From Clostridia bacterium (GTDB taxonomy: Bacteria; Bacillota; Clostridia; Christensenellales; Borkfalkiaceae): 46,832 nucleotides of DNA. The stretch spans positions 1-46,832 of the forward strand of contig JAFTHW010000003.1 of NCBI GenBank assembly GCA_017457225.1. The letters run 5' to 3'. Positions 1-46,832 of this stretch are shown piece by piece. How positions within the stretch are numbered: the first letter of the stretch is position 1; the number at the start of each line of letters is the position of its first letter. The notes under the pieces are model-generated. The model did no database searches and was not told the DNA's origin. It was given only the letters and a program-made list of their open reading frames with translations. Both the position numbers and the translations under genes were made by a program.

Positions 1-86
<86 letters not shown>

Positions 87-93
87 TTCAACA

Positions 94-130
94 AAGAACG
101 CTTTCGCAATTTTGCGAAAGCGTTCTTTTC
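94..130 (+). terminator. Terminator of the rRNA operon
   Basis: A 16-bp perfect stem (94-109 with 112-127) is followed by a T-rich tract. It sits about 8 bases after the 5S gene and would end the rRNA transcript. Confidence 0.9.
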
Positions 131-156
131 CTTTTATCTTTGAAAATTCCGCAGTA

Positions 157-251
157 CAACAAAACGGTCTAACCATATACGCGTTGAAATAAAACAGGGC
201 ACGCAGGTGCGTGTTGAAATTATAAAAACGCAAACGGTAGACGTTTTGTTG
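157..251. repeat. Imperfect palindrome of 95 bases between 5S rRNA and the next promoter
   Basis: Bases 157-171 (caacaaaacggtcta) are the reverse complement of 238-251 (tagacgttttgttg), apart from one extra G. They enclose 66 bases that contain a small hairpin (cacgc/gcgtg near 200-214) and two similar words, acgcgttgaaat and gcgtgttgaaat. No protein gene is credible here. It could be an RNA stem at the end of the rRNA operon or a remnant of a small inverted-repeat element. Confidence 0.45.
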
Positions 252-264
252 GAGCTATTACATC

Positions 265-293
265 TTGACTTTTTTGTAAATTCATGCTATACT
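265..293 (+). promoter_or_regulatory. Sigma-A promoter of the glycosyltransferase-like gene
   Basis: TTGACT at 265-270, a 17-base spacer, and TATACT at 288-293. Transcription should start near 300, leaving a short leader before the ribosome binding site aagaaggag and the ATG at 337. Confidence 0.8.
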
Positions 294-336
294 GTGCATA
301 GAAACACTAAAATATCAAAGAAGAAGGAGAGTAAAA

Positions 337-1482
337 ATGAAAATATTATATTATACGGATTATTTATTAAACGAATATAATTCCGTGCGAGATATTTTAT
401 TTAATTTTTTGCTTCATCCTGAAGTGCAAAACGATGAACAGGTTGTCGTTCACTCGGGGGGAAGAATTGGTCGGAATTATTGTTGGAAAGAAGAAGAGAT
501 GGAGGGATATAAAACTTATTATACGGTAAATATCGCTTCGGAGAAAAAGCGTGGCAATGGTTTTTTAAATGGGATTACTACAAAAATTTTAGACGTATTG
601 CAAATGAACAAGATTCGGGGTGTTGTAGGGAATAATAAATACTTTAAAAAAATTTTAAAAAAAGAGAATCCGAATTTAGTTATATTTTTAACATTTACTC
701 CAAATAAAAGAATTAGTAAAATTTGCGACGCGGCAGGAGTTCCGTATGCGGTTTGTTTGTATGATACGTATGTTTCCCGCCCCAATATGAATCAAAAGAA
801 AGTTATACGCAAAGAAAAATATATAATAAATAATTCGATTGGATATTTCGTTCCTAATTTTTTCTATGGGGATTATCAAAAATATTATCAATCTTCAAAA
901 TTAAAGGAATACTGCCTACCATTGTTGATTGATAAAGAGGAGGTTCTAAAAGCGTATAAAAATTCGCAAGGCGAAGCGTATGAATTTACCTATTTCGGTC
1001 AAATTCAATCTTTTAGAAATAGAGATACGACAAAAAAGATTTTTGAACAGTTAAAAACGAAATTAGACGTCTTTACAACACAGTCTTATAAAGATGATGG
1101 GGTATTCTTTTTTCACCCTGCGCTGACTCAAGGCGAATTATATTCCGTAATAGTAAGAAGTAAATATTTAGTAGCATTTGATAATAGCGCACCTTACGAG
1201 CATTATCTTCCTTCAAAAGCTTATTTGTACGTATCGTTTACAAAACCTGTTATTGTATTTGGGGATAATCAAACGTCGGCTATACGAAAATTTTTCGAGG
1301 GTTATCCTTTCTTCTATTATCAAAATATTTATGAGCCGTTAGACGGATTGATGGAATTTTTGCAAAAAGAGCTGCCCCAGGTATTTGATGAAAGCGTTTA
1401 TTCTAAATATACTATATATTCAAAGCAAGATGGTATTGAACCATTGGCGCAAGTCATAAAAGAATGTAAAAAAGACAATTAA
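337..1482 (+). CDS. Glycosyltransferase-like protein (381 aa), AT-rich
   Basis: The protein is cytosolic, with no signal peptide or membrane helix. It begins MKILYYTDYLLNEYNS, like the first Rossmann strand of GT-B glycosyltransferases. A second Rossmann-like part holds the FTYFGQIQ segment near residue 225, and an acceptor-type stretch, LPSKAYLYVSFTKPVIVFGD, lies near residues 289-308. That fits a GT4-like sugar transferase for surface glycans, but the classic EX7E signature is not clear, so substrate and activity are unknown. The gene has its own promoter and terminator. It is much richer in A and T than its neighbours (runs of AAA, ATT, TAT codons) and lies directly after an rRNA operon, so horizontal acquisition is likely. 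It stands alone, not in an operon. Confidence 0.6.
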   Translation: MKILYYTDYLLNEYNSVRDILFNFLLHPEVQNDEQVVVHSGGRIGRNYCWKEEEMEGYKTYYTVNIASEKKRGNGFLNGITTKILDVLQMNKIRGVVGNNKYFKKILKKENPNLVIFLTFTPNKRISKICDAAGVPYAVCLYDTYVSRPNMNQKKVIRKEKYIINNSIGYFVPNFFYGDYQKYYQSSKLKEYCLPLLIDKEEVLKAYKNSQGEAYEFTYFGQIQSFRNRDTTKKIFEQLKTKLDVFTTQSYKDDGVFFFHPALTQGELYSVIVRSKYLVAFDNSAPYEHYLPSKAYLYVSFTKPVIVFGDNQTSAIRKFFEGYPFFYYQNIYEPLDGLMEFLQKELPQVFDESVYSKYTIYSKQDGIEPLAQVIKECKKDN

Positions 1483-1524
1483 TAAATATCCCCGCGCATA
1501 TCATTTCACGCGGAGATATTTATT
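1481..1524. terminator. Bidirectional terminator between the glycosyltransferase-like gene and gerC
   Basis: A 16-bp stem with one mismatch (1481-1496 with 1509-1524) and flanking A and T tracts on both sides. It serves the plus-strand gene ending at 1482 and the minus-strand gerC ending at 1525. Confidence 0.8.
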
Positions 1525-2865
1525 TTATCGAATATTTTTAAAAGATATTGTTGCATTTAAAACGACTCTGTCTAAAACTTCTCCACGCAGAGCGTAAAAG
1601 TGTTTCTTTTGGTATTTCTCCAATCGTTCGACGATTCCGAATAGATCGCAGCCACAGGCTCGCGTCTTTTCAAATGCGCTTACAATTTGCGCCTTTAACA
1701 AAGTTTCTGCCAAAGGGAACGAGCCGCGCGGTACGTCCCCGACGTCGCCGAGCGAAGATAAATCCTGTGATTTGGAATAATCCAAAATCCCCGCGTGACA
1801 CGTTACTTGGATTTTGAAGCTTGGGATCCCGTTTTTGCCGATCGTCAACTTCATTTTCGGCTCGTTGCGCTTAATGGTCAAAGAGCAGATTTCTTCGCCT
1901 TGCCGTAGCGAATAAGTGGCGAGCTGTAACTTATTTAAAACGACGTTGACGGCAAAGGATTCCTCTTTCGTGAGTGTATCCACCCGTTTCCCCCCAACGA
2001 ACAGCGCGGTTTCCCCTGCGCTGAAAAGAGGCTCGGAAGCGTTACCGCCCGAGTCGCCCGACGAGCTTTTAGACTCTTTTGACGAGCCATTACCGGAATC
2101 CGAACTACTTTGCGACGAACTTTCTTCGGAAGACGACTCGCTGTTTTTCGAGCTTTCCCCCGAAGACGACTCGTTCTTGGATTTTTCTTTTTGACCGTCT
2201 TGAGAGGGACTTCCTTTTTGAGCGCTTTCGGAGGATTCCGAGCCGACTGTTTCCTGTTGGGGTTCGATTTTGATTACGGGGAGATAACCGCTCCTGCCCT
2301 CGCTGAAATAGCCGATGGAGAATTCCCGCAAAGTAGACGTGAGTACGGCGCCGACTCGTTCGGCGTGCTGGGAGAGGACTTTTTCAATGGCGGTGCTGCT
2401 GGTGGCATCGACGAGCGCGGTGACGTTGAGTACGTCTTTGGCGTGTCCGTCGCAGGCGGCGAGAAGACAATTATCGGACATATACTCGTCGCGCAGGAAA
2501 TAGTCCAAAGCGTCGAAAACGTTCTGCTCACAAGCTTTTTCCCCGAGCAAAATAAGCCGACAAAAGACGAGTTTGGGATACCAACCCGTTTTGGCGTTGA
2601 TTTCCTCAAATGCTTCGGCGACCGTTTCACCGCGGCTGACGAGCTGAACGGATTTCGTGGATTTTTCCTGTTTAGAGGGCTGGGGGACGGCGATTTGGGA
2701 AGTGACGATAAACGTATCGTCCTCACGGTCGATGCCCACAGCCAACACGATCGCGGTTTTTTGTACGTCGATGAGTCCGAAATCATTAGAGAAAAACAAG
2801 AGTACGAATGCGGCGATCAGGATTAAATAGTAACGGACTGTGTTTTTTACGTGCGTTTTATGCAT
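1525..2865 (-). CDS. gerC: GerC-family spore germination protein without a lipobox (446 aa)
   Basis: This is the third subunit of a GerA-type germinant receptor, placed after gerA and gerB as in known gerABC operons. The start at 2865 is chosen because AGGAGG lies 7 bases before it on the minus strand; a longer reading from 2916 would overlap gerB by 59 bases instead of 8. One hydrophobic helix (residues about 12-26) is followed by DVQKTAIVLAVGIDRED, the typical first conserved GerC block. Known GerC proteins have a lipobox Cys just before that block. Here the sequence is FFSNDFGLID with no Cys, so the protein seems held by its helix rather than by lipid. Residues about 209-278 are a Ser/Glu/Lys-rich low-complexity insert between the N-terminal and C-terminal domains. 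The C-terminal domain (about 280-446) looks intact. Confidence 0.88.
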   Translation of the reverse strand: MHKTHVKNTVRYYLILIAAFVLLFFSNDFGLIDVQKTAIVLAVGIDREDDTFIVTSQIAVPQPSKQEKSTKSVQLVSRGETVAEAFEEINAKTGWYPKLVFCRLILLGEKACEQNVFDALDYFLRDEYMSDNCLLAACDGHAKDVLNVTALVDATSSTAIEKVLSQHAERVGAVLTSTLREFSIGYFSEGRSGYLPVIKIEPQQETVGSESSESAQKGSPSQDGQKEKSKNESSSGESSKNSESSSEESSSQSSSDSGNGSSKESKSSSGDSGGNASEPLFSAGETALFVGGKRVDTLTKEESFAVNVVLNKLQLATYSLRQGEEICSLTIKRNEPKMKLTIGKNGIPSFKIQVTCHAGILDYSKSQDLSSLGDVGDVPRGSFPLAETLLKAQIVSAFEKTRACGCDLFGIVERLEKYQKKHFYALRGEVLDRVVLNATISFKNIR

Positions 2866-4030
2866 TCGGCGCCTCCTCGATTGAAGACGTTTTCGCTTGA
2901 GATCCGCTTTTTTCACGTTTTATTTGGGAGCGTTTTTTAGGCTCGGATTTCGGTAAGAGCAAACATAGTACGACGGGGAGTAGATCCGCAACGATGAAAA
3001 ATACCCAAAAAAGACGTCCGCTGATAATTTTATAAAACGAGTCGTAGTATTTGTTGCAAACGAGGGTGAATAGGAACGCCAACACATTAAGCGCGGTGGA
3101 GATGGGAGCTTTCCGATCCGTTCCGATCAGCTCCGCTGTAACGTTCGTGACGTATTGCAGGGGCAAACACGTATAAAAGAGGAGTACGATGGAAAGCGCG
3201 TAGACAAAGAGTAAATCGATTCTTCCTACCACGGAGAGCGCAGAAAAATATTGCGCGGTTTTGGAAAACGCGTAGTGTTCTCGCGACGCAATGGAAGAAA
3301 AGATTCCGAAAAAGACCGCTAAAAACAGCAGTACGGCGACTGCGCCGCCCCAATAACTTGCCGTGATTTTGGCTCCGTCCCCTTTTTGATAGCGGCGATG
3401 AAGCAAGAGCGGAAGCAATAAAACGGCGTCCGAAAAATGGGGTTTTGTGTATGTGAACGCGTACACGGTATCCCCAAATTTAGTTCCAAGAATGGGCAAG
3501 AGGGCTGTGAAATCCGTTTCTTGTAAAGACATTCCCATTAAAGCAAGGAAAGGAAATAAAAAGAGGATAAGACAAAGATCTGCGCTTCTTCCCACCGCTT
3601 TGAGTCCTTTTGTGCAGGCGAACGCGGAGAAAAGGAAAAACGACGCGAATGCGAACATCGTCGGAGCGGTGTCGAAAAATGCAGCGTAGGCGAATTTTTC
3701 AAAATCCAATAGCGGCAAGAGCACTGCAAAAAGAAAATATACTCCATATAAAACGTAGAAAAAAACGACTCCTTTTCCAAATGTCGAGCGCATCCGCTCG
3801 AAAAGCGTTTGCTCTGAACGCGACGAGGCGTACAGCAAAAGCGCGATGACGGCCGACTCCAAAAGAAAATGGAAAAAGGCAGGTAGCAGCAGATCGCCTG
3901 CGGCGAAACGGGCAAGCAGAGAGGGCGCTTCCAAGAGTTTGGAAACGGGCAATAAAAACGCGACGAAAAAACAGAGTTGTCGGGTGTGGATCTCGGCGTT
4001 TCGGGACGAATTCATATTGGATCGGTTCAT
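2858..4030 (-). CDS. gerB: GerB-family germinant receptor permease subunit (390 aa)
   Basis: This is an integral membrane protein with about ten hydrophobic segments, in the spore-permease family related to amino acid/polyamine/organocation transporters. In GerA-type receptors the B subunit sits in the spore inner membrane and takes part in germinant recognition. The start at 4030 follows AAAGGAG, and the gene begins 1 base after the gerA stop. Its stop overlaps the gerC start by 8 bases, so the three genes form one translationally coupled operon. Conserved-looking blocks include FTYTKPHFSDAVLLLPLLL near residues 192-210 and LSIVLLFYTCLPLQYVTNV near 281-299. The hydrophilic tail (about 360-390) is Lys/Ser rich. 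The ligand cannot be read from sequence. Confidence 0.9.
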   Translation of the reverse strand: MNRSNMNSSRNAEIHTRQLCFFVAFLLPVSKLLEAPSLLARFAAGDLLLPAFFHFLLESAVIALLLYASSRSEQTLFERMRSTFGKGVVFFYVLYGVYFLFAVLLPLLDFEKFAYAAFFDTAPTMFAFASFFLFSAFACTKGLKAVGRSADLCLILFLFPFLALMGMSLQETDFTALLPILGTKFGDTVYAFTYTKPHFSDAVLLLPLLLHRRYQKGDGAKITASYWGGAVAVLLFLAVFFGIFSSIASREHYAFSKTAQYFSALSVVGRIDLLFVYALSIVLLFYTCLPLQYVTNVTAELIGTDRKAPISTALNVLAFLFTLVCNKYYDSFYKIISGRLFWVFFIVADLLPVVLCLLLPKSEPKKRSQIKREKSGSQAKTSSIEEAPNA

Positions 4031-4031
4031 A

Positions 4032-5537
4032 TTATTCTCCTTTAGAAGATTTGTCGGCGCGTTTGAGTCGCGTTTTGTTGGGGGAACGGAAAATTTTCGG
4101 ACGGGTGTTCAAGCTGTACAGATCGTACTTTACCGCCGAATCCCGCAGATCCCGCGCGATGAGGGGAGAAAACGGCGCGAGAGGCGGCGCTCCGAAGCTG
4201 TCCGAAGTGATCAAATAGTAGAGTACGAACGCGACGAGAAGTACGATCCCGAACGGTCCGACGCTTCCGCCGACGATGAGGAAAAGCCAGCGCAATACGC
4301 TACCCGTTTCTACGAAATTGGGAACGGTATACAGAGAAATCGCGGACAGCGCGATGATGATAATGGACGGAGTGGATAAAAAGCCAGCGGAAACCGCCGT
4401 TTCGCCCAAAACCAATGCTCCGACGACGGAGAGGGACATTCCCACGTATTTGGGCATTCGCGCGCTGGCTTCTTTCAACGCCTCGAAAATGAGGAGCACG
4501 ACAAACATCTCCAAACTTGGCGAAAGCGGCAGATCTCTCGAGCCGCTCGCGATCGTCAGCATCAACCCAAGCGGCAAAAGCTGCATCTTAAAAAGTTGCG
4601 CGGAAACGTAAAACGCAGGGAGCAGGGTTGCGATGAACAACGAAAGCACGCGGATCAGGCGGAAAATCGTCGCCGAAAACGGCGAAACGAAATAGTCCTC
4701 GCTACTCTGCAAATCCTCGGATAAAATGTAGGGTACGGTGAGGGCGATAGGACTCCCGTCCACCAAAATCCCAATCCTACCCTCGGAAAGTTTTGCCGCG
4801 AGAATGTCGGGTTTTTCCGTCGTGCCTACGGCGCGGAACAAAGAGTGCGGTCTAGGGGATAACACCGCCGCGATATACGAGGAGTCGGGCACACAGTCCA
4901 GCTCCACGCTCTTGAGTTTTTTCACAATCGCCTTTTTTACTTTTTCGTCGCAGATACCGCTCAAATAACAAAGAGAAACGGCGGTGTCTGAACGCTTTCC
5001 TACCCGAGTCGTTTCAAAACGCAAATCGGGAGTTTTTAAACGTTTCCGAAGCAGCGCCATATTCGTTTTGACGTCTTCGATAAATCCCTCGCGCGGGCCC
5101 TTGATGGCGACGTCGGTCGGCGGCTCGATCACCGCGCGGTTGGGCAGAAGTTTCGCGCCCACGATTACGCCGAGGGGCAGTCCGTCCACGAGCAGTAAAC
5201 TGTTCCCGTCCAAGATTTCTTTCATACCGCCTACGTAGCTTTCCACGGTTTTGAGCTCGGGGAACAGCGCCGTTTTTTGAATGGCGGAAAGGAGTGTTTG
5301 CGGCTCGGTTTTGGACGAGGCGGAAAGACTTAAAGAAGATAAGGGGCGCGCGACGAGTTCGCCCAAAAGCTCTTTATTCACGATCCCGTCGGCGTAGACA
5401 ATGGCGCAAGCGGTCCGATCGCGCGTTTCAAACTCGTACGTCAGTATGTCCTCGGAAGGGAGAAGTTGTTTAAATTTTTGTAAATTTTTTTGCAATGTAT
5501 TTTTTAAACGTTCCACAAAGGGAGTATGCGGATTCAC
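4032..5537 (-). CDS. gerA: GerA-family germinant receptor subunit (501 aa)
   Basis: This is the first gene of the gerABC operon. It has a hydrophilic N-terminal domain (to about residue 280) with the family blocks LLLVDGLPLGVIVGAKLL, IEPPTDVAIKGPREGFIED near 138-156, and ILVDGSPIALTVPYIL. A membrane part of four to five helices follows (about 290-450), then a basic C-terminal tail. Length and order match GerAA/GerBA/GerKA proteins. The start is a GTG at 5537; no good Shine-Dalgarno sequence is visible before it, though no other start codon precedes it in frame. Such operons are usually expressed in the forespore by sigma G, but I could not find a convincing sigma-G site in the 105 bases before it. 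Confidence 0.92.
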   Translation of the reverse strand: MNPHTPFVERLKNTLQKNLQKFKQLLPSEDILTYEFETRDRTACAIVYADGIVNKELLGELVARPLSSLSLSASSKTEPQTLLSAIQKTALFPELKTVESYVGGMKEILDGNSLLLVDGLPLGVIVGAKLLPNRAVIEPPTDVAIKGPREGFIEDVKTNMALLRKRLKTPDLRFETTRVGKRSDTAVSLCYLSGICDEKVKKAIVKKLKSVELDCVPDSSYIAAVLSPRPHSLFRAVGTTEKPDILAAKLSEGRIGILVDGSPIALTVPYILSEDLQSSEDYFVSPFSATIFRLIRVLSLFIATLLPAFYVSAQLFKMQLLPLGLMLTIASGSRDLPLSPSLEMFVVLLIFEALKEASARMPKYVGMSLSVVGALVLGETAVSAGFLSTPSIIIIALSAISLYTVPNFVETGSVLRWLFLIVGGSVGPFGIVLLVAFVLYYLITSDSFGAPPLAPFSPLIARDLRDSAVKYDLYSLNTRPKIFRSPNKTRLKRADKSSKGE

Positions 5538-5590
5538 GGGAAAAGTATTCGTCGGGAGTGTACGTCGAAGCGTAAGATTTGGAAATACGA

Positions 5591-5619
5591 TTGACTTTTT
5601 TACGTATAGTTGCTATAAT
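5591..5619 (+). promoter_or_regulatory. Sigma-A promoter of the methyltransferase-rsmI genes
   Basis: TTGACT at 5591-5596, a 17-base spacer, and TATAAT at 5614-5619. The ribosome binding site AAGGAGGG lies at 5628-5635, so the leader is very short. Confidence 0.88.
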
Positions 5620-5642
5620 AAAATCACAAGGAGGGCAGAGGC

Positions 5643-6341
5643 GTGGAGGAACGGAGCGTAACGCTTGGAGAATACGAAGTTTTGGAAGATATGCTCATCG
5701 ACGGGCTGAAGATCGTGCAGGACACGCGCCTGTACCGTTTCACGTCCGATTCGGTGTTGCTTTCCCGTTTTGCCAAGCCCAAGAAAGGGGAAAAAGTAGC
5801 CGATTTTTGTTCGGGGAGCGGCATTGTCGCGTTCCATTTTTACGCGCTGAACCGTGAGAAATTGAGGAACGCGGAGTTCACGCTGTTCGAGATGCAAAAA
5901 CCCCTTGCGGATCTGTCCGTGAAAACGGCGGAATATAACGGGTTTACAAATTTTAAAACGGTGAATTGCAAACTCCAAGAACTCCCCAAAGAATACGAAG
6001 AAACGTTCTCCCTCGTTTTGTGCAATCCCCCGTACGAGCGCGGCGGTTTCGAGAACGAGGATTATGCGAAAGCCGTGTGCCGTAAGGAGATTACGATCAC
6101 GTTGCCCGAGATCGCAAAGGCGGCGGCAAAGGCGCTCAAGTTCGGCGGACGGATCGCGATGCTCCATCGCGCGGACCGTATCGCGGAGGTCTGTTATACC
6201 TTAAAGGAAGAAAATATCGAAGTCAAGAAAATACAATTCGTAGGGGGCAGGTACGGATCGAAACCCTATCTTGTGATGGTCGAGGGGGGCAAAGGCGGCA
6301 AGTCCTGTTGCGAGATCTTGCCTACGATCTATAACGAATAA
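5643..6341 (+). CDS. tRNA1(Val) adenine-N6 methyltransferase family protein (YabB/TrmN6-like, 232 aa)
   Basis: This is a class I SAM-dependent methyltransferase. Visible motifs are RFTSDSVLLSRFA (residues about 32-44, typical of this family), the SAM-binding loop DFCSGSGIV (54-62), and the catalytic NPPY (128-131). E. coli TrmN6 methylates A37 of tRNA1(Val); the Gram-positive YabB proteins are assumed to act on tRNA or rRNA. It starts with GTG at 5643, 7 bases after AAGGAGGG. In Bacillus the homologues yabB and yabC (rsmI) are also neighbours, which supports the call. The exact substrate is inferred. Confidence 0.85.
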   Translation: MEERSVTLGEYEVLEDMLIDGLKIVQDTRLYRFTSDSVLLSRFAKPKKGEKVADFCSGSGIVAFHFYALNREKLRNAEFTLFEMQKPLADLSVKTAEYNGFTNFKTVNCKLQELPKEYEETFSLVLCNPPYERGGFENEDYAKAVCRKEITITLPEIAKAAAKALKFGGRIAMLHRADRIAEVCYTLKEENIEVKKIQFVGGRYGSKPYLVMVEGGKGGKSCCEILPTIYNE

Positions 6342-6407
6342 AGAGAAAGATGTAGAAAACCATTCGGGCGGGATTCGTCCGTAAAATTCAAACAAAGGAG
6401 TCGGGGT

Positions 6408-7211
6408 ATGGTCAGTTTTGTCGCTACGCCCATTGGAAATTTAAAAGACATTTCGATTCGGGCATTGGAAACGTTAAAAGAAGCGGACGTGATTTTTTGC
6501 GAGGATACAAGACATACGTTGAAATTGCTCAACGCGTACGAGATCAAAAAACCCTTGCGCGCGTGCCATAAATTCAACGAAGCGGAAGCCGCGGAGAAGA
6601 TTTTGGAAGCGTCGCGAAAAGGGGAAAACGTGGCGGTAGTGTCCGACGCGGGGACTCCCGTTGTGTCCGATCCCGGGAACGTCGTTTGTCAAATACTCAA
6701 AAAAGCAGGCGAGAAATACACGCTTATTCCCGGCCCCAGCGCGTTCGTGGCGGCGCTCGTGCTGTCGGCGTTGCCTGCGGATAAATTCGCGTTTATCGGC
6801 TTTTTACCCGACAAAGCAAGCGAGAAAAAAGCGGTGCTGGAAAAATACAAGGATCTCGATCTGACTCTTGCGTTTCACAGCGCGCCGCAGGATGTGGACA
6901 AGGACGTGAAAGCGATGTACGAAAGTTTCGGCGACCGTCGGGCGGCGGCGGTCCGCGAGATTACCAAAATTCACGAAGAAGCGGTGGAGTTTTCTTTAAA
7001 AGAGGGACTTTTTGGGGAAAAGCGTGGAGAGTATGTATTGCTCGTCGAAGGGGCGGCGGAAAAGGAAAATCCGCTCAATGCGCTCTCGGAAAAGGAGCAT
7101 ATACTCCATTATATCTCGCAAGGTTTGGATAAAAAGGAAGCGTTGAAGCGCGCGGCGAAAGACCGCGGCGTGTCGAAATCCGAACTGTACCCGTTTGCGA
7201 TCGATTTATAA
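6408..7211 (+). CDS. rsmI: 16S rRNA (cytidine(1402)-2'-O)-methyltransferase RsmI (267 aa)
   Basis: RsmI adds the 2'-O-methyl group to C1402 in the decoding centre of 16S rRNA, using SAM. The tetrapyrrole-methylase fold is clear: VATPIGNLKDISIRAL at residues 4-19, FCEDTRHT, VVSDAGTPVVSDPG near 78-91, and IPGPSAFVAAL near 107-117. A small C-terminal domain with KKEALKRAAKDRGVSKSELY is typical of RsmI. The ATG at 6408 follows aaaggag. It lies 66 bases after the YabB-like gene and is probably cotranscribed with it. Confidence 0.96.
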   Translation: MVSFVATPIGNLKDISIRALETLKEADVIFCEDTRHTLKLLNAYEIKKPLRACHKFNEAEAAEKILEASRKGENVAVVSDAGTPVVSDPGNVVCQILKKAGEKYTLIPGPSAFVAALVLSALPADKFAFIGFLPDKASEKKAVLEKYKDLDLTLAFHSAPQDVDKDVKAMYESFGDRRAAAVREITKIHEEAVEFSLKEGLFGEKRGEYVLLVEGAAEKENPLNALSEKEHILHYISQGLDKKEALKRAAKDRGVSKSELYPFAIDL

Positions 7212-7295
7212 ATTCTCTGTGACTTAGTCTAAAAAATGAATGAAAACCGTGATAGAATTCGTCGAACGGGTTATATTATATATAGATAGAAAAAT

Positions 7296-7311
7296 CCGTT
7301 GACGGCAACGG
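7296..7311 (+). promoter_or_regulatory. Hairpin just before the ribosome binding site of the YugP-like gene
   Basis: CCGTTG/CAACGG with loop ACGG sits directly before the binding site aaaggat and the ATG at 7325. An AT-rich run (tatattatatata, 7272-7284) lies upstream and may hold a -10 box, but no clear -35 is seen. The role is unknown. Confidence 0.35.
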
Positions 7312-7324
7312 AAAAGGATAGAGT

Positions 7325-8059
7325 ATGTGGCAATATTATTGGATATTTTTAATTGCGATTCTTTTCTGCGCGGTGCTGGCAGGCAACGCAAGCCGAAAAG
7401 TGAACTCGACGTTCCGCGCGTTGAACGACGTTCCGACGTCGTCTAGAATGACGGGGTATGATACGGCGACGAGATTGCTCCGCGCAAACGGAGTAAGGGA
7501 TATTTCCGTTGGAAGAGTCAAGGGGGCGCTCAGCGATCATTATCACCCGACGAAAAAGATCGTCAATCTTTCGGAGAGCGTGTACGGAAACGATTCGGTG
7601 GCGGCGGTAGCGGTCGCCGCGCACGAGATCGGGCACGTGATGCAAAAAAAGAAAGGCTACGTGTTTTATAAATTGCGCTCGGCGCTCGTCACTGTGACGA
7701 ATATTGGGAGTCGTTTGGCACTCCCGCTCGTACTCTTCGGATTGATTCTCGATCTGTTCGTGATGGGTACGCAAAATTCCGACCTTGGGTTCTATCTCGC
7801 GATCGGCGGCGTGGCGTTGTACGGACTTTCGACGTTGTTTGCGCTCGTGACGCTTCCCGTGGAGTACGACGCGAGCAGAAGAGCCAAGAAAATGCTCGTG
7901 AAAGAGGGGATTTTGACGGAAGAGGAGCTTCCCTACGCCGATAAAATGTTGGATGCGGCGGCGCAGACGTATCTTGCGTCTTTGCTCGTTTCCCTCGTGT
8001 ATTTCTTGCGTTTCGCCGTATGGGTAATGCTGTTGTTCGGACGGAATAGACGGGATTAA
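7325..8059 (+). CDS. YugP-type membrane zinc metallopeptidase (244 aa)
   Basis: This is a small integral membrane protease. The HEIGH zinc motif is at residues 100-104 (H100, E101, H104). A likely third zinc ligand is the Glu of LPVEYDAS near residue 178. Hydrophobic segments lie at about 5-20, 120-145, 152-175 and 215-235. The AVAAHEIGHVMQ block and LALPLVLFGL are typical of the YugP/neutral zinc metallopeptidase 2 family, which is widespread in Firmicutes and has no settled substrate. The gene stands between rsmI and a strong terminator, likely with its own weak promoter. Confidence 0.88.
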   Translation: MWQYYWIFLIAILFCAVLAGNASRKVNSTFRALNDVPTSSRMTGYDTATRLLRANGVRDISVGRVKGALSDHYHPTKKIVNLSESVYGNDSVAAVAVAAHEIGHVMQKKKGYVFYKLRSALVTVTNIGSRLALPLVLFGLILDLFVMGTQNSDLGFYLAIGGVALYGLSTLFALVTLPVEYDASRRAKKMLVKEGILTEEELPYADKMLDAAAQTYLASLLVSLVYFLRFAVWVMLLFGRNRRD

Positions 8060-8101
8060 ACGCCATTAAAAAAGATAAAGTTTTACGTGAAACAAAGCGT
8101 G

Positions 8102-8141
8102 AAAACCGCCGCCGCAAAGCTCGTTTGCGGCGGCGGTTTTT
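8102..8141 (+). terminator. Terminator of the YugP-like gene
   Basis: A 17-bp perfect stem (8102-8118 with 8124-8140), very GC-rich in the centre, with a TTTTT end. Confidence 0.92.
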
Positions 8142-8181
8142 AAAGGTTTCTATCATTTTTAAAAAATTTTATTCATTTTTA

Positions 8182-8210
8182 TTGAAAAAAACCAAAAGAA
8201 GTGCTATAAT
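8182..8210 (+). promoter_or_regulatory. Sigma-A promoter of the structured leader and SLOG gene
   Basis: TTGAAA at 8182-8187, a 17-base spacer, and TATAAT at 8205-8210. The predicted start of transcription, near 8216, coincides with the first base of the long-range leader stem. Confidence 0.8.
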
Positions 8211-8215
8211 AATAG

Positions 8216-8351
8216 TGTCACACCATCTTAATAGTAAAACCCACGATAGGCGTATTATACTCATGTTCACGGCATACTATATTTCGGTAGAAATACGGTA
8301 TCGCTATAATCGGCTGTGGAAATGAGTTGGGTTATATACAATGGTGTGACA
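8216..8351 (+). ncRNA. Structured 5' leader, riboswitch-like, of unknown class
   Basis: The leader folds as one long branched arm. P1 is 11 perfect pairs (8216-8226 tgtcacaccat with 8341-8351 atggtgtgaca). P2 is 6 pairs (8238-8243 with 8328-8333). P3 is ACTCAT/ATGAGT (8259-8264 with 8322-8327) continued by 8 more pairs (8266-8273 with 8313-8321, one bulge and one G-T pair). The tip has ATAC/GTAT (8274-8277 with 8298-8301) and TATTTC/GAAATA (8280-8285 with 8290-8295) around the loop GGTA. I do not recognise a known riboswitch. It starts at the predicted transcription start and is followed by an attenuator, which is the layout of a ligand-controlled leader. Confidence 0.6.
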
Positions 8352-8355
8352 ACTA

Positions 8356-8407
8356 TGCGAGAGGTATTCTACGGTGTCATCTCGCAAGGGGTGGCACCTT
8401 ATTTTTT
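8356..8407 (+). promoter_or_regulatory. Attenuator with competing antiterminator, before the SLOG gene
   Basis: The terminator hairpin is 11 pairs with a GCAA tetraloop (8373-8383 with 8388-8398), followed by ttatttttt. It ends 3 bases before the ATG at 8411. The segment tgcgaga (8356-8362) is perfectly complementary to tctcgca (8380-8386), which lies inside the terminator stem, so the two structures exclude each other. The string aggggtggcacc resembles the T-box core, but its place inside the terminator stem and the absence of a downstream partner do not fit a T-box. Confidence 0.65.
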
Positions 8408-8410
8408 GAG

Positions 8411-8875
8411 ATGGAAGAAAAGATTTGTTCCTTTTTCGGGCACAGTGAAGTGGAGATCACAGACGAATTATATGCGATGACGGCTGCCGAGATTATGAGG
8501 TCGGTAGAGTTCGGTTGTCGCGTTTTTTATTTTGGCGGATACGGAATGTTCGACGATCTTTGCTATCGGATTGTAACGAAACTCAAGGAAGAAAATCCCG
8601 ACCTTGCCCTGAAACGGATCTACTGCGTTTCGCAGGAACGGTATTTGTGGAAAAAATCTCGCTATTTTAACCGAGCGGATTACGACGAAATCACGTATCT
8701 TATTCCGTCTTTTGACGGGTGGTATAAAAGTATTTATTTCCGCAACTGCGCGATGATCGACCGTAGCGACGTGGTCGTGTTTTACGCCGAAGAGCGGGAG
8801 GGAAGCGGAGCGTATAAGGCGTACCGCTACGCCAAAAAGAAAAAAGACAAACGCATCGTCAATTTATGGAAATGA
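8411..8875 (+). CDS. SLOG-family (YpsA/DUF1273-like) Rossmann protein (154 aa)
   Basis: This is a small cytosolic protein of the SLOG superfamily, predicted to bind nucleotides or nucleotide-derived ligands. Family marks are the N-terminal CSFFGHSEVE (residues 6-15), the FYFGGYGMFDDLCYRIV block near 39-55, the AMIDRSDVVVFYAEE block near 116-130, and the GSGAYKAYRYAKKK end, all typical of the short Firmicute SLOG proteins. The start at 8411 is chosen because MEEKICSFFGH is the conserved N-terminus; a longer reading from TTG at 8327 would begin inside the leader stem. The Shine-Dalgarno (tttgag) is weak and is part of the attenuator tail. The biochemical role is unknown. Confidence 0.78.
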   Translation: MEEKICSFFGHSEVEITDELYAMTAAEIMRSVEFGCRVFYFGGYGMFDDLCYRIVTKLKEENPDLALKRIYCVSQERYLWKKSRYFNRADYDEITYLIPSFDGWYKSIYFRNCAMIDRSDVVVFYAEEREGSGAYKAYRYAKKKKDKRIVNLWK

Positions 8876-8884
8876 TCGAGGCAA

Positions 8885-8922
8885 AAAAATGACTCCCCTT
8901 GTTTCGAGGGGAGTCGTTTTTT
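8885..8922. terminator. Bidirectional terminator between the SLOG gene and gap
   Basis: GACTCCCCT/AGGGGAGTC (8891-8899 with 8907-8915) is flanked by an A run on the left and a T run on the right. It ends the SLOG gene on the plus strand and gap on the minus strand. Confidence 0.9.
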
Positions 8923-8937
8923 CTTTGAAAGATTCGA

Positions 8938-9957
8938 TTAAAGTTCTGCGAAGTACTTAATCGTTCTAACCATCTGGCTCGTGTAGGAGTTTTCGTTGTC
9001 GTACCAGGAAACAACCTTTACAAGCGTCGTGCCGTCGCCCATAGGCATGCACTTCGTCTGCGTAGCGTCGAACAACGAACCGTACGTGATACCGATGATG
9101 TCGCTGGAAACGAGTTCTTCTTCCGTGTAACCGAAGGAAGCGGAAGCCGCTGCTTTCATAGAAGCGTTTACCGTAGCTGCGTCAACTTCGCCTTCGCAGA
9201 TCGCAACGAGCTGCGTAAGAGAGCCGGTGCATACGGGAACACGCTGCGCGCATCCGTCGAGAACGCCGTTGAGTTCGGGGATAACCAAACCGATTGCTTT
9301 CGCTGCGCCCGTGGAGTTGGGAACGATGTTCACCGCTGCTGCGCGAGCACGGCGAAGGTCGCCTTTTCTATGAGGTCCGTCAAGAACCATCTGGTCGCCC
9401 GTGTAAGCGTGGATCGTCGTCATATAACCTTTCTTGATCTTGCAGAGCTTGTTCAACGTGTTCGCCATAGGAGCGAGGCAGTTCGTCGTACAGGAAGCTG
9501 CAGAAATGATCGTGTCCGCTTTCGTCAACGTCTTTTCGTTTACGCTGTAAACAACCGTAGGAAGATCGTTGCCTGCGGGAGCGGAAATAACGACTTTCTT
9601 CGCGCCTGCGTTGATGTGCGCTTCGGACTTCGCTTTAGAGGTGTAGAAGCCGGTGCATTCCAAAACTACGTCAACGTCCAAAGCTTTCCAAGGGCAGTTG
9701 TTCGCGTCTTTTTCCGCGTAGATTTTGATGGTTTTGCCGTTTACGGTGATCGTGCCTGCTGCGTCGTCAGCGGATACGGTGTCAGCGAGAGCGTATCTGC
9801 CCTGCGCGGAGTCGTATTTCAAAAGGTGAGCGAGCATACTGGGGCTGGTCAAGTCGTTGATAGCGACAACTTCATAGCCTTCCGCGCCAAACATTTGTCT
9901 GAACGCAAGACGACCGATACGACCGAAACCGTTGATTGCAACTTTTACGTTTGCCAT
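8938..9957 (-). CDS. gap: Glyceraldehyde-3-phosphate dehydrogenase, NAD-type (339 aa)
   Basis: This is the glycolytic enzyme that oxidises glyceraldehyde-3-phosphate to 1,3-bisphosphoglycerate. The NAD-binding [10 protein letters not shown] is at residues 8-17, and Asp35 in AINDL favours NAD over NADP. The catalytic Cys is C156 in SAASCTTNC, with the partner His near residue 183 (TIHAYTGDQ). The C-terminal [16 protein letters not shown] is intact and the length is normal. It is a single gene with its own promoter (10042-10070) and terminator. Codon use is strongly biased (gcgtct, aacgtc), as expected for a highly expressed gene. Confidence 0.98.
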
Positions 9958-10041
9958 AATAAATGTCCTCCAAAATATGAAAAATTTAATTTGTGACTGT
10001 TTTTTTGGTAAAAAACGGGAATCCGCTTTCGTCCGAATAAT

Positions 10042-10070
10042 ATTCTACCACACTTTTTCTCTTTCGTCAA
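10042..10070 (-). promoter_or_regulatory. Sigma-A promoter of gap
   Basis: On the minus strand: TTGACG (10065-10070), a 17-base spacer, and TAGAAT (10042-10047). Confidence 0.82.
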
Positions 10071-10157
10071 TGAATTTTGAGCAATACTTGATAAAAATAT
10101 TTCTCCCTACGCTTAAAATCTTTTCGGGCTTCCGTTTTGTTTTTTTAAAAACTCCTG

Positions 10158-10262
10158 AAAACGATAATCGCCTCGGAACTTTCGCAGTTCCAAGGCAATT
10201 ACCTATATGATAAGGGGGAAAATGATGAGCTGTTTGATGTCGGTTTCCTCAACCGATTTACA
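10158..10262 (-). ncRNA. Candidate small RNA between gap and spmB
   Basis: The gene-free stretch 9958-10389 contains, on the minus strand, a promoter-like pair TTTACT (10291-10296) and TAAAAT (10268-10273) spaced by 17. Next come a hairpin TCGGTT/AACCGA (10240-10256) and an AG/C-rich linker. A terminator-like hairpin follows (GGAACT/AGTTCC plus GCCT/AGGC, 10166-10200), then atcgtttt. That makes a possible RNA of about 105 nt. No open reading frame with a ribosome binding site fits. I do not recognise the family. Confidence 0.35.
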
Positions 10263-10360
10263 AATATATTTTAACACGAAAAAGTCAAAAAGTAAAGAAA
10301 AAAAATAAAAATTTTTTCTACCGTTGAAAACTATAGAATACAAGCAAAAAATGTTAAAAA

Positions 10361-10398
10361 TTCACAAATTCACAAAAATTCACAAAAGTTCACAAAAA
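10361..10398. repeat. Short tandem repeat of ttcacaaaaa
   Basis: Four copies (10361, 10369, 10379, 10389) of a unit of 8-10 bases. The last overlaps the 3' end of spmB. Confidence 0.7.
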
Positions 10399-10905
10399 TC
10401 GGCACAAAAAGCAACACAAAACGACGGAAAGCAGGTAGGAAACGAGGGAAATGACGAGCGCAGATGTGAGTTTTTTACGTTTGAGTCCTGCAAAGTATAC
10501 CGCGCTGATATAAAAAATGGTATCCGAAGCTCCGTACGCAACGCACGCGCAACGGGCGATATAGCTGTCCACTCCGTACCGTTCGAGAATGTCCGAAAGC
10601 ACTGCGATCGAACCGCCGCCCGAGAGGGGCTTCATAAACAATAGAGGGGCGATTTCGGTGGGGACTCCCACCCATTTAAAAAGAGGAGAAAGGAGGTTGG
10701 AGAGTTGTTCGTCCAGGCCGCTGACTTCGAAGATCTTGGTCGCCATCGTGACGGTGGCGATATAGGGGAATACGGACAAGACGAGGGGGATTGCGCCTTT
10801 TACGCCTTGGGTGAAGCTTTCGTAGACCTTGACTTTCCGCGCCGAAGCGAAGAGAAACGAGATAATAAAAATCGTGGGAATGATCAGAGCGAATACACGT
10901 GTCAT
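10390..10905 (-). CDS. spmB: Spore maturation protein B (171 aa)
   Basis: SpmB is a polytopic membrane protein with a nucleoside-recognition (Gate) domain. With SpmA it is needed for proper spore core dehydration in Bacillus. Features are an N-terminal helix, FPYIATVTMATKIFE near residues 46-60, PLFMKPLSGGGSIAVL near 87-102, and the Gate motif YGASDTIFYISAVYF near 122-136. The start at 10905 overlaps the stop of spmA as ATGA. The ribosome binding sequence ggcaggt lies inside the end of spmA, so the two are translationally coupled. Length is normal for the family once the upstream in-frame residues are excluded. Confidence 0.93.
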   Translation of the reverse strand: MTRVFALIIPTIFIISFLFASARKVKVYESFTQGVKGAIPLVLSVFPYIATVTMATKIFEVSGLDEQLSNLLSPLFKWVGVPTEIAPLLFMKPLSGGGSIAVLSDILERYGVDSYIARCACVAYGASDTIFYISAVYFAGLKRKKLTSALVISLVSYLLSVVLCCFLCRFL

Positions 10906-11513
10906 TGCGTACCTGCCTGCTTTGTTTTTAGAATAGGAGTATAGAGCGACGCTTGAGATTTCCGTTTGGGGCGAAGAAAGAGCCACGTTAAAAAGACTCC
11001 CAAAACCGTGGAAAAGGCGGTGGTTAAAAGAGTAGGGAAGATCACGTCCGCAGGGGCGAGGCTATGCATTGCCGCGCGTACGCCGACGATGGACGTGGGA
11101 ATGAGCTGAATGGACGTGGCGTTGAGCACGAAAAACATCGCGGAGGAGTACTCTGCGTTTTCCGTTTTATCGAGAAGATTCGCCGCTTTGATGCCATAGG
11201 GAGTCGCCGCGCCCGCGATGCCGAGGAGATTGACGGACAGGTTCATACACACCGCGTTCAAGGCTTCCTCATCCTTTGTTTTAAAGAGTTTGGAGGCGAG
11301 GGGACGGAGGAGTTTGGAAACCGCGCGGCTCACGCCGCTATCTTCCCAGACTTGCATCAAGCCCAGCCAAACCGAATACGTGGCGATGAGGGAAAAGCTG
11401 ACGGTCGCGCTTTTGGAAGCTCCGTCTAAAATGCCGATGAGAAAGTTTTCGGGCGAGAGGGCGAGGAGTATCGCCGCCGAAGATAGAAATAAACAGAGAA
11501 AAAGAGCGTTCAT
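10902..11513 (-). CDS. spmA: Spore maturation protein A (203 aa)
   Basis: SpmA is the partner of SpmB, with the same Gate domain family. Hydrophobic segments are at about 4-28, 36-55 and 88-108, with a last helix near 160-180. The conserved NLLGIAGAATPYGIKAA (about 95-111) and FFVLNATSIQLIPTSIVGVRA (about 127-147) are diagnostic. The C-terminal tail is basic, and its last codons carry the ribosome binding site of spmB. The Shine-Dalgarno before the ATG at 11513 is weak (aaagga, 17 bases away). The pair is divergent from spoVB. Confidence 0.93.
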   Translation of the reverse strand: MNALFLCLFLSSAAILLALSPENFLIGILDGASKSATVSFSLIATYSVWLGLMQVWEDSGVSRAVSKLLRPLASKLFKTKDEEALNAVCMNLSVNLLGIAGAATPYGIKAANLLDKTENAEYSSAMFFVLNATSIQLIPTSIVGVRAAMHSLAPADVIFPTLLTTAFSTVLGVFLTWLFLRPKRKSQASLYTPILKTKQAGTQ

Positions 11514-11618
11514 ACGTTACTATATGCTTTGTCCTTTGGGAAAATGACGGGGGAAAGAAAATCCGTTCCGTTTCAAAAATGGCAAATAAAACCGAGCCGA
11601 ACGAGGCAAACTGTGGGT

Positions 11619-13100
11619 ATGGAACGCAAGGAAAGAACGAAGGGGCGGAACGCAGCCAAAAGAGAAGGTAAAAAACAGAACAAGAGTGGTTTTTTAAAGG
11701 GCGCGGCGTTGATCGCTTCGGGGGGATTTATCGCCAAGCTGATCGGGGCGGTGTATCGGATTCCGCTCACCAACCTCATCGGCGGATATGGACTAGGGTT
11801 ATACCAAATGGTTTATCCCGTATATTGTTTGCTGTTGACGGTGTCGGCGACGGGGATTCCGTCGTCGATTGCCAAACTCACGGCGGAGCGGATCGGGCAA
11901 GGGGAGTCGGGAAAATCGGTTTTGAAAACGGCGATGAAACTCTTCCTGATCATCGGCGCGGTGGGTACGGTATTGATGGCGGTGTTTGCTCCGTTTTTGG
12001 CGGCGGCGCAGGGGAGTAAATCGGTTTTGGGCGGATATTATACGCTCGCGCCGTCGGTGTTTTTAGTGTCGGCGATTTCGGTGTTTCGGGGCTGGTTTCA
12101 AGGCAAAAATAAAATGTTTCCCACCGCCGCTTCGGAGATCACCGAACAGCTTGTAAAAGTGGGGTTTGGATTGTTATTCGCATACCTGTACCGCTCGAAT
12201 GTGGAAAAAGCCGTCGTGGCGCTTCTTCTCGCCGTGACCGTTTCGGAGTTTGTTGCGCTCCTGCTCGTGTACGGGTTTTATCGGAGAGAGAAGAAAAAGG
12301 ACTCGGCGAAACAATCGGAAAACGAAGAGAAAAAAATTTCGTACAAGAGCGTTTTGAAATTGAGTGTACCCGTGACGTTCAGTTCCATTTTACTACCCCT
12401 TTCGGGGCTCATTGACAGCGTGCTCGTCACGCGGCTGCTCGCGGGGTTTACAAATGATGCGGTGACGTTGTACGGACTGTTTGCGGGGGGCGCGGTAACG
12501 ATTATCAATCTTCCCGTATCGGTATGCTACGGCGTAGCGGCGGCGAGCGTGCCGAGCGTGGCGGCGGCGGACGGAAAGGGCGCGGGCAAACGGGTCGGGT
12601 TTTCTCTGCTCGTCACCCTTTTGCTGTCCGTTCCGTCGGCGATCGGGTTGTATTTGTTTGCCGAGCCGGCGGCTAAGATCGTATTCAGAAGCTTGCGCGG
12701 AGAGGAGCTTGCAACCCTCGTTCGACTCGTGAAGATTTTTTCCGTGAGCGCGATTACGCTCTCGTGTACGCAAACGTTGTCGGCGTGTTTGACGGCGCAG
12801 GGCAAACCCCAGCACTCGGCGGTGTCGATGTTGATTGCGATCGGAGTGAAAACTTGCCTGCATTGGTTTTGGGTGCGGCGTTTTTCCGTTTTCGGCGCGG
12901 CTTATGCCTCGAACGTATGTTATTTGGTTGCTTTTTCCTTGGATTTGTTGTATAATTTACACGTACTCAAAATCAGAAAAAAGGAGCGAAATCGCAATGA
13001 TCACGGTAATCGGTTTGGGAGTGAGTCAAGGGGATCTGACCCGTCGGGGCGAGGAGAAAATTCGCAGGGCGGCGAGCTTGGGAGCAAAGATCGTCGTTAG
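11619..13100 (+). CDS. SpoVB/YabM-like lipid flippase of the MOP superfamily (493 aa)
   Basis: This multi-helix membrane protein of the polysaccharide-biosynthesis/MATE-like group has the diagnostic ASGGFIAKLIGAVYRIPLTN block near residues 33-52 and LGLYQMVYPVYCLLLTVSATGIPSSIAK after it. Relatives flip lipid-linked precursors for the spore cortex or cell wall. I chose the ATG at 11619; longer readings from 11529 or 11544 lack a better ribosome site. The N-terminus is Lys/Arg rich. The last about 35 residues (NRNDHGNRFGSESRG...) are hydrophilic and are read out of frame from the first 104 bases of mazG, which is odd. The order spoVB-like then yabN-like matches yabM-yabN in Bacillus. It could be SpoVB proper or YabM; the family does not decide this. 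Confidence 0.88.
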   Translation: MERKERTKGRNAAKREGKKQNKSGFLKGAALIASGGFIAKLIGAVYRIPLTNLIGGYGLGLYQMVYPVYCLLLTVSATGIPSSIAKLTAERIGQGESGKSVLKTAMKLFLIIGAVGTVLMAVFAPFLAAAQGSKSVLGGYYTLAPSVFLVSAISVFRGWFQGKNKMFPTAASEITEQLVKVGFGLLFAYLYRSNVEKAVVALLLAVTVSEFVALLLVYGFYRREKKKDSAKQSENEEKKISYKSVLKLSVPVTFSSILLPLSGLIDSVLVTRLLAGFTNDAVTLYGLFAGGAVTIINLPVSVCYGVAAASVPSVAAADGKGAGKRVGFSLLVTLLLSVPSAIGLYLFAEPAAKIVFRSLRGEELATLVRLVKIFSVSAITLSCTQTLSACLTAQGKPQHSAVSMLIAIGVKTCLHWFWVRRFSVFGAAYASNVCYLVAFSLDLLYNLHVLKIRKKERNRNDHGNRFGSESRGSDPSGRGENSQGGELGSKDRR

Positions 13101-14442
13101 AACGGCGTATACGGAGTCCTATCAATCGGTAAAGGAATTGGGAGTGGAGCATAGTTGCCTCGATTCCGTTTACGAAAGCAGTCGGAATCTAAGCTCCCTT
13201 GCCGTGAATCTCGCCAAAGCGGTGGAAGCGTGCGGAGAGAACGCGGTCTATCTCGTGGACGGCGCAGCGAGCGAGGACGCGTCGGTGAAGGCGTTGTACC
13301 GTCGCGCTCGCGGAAAGATCGAGATCGTGGACGGCGTTTCCAAAGTCACTTCGATCGCGCGGGCGGCGGCGTTTAAAAACTGTTCCTATGCGGCGGTTTC
13401 GGCGTATGAACTCCACGAAAAAGCGAGGAGCGGAAGCCTCGGTCTGCCCTTGATTGTGTACGATCTGGACGATCGCGACGTGGCGGGGGAGATCAAACTC
13501 CTGCTCGGCGATTTGTACGGCGAGGAAACGACGGTCCAATACGTGCGCGGCGGTAAAGCGGAGAAGATCAAACTCTATGAGCTCGATAGAAAAAAGGAAT
13601 ACGATTACACGTCGGCGGTGGCGATCGAGGAACAGGAGCTCTTGAAAAAGACGAGGTTTGGGCTCGAGGATTTGAAAGAGATCATCGTGCGTCTTCGCGA
13701 TCCGAAAGACGGTTGTCCTTGGGATAGAGTGCAGACCAACGAGAGTATTAAAATGTCCGCGGTGGAAGAGGCGTACGAGCTGGTGGACGCCATTGATTGC
13801 GACAACGACGAAAAGATTTTGGAAGAGACGGGCGACGTGATGTTGCAGGCGGTATTCCACGCGGTTTTGAAAGAGCAGACGGGCTCGTTCAACCTCACGG
13901 ACGCGCTCAGCGGAATTTGTCAAAAACTCATTTCCAGACATACGCACGTATTCGGGCAGGACAAGGCGAAAGACGCCGGCGGCGCGTTGTCGGTGTGGGA
14001 AAAGAATAAAATGACGGAAAAACACCAAACGACGTTTGCGGACTCGGTCAACGACGTGCCGAACTGTTTCCCGGCGGCGATGCGCGCGCAAAAGATCGGC
14101 AAGCGCGCGGCGAAAGCAGGGCTGGATTTTGCCGACGTTGCCGAGGCGGTTGGGCAGCTTCAAAAGGAGTTGGACGAATTCTTACTTGCTTACCGAAACG
14201 GCGGGAAAGAGGAAACGGAAAAGGAGCTTGGCGACGTGCTGTTCGCGGCGGTGAGCGTAGGCAGAAAGGCGGGCTGTGATTGTGAAAAAGCGCTCAAAGA
14301 AAGCGCGCAACGGTTTGCCAAGCGGTTTACGCTCGCGGAACAGAAAGCGCTTGCGGAGGGAAAAACCGTCACCGAGCTTTCGGCGGAAGAATGGGATTCC
14401 TATTACCGCGCGGCGAAAGCGGAACTTTTAAGCGGAAAGTAA
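12997..14442 (+). CDS. mazG: YabN-type fusion: tetrapyrrole methylase-like domain plus MazG (481 aa)
   Basis: The N-terminal part (about 1-205) has the fold of SAM-dependent tetrapyrrole methylases (MITVIGLGVSQGDLTRRGEEKI). The C-terminal part (about 225-480) is MazG, a nucleoside triphosphate pyrophosphohydrolase that removes non-canonical or excess NTPs. MazG marks are LRDPKDGCPWDRVQTNESI, the metal-binding EEAYELVDAID and EETGDVMLQAVFHA, and a second similar set near ELDEFLLAYRNG...EKELGDVLFAA. The ATG at 12997 follows AAGGAG (12980-12985). The start lies inside the 3' end of the flippase gene. The fusion and its neighbour are the same as Bacillus yabM-yabN. Confidence 0.93.
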   Translation: MITVIGLGVSQGDLTRRGEEKIRRAASLGAKIVVRTAYTESYQSVKELGVEHSCLDSVYESSRNLSSLAVNLAKAVEACGENAVYLVDGAASEDASVKALYRRARGKIEIVDGVSKVTSIARAAAFKNCSYAAVSAYELHEKARSGSLGLPLIVYDLDDRDVAGEIKLLLGDLYGEETTVQYVRGGKAEKIKLYELDRKKEYDYTSAVAIEEQELLKKTRFGLEDLKEIIVRLRDPKDGCPWDRVQTNESIKMSAVEEAYELVDAIDCDNDEKILEETGDVMLQAVFHAVLKEQTGSFNLTDALSGICQKLISRHTHVFGQDKAKDAGGALSVWEKNKMTEKHQTTFADSVNDVPNCFPAAMRAQKIGKRAAKAGLDFADVAEAVGQLQKELDEFLLAYRNGGKEETEKELGDVLFAAVSVGRKAGCDCEKALKESAQRFAKRFTLAEQKALAEGKTVTELSAEEWDSYYRAAKAELLSGK

Positions 14443-14459
14443 AAAACAAGGGGGCAGGT

Positions 14460-15416
14460 ATGCGATTATCCGCAATACGAATAGGCGATACGCAAACGGA
14501 CAACAACGTGTTTTTAGCGCCGCTTGCGGGATATACGAACTATGCGTTCCGCCGTCTTTGTAAAGGGTACGGCGCGGGGCTTTGCTATACGGAAATGGTC
14601 AGTGCGAAAGGCTTGAAATACGGCAGCGAGAACACGGAAGAATTGTTATATACTTCGGCGGAAGAGGGACTTACCGCGGCGCAGATTTTCGGCAACGAGC
14701 CCGATACGATGCGGGCGGCGTGTGAGCATAAGGCGTTAGAGCCGTTCCCGATCGTCGATATCAATATGGGCTGTCCCGTTCCGAAGATCTACAAAAACGG
14801 CGAGGGGAGCGCGCTTCTGGAAAATCCCCTTTTGGCGGAAAAGATTGTCAAAGAATGCGTCAAGAGCGGAAAGACGATCACGGTAAAATTCCGAATCGGA
14901 GTAAACGCCGAACGGCTGGTAACCGAGGAGTTTGCCAAGCGTATGGAGGGAGCTGGGGCGAGCCTGATCACGATCCACGGCAGAACGAAAGATAAAATGT
15001 ATGCGGGGGAAGTGAACTATCGAGAGATCGCGAAAGCGAAACGGTCGGTCAAGATTCCCGTGATTGCTAACGGCGGCGTGTTTTCCCTTGCGGACGCGGA
15101 AAAATTGATGGACGAAACGGGCGCGGACGGCGTGATGGTGGCGCGCGCGGCGCTGTTCGACCCGCAAATCTTCTGCTCGTTGACGGGTACTCCGACGGAA
15201 CATATACTCTCGATGTTCCAAAAGCAGTTACAATGGACGAGGCAGGTATGCGACGAACGCTTTACGACGGTATTTATGCGGAAGATGGCGGCGTTCTACA
15301 TAAAGGGCAAGAGGAACGCGGCGGCGTATAAGGAGCGGTTGTTTGCGGCAAAGACTCCGGACGAAACGCTAAAGATCGTAACGGAATTTTTCGGCGGAAA
15401 CGAAAGGGAAATATAA
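14460..15416 (+). CDS. dusB: tRNA-dihydrouridine synthase, DusB type (318 aa)
   Basis: This flavin enzyme reduces uridine to dihydrouridine in tRNA. Visible are LAPLAGYTNYAFRRLC (residues 19-34), the catalytic Cys in DINMGCPVPKI (about 99-109), the phosphate-binding KFRIG and HGRTK, and IPVIANGGV near 199-207. The start at 14460 follows aagggggcaggt; it lies 17 bases after the mazG stop, so cotranscription from the spoVB side is likely. A terminator follows. The call to the DusB subgroup rests on overall similarity; the target position in tRNA is inferred. Confidence 0.93.
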   Translation: MRLSAIRIGDTQTDNNVFLAPLAGYTNYAFRRLCKGYGAGLCYTEMVSAKGLKYGSENTEELLYTSAEEGLTAAQIFGNEPDTMRAACEHKALEPFPIVDINMGCPVPKIYKNGEGSALLENPLLAEKIVKECVKSGKTITVKFRIGVNAERLVTEEFAKRMEGAGASLITIHGRTKDKMYAGEVNYREIAKAKRSVKIPVIANGGVFSLADAEKLMDETGADGVMVARAALFDPQIFCSLTGTPTEHILSMFQKQLQWTRQVCDERFTTVFMRKMAAFYIKGKRNAAAYKERLFAAKTPDETLKIVTEFFGGNEREI

Positions 15417-15433
15417 AAAAGAGCAAAGAGGGA

Positions 15434-15461
15434 AAACGGGCGGAATTTCGTCCGTTTTTTT
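15434..15461 (+). terminator. Terminator after dusB
   Basis: A 9-bp stem (15434-15442 with 15449-15457, one G-T pair) and a seven-T tract. Confidence 0.85.
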
Positions 15462-15589
15462 GCTTGCGTATTTTCACCTAAGCGGACGGCTTTCGACGTT
15501 TTTAGAGGGCAAAGACGACGAATTTTCCCCTTTTTTGCCGAAAAGGACAAAAAATGTGGAAAGATGGGAAACTTTTTTTCTTCAAACGC

Positions 15590-15618
15590 TGTACTTTTTT
15601 ATTTTTTTATGGTATAAT
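15590..15618 (+). promoter_or_regulatory. Promoter of gyrB-gyrA
   Basis: TATAAT at 15613-15618, with a weak TGTACT at -35 (15590-15595, spacing 17). The leader is about 60 bases and is AT-rich, with A and T runs that can pair (tttttta/taaaaaa near 15643-15658). Confidence 0.65.
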
Positions 15619-15685
15619 AGTGGAGTAAAATAACGATTTTCCTTTTTTTAATAAAAAAGGAAAGCGAATCAGGAGAAAGGAGATT

Positions 15686-17599
15686 ATGGCGGAAAGAGTT
15701 GAGGCCGAATACGGCGCCGAACAAATCCAAGTTTTGGACGGGTTGGAGCATATCAGAAAACGTCCGGGTATGTACATTTCTTCGACGGACGCGAAGGGAC
15801 TTCACCACCTCGTTCACGAGGTTGTGGATAACTCCATCGACGAAGCGTTGGCGGGGTATTGTACCCATATCGAAGTGACGCTCAACGGCGACGGGAGCTG
15901 TACGGTACAGGACAACGGACGTGGCATTCCCACGGACATTCACCCCAAGGAAGGGATTTCGACGTTGGAAGTCGTCTTTACGAAAGTCAACGCAGGCGGT
16001 AAGTTCGGCGGCGATTCGGGCTATAAAGTTTCGAGCGGTCTGCACGGCGTCGGCGTCAAGGCGGTAAACGCCTTGTCGGAGTGGTTGGACGCGGAAGTGT
16101 TCCAAAACGGACACGTTTACAAGCAGACGTATAACCGCGGCGTGCCTCAACGCAGCGTGCAGGTGGTCGGCGATACGCAAGAAACAGGTACGAAAGTAAC
16201 CTTTATGCCCGACGCGGATATCTTTGAAACGACGGTATTTAATTACGATACCCTCAAAGGCAGACTCCGCGAGCTTGCGTATCTCAACAAAGGACTCCGC
16301 ATCACGCTCGAAGATACTCGCGCGGGTCAAGAGCAAAAAGACTCGTTCTGCTACGAGGGCGGTATTTGTTCGTTTGTGGAAGAGTTGAACAAGAACCGTG
16401 ACGAGCTGTTGTTTCCCGCTCCCGTGTATTTTGAAGAGCAGGACGGCGACACCGTTTGCGAAGTGGCGATTCAGTACAACGAGTCGTACAACGAAGTCAT
16501 TTACAGCTACGCCAACAACGTCAACACGATCGACGGCGGTACGCACGTAGAGGGCTTGAAAATGGCGCTCACGAAAGTCATCAACGACGCGGGTAAGAAG
16601 CTCAATATTTTAAAAGACAGCGAAAAACTCACGGGCGAGGACGTCCGCGAGGGTATTACGGCGGTCGTTTCGGTGAAACTTGTCAACGCGCAGTTCGAGT
16701 CCCAGACGAAAGACAAGCTCAACAACAGTACGATCCGTACGTTCGTAAACAAGTGCGTGACCGAGCATATGGCGACGTTCCTCGAAGAGAATCCGTCGGT
16801 GACGAAAGAATTGGTGCTCCGTTGTATCACGGCGCAAAAGGCACGCGATGCGGCGAGAAGCGCGAGAGAATTGACGAGAAGAAAGGGGATTTTGGAGTCC
16901 ACGACTCTGCCCGGTAAATTGGCGGACTGTTCGGACAAACGCAGCGAACTTTGCGAGATCTATATCGTAGAGGGCGACTCGGCAGGCGGTACGGCAAAAC
17001 AGGGTCGCGATAGAAGATTCCAGGCGATCTTGCCTTTGAGAGGTAAGATTTTGAACGTAGAAAAAGTGCGTTTGAACCGCGTATTGGAAAACGAGGAAAT
17101 TAAATCTATGATCACGGCGTTCGGCTGCGGTATTTTGGACGATTTCGACGAGAGCAAACTCCGTTACGACAGAATTATTTCTATGACCGATGCCGACGTA
17201 GACGGCGCGCATATCCGTATTCTGTTGTACACGTTCCTGTTCCGATATATGCGTCCGCTCATCGAACACGGACACGTTTATTCGGCAAAGCCGCCTCTTT
17301 ACAAGGCGAGCTATAAAGGTCACGACGATTATTTGTATTCGGAAGAAGAGAAGCTCGAATACGACGCGAACGCGCCCGGGAAAGTGGAATACCAGCGCTA
17401 TAAAGGTCTTGGTGAAATGAGTAAAGAACAGCTTTGGGACACGACGATGAACCCTGCGACGCGTACGCTGATCCGCGTAACGATGCAGGACGCGGCGGAA
17501 GCAGACCAGATGTTCACGATGCTGATGGGCGAGAATCCCGAACTGAGAAGAAAGTTTATTGAAGAAAACGCGTCCCTTGTGACCGATTTGGACGTATAA
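15686..17599 (+). CDS. gyrB: DNA gyrase subunit B (637 aa)
   Basis: This is the ATPase subunit of the type II topoisomerase that introduces negative supercoils. The GHKL ATP site shows HEVVDNSIDEALAGYC (about 44-59) and QDNGRGIP (about 75-82), with SSGLHGVGVKAVNALS further on. The TOPRIM metal site shows EGDSAGG (about 428-434) and DADVDGAHI. The C-terminal QRYKGLGEMSKEQLWDTTM is present. The ATG at 15686 follows aaaggag. gyrA begins 14 bases after its stop with its own ggagggggaaag site, so they form an operon. Unlike many genomes, dnaA, dnaN and recF are not next to it. Confidence 0.98.
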   Translation: MAERVEAEYGAEQIQVLDGLEHIRKRPGMYISSTDAKGLHHLVHEVVDNSIDEALAGYCTHIEVTLNGDGSCTVQDNGRGIPTDIHPKEGISTLEVVFTKVNAGGKFGGDSGYKVSSGLHGVGVKAVNALSEWLDAEVFQNGHVYKQTYNRGVPQRSVQVVGDTQETGTKVTFMPDADIFETTVFNYDTLKGRLRELAYLNKGLRITLEDTRAGQEQKDSFCYEGGICSFVEELNKNRDELLFPAPVYFEEQDGDTVCEVAIQYNESYNEVIYSYANNVNTIDGGTHVEGLKMALTKVINDAGKKLNILKDSEKLTGEDVREGITAVVSVKLVNAQFESQTKDKLNNSTIRTFVNKCVTEHMATFLEENPSVTKELVLRCITAQKARDAARSARELTRRKGILESTTLPGKLADCSDKRSELCEIYIVEGDSAGGTAKQGRDRRFQAILPLRGKILNVEKVRLNRVLENEEIKSMITAFGCGILDDFDESKLRYDRIISMTDADVDGAHIRILLYTFLFRYMRPLIEHGHVYSAKPPLYKASYKGHDDYLYSEEEKLEYDANAPGKVEYQRYKGLGEMSKEQLWDTTMNPATRTLIRVTMQDAAEADQMFTMLMGENPELRRKFIEENASLVTDLDV

Positions 17600-17613
17600 G
17601 GAGGGGGAAAGAA

Positions 17614-20244
17614 ATGGCGAAAAAAGAAACCAGCCCGGAATTAACCGAGGAATTTAAGAAAACCCTCGCGATGACGAAAATGCTCGACATCGAGGTCGAC
17701 GACGAGCTGAAACGCTCGTTCATCGCCTACGCGATGGCGGTCAATAAATCGAGAGCGATTCCCGACGTGCGCGACGGTTTGAAGCCCGTTCACAGACGTA
17801 TTTTGTATTCTATGCACGAAATGGGGCTCTACAACGACAAGGCGTTCCGTAAGTGCGCGAGAATCGTCGGTGACTGTATGGGTAAATTCCACCCTCACGG
17901 CGACAGCTCGGTGTACGACGCGCTCGTGCGGTTGGCGCAGGAATTCACGATCAGTTTTCCGCTCGTAGACGGACACGGTAACTTCGGTTCGGTGGACGGC
18001 GACCCTGCGGCGGCTATGCGTTATACCGAAGCGAGATTGACGAAGCTGGCGGCGGAAATGCTGCGGGATTTGGACAAGGAAACGGTGGATTTCATTCCCA
18101 ACTTCGACGGAAGCGAGGAAGAGCCCACGGTATTGCCTGCAAGATATCCGAACTTGCTCGTCAACGGCGCGGACGGTATCGCAGTCGGTATGGCGACGAA
18201 CATTCCTCCGCATAACCTTGCGGAAGTCATCGACGGTACGGTGGCGATGATCGACAATCCCGAGATCACGGTGGACGAATTGATGGATTATATTCCCGCT
18301 CCCGATTTCCCTACGGGCGGCGTGATTATGGGTAGAAGCGGTATCCGCAATGCGTACAGAACGGGACAGGGTAGTATCGTGATCCGTTCCAAGTGCGAAA
18401 TCGAAGAATACGGCGCGGGCAACAACGTCCGTTCGAGAATCGTCGTTACGGAGATCCCGTATCAGGTCAATAAAGCGATGCTCATCAAGGCGATCGCGGA
18501 TATGGTTCGCGACAAGAGATTGGAGGGGATTTCCGACATTCGTGACGAATCCGACCGCGACGGTATGAGAATCGTAATCGAATGTAAAAAGGACGCAAAC
18601 GCGCAGGTCGTTTTGAATACGCTGTATAAAAAGACGAAGTTGCAGATCTCCGACGGTATTATCCTGCTCGCGCTCGTCGAAAACGGAACAGAGCCGAAAA
18701 CGCTCAATATCCGCGACATTCTCTATTATTATTTGAAGCATCAAAAAGAAGTCATCGAACGCCGTACCCGTTACGATCTGAACAAGACGGAAGAACGCGC
18801 GCACATTATCGCAGGGCTGGTGTTGGCGCTTGCGAACGTGGACGAAGTCATTCGCATCATCAAGGCTTCGGCGGATAAGAACGCCGCGATCGCGGGCTTG
18901 ACGAACGCGTTCGAGCTGGACGAAAAACAGGCCAATGCAATTTTGGAAATGCGACTCCAAAGATTGACTTCGTTGGAAGTGGAAAAACTTAAAGACGAGT
19001 TGACGGCGCTCCAGAACACGATTGCGGATTTGAAAGATATTTTGGCGAACGAGAGCCGCGTGATGGCGATCATTCGCGAGGATTTGTTGGAAATCAAGAA
19101 CAAATATCCTTCGCCCAGAAAGACGGAAATTTCCGTGGATTACGGCAACATCGAGGACGAGGACTTGATCGACCGCGAAGACGTCGTGATCTCCATTACC
19201 CACTCGGGCTATATCAAGCGTTTGCCCGTTGCGGAATACAAGGCGCAGGGCAGAGGCGGCAAGGGGATTACGGCGCACAGACCCAAAGACGAGGACTACG
19301 TGGAGAAAATGTTCGTATCGTGTACGCACGATCCGATTCTGCTCTTCTCGTCCAAAGGCAAAGTGTACTCCATCAAAGGCTACGAGATCCCCGAAGCGAA
19401 CCGTACGGCAAGAGGCAGAGCGATCGTCAATATCGTACAGCTCGATCCCGGTGAAAAGATCGAAGCCGTGCTTCCCGTATTGGAGAACGGAACGGGATAT
19501 CTCGTAATGGCGACGGAAAAAGGTCTGATCAAAAAGACTTCCACCGACCAATTCAAGAGAATTCCCAAAAACGGTAAAATTGCGATCCATATTCAAGAGG
19601 ACGACAGACTCATTTCCGTTCAATTCGCAACGGGCGAAGACGAGATCCTCGTCGCTTCGAGAGCAGGTAAGTGTATTCGCTTCTCCGAAAAGGACGTTCG
19701 TCCTACTGGCAGAGGCTCGCAGGGCGTCAAGGCGATCACGCTCGGCGCGGAGGACATCGTCGTGGATATGCTGATCGTGGATAAGGAGCAGGATATCTTC
19801 ACGCTGACGTCGCTCGGGTACGGCAAACGTACGAAGATCGAGGACTACCGTTTGCAGAGCCGTGGCGGTAAGGGTATCAAAGCGGGCGTGTTCAACGAAA
19901 AGACGGGCGAGCTCGTGAATATGAAGCTCGTGACGGATGAAAACGATATTATGATCATTACGACGGGCGGTACGATTATCCGTATGCACGCGGACACGAT
20001 CAGTTGTATCGGCAGAACGACGCGCGGCGTACGAGTGATGAACGTTAAAGACAGTTTCGTGGCGACGGTAGATATTACCGAGCGCGACGACGAAGCGGAA
20101 ACGCAAGCGCCTGAGGAAACGGCGGCGGATTTAAGCCCCGAGGACTTGGCGGAAGGAGCGGAAGCCGAGGAAGAAACGGAAGAAACCGTCGTGCTTGACG
20201 ACGAGGACGAAAATTCCGAATCGCCCGTGGATGACGAAGAATAA
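17614..20244 (+). CDS. gyrA: DNA gyrase subunit A (876 aa)
   Basis: This is the breakage-reunion subunit of gyrase. The catalytic Tyr is Y137 in [10 protein letters not shown]. The quinolone-pocket helix reads [12 protein letters not shown], so the positions equal to E. coli Ser83 and Asp87 (S98 and D102 here) are Ser and Asp, the sensitive type. The C-terminal beta-pinwheel repeats begin near residue 510. A GyrA-box-like QGRGGKG is near residue 546 and RGGKGIKAG is near 750, supporting gyrase over topoisomerase IV. The tail (about 828-876) is strongly acidic. Transcription ends at a very strong hairpin 11 bases later. Confidence 0.98.
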
Positions 20245-20254
20245 AGTTGGTTGA

Positions 20255-20294
20255 AAAATCCCGCCCTGCGGCGTTGCCGCAGGGCGGGATTTTT
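20255..20294 (+). terminator. Terminator of gyrBA
   Basis: An 18-bp perfect stem with a 3-base loop (20255-20272 with 20276-20293) and T tract. Confidence 0.95.
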
Positions 20295-20318
20295 ATTTGA
20301 AATGGATAAAACCCGACG

Positions 20319-20335
20319 GGCAGGTATGCGTTGAA
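20319..20335 (+). repeat. Copy of the recurring word ggcaggtaygcrttgaa
   Basis: GGCAGGTATGCGTTGAA lies between two terminators. A near-identical copy (15 of 17 bases) is at 33853-33869, and shorter forms occur elsewhere in the window. The function is unknown. Confidence 0.4.
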
Positions 20336-20341
20336 GAGAAA

Positions 20342-20371
20342 AGCCGCCGCGGCAAGATTGCCGCGGCGGCT
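20342..20371 (-). terminator. Terminator of the P-type ATPase gene
   Basis: A GC-rich stem of 14 pairs (20342-20355 with 20358-20371); on the minus strand it is followed by ttttctctt. Confidence 0.82.
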
Positions 20372-20396
20372 ATATTTTAACAATCTAAGAAAAGGG

Positions 20397-22970
20397 TTAG
20401 TCATCCGCAGGATTCATCATATCGAAACATCGGATCAGGAATCCCGAAAGCGGGAAGCTTGCCTGTACGATAATGATCAATAGAAGAATTTGCTCCATTG
20501 TGAAATGAAGAGTCGACCAACCGTCAAAGACGATATTTCCAAGGACGGGAATACTCACAACGATTACGCACAGGGAAACCGCAACGATATACAAAACCGA
20601 ACGCACAACGTTGAACGGCTGACAGATGCGGTACAGCATCACGAGCCCCGAGAACGTCAACGCAAGCATCATAAGCGCGTTGTAATGCGCGGTGTCTGCG
20701 CCAAGCGCGTCCACTAGCCCGAAATTGTCGGCAAGCGGAGTCTTATGCACGACGTACAATGTCATAATTCCCAACGCCATCGTCAACGCACCCGGTAGCG
20801 CTCTGCTTAGTACGTAGGGGATAAATTTCCCTTTGACTCGGTTGTTATTGGGCTGTAAGGACAACACGAACGAGGGGATTGCGCTGATGAACATCTCGAA
20901 CATCATCATATTGTTCGTCGTGAAGAAGTACTCGCTCTTGAGCGCGATACAAATGACGGACAAGATCAACGTGAGCAACGTCTTCATAATATAGAGGGAC
21001 GAGGAATTTTTGATGTTGTTGATGACTCGTCTGCCCTCGTTTACGATCTTGGGCATCGAGCCGAAGTTATTGTCCTGCAAAACGAGGTTGGATACGTTTC
21101 TCGCTGCTTCGCTGCCCGAGGCAACCGATACGGCGCAGTCCGCTTCTTTCATAGCGAGAATATCGTTGACGCCGTCGCCCGTCATCGCAACCGTACTCCC
21201 CGCCTTTTTAATGGAGCGGATCAGGATTGCTTTTTGTTCGGGAGTGACTCTGCCAAAGACCGTGTATTGGTTAGCGGCGTTTTCGACTTCCAAATCGGAC
21301 AAGCCCTCGAGGGAAATGAAGTGCGCGGCGTTTTTGATGCCGGCTCTTCTGGCTACCTCGGAAACGGTCACGGGGTTGTCGCCCGAAATGACCTTGACGG
21401 CTACGTCGTTTTCCCTAAACCATTTGATCGTATCGATGGCGTCGGGACGAATGTTGTCGGAAAGGGTGATGATCGCGATCGCACGCAAGCCGCCGGGGAT
21501 CTTATCGCCTTGAATTTGTCCCGTGGAGTGCGCCACGACGAGGACTCGAAGCCCCATTTGCGCGTACTGTTTTACGATCTTGTCGATTCGCGAGGGCAGG
21601 GGACGGAGTACGAATTCCGGCGCGCCCATAACAAACGTACCTACGTCCTCGAACGTGACCGCGGAGAGTTTCCGCGCCGAAGAGAAAGGAAGCGTCGCCA
21701 TCGGTTGTAACGCGGACGAGTGTCCAAAGCGTTCGTACAAAGCGATGGAGGTTTGGTTGTTGTCGTCGAGGGAAGCGAGCATCGAGCCTAAAATATCGTC
21801 GATACCGAACTCCGTCGTGTTGTTGAGAAGAATACAATCGCTCACTTTCATTCGTCCGTCGGTAATTGTACCCGTCTTATCCAAACACAAGACGTTGACG
21901 CGCGCGAGCATTTCCAAAGAGTACATATCTTGTACGAGCGTGTTGTATTTTGCGAGTCGGATCATACCCACGGATAGCGCCACGGTCGTCAGGAGCAAAA
22001 GCCCCGAGGGGATCATACCGATTACCACTGCGACCGTTTGTTGAATGGCTGCGTTGAGCTTTACCGTTCCGAGGTTTTTCCAAAATCCGCCGAGCGCTGC
22101 GAGCTCTTTCCAGCCGCTTGCTCTGCCGATGTTGGTGTAGAACATCAAAATCGCGATGGGCACGATCGCAAGACCGATGATCTTAATGAACGTACTGATC
22201 GAGTTCATAATTTCGGAATTCGGCCGTTTGTATTTCTTCGCTTTCGCGGTGAGTTTGCTGATATAAGTATCCTCGCTGATCTTATCGACGCGTACGGCGA
22301 TCTTGCCGCTTGAAACGAACGAACCTGCGTAGAGTATCATTCCGTCCTCTTTTTTAATGGGTACGGATTCACCCGTCAAAAGGGATTCGTTGAGCTCCGC
22401 CGTGCCCTCTACGGCAATACAGTCCGCGGGGACTTGTTGACCTGCCGAGAGAATGAGAATATCGTCGATGACGAGTTCTTCCACGGGGATTTCCCGTTTT
22501 TGTCCGCCCCGCACGACGAGCGCGGTGGGGGAAGAGAGGATCGAGAGTTTGTCGATCTTCCGTTTCGCGCGGATTTCTTGGAAAATACTCACGAAAATAT
22601 TGCAAAGGAAAATGAGCACGAACGTGAACTGCGAGATAGGCGCGTGGGCAATGGCGAGCGCCAGAGCCGACAAAAGACACAGCAGGTTAAAGAACGTGCA
22701 AAGATTCCCTACGAAAATACTGCGGTAGGTTTTGGAGTATTTTTTGCCCGTTCGGTTGACCAGCCCTTGATCGAAGCGTTCCTGCACTTGCGCGCGGGAA
22801 AGCCCTTCGCTGGCGTCGGCGTTGAAACGCTGTACGTCTGCCGCGTTTATGTTCGGCGCTTTCGAGCGAGTTTTCTTTTCTTTGTGTTTCGGAAAAAGAG
22901 CCGCGAATTTTTTGTTGCTCTTTTCTTGGTCGGAGACGTACTCCTCCGAAATAGTTTTCTTTTCTTTCAT
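20397..22970 (-). CDS. CtpE-like P-type ATPase, probable calcium transporter (857 aa)
   Basis: This membrane cation pump has all P-type marks: LTGES (198-202), the phosphorylated Asp D364 in DKTGTIT, and MTGDGVNDILAMKEADCAVSVASGSEAARN. TM4 reads IPSGLLLLTTVALSVGMIRLAKYNTLVQD, with Ser in place of the Glu of the IPEGL motif of classical calcium pumps. This is the pattern of the CtpE/YfgQ group; CtpE of mycobacteria takes up calcium. The start at 22970 is chosen over an upstream in-frame extension, which reads through the promoter. The N-terminal about 80 residues are hydrophilic and Lys rich. The ion is inferred from the family. Confidence 0.9.
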   Translation of the reverse strand: MKEKKTISEEYVSDQEKSNKKFAALFPKHKEKKTRSKAPNINAADVQRFNADASEGLSRAQVQERFDQGLVNRTGKKYSKTYRSIFVGNLCTFFNLLCLLSALALAIAHAPISQFTFVLIFLCNIFVSIFQEIRAKRKIDKLSILSSPTALVVRGGQKREIPVEELVIDDILILSAGQQVPADCIAVEGTAELNESLLTGESVPIKKEDGMILYAGSFVSSGKIAVRVDKISEDTYISKLTAKAKKYKRPNSEIMNSISTFIKIIGLAIVPIAILMFYTNIGRASGWKELAALGGFWKNLGTVKLNAAIQQTVAVVIGMIPSGLLLLTTVALSVGMIRLAKYNTLVQDMYSLEMLARVNVLCLDKTGTITDGRMKVSDCILLNNTTEFGIDDILGSMLASLDDNNQTSIALYERFGHSSALQPMATLPFSSARKLSAVTFEDVGTFVMGAPEFVLRPLPSRIDKIVKQYAQMGLRVLVVAHSTGQIQGDKIPGGLRAIAIITLSDNIRPDAIDTIKWFRENDVAVKVISGDNPVTVSEVARRAGIKNAAHFISLEGLSDLEVENAANQYTVFGRVTPEQKAILIRSIKKAGSTVAMTGDGVNDILAMKEADCAVSVASGSEAARNVSNLVLQDNNFGSMPKIVNEGRRVINNIKNSSSLYIMKTLLTLILSVICIALKSEYFFTTNNMMMFEMFISAIPSFVLSLQPNNNRVKGKFIPYVLSRALPGALTMALGIMTLYVVHKTPLADNFGLVDALGADTAHYNALMMLALTFSGLVMLYRICQPFNVVRSVLYIVAVSLCVIVVSIPVLGNIVFDGWSTLHFTMEQILLLIIIVQASFPLSGFLIRCFDMMNPADD

Positions 22971-23007
22971 AACGCTTTTGCGCTCCGTAAATACAAATAC
23001 TGCTTCT

Positions 23008-23036
23008 ATTATATCATATGGGGAACAAAAATACAA
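23008..23036 (-). promoter_or_regulatory. Sigma-A promoter of the P-type ATPase gene
   Basis: On the minus strand: TTGTAT (23031-23036), a 17-base spacer, and TATAAT (23008-23013). It is divergent from the serS promoter. Confidence 0.82.
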
Positions 23037-23086
23037 GTTTTTTACGGAAATTTTATAGGAAATCGGTTTTCATTGCGGACATTTAA

Positions 23087-23115
23087 TTGCAATTCCACGG
23101 AAAAAGTTGTATAAT
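23087..23115 (+). promoter_or_regulatory. Sigma-A promoter of serS
   Basis: TTGCAA at 23087-23092, a 17-base spacer, and TATAAT at 23110-23115. The leader is only about 30 bases, so there is no T-box. Confidence 0.85.
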
Positions 23116-23150
23116 AGAGAAAAGCAAAACAAGCAAAAGAGGTGCTGAAA

Positions 23151-24440
23151 ATGATCGATATTAATTTGATCAGAACCAATCCCGAATTGGTCAAGGAAAA
23201 CATCAAAAAGAAATTTCAGGACAAAAAGCTTCCCCTCGTGGACGAAGCGTTGGCGCTCGATACCAAGCGCCGCGCGTTGATCGCGGAGGGCGACGCTCTG
23301 CGTGCCGCAAGAAATACCCTCTCTAAAAAGGTAGGGGAGTTGATGAAGGCGGGCAAGCGCGAAGAAGCGGAAGAAGTGAAAGCGCAGGTCAAGGCGGACG
23401 CGGACAGACTGCTTGCCATTGAAAAGGAAGGCGAGGAAGTGGAAGCGGCGCTCAAAAAGACGATGATGACCATTCCCAATATCATTGCAGACGACGTGCC
23501 TATCGGAAAAGACGACTCCGAAAACGTGGAATTGCAGCGCTTTGGCGAGCCTGTCGTTCCCGACTTCGAAGTGCCTTATCATTTGGATATTTTGGAAAAC
23601 TTGGACGGAATCGACGTGGATTCGGCGCGCCGCACTTCGGGACAGGGTTTCTACTATCTCACGGGCGATATTGCAAGACTGCATTCTGCCGTACTCACGT
23701 ACGCGCGTGACTTTATGATCGATAAAGGCTTTACCTACGTCATTCCTCCCTTTATGATTCACGGCGACGTCGTTTCGGGCGTAATGAGCTTTGACGAAAT
23801 GGAAAATATGATGTATAAGATCGAGGGCGAGGATTTGTACCTGATCGGCACGTCCGAGCACTCTATGATCGGACGGTATATGGGACAGATCATCGACGGA
23901 GCAAAGTTGCCCTTGACGCTCACCAGCTATTCCCCTTGCTTCCGTAAGGAAAAGGGCGCGCACGGTATCGAGGAGCGCGGCATTTACCGTATCCACCAGT
24001 TCGAGAAACAGGAAATGATCGTCATTTGTAAGCCCGAGGACAGCGCGGAGTGGTATGAAAAATTGTGGAGCTATACCGTAGAACTCTTCCGTTCGTTGGA
24101 TATTCCCGTAAGACAACTCGGCTGTTGTTCGGGGGATTTGGCGGATTTAAAGACGAAGAGTTGCGACGTAGAAGCGTGGAGTCCCCGTCAGAAGAAGTAT
24201 TTCGAGGTGGGTTCTTGCTCGAACTTGACGGATGCGCAAGCGCGTAGACTCGGGATCCGTTACAAGGATTCGGACGGAAAAACCAAACTCGCGCATACGC
24301 TCAACAACACCGTAGTTGCGCCTCCCAGAATGCTGATCGCATTCATTGAAAATCACTTGCAGGCGGACGGCAGCGTAACCGTTCCCGAAGCGTTGCAGCC
24401 GTACATGGGTGGCAAGAAAGTGATTCTGCCCAAGAAATAA
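23151..24440 (+). CDS. serS: Seryl-tRNA synthetase (429 aa)
   Basis: This class II synthetase charges tRNA-Ser. The N-terminal tRNA-binding coiled coil spans about residues 28-100 (Ala/Glu/Lys rich). Motif 2 reads CFRKEKGAHGIEERGIYRIHQFEKQEM and motif 3 reads LNNTVVAPPRMLIAFIENHLQADGS. The start at 23151 (MIDINLIRTNPELV) follows agaggtg and is the usual N-terminus; a GTG three codons upstream is less likely. A terminator closes the gene. Confidence 0.97.
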   Translation: MIDINLIRTNPELVKENIKKKFQDKKLPLVDEALALDTKRRALIAEGDALRAARNTLSKKVGELMKAGKREEAEEVKAQVKADADRLLAIEKEGEEVEAALKKTMMTIPNIIADDVPIGKDDSENVELQRFGEPVVPDFEVPYHLDILENLDGIDVDSARRTSGQGFYYLTGDIARLHSAVLTYARDFMIDKGFTYVIPPFMIHGDVVSGVMSFDEMENMMYKIEGEDLYLIGTSEHSMIGRYMGQIIDGAKLPLTLTSYSPCFRKEKGAHGIEERGIYRIHQFEKQEMIVICKPEDSAEWYEKLWSYTVELFRSLDIPVRQLGCCSGDLADLKTKSCDVEAWSPRQKKYFEVGSCSNLTDAQARRLGIRYKDSDGKTKLAHTLNNTVVAPPRMLIAFIENHLQADGSVTVPEALQPYMGGKKVILPKK

Positions 24441-24455
24441 GAAAGAAAAAACGAA

Positions 24456-24495
24456 TAACAATTCCGCGTCGCCCTTGGACGACGCGGTTGTTTTG
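24456..24495 (+). terminator. Terminator of serS
   Basis: CCGCGTCG/CGACGCGG (24464-24471 with 24479-24486), extended by AACAA/TTGTT and followed by TTTT. Confidence 0.82.
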
Positions 24496-24527
24496 AGAAA
24501 AAGCAAACAGGCAAAACGGACGTAGAT

Positions 24528-25484
24528 ATGAAATATTTATTTTTCGACATCGAATGCGCGCTCGTGTCCAAGAAATGGGCAAAGATTTGCGCGTTCGGGT
24601 ATTGTCAGACGGACGAACAATTTCATATCCTTAAAAAAGAGGACCTGCTCATCAATCCGCAGGGGAATTTTCATTTGACCGACCGCAAGGGTACGCAGGG
24701 TCTGGTTTTGCCGTACAAATACGCCGATTTTAAAAATTATCCCACGTTTTGCGAGTTGGCGGATAAGATCTACGGATTGTTGCAGGACAAGGACACGTTC
24801 GTTGCCGGTCACGCGACGATGAACGACGTGAAGTATCTCAATCTAGAGAGCCAACGCTTTTCCCTGCCTCCGTTTTCCTTCCGTTTTGCCGACACGCAGT
24901 TTGTATATATGAACCGCATTGGGGATTTTTCCAGACAGTTTGGGTTGGGTACGATCGCGGAGCAGTTGAACGTGGAGTTCATTCCTCACCGCGCCGTGGA
25001 CGACGCATACGCGACGATGCGAATCGCAGAAGCGATGTGCAAGGAAGAGGGACTTTCCTTTCCGCAACTTTTGGAAAAATATAAAATTCAACGGGGCGAG
25101 ATCAAAGATTTTGAGATCAAGCCCATCACCTCCGAATCGTTTGAAGCGCATAAGGCGGCGGTGGAAAAACGTCGGGAAGAGCGGGGCAGGCTGAAAGCGG
25201 AGTTCTCCAATTTCGCCGACCGCGAAAAGCGCCGCAGAGCGAAAGAGGGGAAACTCAAAAACAAATCCGTTTGTTTTTCCCACCCGTTGGAGCTGGAACT
25301 CCCCTTGTCCAAAAAACTGTTGAAAGCGGCGTTTAACGAAGCGGCGACGTTCACTTCCCACGCGGAGGAATGCGACGTGTACGTTTGCTTTGAAAACGAG
25401 AGCGGACAGCGGTTGGTGTCGGTAAAAGCCAACAACGCGCGCGTATATACGCCCGAAGAATTTTTAGAGTATTTAGGAGTTTAA
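24528..25484 (+). CDS. DnaQ-like 3'-5' exonuclease with a BRCT-like C-terminal part (318 aa)
   Basis: This is a DEDDh-type exonuclease related to the epsilon proofreading subunit. The acidic set is D7 and E9 (FFDIEC), D100 (GHATMNDVKYL), H154 and D159 (HRAVDDAYAT). A Lys/Arg/Glu-rich linker (about 210-245) leads to a C-terminal region (about 245-318), NKSVCFSHPLELE...VSVKANNARVYTPEEFLEYL. Its pattern resembles a BRCT domain as found in some exonuclease and DinG relatives; this second call is tentative. The ribosome site is weak. The next gene starts 3 bases after the stop, so the two are probably coupled. Confidence 0.78.
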   Translation: MKYLFFDIECALVSKKWAKICAFGYCQTDEQFHILKKEDLLINPQGNFHLTDRKGTQGLVLPYKYADFKNYPTFCELADKIYGLLQDKDTFVAGHATMNDVKYLNLESQRFSLPPFSFRFADTQFVYMNRIGDFSRQFGLGTIAEQLNVEFIPHRAVDDAYATMRIAEAMCKEEGLSFPQLLEKYKIQRGEIKDFEIKPITSESFEAHKAAVEKRREERGRLKAEFSNFADREKRRRAKEGKLKNKSVCFSHPLELELPLSKKLLKAAFNEAATFTSHAEECDVYVCFENESGQRLVSVKANNARVYTPEEFLEYLGV

Positions 25485-25487
25485 TTG

Positions 25488-26789
25488 ATGCGCCGATTGC
25501 CCGAAGCATTTATCTCAGAAATGAAAAAGCAGCTTCCCGAAACCGAGTGGGAGGCTTTTTTTGCCATCTATGAAAATCCACCCAAAAAAGGCGTGCGGTT
25601 GAACGTATTGAAAGGGGGCAGGGACGAGTTGAAGTCCGTTTTGCCCTTTTTAAAAGAGCCTGTTCCCTGGGAGGAAAACGGTTTTTACGTGGAGGAGGAA
25701 AAGGTGGGCGGCTCGCCGTATCATTTCGCGGGGATTTTCTATTCCCAAGAGCCGTCGGCAATGTCCGCCGCTCCGCTTTTGGAAGTCAAACAAGGGGAAA
25801 GAGTGTTAGATCTTTGTTCCGCGCCCGGCGGAAAGGGAACGCAGCTTGCCTGCGCTTTAAACGGCGAGGGGCTGATCGTTCTCAACGAGCCCGTGCAATC
25901 CCGAGCAAAGATCCTTTCGCAAAACGTGGAGAGAATGGGGATTCGCAATGCGGTCGTGTTAAACGAATACCCCGAAACGCTGTCCGAAAAGTTCGGCGGA
26001 TATTTCGATAAGATTTTGATTGACGCGCCCTGTTCGGGCGAGGGAATGTTCCGAAAGAACGCCGAAGCGGCGCTTGGGGAATGGAGTTTAGAGAACGTAG
26101 CGCTCTGCGCCAAACGTCAGGAATATATTCTCCGCGAGGGGACGAAAATGTTAAGGCAAGGCGGACGGCTCGTATATTCCACGTGTACCTTTTCGGAGTC
26201 GGAAGACGAAGGGCAGGTACGGAATTATTTACAAGAACACCCCGAAATGCGGCTTGTTTGGCAGGAGAAACTGTATCCCCACAAAATTGGGGGCGAGGGG
26301 CATTTTTGCGCTGTATTTGAAAAGACGGGCGAGGTGGAAACTGCGTACGTTCGGGAAATGAAAGAGTTCGCGCCCAAAGCCGCGCAGGACGCGTATAGAG
26401 CGTTTGAAAAGACCTGTCTTTCCACTCCGATCGAAAGTAAACTCCATTTGGCAGGCGAAACGCTGTATGCGCTCCCCGAGGGAGTATTCGATTGGAAAGG
26501 ATTAAAAACTCTTCGTGTGGGCGTGCGGTTGGGCGAATGGAAAGGCAGTCGCTTCGAGCCTTCTCATTCGTTGGCGATGGCGCTTAAAAGCGAGGAATGT
26601 AAAAACGTACTGTCGTTGTCTTGCGACGATATAAGGATAGAAAGTTATCTGCAAGGGGAACTGATCCGCGGGGAGGTTGCAAACGGTTGGTGCCTTGTGT
26701 GCGTGGACAACTTTCCGCTCGGTTGGGGAAAAGCCGTCAACGGCGCGGTTAAAAACCATTTCCCCAAAGGGTTACGGAAAATGCGTTGA
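25488..26789 (+). CDS. RsmF/YebU-like rRNA cytosine-C5 methyltransferase (433 aa)
   Basis: This is a NOL1/NOP2/Sun-family SAM-dependent RNA m5C methyltransferase. Motif I is DLCSAPGGKGTQLA (about 108-121). The catalytic Cys pair is C182 in DAPCSGEGMF and C233 in YSTCTFSESEDE. The C-terminal third (about 330-433) fits the PUA-like RNA-binding part of RsmF proteins, with the ending DNFPLGWGKAVNGAVKNHFPKGLRK. In E. coli RsmF acts at C1407 of 16S rRNA; the position here is not known. The ATG at 25488 follows taggag; a TTG one codon upstream is also possible. Confidence 0.9.
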   Translation: MRRLPEAFISEMKKQLPETEWEAFFAIYENPPKKGVRLNVLKGGRDELKSVLPFLKEPVPWEENGFYVEEEKVGGSPYHFAGIFYSQEPSAMSAAPLLEVKQGERVLDLCSAPGGKGTQLACALNGEGLIVLNEPVQSRAKILSQNVERMGIRNAVVLNEYPETLSEKFGGYFDKILIDAPCSGEGMFRKNAEAALGEWSLENVALCAKRQEYILREGTKMLRQGGRLVYSTCTFSESEDEGQVRNYLQEHPEMRLVWQEKLYPHKIGGEGHFCAVFEKTGEVETAYVREMKEFAPKAAQDAYRAFEKTCLSTPIESKLHLAGETLYALPEGVFDWKGLKTLRVGVRLGEWKGSRFEPSHSLAMALKSEECKNVLSLSCDDIRIESYLQGELIRGEVANGWCLVCVDNFPLGWGKAVNGAVKNHFPKGLRKMR

Positions 26790-26827
26790 GCAAACGAGGG
26801 AATCGAAAATTCTAAATACGTCAAAAG

Positions 26828-26858
26828 AAAAACACTCCGATTTTTTCGGAGTGTTTTT
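26828..26858. terminator. Bidirectional terminator between the methyltransferase and the large lipoprotein
   Basis: A 13-bp perfect stem (26828-26840 with 26846-26858) with A and T runs at both ends, between convergent genes. Confidence 0.92.
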
Positions 26859-26876
26859 CAATTCCTTTAAAATGGA

Positions 26877-29800
26877 TTATTTACGTTTTTTCGCGTTCTT
26901 TACGGAAGCCTGCGCCGTACGGTTTTTGCGTACGCGTTTTGCGATTCCGCGCGCTGCGAGGAGTACGATGACTAAGAGGAGAACTGCCGCTACGAGAATG
27001 GAGCTTGCAAGAAGCCATACGTTGATAGTGCTTTCCGTTTCCTCTTCGGAGCTATCGGTATCCGTATCGGTATCCGTTTGTGCGGCTACGTCTTTATCCG
27101 ACCAAGCGTAATCTGCGAATACTTCGTAGGAGTTGCCGTTTACAAGACGCAGGTACGCAATACCCTCGTCGTCGTTTTCGGAGGGAACGTATTCGTAGGG
27201 GTTGCCTACGCCGTTGTCGTCAAGCGTTTCATTGTAACGGAGATACTTCGCGTTGTCGTAATAGGAGAACGCCGATTTGAAATAGTTTTCGTTTTCCGTA
27301 TCGTCGGGGCTCACGAGTTCTTTCTTTTCGTCGGTCAAATTCTTCCAATTTGTTGCATCGAGCGTTCCTACGTTATAGGAGTCGATGAACACGTAAGAGC
27401 CTGCTGCAACGGATTCCGCCGATCTGGAACCGCTCCAAATTTCCAAACGGTAGTTCTTCGTTTCCGAACCTGCGTGGAGGTAGAACGTTACGGTCGCCCA
27501 AGCGCCGTTCGTATTTTCCACCGTGAAAGAGAGATCCGCGCTCGTCGTGGGTTGGAATCTAGGCGCGAGCGCCGTAACCGTGGACAAGCAGGTAACTTTC
27601 AAGGCAGGATTTCTATCGGACGTGGAGAATGCCGTCTTGGTCGCCGCATCGTAACCATAGTAAGCAATGCCGTCGTTGCCGTCGTTCTGCCAGTTGTCGT
27701 TATAATTATAGGAAGCGCCGCCTTCCGCTACGACGAGGTTGCCGTCTACGAGTTCGTAAGCCGTCAAGTTCGCGTAGTACGCATTCGCGTCGATCGTTAC
27801 GTTGTTTTCAGCCGCCCAAGTGGGGTTGACCTGATACAAGCCGTTGGAACGGAGATAGAACGCTACGTCTTTCTTCGCTACGAAACTGCTCGTCTTCGTG
27901 GGATCTTTCGCGCAAACGTTGCCGTTATCGTCGTACCAGTAGATCAAGTTTCTTGCAACCGAAAGGTTCTTGGAGTAGCTTTCGTCGTTCATATCGATCA
28001 AGGATACCGTTGCGCTTGCGTTCGTCTTAATGCGGAGCGATACCGCTTTGTAACCCGTAACCGCCGTGGAAGAACCGATATAACCGAAAGGCTTGGAAGC
28101 TGCTTCATTATAAATAACAAGGGGCTGGGTTGCGTTGCCGAAGATTTCCGCCCAGCTGGAGCCTACGCTGTCAAGCCAAGAGATATTCGTCTTATACGCG
28201 TCGTAATATTCTTTATTTAAAAGACCTGCGTTCGCATTGTTGTGGACTGCGTTGCTTGTACCGCCGACCAGCTTGCTGTCGTTGTAAATACCCGTGTAGT
28301 TCTTGGGATCTGCAAAGCCCGTCTTGATCGCGTCGGTAGGAACGTTTGCGGTCGTATCGAAGCCGCTGTCGCCCGTCGTGTCTTCCGTCGTATCGCCTAC
28401 GAGGGAAGTGCGAATGGTGTACGTGCCTGCCGTTGCGCAGTCGTATTCCATTTCACCGATGGTGTGCGCCTGGAAGCCGGCGAATGCCGCAAAGCCCGCT
28501 TTATAAGAGGTTTTAGCGATTCCGTCCGTCACGGTAGGGCCGAAGTTGAAAGAAAGCGTGAACGCTTTATCTTCGTCCGTATCGTTTTCTACGAATACGA
28601 AGCACTGTTTCCAACCGCCGTAGATATTTTCGTACGTTTCCGTCTCGCCTTCCAAATCCACCGTCGCAAGCGCGTCCGTATTGATGGAGGAAAGGGAGGT
28701 TTCGTTGCTCGCGCCCTGAGGATCGTTGACGTCGTACAAGTCGTGCAACGTAATGCCTGCGCCCGTGTAATTCGCCATATCCGACGTCTTCACAAAGAAG
28801 GAGAGAGCAAGATGCTGCCCGGGAGCTACGGTGATCGCTTTGTTCGATCTCGTCGTGGAATACGCCGTGCCCTCCGTGCTCATCAGCATCAGAACGTTGG
28901 TATTCAAAATATCGTTTGCGTAAAGGAACGAGTCGTCTTTGAGATAATTGTCGTAAACTTTCTTAAGGTATGTGTTGGATTCCGCCGCCGTAGCGATCGC
29001 CGCTGCGTTTGCGTAAACGCCGTTGACTGCAACGTCGTTCGTCATATCGAACGAGAAACCGTCGTATTTCGCCGTCGTTCCGTCGATTGCGGGATAGGAA
29101 GCGCCGTGCTTGTCTTCTTCGGTCGTGGGTTTCACGCTCAACTGCGCCGCGTTGTTATCGTAAAGAACGTTGGAGGGCTGGAAGTTGCCGTAGAAGTCAA
29201 GGGAGTACGTGGTCTTTGCCGCGTAAGCTTCCGAGGAAACGTCGAAGAGTTTCTTATCCGCTTCCGTATCGAATTTAACGTCCGCTGCCGCCGTTACCGC
29301 GGTGTCGTAAACGTCGTTGGAGATCTTTTCGCAAGTGATGTCGTCGAAGAACGCGTAGCCTTGTACGTATTCAAGACGGTTTTCACTCGCCGCTTGTCCA
29401 AGTCCGAGCACGATCTTGAACGTCGTGTCCGCAAAGGAAGAACCCTTGAGAAAGAAGCTGTATTTCACCCAACCGTTGTTCTCGTTCGTAGGATTCAACG
29501 TTTCGGTGTTGATGTTCTTGACTTCCATAACGTCCATCGTCTTTTCGCCGACGGAGTGAGTCAAGCGGATATACGCGCCCTTGCCGATCGCATCTTGCTC
29601 CGTACCGTCGGAAGAGGTGGAGTGCAGATCGCTCGTCTTTACCCAAACGGAGAAACGCGCGGACGTACCTGCTTCGACCGTAACGGTGGAGGAGGACGTA
29701 AGCTTTTGCGCTACGCCGATGCTGGCGAGCTTGGAAGTATAATAATTGTTGTGGATCATAAGGACTTTGGAATTGTAATCTTCGTCCTCGTCGCCTTCCA

Positions 29801-30359
29801 CGTACGAGTGCGTACGAGGGTTTTCACATTCGGGCAAGTCCTCGCTGTCCACGTTGAACGTTTCATAGAAAGAAAGTTCTTTGGAAATGGTCAGTTTGGA
29901 GTGGGAGCTGTCTTCTTTCCAAGCGTCGTAATACGCCAATTTTTCTTTGGTGGACAGGGTATCCCATTGCGCTTCCGCTTTGGATTCGTCTTTTACGAAC
30001 TCTTGAAGCTGCGCGTCGGTGAGATCGTAATCCTGCAACGTATCCCATTTTTCCGTCGCCGTATCGATGATACCGCTTGCGGATTTAGAGCCGCTAGTCG
30101 AGTCCGTCGATCTCGTCCAACCGGTAACGGACGTAACGATAGGGTTCAGACCGTCCTTGTCGTTAAAGGTCTCAAAACCCGCGTTGGTAATGATGTACGT
30201 ATCCTTTTCCGTTTGCGCGGAAGAGGAAGACGAGGACGAAGAAGAGGAAGAACTTCCGTCAGCCTTACATCCGACGAACGCGGATACCGAGCTTGCCATC
30301 AACGCCGCAAGGCAAAGGGCAAGGAATTTTTTCTTGTTGTGTCTGTCTGTCTTTTTCAT
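26877..30359 (-). CDS. Very large Ser-linker lipoprotein with a C-terminal membrane anchor (1160 aa)
   Basis: Function unknown. The N-terminus is a lipoprotein signal (KKKFLALCLAALMASSVSA) with the probable lipid-bearing C31 in FVGC, then a run of 12 Ser (about 36-47). The bulk is acidic, aromatic and Thr/Ser/Asn rich, with several blocks that look like beta-sandwich, carbohydrate-binding modules. Examples are NAGFETFNDKDGLNPIV near 59, SARFSVWVKTSDL near 238, HLALSFFVKTSDM near 521, and NGAWATVTFYLHAGSETKNYRLEIW near 952. The last about 50 residues hold a hydrophobic helix (NVWLLASSILVAAVLLLVIV) and a basic tail (RVRKNR...KNAKKRK). No catalytic motif is recognised and there is no LPXTG. A protein with both a lipid anchor and a C-terminal helix is unusual. 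The start follows aaggtgg. Confidence 0.75.
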   Translation of the reverse strand: MKKTDRHNKKKFLALCLAALMASSVSAFVGCKADGSSSSSSSSSSSSAQTEKDTYIITNAGFETFNDKDGLNPIVTSVTGWTRSTDSTSGSKSASGIIDTATEKWDTLQDYDLTDAQLQEFVKDESKAEAQWDTLSTKEKLAYYDAWKEDSSHSKLTISKELSFYETFNVDSEDLPECENPRTHSYVEGDEDEDYNSKVLMIHNNYYTSKLASIGVAQKLTSSSTVTVEAGTSARFSVWVKTSDLHSTSSDGTEQDAIGKGAYIRLTHSVGEKTMDVMEVKNINTETLNPTNENNGWVKYSFFLKGSSFADTTFKIVLGLGQAASENRLEYVQGYAFFDDITCEKISNDVYDTAVTAAADVKFDTEADKKLFDVSSEAYAAKTTYSLDFYGNFQPSNVLYDNNAAQLSVKPTTEEDKHGASYPAIDGTTAKYDGFSFDMTNDVAVNGVYANAAAIATAAESNTYLKKVYDNYLKDDSFLYANDILNTNVLMLMSTEGTAYSTTRSNKAITVAPGQHLALSFFVKTSDMANYTGAGITLHDLYDVNDPQGASNETSLSSINTDALATVDLEGETETYENIYGGWKQCFVFVENDTDEDKAFTLSFNFGPTVTDGIAKTSYKAGFAAFAGFQAHTIGEMEYDCATAGTYTIRTSLVGDTTEDTTGDSGFDTTANVPTDAIKTGFADPKNYTGIYNDSKLVGGTSNAVHNNANAGLLNKEYYDAYKTNISWLDSVGSSWAEIFGNATQPLVIYNEAASKPFGYIGSSTAVTGYKAVSLRIKTNASATVSLIDMNDESYSKNLSVARNLIYWYDDNGNVCAKDPTKTSSFVAKKDVAFYLRSNGLYQVNPTWAAENNVTIDANAYYANLTAYELVDGNLVVAEGGASYNYNDNWQNDGNDGIAYYGYDAATKTAFSTSDRNPALKVTCLSTVTALAPRFQPTTSADLSFTVENTNGAWATVTFYLHAGSETKNYRLEIWSGSRSAESVAAGSYVFIDSYNVGTLDATNWKNLTDEKKELVSPDDTENENYFKSAFSYYDNAKYLRYNETLDDNGVGNPYEYVPSENDDEGIAYLRLVNGNSYEVFADYAWSDKDVAAQTDTDTDTDSSEEETESTINVWLLASSILVAAVLLLVIVLLAARGIAKRVRKNRTAQASVKNAKKRK

Positions 30360-30438
30360 GTAACCACCTTCGGTTTGATTTTGTTTACTTTTTGATTTCG
30401 TTCGCGGAATATTTTTTGCGACTCTCGCCGAGCATAGA

Positions 30439-30466
30439 ATATTACGCTTCTTCTATTTTAATACAA
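30439..30466 (-). promoter_or_regulatory. Probable promoter of the large lipoprotein gene
   Basis: On the minus strand: TTGTAT (30461-30466), a 16-base spacer, and TAATAT (30439-30444). The leader is about 75 bases. Confidence 0.55.
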
Positions 30467-30593
30467 AATCGTTTCAGAAGCAAGCGTTTATGACTCGAAA
30501 AGCGAGAAAAAGTTTTATAAAATGAAAAAAATTGCGTAAAATATAGGTGAAAGAGGGCGGAGTTTTCCTCAGGGCGGCTTTCAGGAGGGATTT

Positions 30594-30965
30594 ATGGCGG
30601 ATGAGCGATCCAAAAATTGGCAAAGAGGAGTCTGCGGAGCGTTGGTCGGCGCGGCAAACAGTCTGTTCGGCGGCGGTGGGGGAATGATCGCTGTTCCTCT
30701 TTTGACAAAGGTCGGATTGCAGGAAAAACAAGCGCACGCAACGGCTATTTTGGTGATTTTGCCCATATCGCTTTTTTCCTTTTTTTTGTACGCTTTGCGT
30801 GGGTATTGTTCGCTGTCCGTGTTACTCCCCACGTCCATCGGAGTCACGGCAGGCGGCGCGGTCGGAGCTGGATTGCTGGGAAAATTACAGACGAAAACGG
30901 TCAATTTGATCTTCGCCGCCCTGCAGGTTTTGGCGGGAATTTTTCTGATTTTTTTCCGCTCCTGA
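30594..30965 (+). CDS. Half-length TauE/SafE (TSUP) membrane protein, first of a pair (123 aa)
   Basis: This resembles one half of a TauE/SafE-family transporter, a group linked to export or import of sulfite, sulfonates and other small anions. The marker is GALVGAANSLFGGGGGMIAVPLL (about 15-37), followed by three more hydrophobic segments and the KLQTKTVNLIFAALQVLAGI end. Full-length family members have about 250 residues made of two such repeats. The ATG at 30594 follows aggaggg. It lies 23 bases upstream of its partner, with which it probably forms a heterodimer. The substrate is unknown. Confidence 0.8.
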   Translation: MADERSKNWQRGVCGALVGAANSLFGGGGGMIAVPLLTKVGLQEKQAHATAILVILPISLFSFFLYALRGYCSLSVLLPTSIGVTAGGAVGAGLLGKLQTKTVNLIFAALQVLAGIFLIFFRS

Positions 30966-30988
30966 CAAACAGAAAAAGGAGGAAAAAG

Positions 30989-31363
30989 ATGTCGTTTTAT
31001 CTATATTTGTTGTTGGGTTTTTTGGGCGGAATCCCCGCCGGAATGGGAATGGGCGGCGGCACGGTCACGATTCCCCTTTTGACGTTGGTAGGGGGCGTGG
31101 AGCAGAAGATCGCCCAATGCGCCAACTTATTTTCCTTTTTGCCGATGAGTATCGGCGCGCTGAAAACGCACCGCGATAACGGACTTTTGAAGACGGAGGG
31201 GGTCGGGTTTATTATTTTACCGGCGCTCCTGTTTTCTATCGTGGGATCGCAGATTGCCGCAGGGACGAAAGACGGGACGCTCGCCAAGGCGTTCGGCGTG
31301 TTTTTGATCGGGCTTGCAATCGTGGGATTTTTGCGGGAAAAAAAGAAAACCGAAATAAAGTAA
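30989..31363 (+). CDS. Half-length TauE/SafE (TSUP) membrane protein, second of a pair (124 aa)
   Basis: The second half-size TSUP protein begins MSFYLYLLLGFLGGIPAGMG and carries the GMGMGGGTVTIPLL repeat signature (about 18-31), then three helices and a Lys-rich end (REKKKTEIK). The start at 30989 follows aaaggagg. A longer in-frame reading from 30617 would overlap the first gene and is not credible. It may work with the preceding gene as a two-part transporter. Confidence 0.8.
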   Translation: MSFYLYLLLGFLGGIPAGMGMGGGTVTIPLLTLVGGVEQKIAQCANLFSFLPMSIGALKTHRDNGLLKTEGVGFIILPALLFSIVGSQIAAGTKDGTLAKAFGVFLIGLAIVGFLREKKKTEIK

Positions 31364-31392
31364 AAGTATCAAAAACAGACGGGCAAAGAGAG

Positions 31393-31428
31393 AAATTGCG
31401 GAGAAAATCTCTGCGATTTTTTATTTTT
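31393..31428 (+). terminator. Terminator after the TauE/SafE pair
   Basis: A 12-bp stem with two G-T pairs (31393-31404 with 31408-31419), followed by a T-rich tract. Confidence 0.75.
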
Positions 31429-31525
31429 TCGAAAAGAGATTGAATAAATTGCACAAAAAAAATGGAAAACAAAGTCGAAAAAGAAAAAAAATTTAAAAAA
31501 ATGACAAAAATTTTTCAAAAGGGTA

Positions 31526-31554
31526 TTTACAAAACAGTTTTTATGTGGTAAACT
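31526..31554 (+). promoter_or_regulatory. Sigma-A promoter of the ppx/gppA gene
   Basis: TTTACA at 31526-31531, a 17-base spacer, and TAAACT at 31549-31554. Confidence 0.75.
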
Positions 31555-31581
31555 ATGGGAAAAATAAAGTAGTAAGTAGCA

Positions 31582-31644
31582 GGGCGTATCTCAAAGGGAA
31601 TAAGGAACGCCCGACTTTCCGTAAAGCGGAAATCGTATTTACGA
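31582..31644 (+). promoter_or_regulatory. Hairpin-rich leader of ppx/gppA
   Basis: The 100-base leader contains GGGCGT/ACGCCC (31582-31587 with 31607-31612), TTTCCG/CGGAAA (31616-31621 with 31627-31632) and CGT/ACG (31634-31636 with 31641-31643). There is no T-tailed terminator. The role is unknown. Confidence 0.35.
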
Positions 31645-31662
31645 AAAGACGAGGTAAAAACA

Positions 31663-33174
31663 GTGGAAAAAATAGGTATTATTGATTTAGGTTCAAACAC
31701 GGCGCGGTTGTTGATCGTGGAGATGTTTACCGACGGGCATTATATGGTCGTCGACGAATTGAAAGAAAGCGTGCGGCTCGGACAAGATATGGACAGGGAC
31801 GGATTTTTGAAGCCCCAGCGTATTGCGGAAACCATTAAGACGTTGAAAATGTTCAAGAGGCTCTGCGACGCGAGCGGTGTGGAACGCATTATAGCGGTGG
31901 GCACGGCGGCGGTACGCCGCGCGAAGAACCAACGCTCGTTCCTCGACGAAATTCAGGTCAGCTGTAACATTACGATCCGCGTACTCACCGAAGAAGAAGA
32001 GGCAATCCTTGTCTATCGCGGGGTCATCAATTCGATGGACATTCCCAAAGGCATTATTTTAGAGATCGGCGGCGGAAGCACGAAGATTGTGTACTATAAC
32101 CGTAGAAACTTGCTCCATTACTCGGTATTGCCGTTTGGGGCGGTAACGCTCACCGATTTGTTCGCGAGCGAGCCCGATACCAAAAAGGCGGCGGAACAGG
32201 TGGAGGAGTTCTTCACCGAACAGCTTAAAAAATTGGATTGGTTGCAAGAAGTGGACGCGGAAACGCAAATGATCGGCGTAGGCGGCTCGTTCCGAAATTT
32301 GTTCAAGATCAGCAAGCTGGTCAGAAAATATCCCATCGACACGCCGCATAATTATCATTTGGAAACGGAAGATTTTATCGGCACGTACGATATGCTCCGC
32401 GCGCTTGACGTAGACAAGAGAAAGAAGATCAAAGGGCTCACGCCGTCGAGAGCAGATATTATGCCCGCGGCGCTCGCAATCGTGAAATCGTTCGTAACGT
32501 ATATGAATATTCAGTCGTTTACGCTCAGCAACTGCGGTTTGCGCGAGGGATTGATGATCAATCAGGCGTTACCCATCACGCAGGAAAAGCCGTTATCCGA
32601 CGTACTCAATTATTCGCTCGACAAGCTGGTGCGTTACTACGATTGCGACGTGAAGCACGTAGAGCACGTGTTGACGTTGTCGGTACAGTTGTTTAAACAG
32701 CTCCGCGTGTTGCATAAATTCTCCCGTCAGTATTTGAAAGTATTAAAGATTGCAGCAACGTTGCACGATATCGGAAGAAAGGTGCAATATTACCATCACG
32801 CGCGCCATAGCTGGTATATGGTACTCGGCTCGTCTATCTACGGCGCGACGCACAGAGAGATCGTGTTGGCGGCGTTCGTGGCGGGCTGTCACAACAGGGA
32901 AGACGTGCCTATGCACGATTGGATGAAATATAAAGACGTCGTGCTGGAAGAGGATCTTGACGCGGTGAAAAAGCTGGGAGTTCTGCTCCGCATTGCAGAG
33001 AGTTTGGATAGAACGCAATGCGGGGTCGTCAAAGGCGTGAACTGCGACGTACTCGGCGACGCCGTGATTATGAAAACGGAAGTCGAGGGCGACGCGGCTT
33101 TGGAAATCCGCGACGCAAGCGCAGCGAATCCCGAATTCAAGAAAGCGTTTAAGAAAAATCTTGAAATTTTGTAA
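31663..33174 (+). CDS. ppx: Ppx/GppA phosphatase with HD domain (503 aa)
   Basis: This is an exopolyphosphatase or pppGpp phosphatase of the ASKHA fold. The phosphate-1 loop is IGIIDLGSNTARLLI (4-18), with AVGTAAVRRAKN near 83-94 and the phosphate-2 loop ILEIGGGSTKIVYY near 130-143. The HD part begins after about residue 320, with LHDIGRK near 366-372. The ending resembles family members that act on polyphosphate. It starts with GTG at 31663 after gaggt. Whether it acts on polyphosphate or on the alarmone pppGpp cannot be decided from sequence. No ppk is seen nearby. Confidence 0.92.
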   Translation: MEKIGIIDLGSNTARLLIVEMFTDGHYMVVDELKESVRLGQDMDRDGFLKPQRIAETIKTLKMFKRLCDASGVERIIAVGTAAVRRAKNQRSFLDEIQVSCNITIRVLTEEEEAILVYRGVINSMDIPKGIILEIGGGSTKIVYYNRRNLLHYSVLPFGAVTLTDLFASEPDTKKAAEQVEEFFTEQLKKLDWLQEVDAETQMIGVGGSFRNLFKISKLVRKYPIDTPHNYHLETEDFIGTYDMLRALDVDKRKKIKGLTPSRADIMPAALAIVKSFVTYMNIQSFTLSNCGLREGLMINQALPITQEKPLSDVLNYSLDKLVRYYDCDVKHVEHVLTLSVQLFKQLRVLHKFSRQYLKVLKIAATLHDIGRKVQYYHHARHSWYMVLGSSIYGATHREIVLAAFVAGCHNREDVPMHDWMKYKDVVLEEDLDAVKKLGVLLRIAESLDRTQCGVVKGVNCDVLGDAVIMKTEVEGDAALEIRDASAANPEFKKAFKKNLEIL

Positions 33175-33180
33175 CGAAAC

Positions 33181-33225
33181 AAGCCGCGTTTTTAACGAAA
33201 AAGAAAGACGCGGCTTCTTTTCTTT
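33181..33225 (+). terminator. Terminator of ppx/gppA
   Basis: AAGCCGCGT/ACGCGGCTT (33181-33189 with 33208-33216) followed by cttttcttttt. Confidence 0.85.
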
Positions 33226-33280
33226 TTTACAAGGAGAGTTCTACGGCTCGTAAACAGCGGTCTTTCAAGTGGAGTGTATT

Positions 33281-33844
33281 ATGGAATGGATTTTGGCGAG
33301 CGCTTCTCCGCGTCGACGGGAGTTGCTGGGCGATTTGATTGAAAAATTTGAGATTATTCCCGCGAAAGGGGAAGAAACGGCGCCCGAGAGCTGTACGGTG
33401 GAGGAGTTGGTCAAAACGCTTGCAAGACAAAAGGCGGAAGAGGTCGCTTCGTTGCCCCGCGCGGCGGGGAAAGCGGTACTCGGCGCGGACACGGTAGTGG
33501 CTTTCAACGGAACGGTGCTCGGCAAACCCAAAGACGAAGAGGACGCGATCGCGATGTTGTCGGCGTTGTCGGGGAACGTACACGAAGTCTATACGGGCGT
33601 ATGCGTGTGTTTTCCCGAACAGAACGGAGAGCGGGAGATCGTAACGAGGGCGGAGCGTACCGAAGTCGTGTTTGAAACGTTATCCAAAGAGCAGATTGAG
33701 GCGTACGTAGCGACAGGCTCGCCGATGGATAAAGCGGGGGCGTACGGAATTCAGGACGGCGGCTTGGTCAAGAAGATCATCGGCAGTTTTTCCAACGTCG
33801 TGGGGCTTCCGATTGAGTTGTGTGAAAAGATAATAAAACGGTAA
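33281..33844 (+). CDS. maf: Maf-family nucleotide pyrophosphatase (187 aa)
   Basis: Maf proteins hydrolyse dTTP, UTP and modified nucleotides, and in Bacillus Maf affects septum formation. Motifs are LASASPRRRELL (4-15), VLGADTVVAF near 67-76, HEVYTGVCV near 103-111, and the C-terminal DKAGAYGIQDGG near 150-161. The ATG at 33281 is preceded by ggag; a GTG four codons upstream is less likely. In Bacillus the neighbours are radC and mreBCD; here an MreB-like gene follows directly, with radC absent. Confidence 0.95.
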   Translation: MEWILASASPRRRELLGDLIEKFEIIPAKGEETAPESCTVEELVKTLARQKAEEVASLPRAAGKAVLGADTVVAFNGTVLGKPKDEEDAIAMLSALSGNVHEVYTGVCVCFPEQNGEREIVTRAERTEVVFETLSKEQIEAYVATGSPMDKAGAYGIQDGGLVKKIIGSFSNVVGLPIELCEKIIKR

Positions 33845-33852
33845 AGGTGGCA

Positions 33853-33869
33853 GGCAGGTACGCATTGAA
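33853..33869 (+). repeat. Copy of the recurring word ggcaggtaygcrttgaa
   Basis: GGCAGGTACGCATTGAA lies between maf and the MreB-like gene; compare 20319-20335 and, in looser form, 203-219. Confidence 0.4.
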
Positions 33870-33881
33870 AGGTGGTGTAAG

Positions 33882-34916
33882 ATGGTAAAACTTGCAGTAG
33901 ATCTGGGATCGAGTATGACGAAAATCTATCGCGCGGACACGGGCAACGGCATCGTGCTCGCCGAGCCGTCTTGCGTGGCGGTCGTCGGCGAGGGCGCAAT
34001 CGACGATCGGGAAGTGAAAGCGGTGGGAAAAGAAGCGAAAAATCTCATCGGAAAAACGGCGGTGTTTACGGGCATCGTGCAACCCGTTTACGAGGGCGAG
34101 ATCTCCAATATGCGCTTGGCGGCGTTGATGCTGAAAGAATTTTTTACGCGTATCGGTTTGAAAAAGGGCGCGCTCCGTCGCGCGGAAGTGCTGTTTACCG
34201 TACCTTGCGGCGCGCAGAGAAAAACGTTGTCCGATTACGCAATGCTTGCGGAGGAATGTGGACTCAACCTGCGAAAAGTGTATTTTGTGGAGCAGCCGTA
34301 TTTGGCGGCGCTTGGCGGCGGTGCGGTGCTCAGCGATTCCGAGCCGGTGTTCTGTCTGGATATCGGCGGCGGGGTTTCCAACGTAGCGGTTGTGTCTGCG
34401 GACGGAATCATCGCAGGGCTTTCGATGAATATCGGCGGAAGCAATATGGATGCGAATATTATACAAAAGATTGCGCGCGTGAACCATTTGGACGTGGGCG
34501 CGCTCACGGCGGAAAAGATCAAAAACGAGATCTGTTCCCTTTCCCCTAACGCGCGAGGCTCTATGGTCGCGCAGGGTAGTTCCACCGATCAACGTCGTCC
34601 CGCTTCGGCTGCGGTGCAGGCGAACGTCCTGTCCGAATGTATCCGAGTCTACGTAGATAAGGTAATCGAGTACGCGTGCGCGACGTTACGGAAATTACCC
34701 GCGGAAGTCGCCGCGACGGTGAACAGGAACGGAGTGTTCCTCTCGGGCGGAATTATGAAAATTCCCTACGTACCGCAGTATATCGGCGCAAAATTGGAAA
34801 TGCGTTATCGCGTATGCGAAGAACCGCAGTTCGCTTCCGTGCTCGGCGGCGGCGCATTGATCCGAAACAAAGAATTGTTGCGTAAATTCGCCAAAATGGG
34901 TGTCGATTTCGTCTAA
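33882..34916 (+). CDS. MreB/Mbl-like actin homologue (344 aa)
   Basis: This is a bacterial actin-fold protein that guides side-wall peptidoglycan synthesis. The phosphate-1 loop is LAVDLGSSMTKIYRA (4-18), with NGIVLAEPSCVAVV after it. Other blocks are VLFTVPCGAQRKTLSDYAMLAEECGL, the phosphate-2 loop CLDIGGGVSNVAVVS near 159-173, LSMNIGGSNMD, and the adenosine block NGVFLSGGIMKIPYV near 284-298. It is somewhat divergent from textbook MreB: DLGSSMT replaces DLGTANT, and EQPYLAALGGG replaces the EEP..AAIGAG block. mreC and mreD do not follow; a terminator and a gene-free region do. It starts at 33882 after aaggtggtg. It could be an Mbl-like or specialised paralogue. Confidence 0.82.
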   Translation: MVKLAVDLGSSMTKIYRADTGNGIVLAEPSCVAVVGEGAIDDREVKAVGKEAKNLIGKTAVFTGIVQPVYEGEISNMRLAALMLKEFFTRIGLKKGALRRAEVLFTVPCGAQRKTLSDYAMLAEECGLNLRKVYFVEQPYLAALGGGAVLSDSEPVFCLDIGGGVSNVAVVSADGIIAGLSMNIGGSNMDANIIQKIARVNHLDVGALTAEKIKNEICSLSPNARGSMVAQGSSTDQRRPASAAVQANVLSECIRVYVDKVIEYACATLRKLPAEVAATVNRNGVFLSGGIMKIPYVPQYIGAKLEMRYRVCEEPQFASVLGGGALIRNKELLRKFAKMGVDFV

Positions 34917-34964
34917 AATTGCGTTTTTGCAACTAAAAATCTTTCAAAATTTAAAAAAATTTTC

Positions 34965-34990
34965 AGACGGCAATCGCCGTCTTTTCTTTT
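34965..34990 (+). terminator. Terminator of the MreB-like gene
   Basis: AGACGGC/GCCGTCT (34965-34971 with 34976-34982) followed by tttctttttg. Confidence 0.85.
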
Positions 34991-35072
34991 TGTTATAAGG
35001 GTTTTCAAGCTCTTATGCAAAAAATCGTTTGACTCCATTCAAAAAATTTCAAAAAAATTTTTAAAAAAACTA

Positions 35073-35100
35073 TTGACAAATCCAAAATCTATGCTATAAT
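35073..35100 (+). promoter_or_regulatory. Consensus sigma-A promoter of the large candidate RNA
   Basis: TTGACA at 35073-35078, a 16-base spacer, and TATAAT at 35095-35100: both boxes are perfect. An AT-rich run lies upstream. There is no ORF of useful size downstream for over 800 bases. Confidence 0.88.
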
Positions 35101-35271
35101 TAAGCTACAAAAGAAAGAAGCAAACAAAAAATGTTTCAATCTTTCACGCATAATACATATACTAATAAGGGAGACATACCAATGCAAACGTAGCGGGTAG
35201 CCGACGGAGTCGGCAAGGAGTTGCAGGGATGCAACGGAAGAAATGTAAGGATAAGGAGGGTACGAAAAGTG

Positions 35272-35304
35272 ATGATTCCTTACCGAGAAGGAGCGGTGAA
35301 GTAG
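35272..35304 (+). other. Mini-ORF MIPYREGAVK inside the candidate RNA
   Basis: An ATG at 35272 opens a ten-codon frame ending at TAG (35304), preceded by aaggagggt about 11 bases upstream. Its start region also takes part in the 35245-35283 stem. It could be a leader peptide or chance. Confidence 0.25.
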
Positions 35305-35612
35305 GACGCCGCGAAAGGAGAAGGAAGCCTGAGAACGAACCTAAAGACGAGGCAAATGGAGATTTGACGAAGTTTCGGTAGGCGCTCGTCGCGCCAGAGG
35401 CAAGGCAAGAGATCGGGCAGGCACGAAAGTGGGGTAGAGATTCGACGGAATTTCGAGAGCGATCGGAACGCGAGTTCGCCTAGCGGTAACGGCGAGAAAT
35501 CTAAAAAGGGGAGTATGTAACAATGAAAAATACAAGTGATACTCCAACGGGCAACGGTTAGCCGACGGGTGTCGGACGAAAACAGAAAAACGTTAAAGGA
35601 GGGGACGGTGAA

Positions 35613-35707
35613 ATGGTAACAAAGAAACTGTCGGAACGGTACTTTAACAAGAAAGAAAAAGAGAGGGTAGACCAATGAACCATTTTAAAAAGGACGTTCA
35701 AAACTGA
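35613..35707 (+). other. Two overlapping mini-ORFs (21 and 10 codons) inside the candidate RNA
   Basis: ATG at 35613 follows aaaggagggg and reads MVTKKLSERYFNKKEKERVD plus Q to TGA at 35676. A second ATG at 35675 overlaps that stop (ATGA), follows agagggt, and reads MNHFKKDVQN to TGA at 35705. The stop-start overlap looks like translational coupling. Both are very short, and one spans the paired region 35592-35648, so they may be accidental. Confidence 0.3.
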
Positions 35708-35811
35708 AGTAACCTGAATGTAGCGGCGTAATGCCGGCGGGCAACGTATGGTTGCAAACCACAGGCGAAAGAGAAATGTAAACGTCCGAAAAATTAAATA
35801 TGAAAACAATT

Positions 35812-35846
35812 ATCCCCCGAGAAATTTGGGGGATTCGTTTTGTTTA
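35812..35846 (+). terminator. Terminator of the large candidate RNA
   Basis: ATCCCCC/GGGGGAT (35812-35818 with 35828-35834) followed by tcgttttgttt. Confidence 0.85.
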
Positions 35847-35875
35847 AAAACTGTAAAATTTTTTAAAAATAGGTG

Positions 35876-35904
35876 TTGACAGACTCCGCAAAATATGATA
35901 TAAT
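35876..35904 (+). promoter_or_regulatory. Consensus sigma-A promoter of the small lipoprotein gene
   Basis: TTGACA at 35876-35881, a 17-base spacer, and TATAAT at 35899-35904, with an extended -10 (TGA before TATAAT). This is a perfect promoter for a 62-residue protein. Confidence 0.9.
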
Positions 35905-35955
35905 GCGTACAAAATCAAGCGAAAATAAAATTCGTTGAAAAAGGAGAATGATAGT

Positions 35956-36144
35956 ATGATAAAGAAAATATTATGCGTATTGTTGGCTGTATCGGCGGTA
36001 GGATGCCTTGGCGGTTGTTTTGTGGATCATAACGACGGCGTTTGCGACGTAAAAGACTGCAAGAGAACGCTCGGCGTTATCCGTTACGACGAGGATCACG
36101 AGTTGTGTTTGGAACACGCGATCGAACAAGGTTTGAGTGACTAA
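35956..36144 (+). CDS. Small Cys-rich lipoprotein (62 aa)
   Basis: Function unknown. The signal IKKILCVLLAVSAVG leads to a lipobox, either AVGC (C17) or LGGC (C21). The mature part has C30, C35, C51 and H54 in the arrangement CDVKDC...LCLEH, which looks like a small treble-clef or zinc-ribbon site. The rest is acidic. The ATG at 35956 follows aaggag at 35941-35946. It has its own perfect promoter and a strong terminator. It lies directly after the large candidate RNA, but transcription of the two is separated by a terminator. Confidence 0.75.
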   Translation: MIKKILCVLLAVSAVGCLGGCFVDHNDGVCDVKDCKRTLGVIRYDEDHELCLEHAIEQGLSD

Positions 36145-36162
36145 AACGTATAGAAAAAGGAA

Positions 36163-36197
36163 GCCCTGTTTTGCGAATGCAAAACAGGGCGCTTTTT
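36163..36197 (+). terminator. Terminator of the small lipoprotein gene
   Basis: A 12-bp perfect stem (36163-36174 with 36179-36190, loop GAAT) and six T. It lies between convergent genes and may also act on glyQS. Confidence 0.93.
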
Positions 36198-36213
36198 TGT
36201 GATCAGACAAAGA

Positions 36214-37614
36214 TTAGAATTCGATCTTTTCTTCGATATAGCGGATCGCTTCTTCTACGGGTACACGGATCTGCTCCATCGTATCGCGGTCGCGCACGGT
36301 CACGGTATTGTCCTCCAGCGTTTGGAAATCAACGGTCACGCAATAGGGAGTACCGATTTCGTCCTGACGGCGGTAGCGTTTCCCGATCGAGCCGGTAACG
36401 TCGTACGTCGTAGGGAATTTCTTCATCATTTTCGCGTAGATCGCGTCCGCTGCCTCGGACAGGTTTTTTTGCAAGGGCAGTACCGCGCATTTATAGGGCG
36501 CGAGCGCGGGATGTAAGCGAAGTACGGTGCGTACGTCGTTCTTTTCCGCGTCTACAATCTCTTCGTCGTAAGCGTCGGTCAGGAATGCCAGCACAACGCG
36601 GTCCGCGCCGAGCGAAGGCTCGATGACGTAAGGCACGTATCTTTCGTTGGTTACGGGATCTACGTAATCAATGGGCTTTCCGCACTCTTTCGCGTGTTGA
36701 GAAAGATCGTAGTCCGTTCTGTCCGCAATGCCCCAAAGTTCGCCCCAACCGAATGCAAATTTATACTCGAAGTCCGTCGTCGCTTTGGAATAGAAGCAAA
36801 GCTCTTCGGGGGAGTGGTCGCGCAAGTGGAGATTTTCCTCTTTCATACCGAGGGAAAGGAGCCAATCGCGGCAGAAATCTTTCCAGTAAGCAAACCATTC
36901 GAGGTCTGTGCCGGGCTTGCAGAAGAATTCCAGCTCCATCTGTTCAAATTCGCGGGTGCGGAACGTGAAGTTGCCGGGGGTAATTTCGTTGCGGAACGAT
37001 TTACCGATCTGACCGATACCGAACGGCACGCGCAAACGGGTGGAACGCTGTACGTTCGCGAAGTTTACGAAAATACCTTGCGCCGTTTCGGGACGGAGAT
37101 ATACGGTGTTTGCCGAATCTTCCGTAACGCCTTGGAACGTCTTGAACATCAAATTGAATTTACGGATCGAGGTGAAATCGGAGTTTCCGCAGATCGGACA
37201 AACGATCTTATGCTCGGTAATAAACGCTTCCAAAGCGTCGTTGTCCATAGACTCTACTTTAACGTCCAAACCTTTTTTTGCTACGTAATTTTCCACGAGA
37301 TTATCCGCGCGGTGACGGGCTTTACAGCTCTTACAATCCATCAAGGGATCGGAGAAACCGCCAAGGTGACCCGAAGCCTGCCAAGTACGCGTATTCATCA
37401 AGATTGCACAATCCACGCCCGTGTTGTGAGGGTTTTCCTGAATGAATTTTTTCCACCAAGCTTTCTTGACGTTGTTTTTCAGCTCCACGCCCAAAGGACC
37501 GTAGTCCCACGTGTTCGCAAGCCCGCCGTAGATTTCGCTGCCGGGGAAAATGAAGCCTCTGTTCTTGCAAAGGGAAACGAGTTTTTCCATCGTTACCGCT
37601 CTTTTTTCAGCCAT
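36214..37614 (-). CDS. glyQS: Glycyl-tRNA synthetase, single-chain (alpha2) type (466 aa)
   Basis: This class II synthetase charges tRNA-Gly. It is the one-gene homodimeric form found in Firmicutes, Archaea and eukaryotes, not the alpha2-beta2 form. Visible are [24 protein letters not shown] (about 19-42), a Cys-containing zinc-like insertion (CKSCKARH and CPICGNSDF), motif 2 around [33 protein letters not shown], and motif 3 near [14 protein letters not shown]. The anticodon-binding domain is at the end. The start at 37614 follows aaggag, and a few in-frame codons upstream are excluded. The short leader has no T-box. Confidence 0.97.
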
Positions 37615-37665
37615 AGTGCTCTCCTTACTACGCATTTGCGTAATTTAATACGTTTTATTTCGTAC

Positions 37666-37694
37666 ATTATACAATGTTTCCCCGTCCAAGTCAA
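37666..37694 (-). promoter_or_regulatory. Sigma-A promoter of glyQS
   Basis: On the minus strand: TTGACT (37689-37694), a 17-base spacer, and TATAAT (37666-37671). A small palindrome acgcatttgcgt lies in the leader at 37629-37640. Confidence 0.88.
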
Positions 37695-37736
37695 ATCATT
37701 GGGCGGGGATTTTTTAAAAATCTTGGATTTTCCGAC

Positions 37737-38606
37737 TTAGATTTTGAGTTTTTTAAAAAGATACGGAACGAGCAGGGCGCCCGTGACGACGACGAGGAAA
37801 TATTTCACGAATTTCCAAACGTACTTTTCCAAAAACGCAAAGGGCAGGAACGAGAACAATCCGTACACTACGCCCACGCAGATAAATCCGACGAGCGCGC
37901 GCCAACCGCGATTTTTCCAAGAGGTCGCGTTTTGGAAGTCTATGTACTTATTTTCCAAAGGCAAACAAAGAGTCGTTGCAACGGTGCAAGCGCTCATTTC
38001 CCAAACGGTTTTGTTACCCGGGAACAAGTAAATGAAGAATACGGAAAGAGCCGCGAAACTGATTAAGATATAGTATTTTTTATTCTCTGTTTTTTTGTAA
38101 ATAAAATCCCAAAACCAAGCAAAGAGGATACCCAGGGATGCGCCGAAAAGCACGTCGGTAGGGTAGTGAACTCCGAAATAAAGTCTAGAAAGCATCACGC
38201 AAACGGTGAGAATCGGAAAGAGAATCCAACCCCATTTTTTGTTGTAGAAAAACGCTCCCGAAAAAAACAGTCCCGCACCCATTTGCGAATGTCCGCTAGG
38301 GAACGATTCGTAAGGTTGTAAATCCATAGTGGACAAGAGGGGATTGTCTATTTCGAGTCTTGTAACTCCCCCCTTGACGTACGGACGGGGACGGGCAACG
38401 ATGCACTTGAGCGCGCCGTTGATGGTCATCGACGTAAAAGAGGTTACGACCAGGCGTTCGCCCAATTTCTTATCGTATAGCCAATAGATAAGACAAATGA
38501 GCAAAATGAGGAAAAGCGTTTCTCCGAATAGGGAGGACGCAAAAGAGATTGCCGTGAGAAATCCACAGCGTATTTTTTCAAAAAATTGTAAAATGATAAG
38601 TTCCAT
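37737..38606 (-). CDS. PAP2-family membrane phosphatase (289 aa)
   Basis: This is a polytopic phosphatase of the PAP2/undecaprenyl-diphosphate type. The three signature parts are KCIVARPRPY (about 67-76), PSGHS (about 102-106) and SRLYFGVHYPTDV (about 139-151). About eight hydrophobic segments follow or surround them, and the C-terminal about 120 residues form extra helices. Likely substrates are lipid phosphates such as undecaprenyl diphosphate or phosphatidate; this is a family inference. No Shine-Dalgarno precedes the ATG at 38606. Instead TATAAT ends about 8 bases before it, so the mRNA may be leaderless. Confidence 0.87.
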   Translation of the reverse strand: MELIILQFFEKIRCGFLTAISFASSLFGETLFLILLICLIYWLYDKKLGERLVVTSFTSMTINGALKCIVARPRPYVKGGVTRLEIDNPLLSTMDLQPYESFPSGHSQMGAGLFFSGAFFYNKKWGWILFPILTVCVMLSRLYFGVHYPTDVLFGASLGILFAWFWDFIYKKTENKKYYILISFAALSVFFIYLFPGNKTVWEMSACTVATTLCLPLENKYIDFQNATSWKNRGWRALVGFICVGVVYGLFSFLPFAFLEKYVWKFVKYFLVVVTGALLVPYLFKKLKI

Positions 38607-38681
38607 AGTTTAATTATAGCATAAAAGGTCGAAAAATGCTTAAATTTTTTAAAAAATTTTTAAAAAAAGAGGAAAGAATTA

Positions 38682-38710
38682 TTTCAATTTACGAAAATAT
38701 GTGTTATAAT
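38682..38710 (+). promoter_or_regulatory. Promoter of fhs
   Basis: TTTCAA at 38682-38687, a 17-base spacer, and TATAAT at 38705-38710 with an extended -10 (TGT before TATAAT). Confidence 0.72.
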
Positions 38711-38745
38711 AAGGTAGACGATTTTACGATAAAAGAGGTAGACGG

Positions 38746-40401
38746 ATGCTTTCGGATATTGAAATTGCAGAACAAGCGGAACTCATCGACATACGCGAAG
38801 TGGCGGCGAAGCTCGGATTGAGCGAGGACGACCTTGCGTTGTACGGTAAATATAAGGCGAAAATTTCCCTTCCCAAGAACGCGGAACGGAAAGCGAAACT
38901 CATTTTGGTCACGGCGATCAATCCCACGGCTTCGGGCGAGGGCAAGACCACCGTTTCCATCGGGCTTGCGGACGGATTGTCGAGGATCGGCAAAAAGGCG
39001 TGTTTGGCGCTCCGCGAACCCTCGCTCGGACCCGTATTCGGGATCAAAGGCGGCGCGGCGGGCGGCGGTTACGCGCAGGTCGTACCCATGGCGGACATCA
39101 ATCTGCATTTCACGGGCGATCTCCACGCGATCACGGCGGCAAATAACCTGCTGTGCGCGCTTATGGATAACCATATTTTTCGCGGTAACGAACTCAAAAT
39201 TGACGTAAACAACGTGTATTTTCACCGTTGTATGGATATGAACGACAGACAGCTCATTAACCTCATCATCGGCGGTAAAGGCAGAGGCGTGGAACGCGAG
39301 GACCATTTCGATATTACGGCGGCGAGCGAGATTATGGCGGTGCTGTGTTTGGCGACAGACATTGACGATTTAAAACGCCGCTTGGGCAATATCATCGTCG
39401 GATTGAACGTGGATGGCGATTACGTTCGCGCGAAAGAGATTCCCGGCGCGGTAGGTTCGATGGCGGTACTCTTGAAAGAAGCGATGAAACCCAACCTCGT
39501 ACAGACGTTGGAGCATACGCCCGCGATCATTCACGGCGGACCGTTCGCGAATATTGCGCACGGCTGTAACAGCGTACAGGCAACGTACGCGGCGATGAGC
39601 CTTGCCGATTACGCCGTTACCGAAGCGGGCTTCGGCGCGGATCTCGGCGCGGAAAAATTCCTTGATACCAAGTGCCGCGCGGCGAATATCGAGCCCGACT
39701 GCGTCGTGATCGTAGCGACGGTCAAGGCGCTGAAATTGCACGGCGGAGCGGACAAAGCGACTCTGTCGGAAGAGAATCTGACGGCGCTTCAAAAGGGTAT
39801 GCCCAATCTACTCAAGCATATCGAGAACGTGAAAAACGTATTCAAAAAACCCGTAGTCGTAGCGATGAACCGTTTCTATACCGACACGGCGGCGGAGACG
39901 GATTTCGTCATCAAAGCGGTGGCGGAGGCGGGTGCGGAAGCCGTATTCACCGACGTATTCTTAAAAGGCGGCGAGGGCGGCAAGGAGCTTGCCGAAGCGG
40001 TTGTGAAAGCCTGCGAGATCCCGTCTAAACTTTGCTTCCCGTACGAGCTGGACGAGGGAGTTTGTGAAAAAATCGAAAACGTAGCGAAGAAAATTTACGG
40101 TGCGGACGGAGTGGATTTTTCCGAAGAAGCGCTCGCAAAAATCAAAACGATCGAAGAAAAGGGTTGCGGGAATTTGCCTGTGATTGTTGCGAAAACGCAG
40201 TACTCCCTTTCGGACAATGCGGAGCTTTTAGGTAGACCGCAAGGGTTCCGGATTACCGTCCGTGACATCGTTTTAAAGGGCGGCGCGGGATTCATCGTAG
40301 CCATCGCGGGAAAAATTATGTTGATGCCTGGCTTGGGTGCGCATCCTGCGGCGGAGAAGATAGACCTTCTTTCCGACGGCACGATCGTAGGGCTTTCGTA
40401 A
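38746..40401 (+). CDS. fhs: Formate-tetrahydrofolate ligase (551 aa)
   Basis: This enzyme makes 10-formyl-tetrahydrofolate from formate, THF and ATP, a step of one-carbon metabolism and of the Wood-Ljungdahl pathway. The ATP loop is [12 protein letters not shown] (about 59-70), with [27 protein letters not shown] (about 89-115) and the THF-site block near [15 protein letters not shown]. The length is normal. The ATG at 38746 follows aaagaggtagacgg. Its neighbour glnS begins about 50 bases downstream with no terminator between, so readthrough is likely. No other Wood-Ljungdahl gene lies in the window. Confidence 0.97.
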
Positions 40402-40450
40402 AACGCCTACGATGCAACAACGCTTAAAAAACCATAAAACAGAGAAAATT

Positions 40451-42085
40451 ATGAACAGAATTGAAGCAACCAACTTTATAGAACAAATTATCAACGACGA
40501 CATTGACAGCGGAAAGATCTCGGCGGTGCAGACCCGTTTCCCGCCCGAGCCCAACGGGTATCTCCATATCGGACATATCAAGAGTATGCTCGTCAATTTC
40601 GGAACGGCGAAAAAATACGAGGGGAAGTGCAATCTTTTCTTTGACGATACCAATCCTTCCAAGGAAAAAACCGAGTTTGTGGACGCAATCCGCAAAGATA
40701 TCGAGTGGGTGGGGTACGATTGGGCGAAAGAAGTGTACGCTTCCGACTTTTTCGACGTGATTTACGAATATGCGGAAAAGCTGATTCAGGACGGCAAAGC
40801 GTTCGTATGCGATCTTTCTCCCGAAGAGATCAGCGCGACGAGAGGCACGCTCACGGAAGCGGGAAAAGACAGCCCTTACAGAAACCGTAGCGTAGAGGAA
40901 AATTTACAGCTGTTCCGTGAAATGAAAGAGGGAAAATACCCCGACGGAAGCAAGTGTTTGCGCGCGAAGATCGATATGTCTTCGCCCAATATGAATATGC
41001 GCGACCCCGTCATTTACCGCATCTTGCGCTGTACTCATCACCGTACGGGCGACAAGTGGTGCATCTATCCGATGTACGATTACGCGCATCCCATCTGCGA
41101 CTACTTGCAGGGAGTCACGCATTCCCTTTGCACGTTGGAGTTTGAAGATCACCGTCCCCTTTACGATTGGGTGGGGATTCAACTCGGATTCGAGCCTAAA
41201 CCCCGTCAGATCGAATTTGCGCGTCTTGCGGTGACGAATACGGTAATGTCCAAACGCTATTTGAAAAAATTAGTGGAAGAGGGACACGTACACGGCTGGG
41301 ACGATCCCAGAATGCCGACGGTGGCGGGTTTGAGAAACCGCGGCGTGCCTCCTGCGGCGCTTCTTGATTTTTGTACGAAGATCGGGATTGTAAAGGCGAA
41401 TTCGGAGTGTCAGCTCTCCTATTTGGAAGCTTGTATTCGCGACAACCTGAACGAGAATGCGGAGCGCGCCATGGCCGTGTTAGAGCCTTTAAAAGTGACG
41501 ATCACGAACTACGAGGGAGAAGAGACGCTGGAAACGGCGCTCCACCCTTTGAAACCCGAGCTGGGAGTAAGAAGCGTGGCATTCTCGAACGTCGTGTATA
41601 TCGACAAAGCGGATTTCGCAATGGTTCCGCCGCCCAAATACCAACGTTTAAAACCCGACGGATACGTGCGGTTAAAGAACGCGTATATCATTCATTGCGA
41701 CGAAGTAGTTACGGACGAAAACGGAGAAGTGGTTGAGCTCAAATGCTCCTATATCCCCGAGAGTCGTTCCTCGAACGATACTAGCGGTTTAAAAGTCAAA
41801 GGTACGATTCAATGGGTGGACGGTAAAACGGGTGTAGACGCGGAGATCCGACGCTACGGCTATCTTTTGAAAGACGCCGAGTACGCAGGACAGGATTTCG
41901 GCGAGAGAATGAATTTGGACAGCGAACACATCTATCACGGAAAAGCCGAGCCGTATCTTGCGGAGAGCGAGGACGGAAAAGCGTTCCAGTTGATGCGCGT
42001 CGGATATTATAAGAAGTGCCGCAGTGAGCAAGGAGATCTGGTCTTGTCCGAGATTGTATCCCTGAAAGATAACTTCAACAAATAA
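40451..42085 (+). CDS. glnS: Glutaminyl-tRNA synthetase (544 aa)
   Basis: This class I synthetase charges tRNA-Gln directly. The HIGH motif is in PPEPNGYLHIGHIKS (about 32-46). The KMSKS motif is VMSKR (about 269-273), typical of GlnRS. TLEFEDHRPLYDW and GWDDPRMPTVAGLRNRGVPP are GlnRS-specific, and the C-terminal beta-barrel anticodon domain is complete. The start at 40451 (MNRIEATNF) fits the family; an ATG at 40412 is also in frame, and neither has a strong ribosome site. Many Gram-positive bacteria instead form Gln-tRNA through the GatCAB route, so the gene is worth noting. Confidence 0.95.
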   Translation: MNRIEATNFIEQIINDDIDSGKISAVQTRFPPEPNGYLHIGHIKSMLVNFGTAKKYEGKCNLFFDDTNPSKEKTEFVDAIRKDIEWVGYDWAKEVYASDFFDVIYEYAEKLIQDGKAFVCDLSPEEISATRGTLTEAGKDSPYRNRSVEENLQLFREMKEGKYPDGSKCLRAKIDMSSPNMNMRDPVIYRILRCTHHRTGDKWCIYPMYDYAHPICDYLQGVTHSLCTLEFEDHRPLYDWVGIQLGFEPKPRQIEFARLAVTNTVMSKRYLKKLVEEGHVHGWDDPRMPTVAGLRNRGVPPAALLDFCTKIGIVKANSECQLSYLEACIRDNLNENAERAMAVLEPLKVTITNYEGEETLETALHPLKPELGVRSVAFSNVVYIDKADFAMVPPPKYQRLKPDGYVRLKNAYIIHCDEVVTDENGEVVELKCSYIPESRSSNDTSGLKVKGTIQWVDGKTGVDAEIRRYGYLLKDAEYAGQDFGERMNLDSEHIYHGKAEPYLAESEDGKAFQLMRVGYYKKCRSEQGDLVLSEIVSLKDNFNK

Positions 42086-42151
42086 CGACGCAGATACGGG
42101 GCAGGTATAAGACGAACGTGCCCACGAGAAAGAAAAAAGGAGAGAATGCGT

Positions 42152-43393
42152 ATGATTCCTTTGAATTCGATATTGGCGACGAACGGAGTGGAATATATTC
42201 CGCTTCTGATATTCCTTTTGACCGCGCTCATTTCGGTCGCCGCCGTGATCATCGGATGTATAAAAGGGTTTAGACGGGTGAGCTGGGGTGGTTTGACTTG
42301 GCTGATCGGCTGTCTGGCTTTTATATCCGTGAATCGAACGCTGCGGGACTATAATCCCGTATTGCTGTTACCGAGCGTACAAATGATGAAAAAGGACGTT
42401 CAGGAGTTGATTTCTTCTGCCGTCATTATGTTGATTACCTTGTTGACGGTTCTGTCCATTCGGGGTATTTTGTCGTATATATTCCGTCCGTCGTTGCGGT
42501 ACGTAAAGACGAAATTCTACAAACAATACGATTTGGACGAAGACGATGACTTTCCGTACGATACGAATCGGAAAGACGAGATCGACGATGACCGTGACAT
42601 CATTGAAACGGACTATTTGACTTATAAAGTCCCCGTTCGGAACTACGACGAACCGAACGTCGTGGGCAGAGCGCTTGGCGGCTTGCTTTGTTTCGCCAAT
42701 ACTTTATCCATTATTTTCGGAGTGGTCGCAGGTGGGTTGTTGATTCTCAATCTCACGGGTTTGAGTAAAGGCGCGCTCGCGGGAATGTTTGCCGTTCCGC
42801 TCACGAAAGAAATGATGCGTTGGACGCTTGCGTACGCGATGGATTTCTTCATTATCGGTTTCATTTCTTGGGTCGCTTGCAAAGGATTTAGAAACGGAAT
42901 TTTGGAGAGCTTGCGATCCTTACTCGTCACGCTCGGCGGTATGGCGCTTATCGGCGTATGTATGTACTTACCGTTCTCGTCGTGGGCAGTTCCCGGCGGC
43001 GGATTAGAATTCGTATATAATCTTTGGTATGCGTGCTCGAAGATCACAGGCAATTCCGATCCTATGATCGCAGGAATCATCGGAAAATTGATTGCCGGCG
43101 CAATCTATTCGGTCGTAGCGGTGATTTTGATCATTCTAATGAATTGGGGTTTGAAAAAGTTAGTCGCGCTGGTTGGCAACATCGCTCCCATTCGTTTGAT
43201 CGATAGCGTGATTGCAACGATCTTGTACGCATTGATGGCGATCGTGATTTGTATGGGCTTTATGATGGTGCTCTACGTTGTGCATTACGTCGGCGGTTTC
43301 GAGATTGCCGATATGGTGTCGAACGATTCGTTCATCGCGCGCGGGGCAATGCTCTTCTACGAGCATCTGTTCGCTCCCATTTTTGCAGGCTAA
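42152..43393 (+). CDS. Polytopic membrane protein of unknown function (413 aa)
   Basis: I do not recognise the family. About eight to nine hydrophobic segments are visible (about 14-38, 48-65, 88-108, 180-205, 230-250, 268-290, 305-330, 355-385). A hydrophilic, acidic loop (about 125-165, YDLDEDDDFPYDTNRKDEIDDDRD) lies between helices 3 and 4. The arrangement faintly recalls CvpA-type proteins, but no signature can be shown. AAGGAG at 42137-42142 sits 9 bases before the ATG at 42152; an ATG two codons earlier (42146) is only 3 bases from it. It lies 66 bases after glnS and ends at a strong terminator. Confidence 0.7.
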   Translation: MIPLNSILATNGVEYIPLLIFLLTALISVAAVIIGCIKGFRRVSWGGLTWLIGCLAFISVNRTLRDYNPVLLLPSVQMMKKDVQELISSAVIMLITLLTVLSIRGILSYIFRPSLRYVKTKFYKQYDLDEDDDFPYDTNRKDEIDDDRDIIETDYLTYKVPVRNYDEPNVVGRALGGLLCFANTLSIIFGVVAGGLLILNLTGLSKGALAGMFAVPLTKEMMRWTLAYAMDFFIIGFISWVACKGFRNGILESLRSLLVTLGGMALIGVCMYLPFSSWAVPGGGLEFVYNLWYACSKITGNSDPMIAGIIGKLIAGAIYSVVAVILIILMNWGLKKLVALVGNIAPIRLIDSVIATILYALMAIVICMGFMMVLYVVHYVGGFEIADMVSNDSFIARGAMLFYEHLFAPIFAG

Positions 43394-43405
43394 AACAATA
43401 TAAAA

Positions 43406-43443
43406 ACAAACCGCCCCGACGGGAAGTCGGGGCGGTTTGTTTA
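43406..43443 (+). terminator. Terminator of the membrane protein gene
   Basis: A 15-bp perfect stem (43406-43420 with 43426-43440, loop GGGAA), then a short T-containing tail. Confidence 0.85.
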
Positions 43444-43504
43444 TCGGCTTAGCAAACTTTTTCACGAAAGATAAAAATTTTCTAAAAACGGAAAAATTTT
43501 TTAC

Positions 43505-43533
43505 TATTCAAGGAACCGAGAATATGTTATAAT
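43505..43533 (+). promoter_or_regulatory. Promoter of the DUF4091-like lipoprotein gene
   Basis: TATAAT at 43528-43533 with an extended -10 (TGT before TATAAT). The -35 region, TATTCA, is weak. Confidence 0.6.
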
Positions 43534-43597
43534 AAATAAGTATGAGGCGAGTTCGCTCGTGAACAACACGATAAAAGAATGAAGAAAGGAGAAAACA

Positions 43598-46555
43598 ATG
43601 AGAAAGGTAACGGCAAGAATTATGGCGCTTTTGCTCACGTGCAGCATATGGACGACGACGGCGTGTACGTTGTTCCCGATGGGGAATTCGTCCGAGAGTT
43701 CGCAAGGCGGCGAGAGCTCGTCTTCGAGCAGCGCGAGCTTAGAAAGTTCGGAGAGTTCGGAAAGCTCGGAAAACTCGAGCTGGGACGACGTAAGCAGCGA
43801 GAGTTCGGAGGACAGTTCTTCGGAAGAGCCGGAGATCAAAGACCCGAACGAAGCAGATCCCGATGAAGAGTACGCGGATAAGAACCTGAACCCCGATTAT
43901 GAAAACGGAGTCGTTTGGACGGCTACGGGTGCGGAGAAGTTTTTACAAGATTACGAATACGCGGATCGGTACGACAGCAAGCGCTTGAAGATCAACGCAT
44001 TCCAAAACGAAACGGAGTCTGGACAGATCCTGCTCACGCCCGAAACGAACGTAACTTCGTACACGATCAAATTGTCCGATTTAGAGGACGGAAAAGGCAA
44101 TACGCTCAAAAAAGAGAATTTTGAAGTATTCAATCAAAAATACATAGAACTCACGTATAAACAGCCGACGGTGTGGCCTTATCCATTGGGTTGGTATCCC
44201 GACGCGTTGATCCCGTTCGATAAAGCGGTGGAATACGACGAAAATAAGATCGTCGCAGGACAAAATCAAGGCATTTGGATCAACGTCAAGCCCCCGAAAG
44301 GACAAAAGGCGGGGAATTATAAAGGTACGTTCGAGCTTACGGTCGATTCGGAAAAATATCTCGTTCCTGTGACGGTCACGGTCTACGATTACGAGCTTTC
44401 GGACGAACAACATATCAAGAACTACTTCCTTTTGAATTGGACGGAAGTTGCCGATTACGAGGGCTATACCTACGACGAAGGAGATTCGAGCCTTGCGGCG
44501 TTTGCAGTACCGATGGAAACGCAGACGGCGTATTACGAATTCCTGCTCGATTATGGCATCAACATGCCCGGGGATATGCCCGGCTCGATGATGAACAACT
44601 ATTTGGCGTATGGCGAGCCAATCGATCAATCCCGTATCTTCGACGACGATTACGATCCGTATATGGTCTATTTGGAAGAAAAATACGAACGGTATCTTAC
44701 GGCGGTGGAGAAGTATTCGCAAGATCCCCGTTGTAACGGATATATGCTGATGGCACAAAGTACCGTTCTTGAAAATTACGACGGACAGGGCTCGTCCACT
44801 CCCGTACTCGACAAGTACGTAATGAAGAACTTGATCGAAAGACTCTATACACGGTCTTTGGAAACGGGAATCAATATGCTGGCGAAAGCGCATTTGTATT
44901 TGACGTGGATCGACGAGTACGACCACTCCTCGAAGATGGATTCGGCGGCGTACAACCTCGAATATATGAACGGATTCTTTGAACAGATCAGCGAGTATTT
45001 AGCGGGCAAAAACAGCGAATATCCGCTCGGCGACGGCGTCAGCGAGAGCTTCCGCGCGGAAGTTTTGGAGTCTATCGCAAATATCACGCACTTGCAGACG
45101 GGTAAGAGCGTGCTCAGCTTCGATCCCGAAACCCAGCCGTTTACGTTTATTCCCACGATCGAAGTATACGCTTCGGAATGGAGAGAGGACGTGATCAACT
45201 CTTGGGCGGAAGCTACGGACAACGAGATGTGGACGTATACGGCGAACAATCCCAAACCTCCTTATCCCAGCTACCATATCGACGACTATTTGTTATCGAG
45301 CAGAATGCTCAGCTGGATAATGTACGAAAAGGACATTGTCGGAAACCTGTATTGGGATACCACGTTGTCGTGGTCGGTGAATGACGATGACTTTGGCGAA
45401 ACGGTGGACGATTTTTACGCGAACGCACACCGCTATCCCGGCTCGGTTGGCGAGGGTTGGCTGCTGTATCCCGGTAAAAATTACGGTATGACGGGCCCCG
45501 TGGGCAGTTTGCGACTCAACTCCATTCGCGACGGCGCGGAAGAATATAATTTAATGTACGCGCTCGAAGAATATGCAATCCAAAGAGCTTCGGATAGAGG
45601 CGTTACCTATAATGACGAAGATTTCAACAGCGTACTCCGCTGTTTGTCGGACGCATTGTATCGTGATTGTTCGATGACGTACGGCGAAGGGTTTATGGAA
45701 GAGTTCGCTTCTTCCCGCAAAGCGCTTGCGGAAATGTTGGTGCTTGCGTCCAAGAAAGGCGTGATTGTCGAAAAGACCGAACAGGACGGGGATGACATCG
45801 TGTTCACGGTTTCCGCTCCGAAAGATCTCACGTTGAGAATCAACGGCGAATACAGCTCGGAGATCAAAGGGGATTATAAAGTATACCGCATCGTCGTAGG
45901 CAAAGGCGAGTCGTTCAAAGCGGCAGCGGGCGATTACGTATTGACGATGAAATCGTATTTGCCTTTGGAAGTATATTATACGTGGAACGATATCGTAGCG
46001 GAAGAAACGGAAAACGGCACGATCTATCCCGATACGAGATATTACGTCAACAACGGTATGAAAGCGACGATGATTCAGGGCGAAGACGCTGCGAAGAATA
46101 CGGAAAATCAGATCTCGATCGTCACGCTGTCGGAAGACAACGCGGTGGGCGGACGTACTTCGGGTACGTACTACTACATTACGCCCACGGATACGTTTGT
46201 AGCCTCCAAGCACGGCTTTATGCTCTTGCCTAAAGAAGATAAGGCGTTCTACGAACAGTATAAGGATACGGCGAAGTTGCGTTTCGACGTGCATATCAAA
46301 TTGACGGGAGATCATCAAGAAGTGATGCGGTTGTATTTCCTGCTCGGGCAAAAAGTGAACGAGCAAGAACATATCGACGAGTGGATCACGTTCGAGATTC
46401 CGTTGAAGACGGTGTTAAATCTCTGGGATACGTTCCATAACCCTACGTCTAAAACGGACGTAACGAAGATTGCTTTGTTCTCGCTTTGGGGCGCTTACGG
46501 CGAAGATATTTCCGATTTCGGATTCTATATCGGCAACATTCGCATCGAACAATAA
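43598..46555 (+). CDS. Lipoprotein with a GH123/DUF4091-like domain and Ser-rich stalk (985 aa)
   Basis: This is an exported lipoprotein with a signal MRKVTARIMALLLTCSIWTT, lipobox TTAC and lipid-bearing C23. A Ser/Glu-rich stalk runs from about 30 to 78. A beta-sandwich N-terminal part (about 100-270) leads to a long region like glycoside hydrolase family 123 and DUF4091 proteins. Markers are EMWTYTANNPKPPYPSYHID near 547-566, RMLSWIMYEKDIVGNLYWDT near 573-592, and the DUF4091 signature GSLRLNSIRDGAEEYNLMY near 635-653. A C-terminal beta module (about 800-985) could bind carbohydrate. Relatives include N-acetylgalactosaminidases; the activity here is inferred. The ATG follows aaaggag. A terminator follows. 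Confidence 0.8.
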   Translation: MRKVTARIMALLLTCSIWTTTACTLFPMGNSSESSQGGESSSSSSASLESSESSESSENSSWDDVSSESSEDSSSEEPEIKDPNEADPDEEYADKNLNPDYENGVVWTATGAEKFLQDYEYADRYDSKRLKINAFQNETESGQILLTPETNVTSYTIKLSDLEDGKGNTLKKENFEVFNQKYIELTYKQPTVWPYPLGWYPDALIPFDKAVEYDENKIVAGQNQGIWINVKPPKGQKAGNYKGTFELTVDSEKYLVPVTVTVYDYELSDEQHIKNYFLLNWTEVADYEGYTYDEGDSSLAAFAVPMETQTAYYEFLLDYGINMPGDMPGSMMNNYLAYGEPIDQSRIFDDDYDPYMVYLEEKYERYLTAVEKYSQDPRCNGYMLMAQSTVLENYDGQGSSTPVLDKYVMKNLIERLYTRSLETGINMLAKAHLYLTWIDEYDHSSKMDSAAYNLEYMNGFFEQISEYLAGKNSEYPLGDGVSESFRAEVLESIANITHLQTGKSVLSFDPETQPFTFIPTIEVYASEWREDVINSWAEATDNEMWTYTANNPKPPYPSYHIDDYLLSSRMLSWIMYEKDIVGNLYWDTTLSWSVNDDDFGETVDDFYANAHRYPGSVGEGWLLYPGKNYGMTGPVGSLRLNSIRDGAEEYNLMYALEEYAIQRASDRGVTYNDEDFNSVLRCLSDALYRDCSMTYGEGFMEEFASSRKALAEMLVLASKKGVIVEKTEQDGDDIVFTVSAPKDLTLRINGEYSSEIKGDYKVYRIVVGKGESFKAAAGDYVLTMKSYLPLEVYYTWNDIVAEETENGTIYPDTRYYVNNGMKATMIQGEDAAKNTENQISIVTLSEDNAVGGRTSGTYYYITPTDTFVASKHGFMLLPKEDKAFYEQYKDTAKLRFDVHIKLTGDHQEVMRLYFLLGQKVNEQEHIDEWITFEIPLKTVLNLWDTFHNPTSKTDVTKIALFSLWGAYGEDISDFGFYIGNIRIEQ

Positions 46556-46570
46556 CAAATAAACTCGGAT

Positions 46571-46605
46571 AACGCGGAACTTTACAAAGCTCCGCGTTTC
46601 TTTTT
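46571..46605 (+). terminator. Terminator of the DUF4091-like lipoprotein gene
   Basis: AACGCGGA/TCCGCGTT (46571-46578 with 46591-46598) followed by tcttttt. Confidence 0.87.
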
Positions 46606-46614
46606 ATACAGTAA

Positions 46615-46642
46615 ACAACCGCAAGTGGGAACTCGCGGTTGT
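46615..46642. repeat. Hairpin just outside the IS200-like element
   Basis: ACAACCGC/GCGGTTGT (46615-46622 with 46635-46642) with an inner AGT/ACT pair. It has no T tail. It may be the target site region or part of the element end. Confidence 0.45.
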
Positions 46643-46719
46643 AAATAACCACCAGCTGTGCTGGTGGCAAAAAAAGCTTTAGCTTCAAGCATTGCCTTTG
46701 CTATACAAAAAAGCTCCTT

Positions 46720-46819
46720 TGTGCTAAACTAAATGTACGACTCGCAAACGTACACAAGTAAGCATAAAGGAGGACATTGAAATGAAAAACCAAAACAATG
46801 ACACATTTAGTTTAGCACA
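46720..46819 (+). promoter_or_regulatory. 17-bp inverted repeat around the tnpA translation start
   Basis: TGTGCTAAACTAAATGT (46720-46736) is the exact reverse complement of 46803-46819, which lies inside the tnpA coding region. A second stem, TGTACG/CGTACA (46734-46739 with 46749-46754), abuts it. The ribosome site AAGGAGG and the start codon lie in the enclosed loop, so the structure could limit transposase translation. Confidence 0.65.
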
Positions 46820-46832
46820 CACAAGGTGGAAA
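46782..46832 (+). CDS. tnpA: IS200/IS605-family transposase TnpA, N-terminal fragment (17 codons seen)
   Basis: ATG at 46782 follows AAGGAGG (about 46767-46773). The visible residues MKNQNNDTFSLAHTRWK match the usual start of IS200-type Y1 transposases, where SLAHTRW is followed by a CKYHIVF block. The HUH and Tyr active sites lie beyond the window. Truncation is by the window edge only; nothing shows that the gene is broken. Confidence 0.8.
   Translation, partial: MKNQNNDTFSLAHTRWK

Follow-up and report, generated by a model that had tools for sequence, protein, structure and literature searches.

SgrS/SgrT and RNAIII/hld are dual-function RNAs, both coding and regulatory, and the trp and tna leaders are leader-peptide attenuators, in which translation of a short open reading frame (ORF) competes with an RNA stem. 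The lambda bar minigenes are two-codon minigenes. So is the axe-txe minigene, according to the excerpted text of PMC8708949. GOLLD and ROOL are RNAs of phages and prophages, as described in excerpts of PMC12286853.

The locus analysed here lies in a 46,832-nucleotide stretch of DNA (the window) from a Clostridia bacterium of the family Borkfalkiaceae. Like SgrS/SgrT and RNAIII/hld, it appears to specify a structured stand-alone RNA that is also translated, but it has several ORFs rather than one, most of them far shorter, their peptides are hardly conserved, and the last ORF is an arm of a closing helix. By comparison, two of the three listed features of dual-function RNAs are found, in that the evidence points to translated ORFs and to a covarying structure; the series of micro-ORFs and the closing-helix arm formed by an ORF would distinguish the RNA from that group, and there is a chance that it forms a new class. 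As in the trp and tna leaders, short-ORF translation would compete with an RNA stem, but the transcript appears to hold no regulated downstream gene, has its own terminator and carries its ORFs in series. Its first ORF, alpha, resembles the lambda bar and axe-txe minigenes, as far as the excerpts on the latter go, in that a Shine-Dalgarno (SD) site leads a start codon with just one or two codons before the stop; on the same excerpts, it differs from axe-txe in being part of a chain in a conserved structured RNA and not beside a toxin gene. With OLE, GOLLD and ROOL it shares size, rich structure and an unknown role (PMC12286853, in excerpt), and it differs from them in its micro-ORF chain and in having no match at an Rfam gathering score.

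Judged from sequence, the RNA is one that recurs across a single bacterial family; selection acts on the reading frames of its micro-ORF chain, the RNA being not simply non-coding, and these frames are conserved while the peptides hardly are. The reading that we favour, tentatively and with somewhat less than even confidence, is a family-conserved, stand-alone structural RNA that is translated and whose 3' domain would be gated by ribosomes on the micro-ORFs, a gating that we infer.

Transcript borders, class and distribution

Two elements are predicted to delimit the transcript:

35073..35100, + strand: promoter, TTGACA-16-TATAAT with TG before the -10 hexamer (from sequence; kept in congener RNAs)
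35812..35834, + strand: intrinsic terminator hairpin of 10 pairs

The promoter has 12 of 12 matches. Among 28 RNAs from the window's own genus (the congener RNAs, including that of the window), TATAAT is present in all and TTGACA in 27, the remaining one being truncated where its contig ends; such a strong, conserved promoter suggests that the RNA may be highly expressed. A first-pass annotation of the window had described a perfect promoter, a clean terminator, a size of about 735 nt and strong folding. All of these hold: the promoter and a terminator-like hairpin are present as listed, the transcript as folded is 741 nt, and its energy is -194.6 kcal/mol versus -166.5 (sd 4.9) in 20 shuffles (z -5.8). 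The upstream gene is MreB/Mbl (PF06723, 199.5 bits), and the small downstream ORF, which that annotation had called a lipoprotein gene, has no Pfam match. An MreB-like gene lies within the flanks (up to 1.5 kb or to the contig end) of 24 of 39 stretches, in varying orientation: in some it precedes the RNA, and in others it follows on the opposite strand. SpoIIE-like and FtsH-like sequence, recognised by eye only, lies near some other copies of the RNA. In the window, a second perfect promoter, TTGACA-17-TATAAT at 35876-35904, serves the small downstream ORF, and positions 1-86 are a 5S rRNA truncated by the window start.

The same annotation had placed the RNA in no known class and in a chromosomal, non-prophage setting, and the searches bear out both. 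Class membership was taken as a score at or above a family's gathering score in Rfam 15 (OLE, GOLLD, ROOL, HEARO, group II introns and the rest); no family reached that score in the window region, where just nine sub-threshold matches of unrelated kinds appeared at E <= 10. Twenty relatives gave no match at E <= 0.1. Among six further loci, two matched below threshold: L152 to STnc250 (34 of 42 bits) and L070 to BTnc005 (25 of 174.8 bits). Identity with tmRNA or 6S RNA was rejected, the best RF00023 match (G000:C8, 139.4 bits) and an RF00013 match (G000:C21, 57.9 bits) lying elsewhere, as was identity with RNase P RNA, for which neither RF00010 nor RF00011 matches anywhere in the RNA's own genome. 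Type A RNase P RNA was found in 8 of 13 genomes searched, and in two of them (G004 and G006) it lies on a different contig from the micro-ORF RNA; its absence by both bacterial models from the window's assembly is probably an assembly gap. A CsrA sponge of the CsrB/RsmZ type was also rejected, GGA being unenriched (21 versus 23.4 expected in the window RNA, with the other 27 similar). The contig is chromosomal, and no match was obtained in phages and plasmids by blastn at E <= 0.01 or in viral contigs with two exact patterns, a search of low sensitivity. The open-access literature searched held no description of such an RNA.

A longer protein on either strand was rejected as well. Of the ORFs listed inside the RNA region, the longest on the + strand has 50 aa and the longest on the - strand 131 aa. 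The 27 congeners do not conserve either one as a whole: they match these frames piecewise only (at longest 47 aa on +, and 120 aa at 34% identity on -), and their longest open frames range from 32 to 77 codons (+) and from 59 to 241 codons (-).

In a blastn search of 61 genomes, matches were obtained in 28, all of them in the window's genus (28 of its 37 genomes, own included, and 0 of 24 from the rest of the order). One RNA was taken per matching genome, with a terminator-like hairpin picked for each from a listing; because the 28 RNAs as cut span 386 to 877 nt, we regard the RNA as modular. An exact pattern in named species genomes gave 35 stretches, 32 of them in MAGs titled Clostridia or Clostridiales bacterium, 25 of which name gut samples of roe deer, sheep, goat or water deer; the other three, in single unrelated species (Aliiruegeria, Nesterenkonia, Treponema), were taken as chance. 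R1, a model of the first 190 nt of the RNA, was searched against 201 family genomes, with matches in 29, of which 25 belong to the genus, and against 396 order genomes, where the five that match are all members of the family. R2, a sequence-only model of the RNA's 5' end from the -35 box to the alpha stop (37 sequences), has matches at E <= 0.01 in 315 of 398 family genomes, of which the weakest are background; in the window's genus it matches 53 of 57 genomes, with 49 below 1e-10. In the order search, 106 of 396 genomes match R2 at E <= 0.01; 76 of these lie outside the family, where the best value is 1.6e-5. Many of the matches from the order search cover the promoter part only, and spread beyond the family was rejected, the matches there being taken as background. 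Since matches outside the family are so read, weak matches within it (g27, g29 and others) may also be background. Among the R2 matches listed, most genomes have one strong place, and G017, G458 and G725 have two.

The micro-ORF chain and its reading frames

The label non-coding, and the statement that the region holds no usable ORF, do not survive the comparison with relatives. SD-led micro-ORFs start at five positions of the window, and their frames are kept in related RNAs. The chain is as follows, each peptide being followed by a stop codon:

35182..35193, + strand: ORF alpha, MQT; SD-led start; at most 4 codons in 80 of the 89 RNAs with the start found
35272..35304, + strand: ORF 2, MIPYREGAVK; SD-led start
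35346..35466, + strand: insert of two related stretches (35346-35390 and 35438-35466), in longer members only; from blastn pieces
35523..35561, + strand: ORF 3, MKNTSDTPTGNG; SD-led start; motif in frame in 21 of 28 congener RNAs
35613..35678, + strand: ORF beta, MVTKKLSERYFNKKEKERVDQ; SD-led start; stop overlaps the omega start (AUGA)
35675..35707, + strand: ORF omega, MNHFKKDVQN; SD-led start; frame test

The general plan is an SD-led alpha (usually a start, 1-3 codons and a stop), beta (8-30 codons), omega (8-13 codons) and extra modules, many of the ORFs being just two to twenty codons in length. When starts with an SD sequence are read, the same series recurs across the 28 congener RNAs. 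Alpha has just one or two codons between its start and its stop, and is lost in L024; ORF 2 is MIPSHEEAKA-like; ORF 3 has DTPT or a close form as its motif, at a variable distance from the start; beta often contains RYFNK, and omega begins MN in nearly all. In ORF 3 of the window, GATACTCC at 35538-35545 is able to pair with the SD region GGAGUAU. The shortest congener RNAs have no ORF 3 and a merged ORF 2 and beta, a repeated module is held by L015 and L023, and most RNAs keep 3 to 5 ORFs only, despite the change in length. The two insert stretches are AUUUGACGAAGUUUCGGUAGGCGCUCG-like and look like a repeated folded unit. Two further genera, g28 and g26, follow the same plan with other peptides, such as MDK, MRIFQGLKIK and MYHDMIGAET in g28 and MKDK, MLYFARTIEEKGR and MYKFTETI in g26. 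A version in g30 (L093, L150, L157) has a different repeated module, CCCUCCAA(A/C)GGAACGG-like to ACGGAGGUAAAAUAAGUUC, in which CUCC faces GGAGG.

Frames were compared in 101 RNAs, the 28 congener RNAs among them (31 from the window's genus, g1, 47 from g28 and 23 from g26). Eight of 83 further loci yielded no RNA by the extraction rule, and L150 and L216, from another genus, were left out; the set holds one genome twice (L137, L198) and two RNAs cut early by a false terminator (L217, L219). An omega start was found in 95 of the 101, and the ORF spans 8-13 codons in 95 of 95, versus 7 and 16 in the other frames (frame 0, 30/30 in g1, 43/43 in g28 and 22/22 in g26; frame 1, 0, 4 and 3; frame 2, 7, 6 and 3). 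ORF length lies outside the search rule. In the three g28 misses L187, L189 and L191, a longer ORF is seemingly a beta-omega fusion. Beta, scored in 91 of the 95 RNAs by an end within -2 to 20 nt of the omega start, adjoins that start in 86 of 91, versus 1 and 14 in the other frames (frame 0, 25/27, 43/43 and 18/21 in g1, g28 and g26; frame 1, 1, 0 and 0; frame 2, 3, 10 and 1), and its frame is kept though lengths differ (8-13 codons in g28). The alpha start was found in 89 of 101 RNAs, with at most 4 codons in 30/30 (g1), 37/46 (g28) and 13/13 (g26), versus 9, 12 and 13 in frame 1 and 1, 1 and 5 in frame 2; in g26, where alpha was found in 13 of 23 RNAs, the test says nothing because frame 1 scores equally (13/13).

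Stop codons interchange at the same place, all three occurring at beta and omega in g1 and g28, and TAA and TGA in g26. Strong-SD micro-ORFs number 55, 90 and 31 in the three genera, where 50 shuffles average 3.6, 3.3 and 1.3 (with at most 10, 7 and 4) and the reverse strand has 0; independent events are fewer than these counts, because related species were counted separately. Frame conservation, stop interchange and the excess over shuffles argue that the ORF chain is translated. NAC codons are read by queuosine-type tRNAs, and the second codon of alpha is NAC (CAC, GAC, AAC, TAC) in 24 of 30 g1 RNAs, 32 of 46 in g28 and 0 of 13 in g26. That of omega is also NAC, but its counts are biased because the search rule partly fixes the codon (TAC in g28).

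Peptide constraint was gauged as pN/pS in g28 pairs of equal length with at most 30% differences, the pairs overlapping one another. Omega gave 0.88 (194 pairs), a peptide nearly unconstrained, and beta 0.51 (54 pairs), which indicates some constraint, whether or not it stems from pairing of its codons. Some recurrent residues match SD-pairing codons in the window, GAUACUCC with GGAGUAU and GGUACUUUAAC with GUUAAAGGAGG, and from this coincidence and the pN/pS values the peptides appear weakly constrained, beta more than omega. A polycistronic mRNA for functional micropeptides, beta above all, with a structure that just tunes expression, is a less likely but possible alternative. Such an mRNA would explain the kept frames and SD sites, the beta ratio together with the recurrent QGLKI end in g28, and the MKDK/MKYK alpha of g26, but it is at odds with the omega ratio, with peptides that are almost wholly different between genera, with an alpha of just 2-4 codons in 80 of 89 RNAs, and with recurrent residues that fall on codons able to pair with SD regions.

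Helix P1 and the proposed ribosome gating

Outside the terminator, the following structural elements were assigned:

35113..35145, + strand: conserved 5' hairpin (helix 1); 86% of cells paired; 2 of 6 pairs changed on both sides
35200..35214, + strand: hairpin 1 after alpha; from sequence
35220..35235, + strand: hairpin 2 after alpha, with a GGGA or similar loop; 92% of cells paired; 5 of 6 pairs changed on both sides
35562..35575, + strand: hairpin after ORF 3; from sequence
35692..35698, + strand: 5' arm of P1 (GGACGUU), inside omega; from species swap and sequence
35713..35765, + strand: 3' domain, with the P2 arms, P3 (35725-35735) and P4 (35741-35755); by inspection only
35781..35787, + strand: 3' arm of P1 (AACGUCC); from species swap and sequence

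In P1, the codons at the end of omega pair with a segment a short way 5' of the terminator. The first-pass annotation had described long-range 7-bp helices and had proposed covariation as a check; an equivalent helix covaries between species. Because RNAalifold on the g28 3' domain, where the alignment is poor, gave little beyond the terminator, P1 was tested by swapping arms between species in 88 RNAs picked by a 3' motif rule (28, 40 and 20 from g1, g28 and g26). Duplex energy was -12.2 for own arms versus -8.3 for swapped arms in g1 (n=28) and -10.4 versus -7.5 in g26 (n=20), with 0 of 10,000 permutations as good in either genus; in g28 (n=40) the values were -12.3 versus -11.5 (p 0.016), a weak difference. 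Taking hairpin 2 and the 5' hairpin together, 89% of cells are paired across the 28 congener RNAs, versus 83% in shuffles and 34-43% when slid. RNAalifold on alignment A2 gave no pair. The P1 swaps and the hairpins thus point to a covarying secondary structure, with P1 weak in g28. Masking of SD sites found no support as a general rule: with mean unpaired probabilities, by genus, of 0.39, 0.55 and 0.44, the sites are no more hidden than those of 22 long window ORFs (0.51).

In the relatives compared, ribosome entry sites lead the chain, beta ends beside the omega start, and the end of omega is one arm of P1, the helix closing the 3' domain, which suggests that the shape of the RNA is set by ribosomes reading its micro-ORFs. 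Ribosomes along the chain, chiefly one terminating on omega, would keep P1 open; ribosome footprints have a known size, and a footprint of that size at the omega stop would cover the 5' arm. If initiation or ribosomes became scarce, P1 would close and the 3' domain would fold into an active form, which might bind a partner or set the stability of the RNA. In that way the RNA would signal in trans how translation is faring, and being translated would count for more than the peptides made. We count in favour of the gated-RNA reading the frame tests, stop interchange, shuffle excess, the omega pN/pS of 0.88, the P1 swaps, hairpin covariation and three leaders described below (L154-L156), and against it the weak P1 in g28, the unhidden SD sites, the beta pN/pS of 0.51, the alpha test in g26 and the kinship in the counts. 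A bolder form, possible but less probable, is a new class of ribosome-gated trans-acting RNA in which the micro-ORF chain counts initiation and switches the 3' domain, serving as a translation sensor throughout one Clostridia family.

A sink for ribosomes or initiator tRNA, in which strong short ORFs recycle ribosomes and buffer the number of free ones with no folded output, is rather improbable. The covarying P1 and 3' domain are not required by it, and most RNAs hold 3 to 5 ORFs only, whatever their length; it would fit the strong conserved promoter, the several strong SD sites per RNA and the minimal ORFs, and two-codon minigenes are known, in the excerpts of PMC8708949, to act in cis on expression. 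It is highly improbable that the RNA is purely structural and its ORFs by-products of conserved pairing: peptide motifs do overlap pairing segments and no long ORF is conserved, but the frame-specific results come from ORFs of differing length, and stop codon interchange and the micro-ORF excess over shuffles also oppose it.

If the gated-RNA reading is true, bacteria keep RNAs with coding parts selected for the act of being translated, and this one would be a compact model of how ribosome flow sets the shape of a free-standing RNA. Such RNAs would escape gene callers, for which their ORFs are too short, and can be lost from RNA screens that filter out coding-like signals (compare the RNAcode step of an RNA screen, in the excerpted text of PMC8040213).

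Attenuator-like leaders and other loci with the promoter type

Least probable of all is a long leader with attenuation control of the next gene, for although leaders of that kind seem present in the same genome, the window's downstream gene has its own perfect promoter (35876-35904), the RNA has its own predicted terminator and the neighbours differ between genomes. The leaders concerned, L154, L155 and L156 (G000 C1:20772, C19:63088 and C19:53670), are weaker R2 matches and precede three similar genes that are lipoprotein-like by eye. Their promoter is of the same type, their start context is UACUCC(A/C)AUGAAC, and their leader ORF of 12 codons (by eye) carries near its end AGGAGGAAC, complementary to GUUCCUCCU ahead of a T run. 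The three are probably translation-controlled attenuators. In their minimum free energy folds the same arm prefers to pair elsewhere, which makes competing folds likely. Their layout, with an ORF in a stem, looks comparable to that of the micro-ORF RNA and may be a precedent in the same genome.

The same promoter type also stands before other long purine-rich stretches, at L159 (G410 C30:35256) in g28 and L152 (G331 C35:934) in g29, the latter with the sub-threshold STnc250 match. These have no evident micro-ORF chain and are perhaps further large RNAs.
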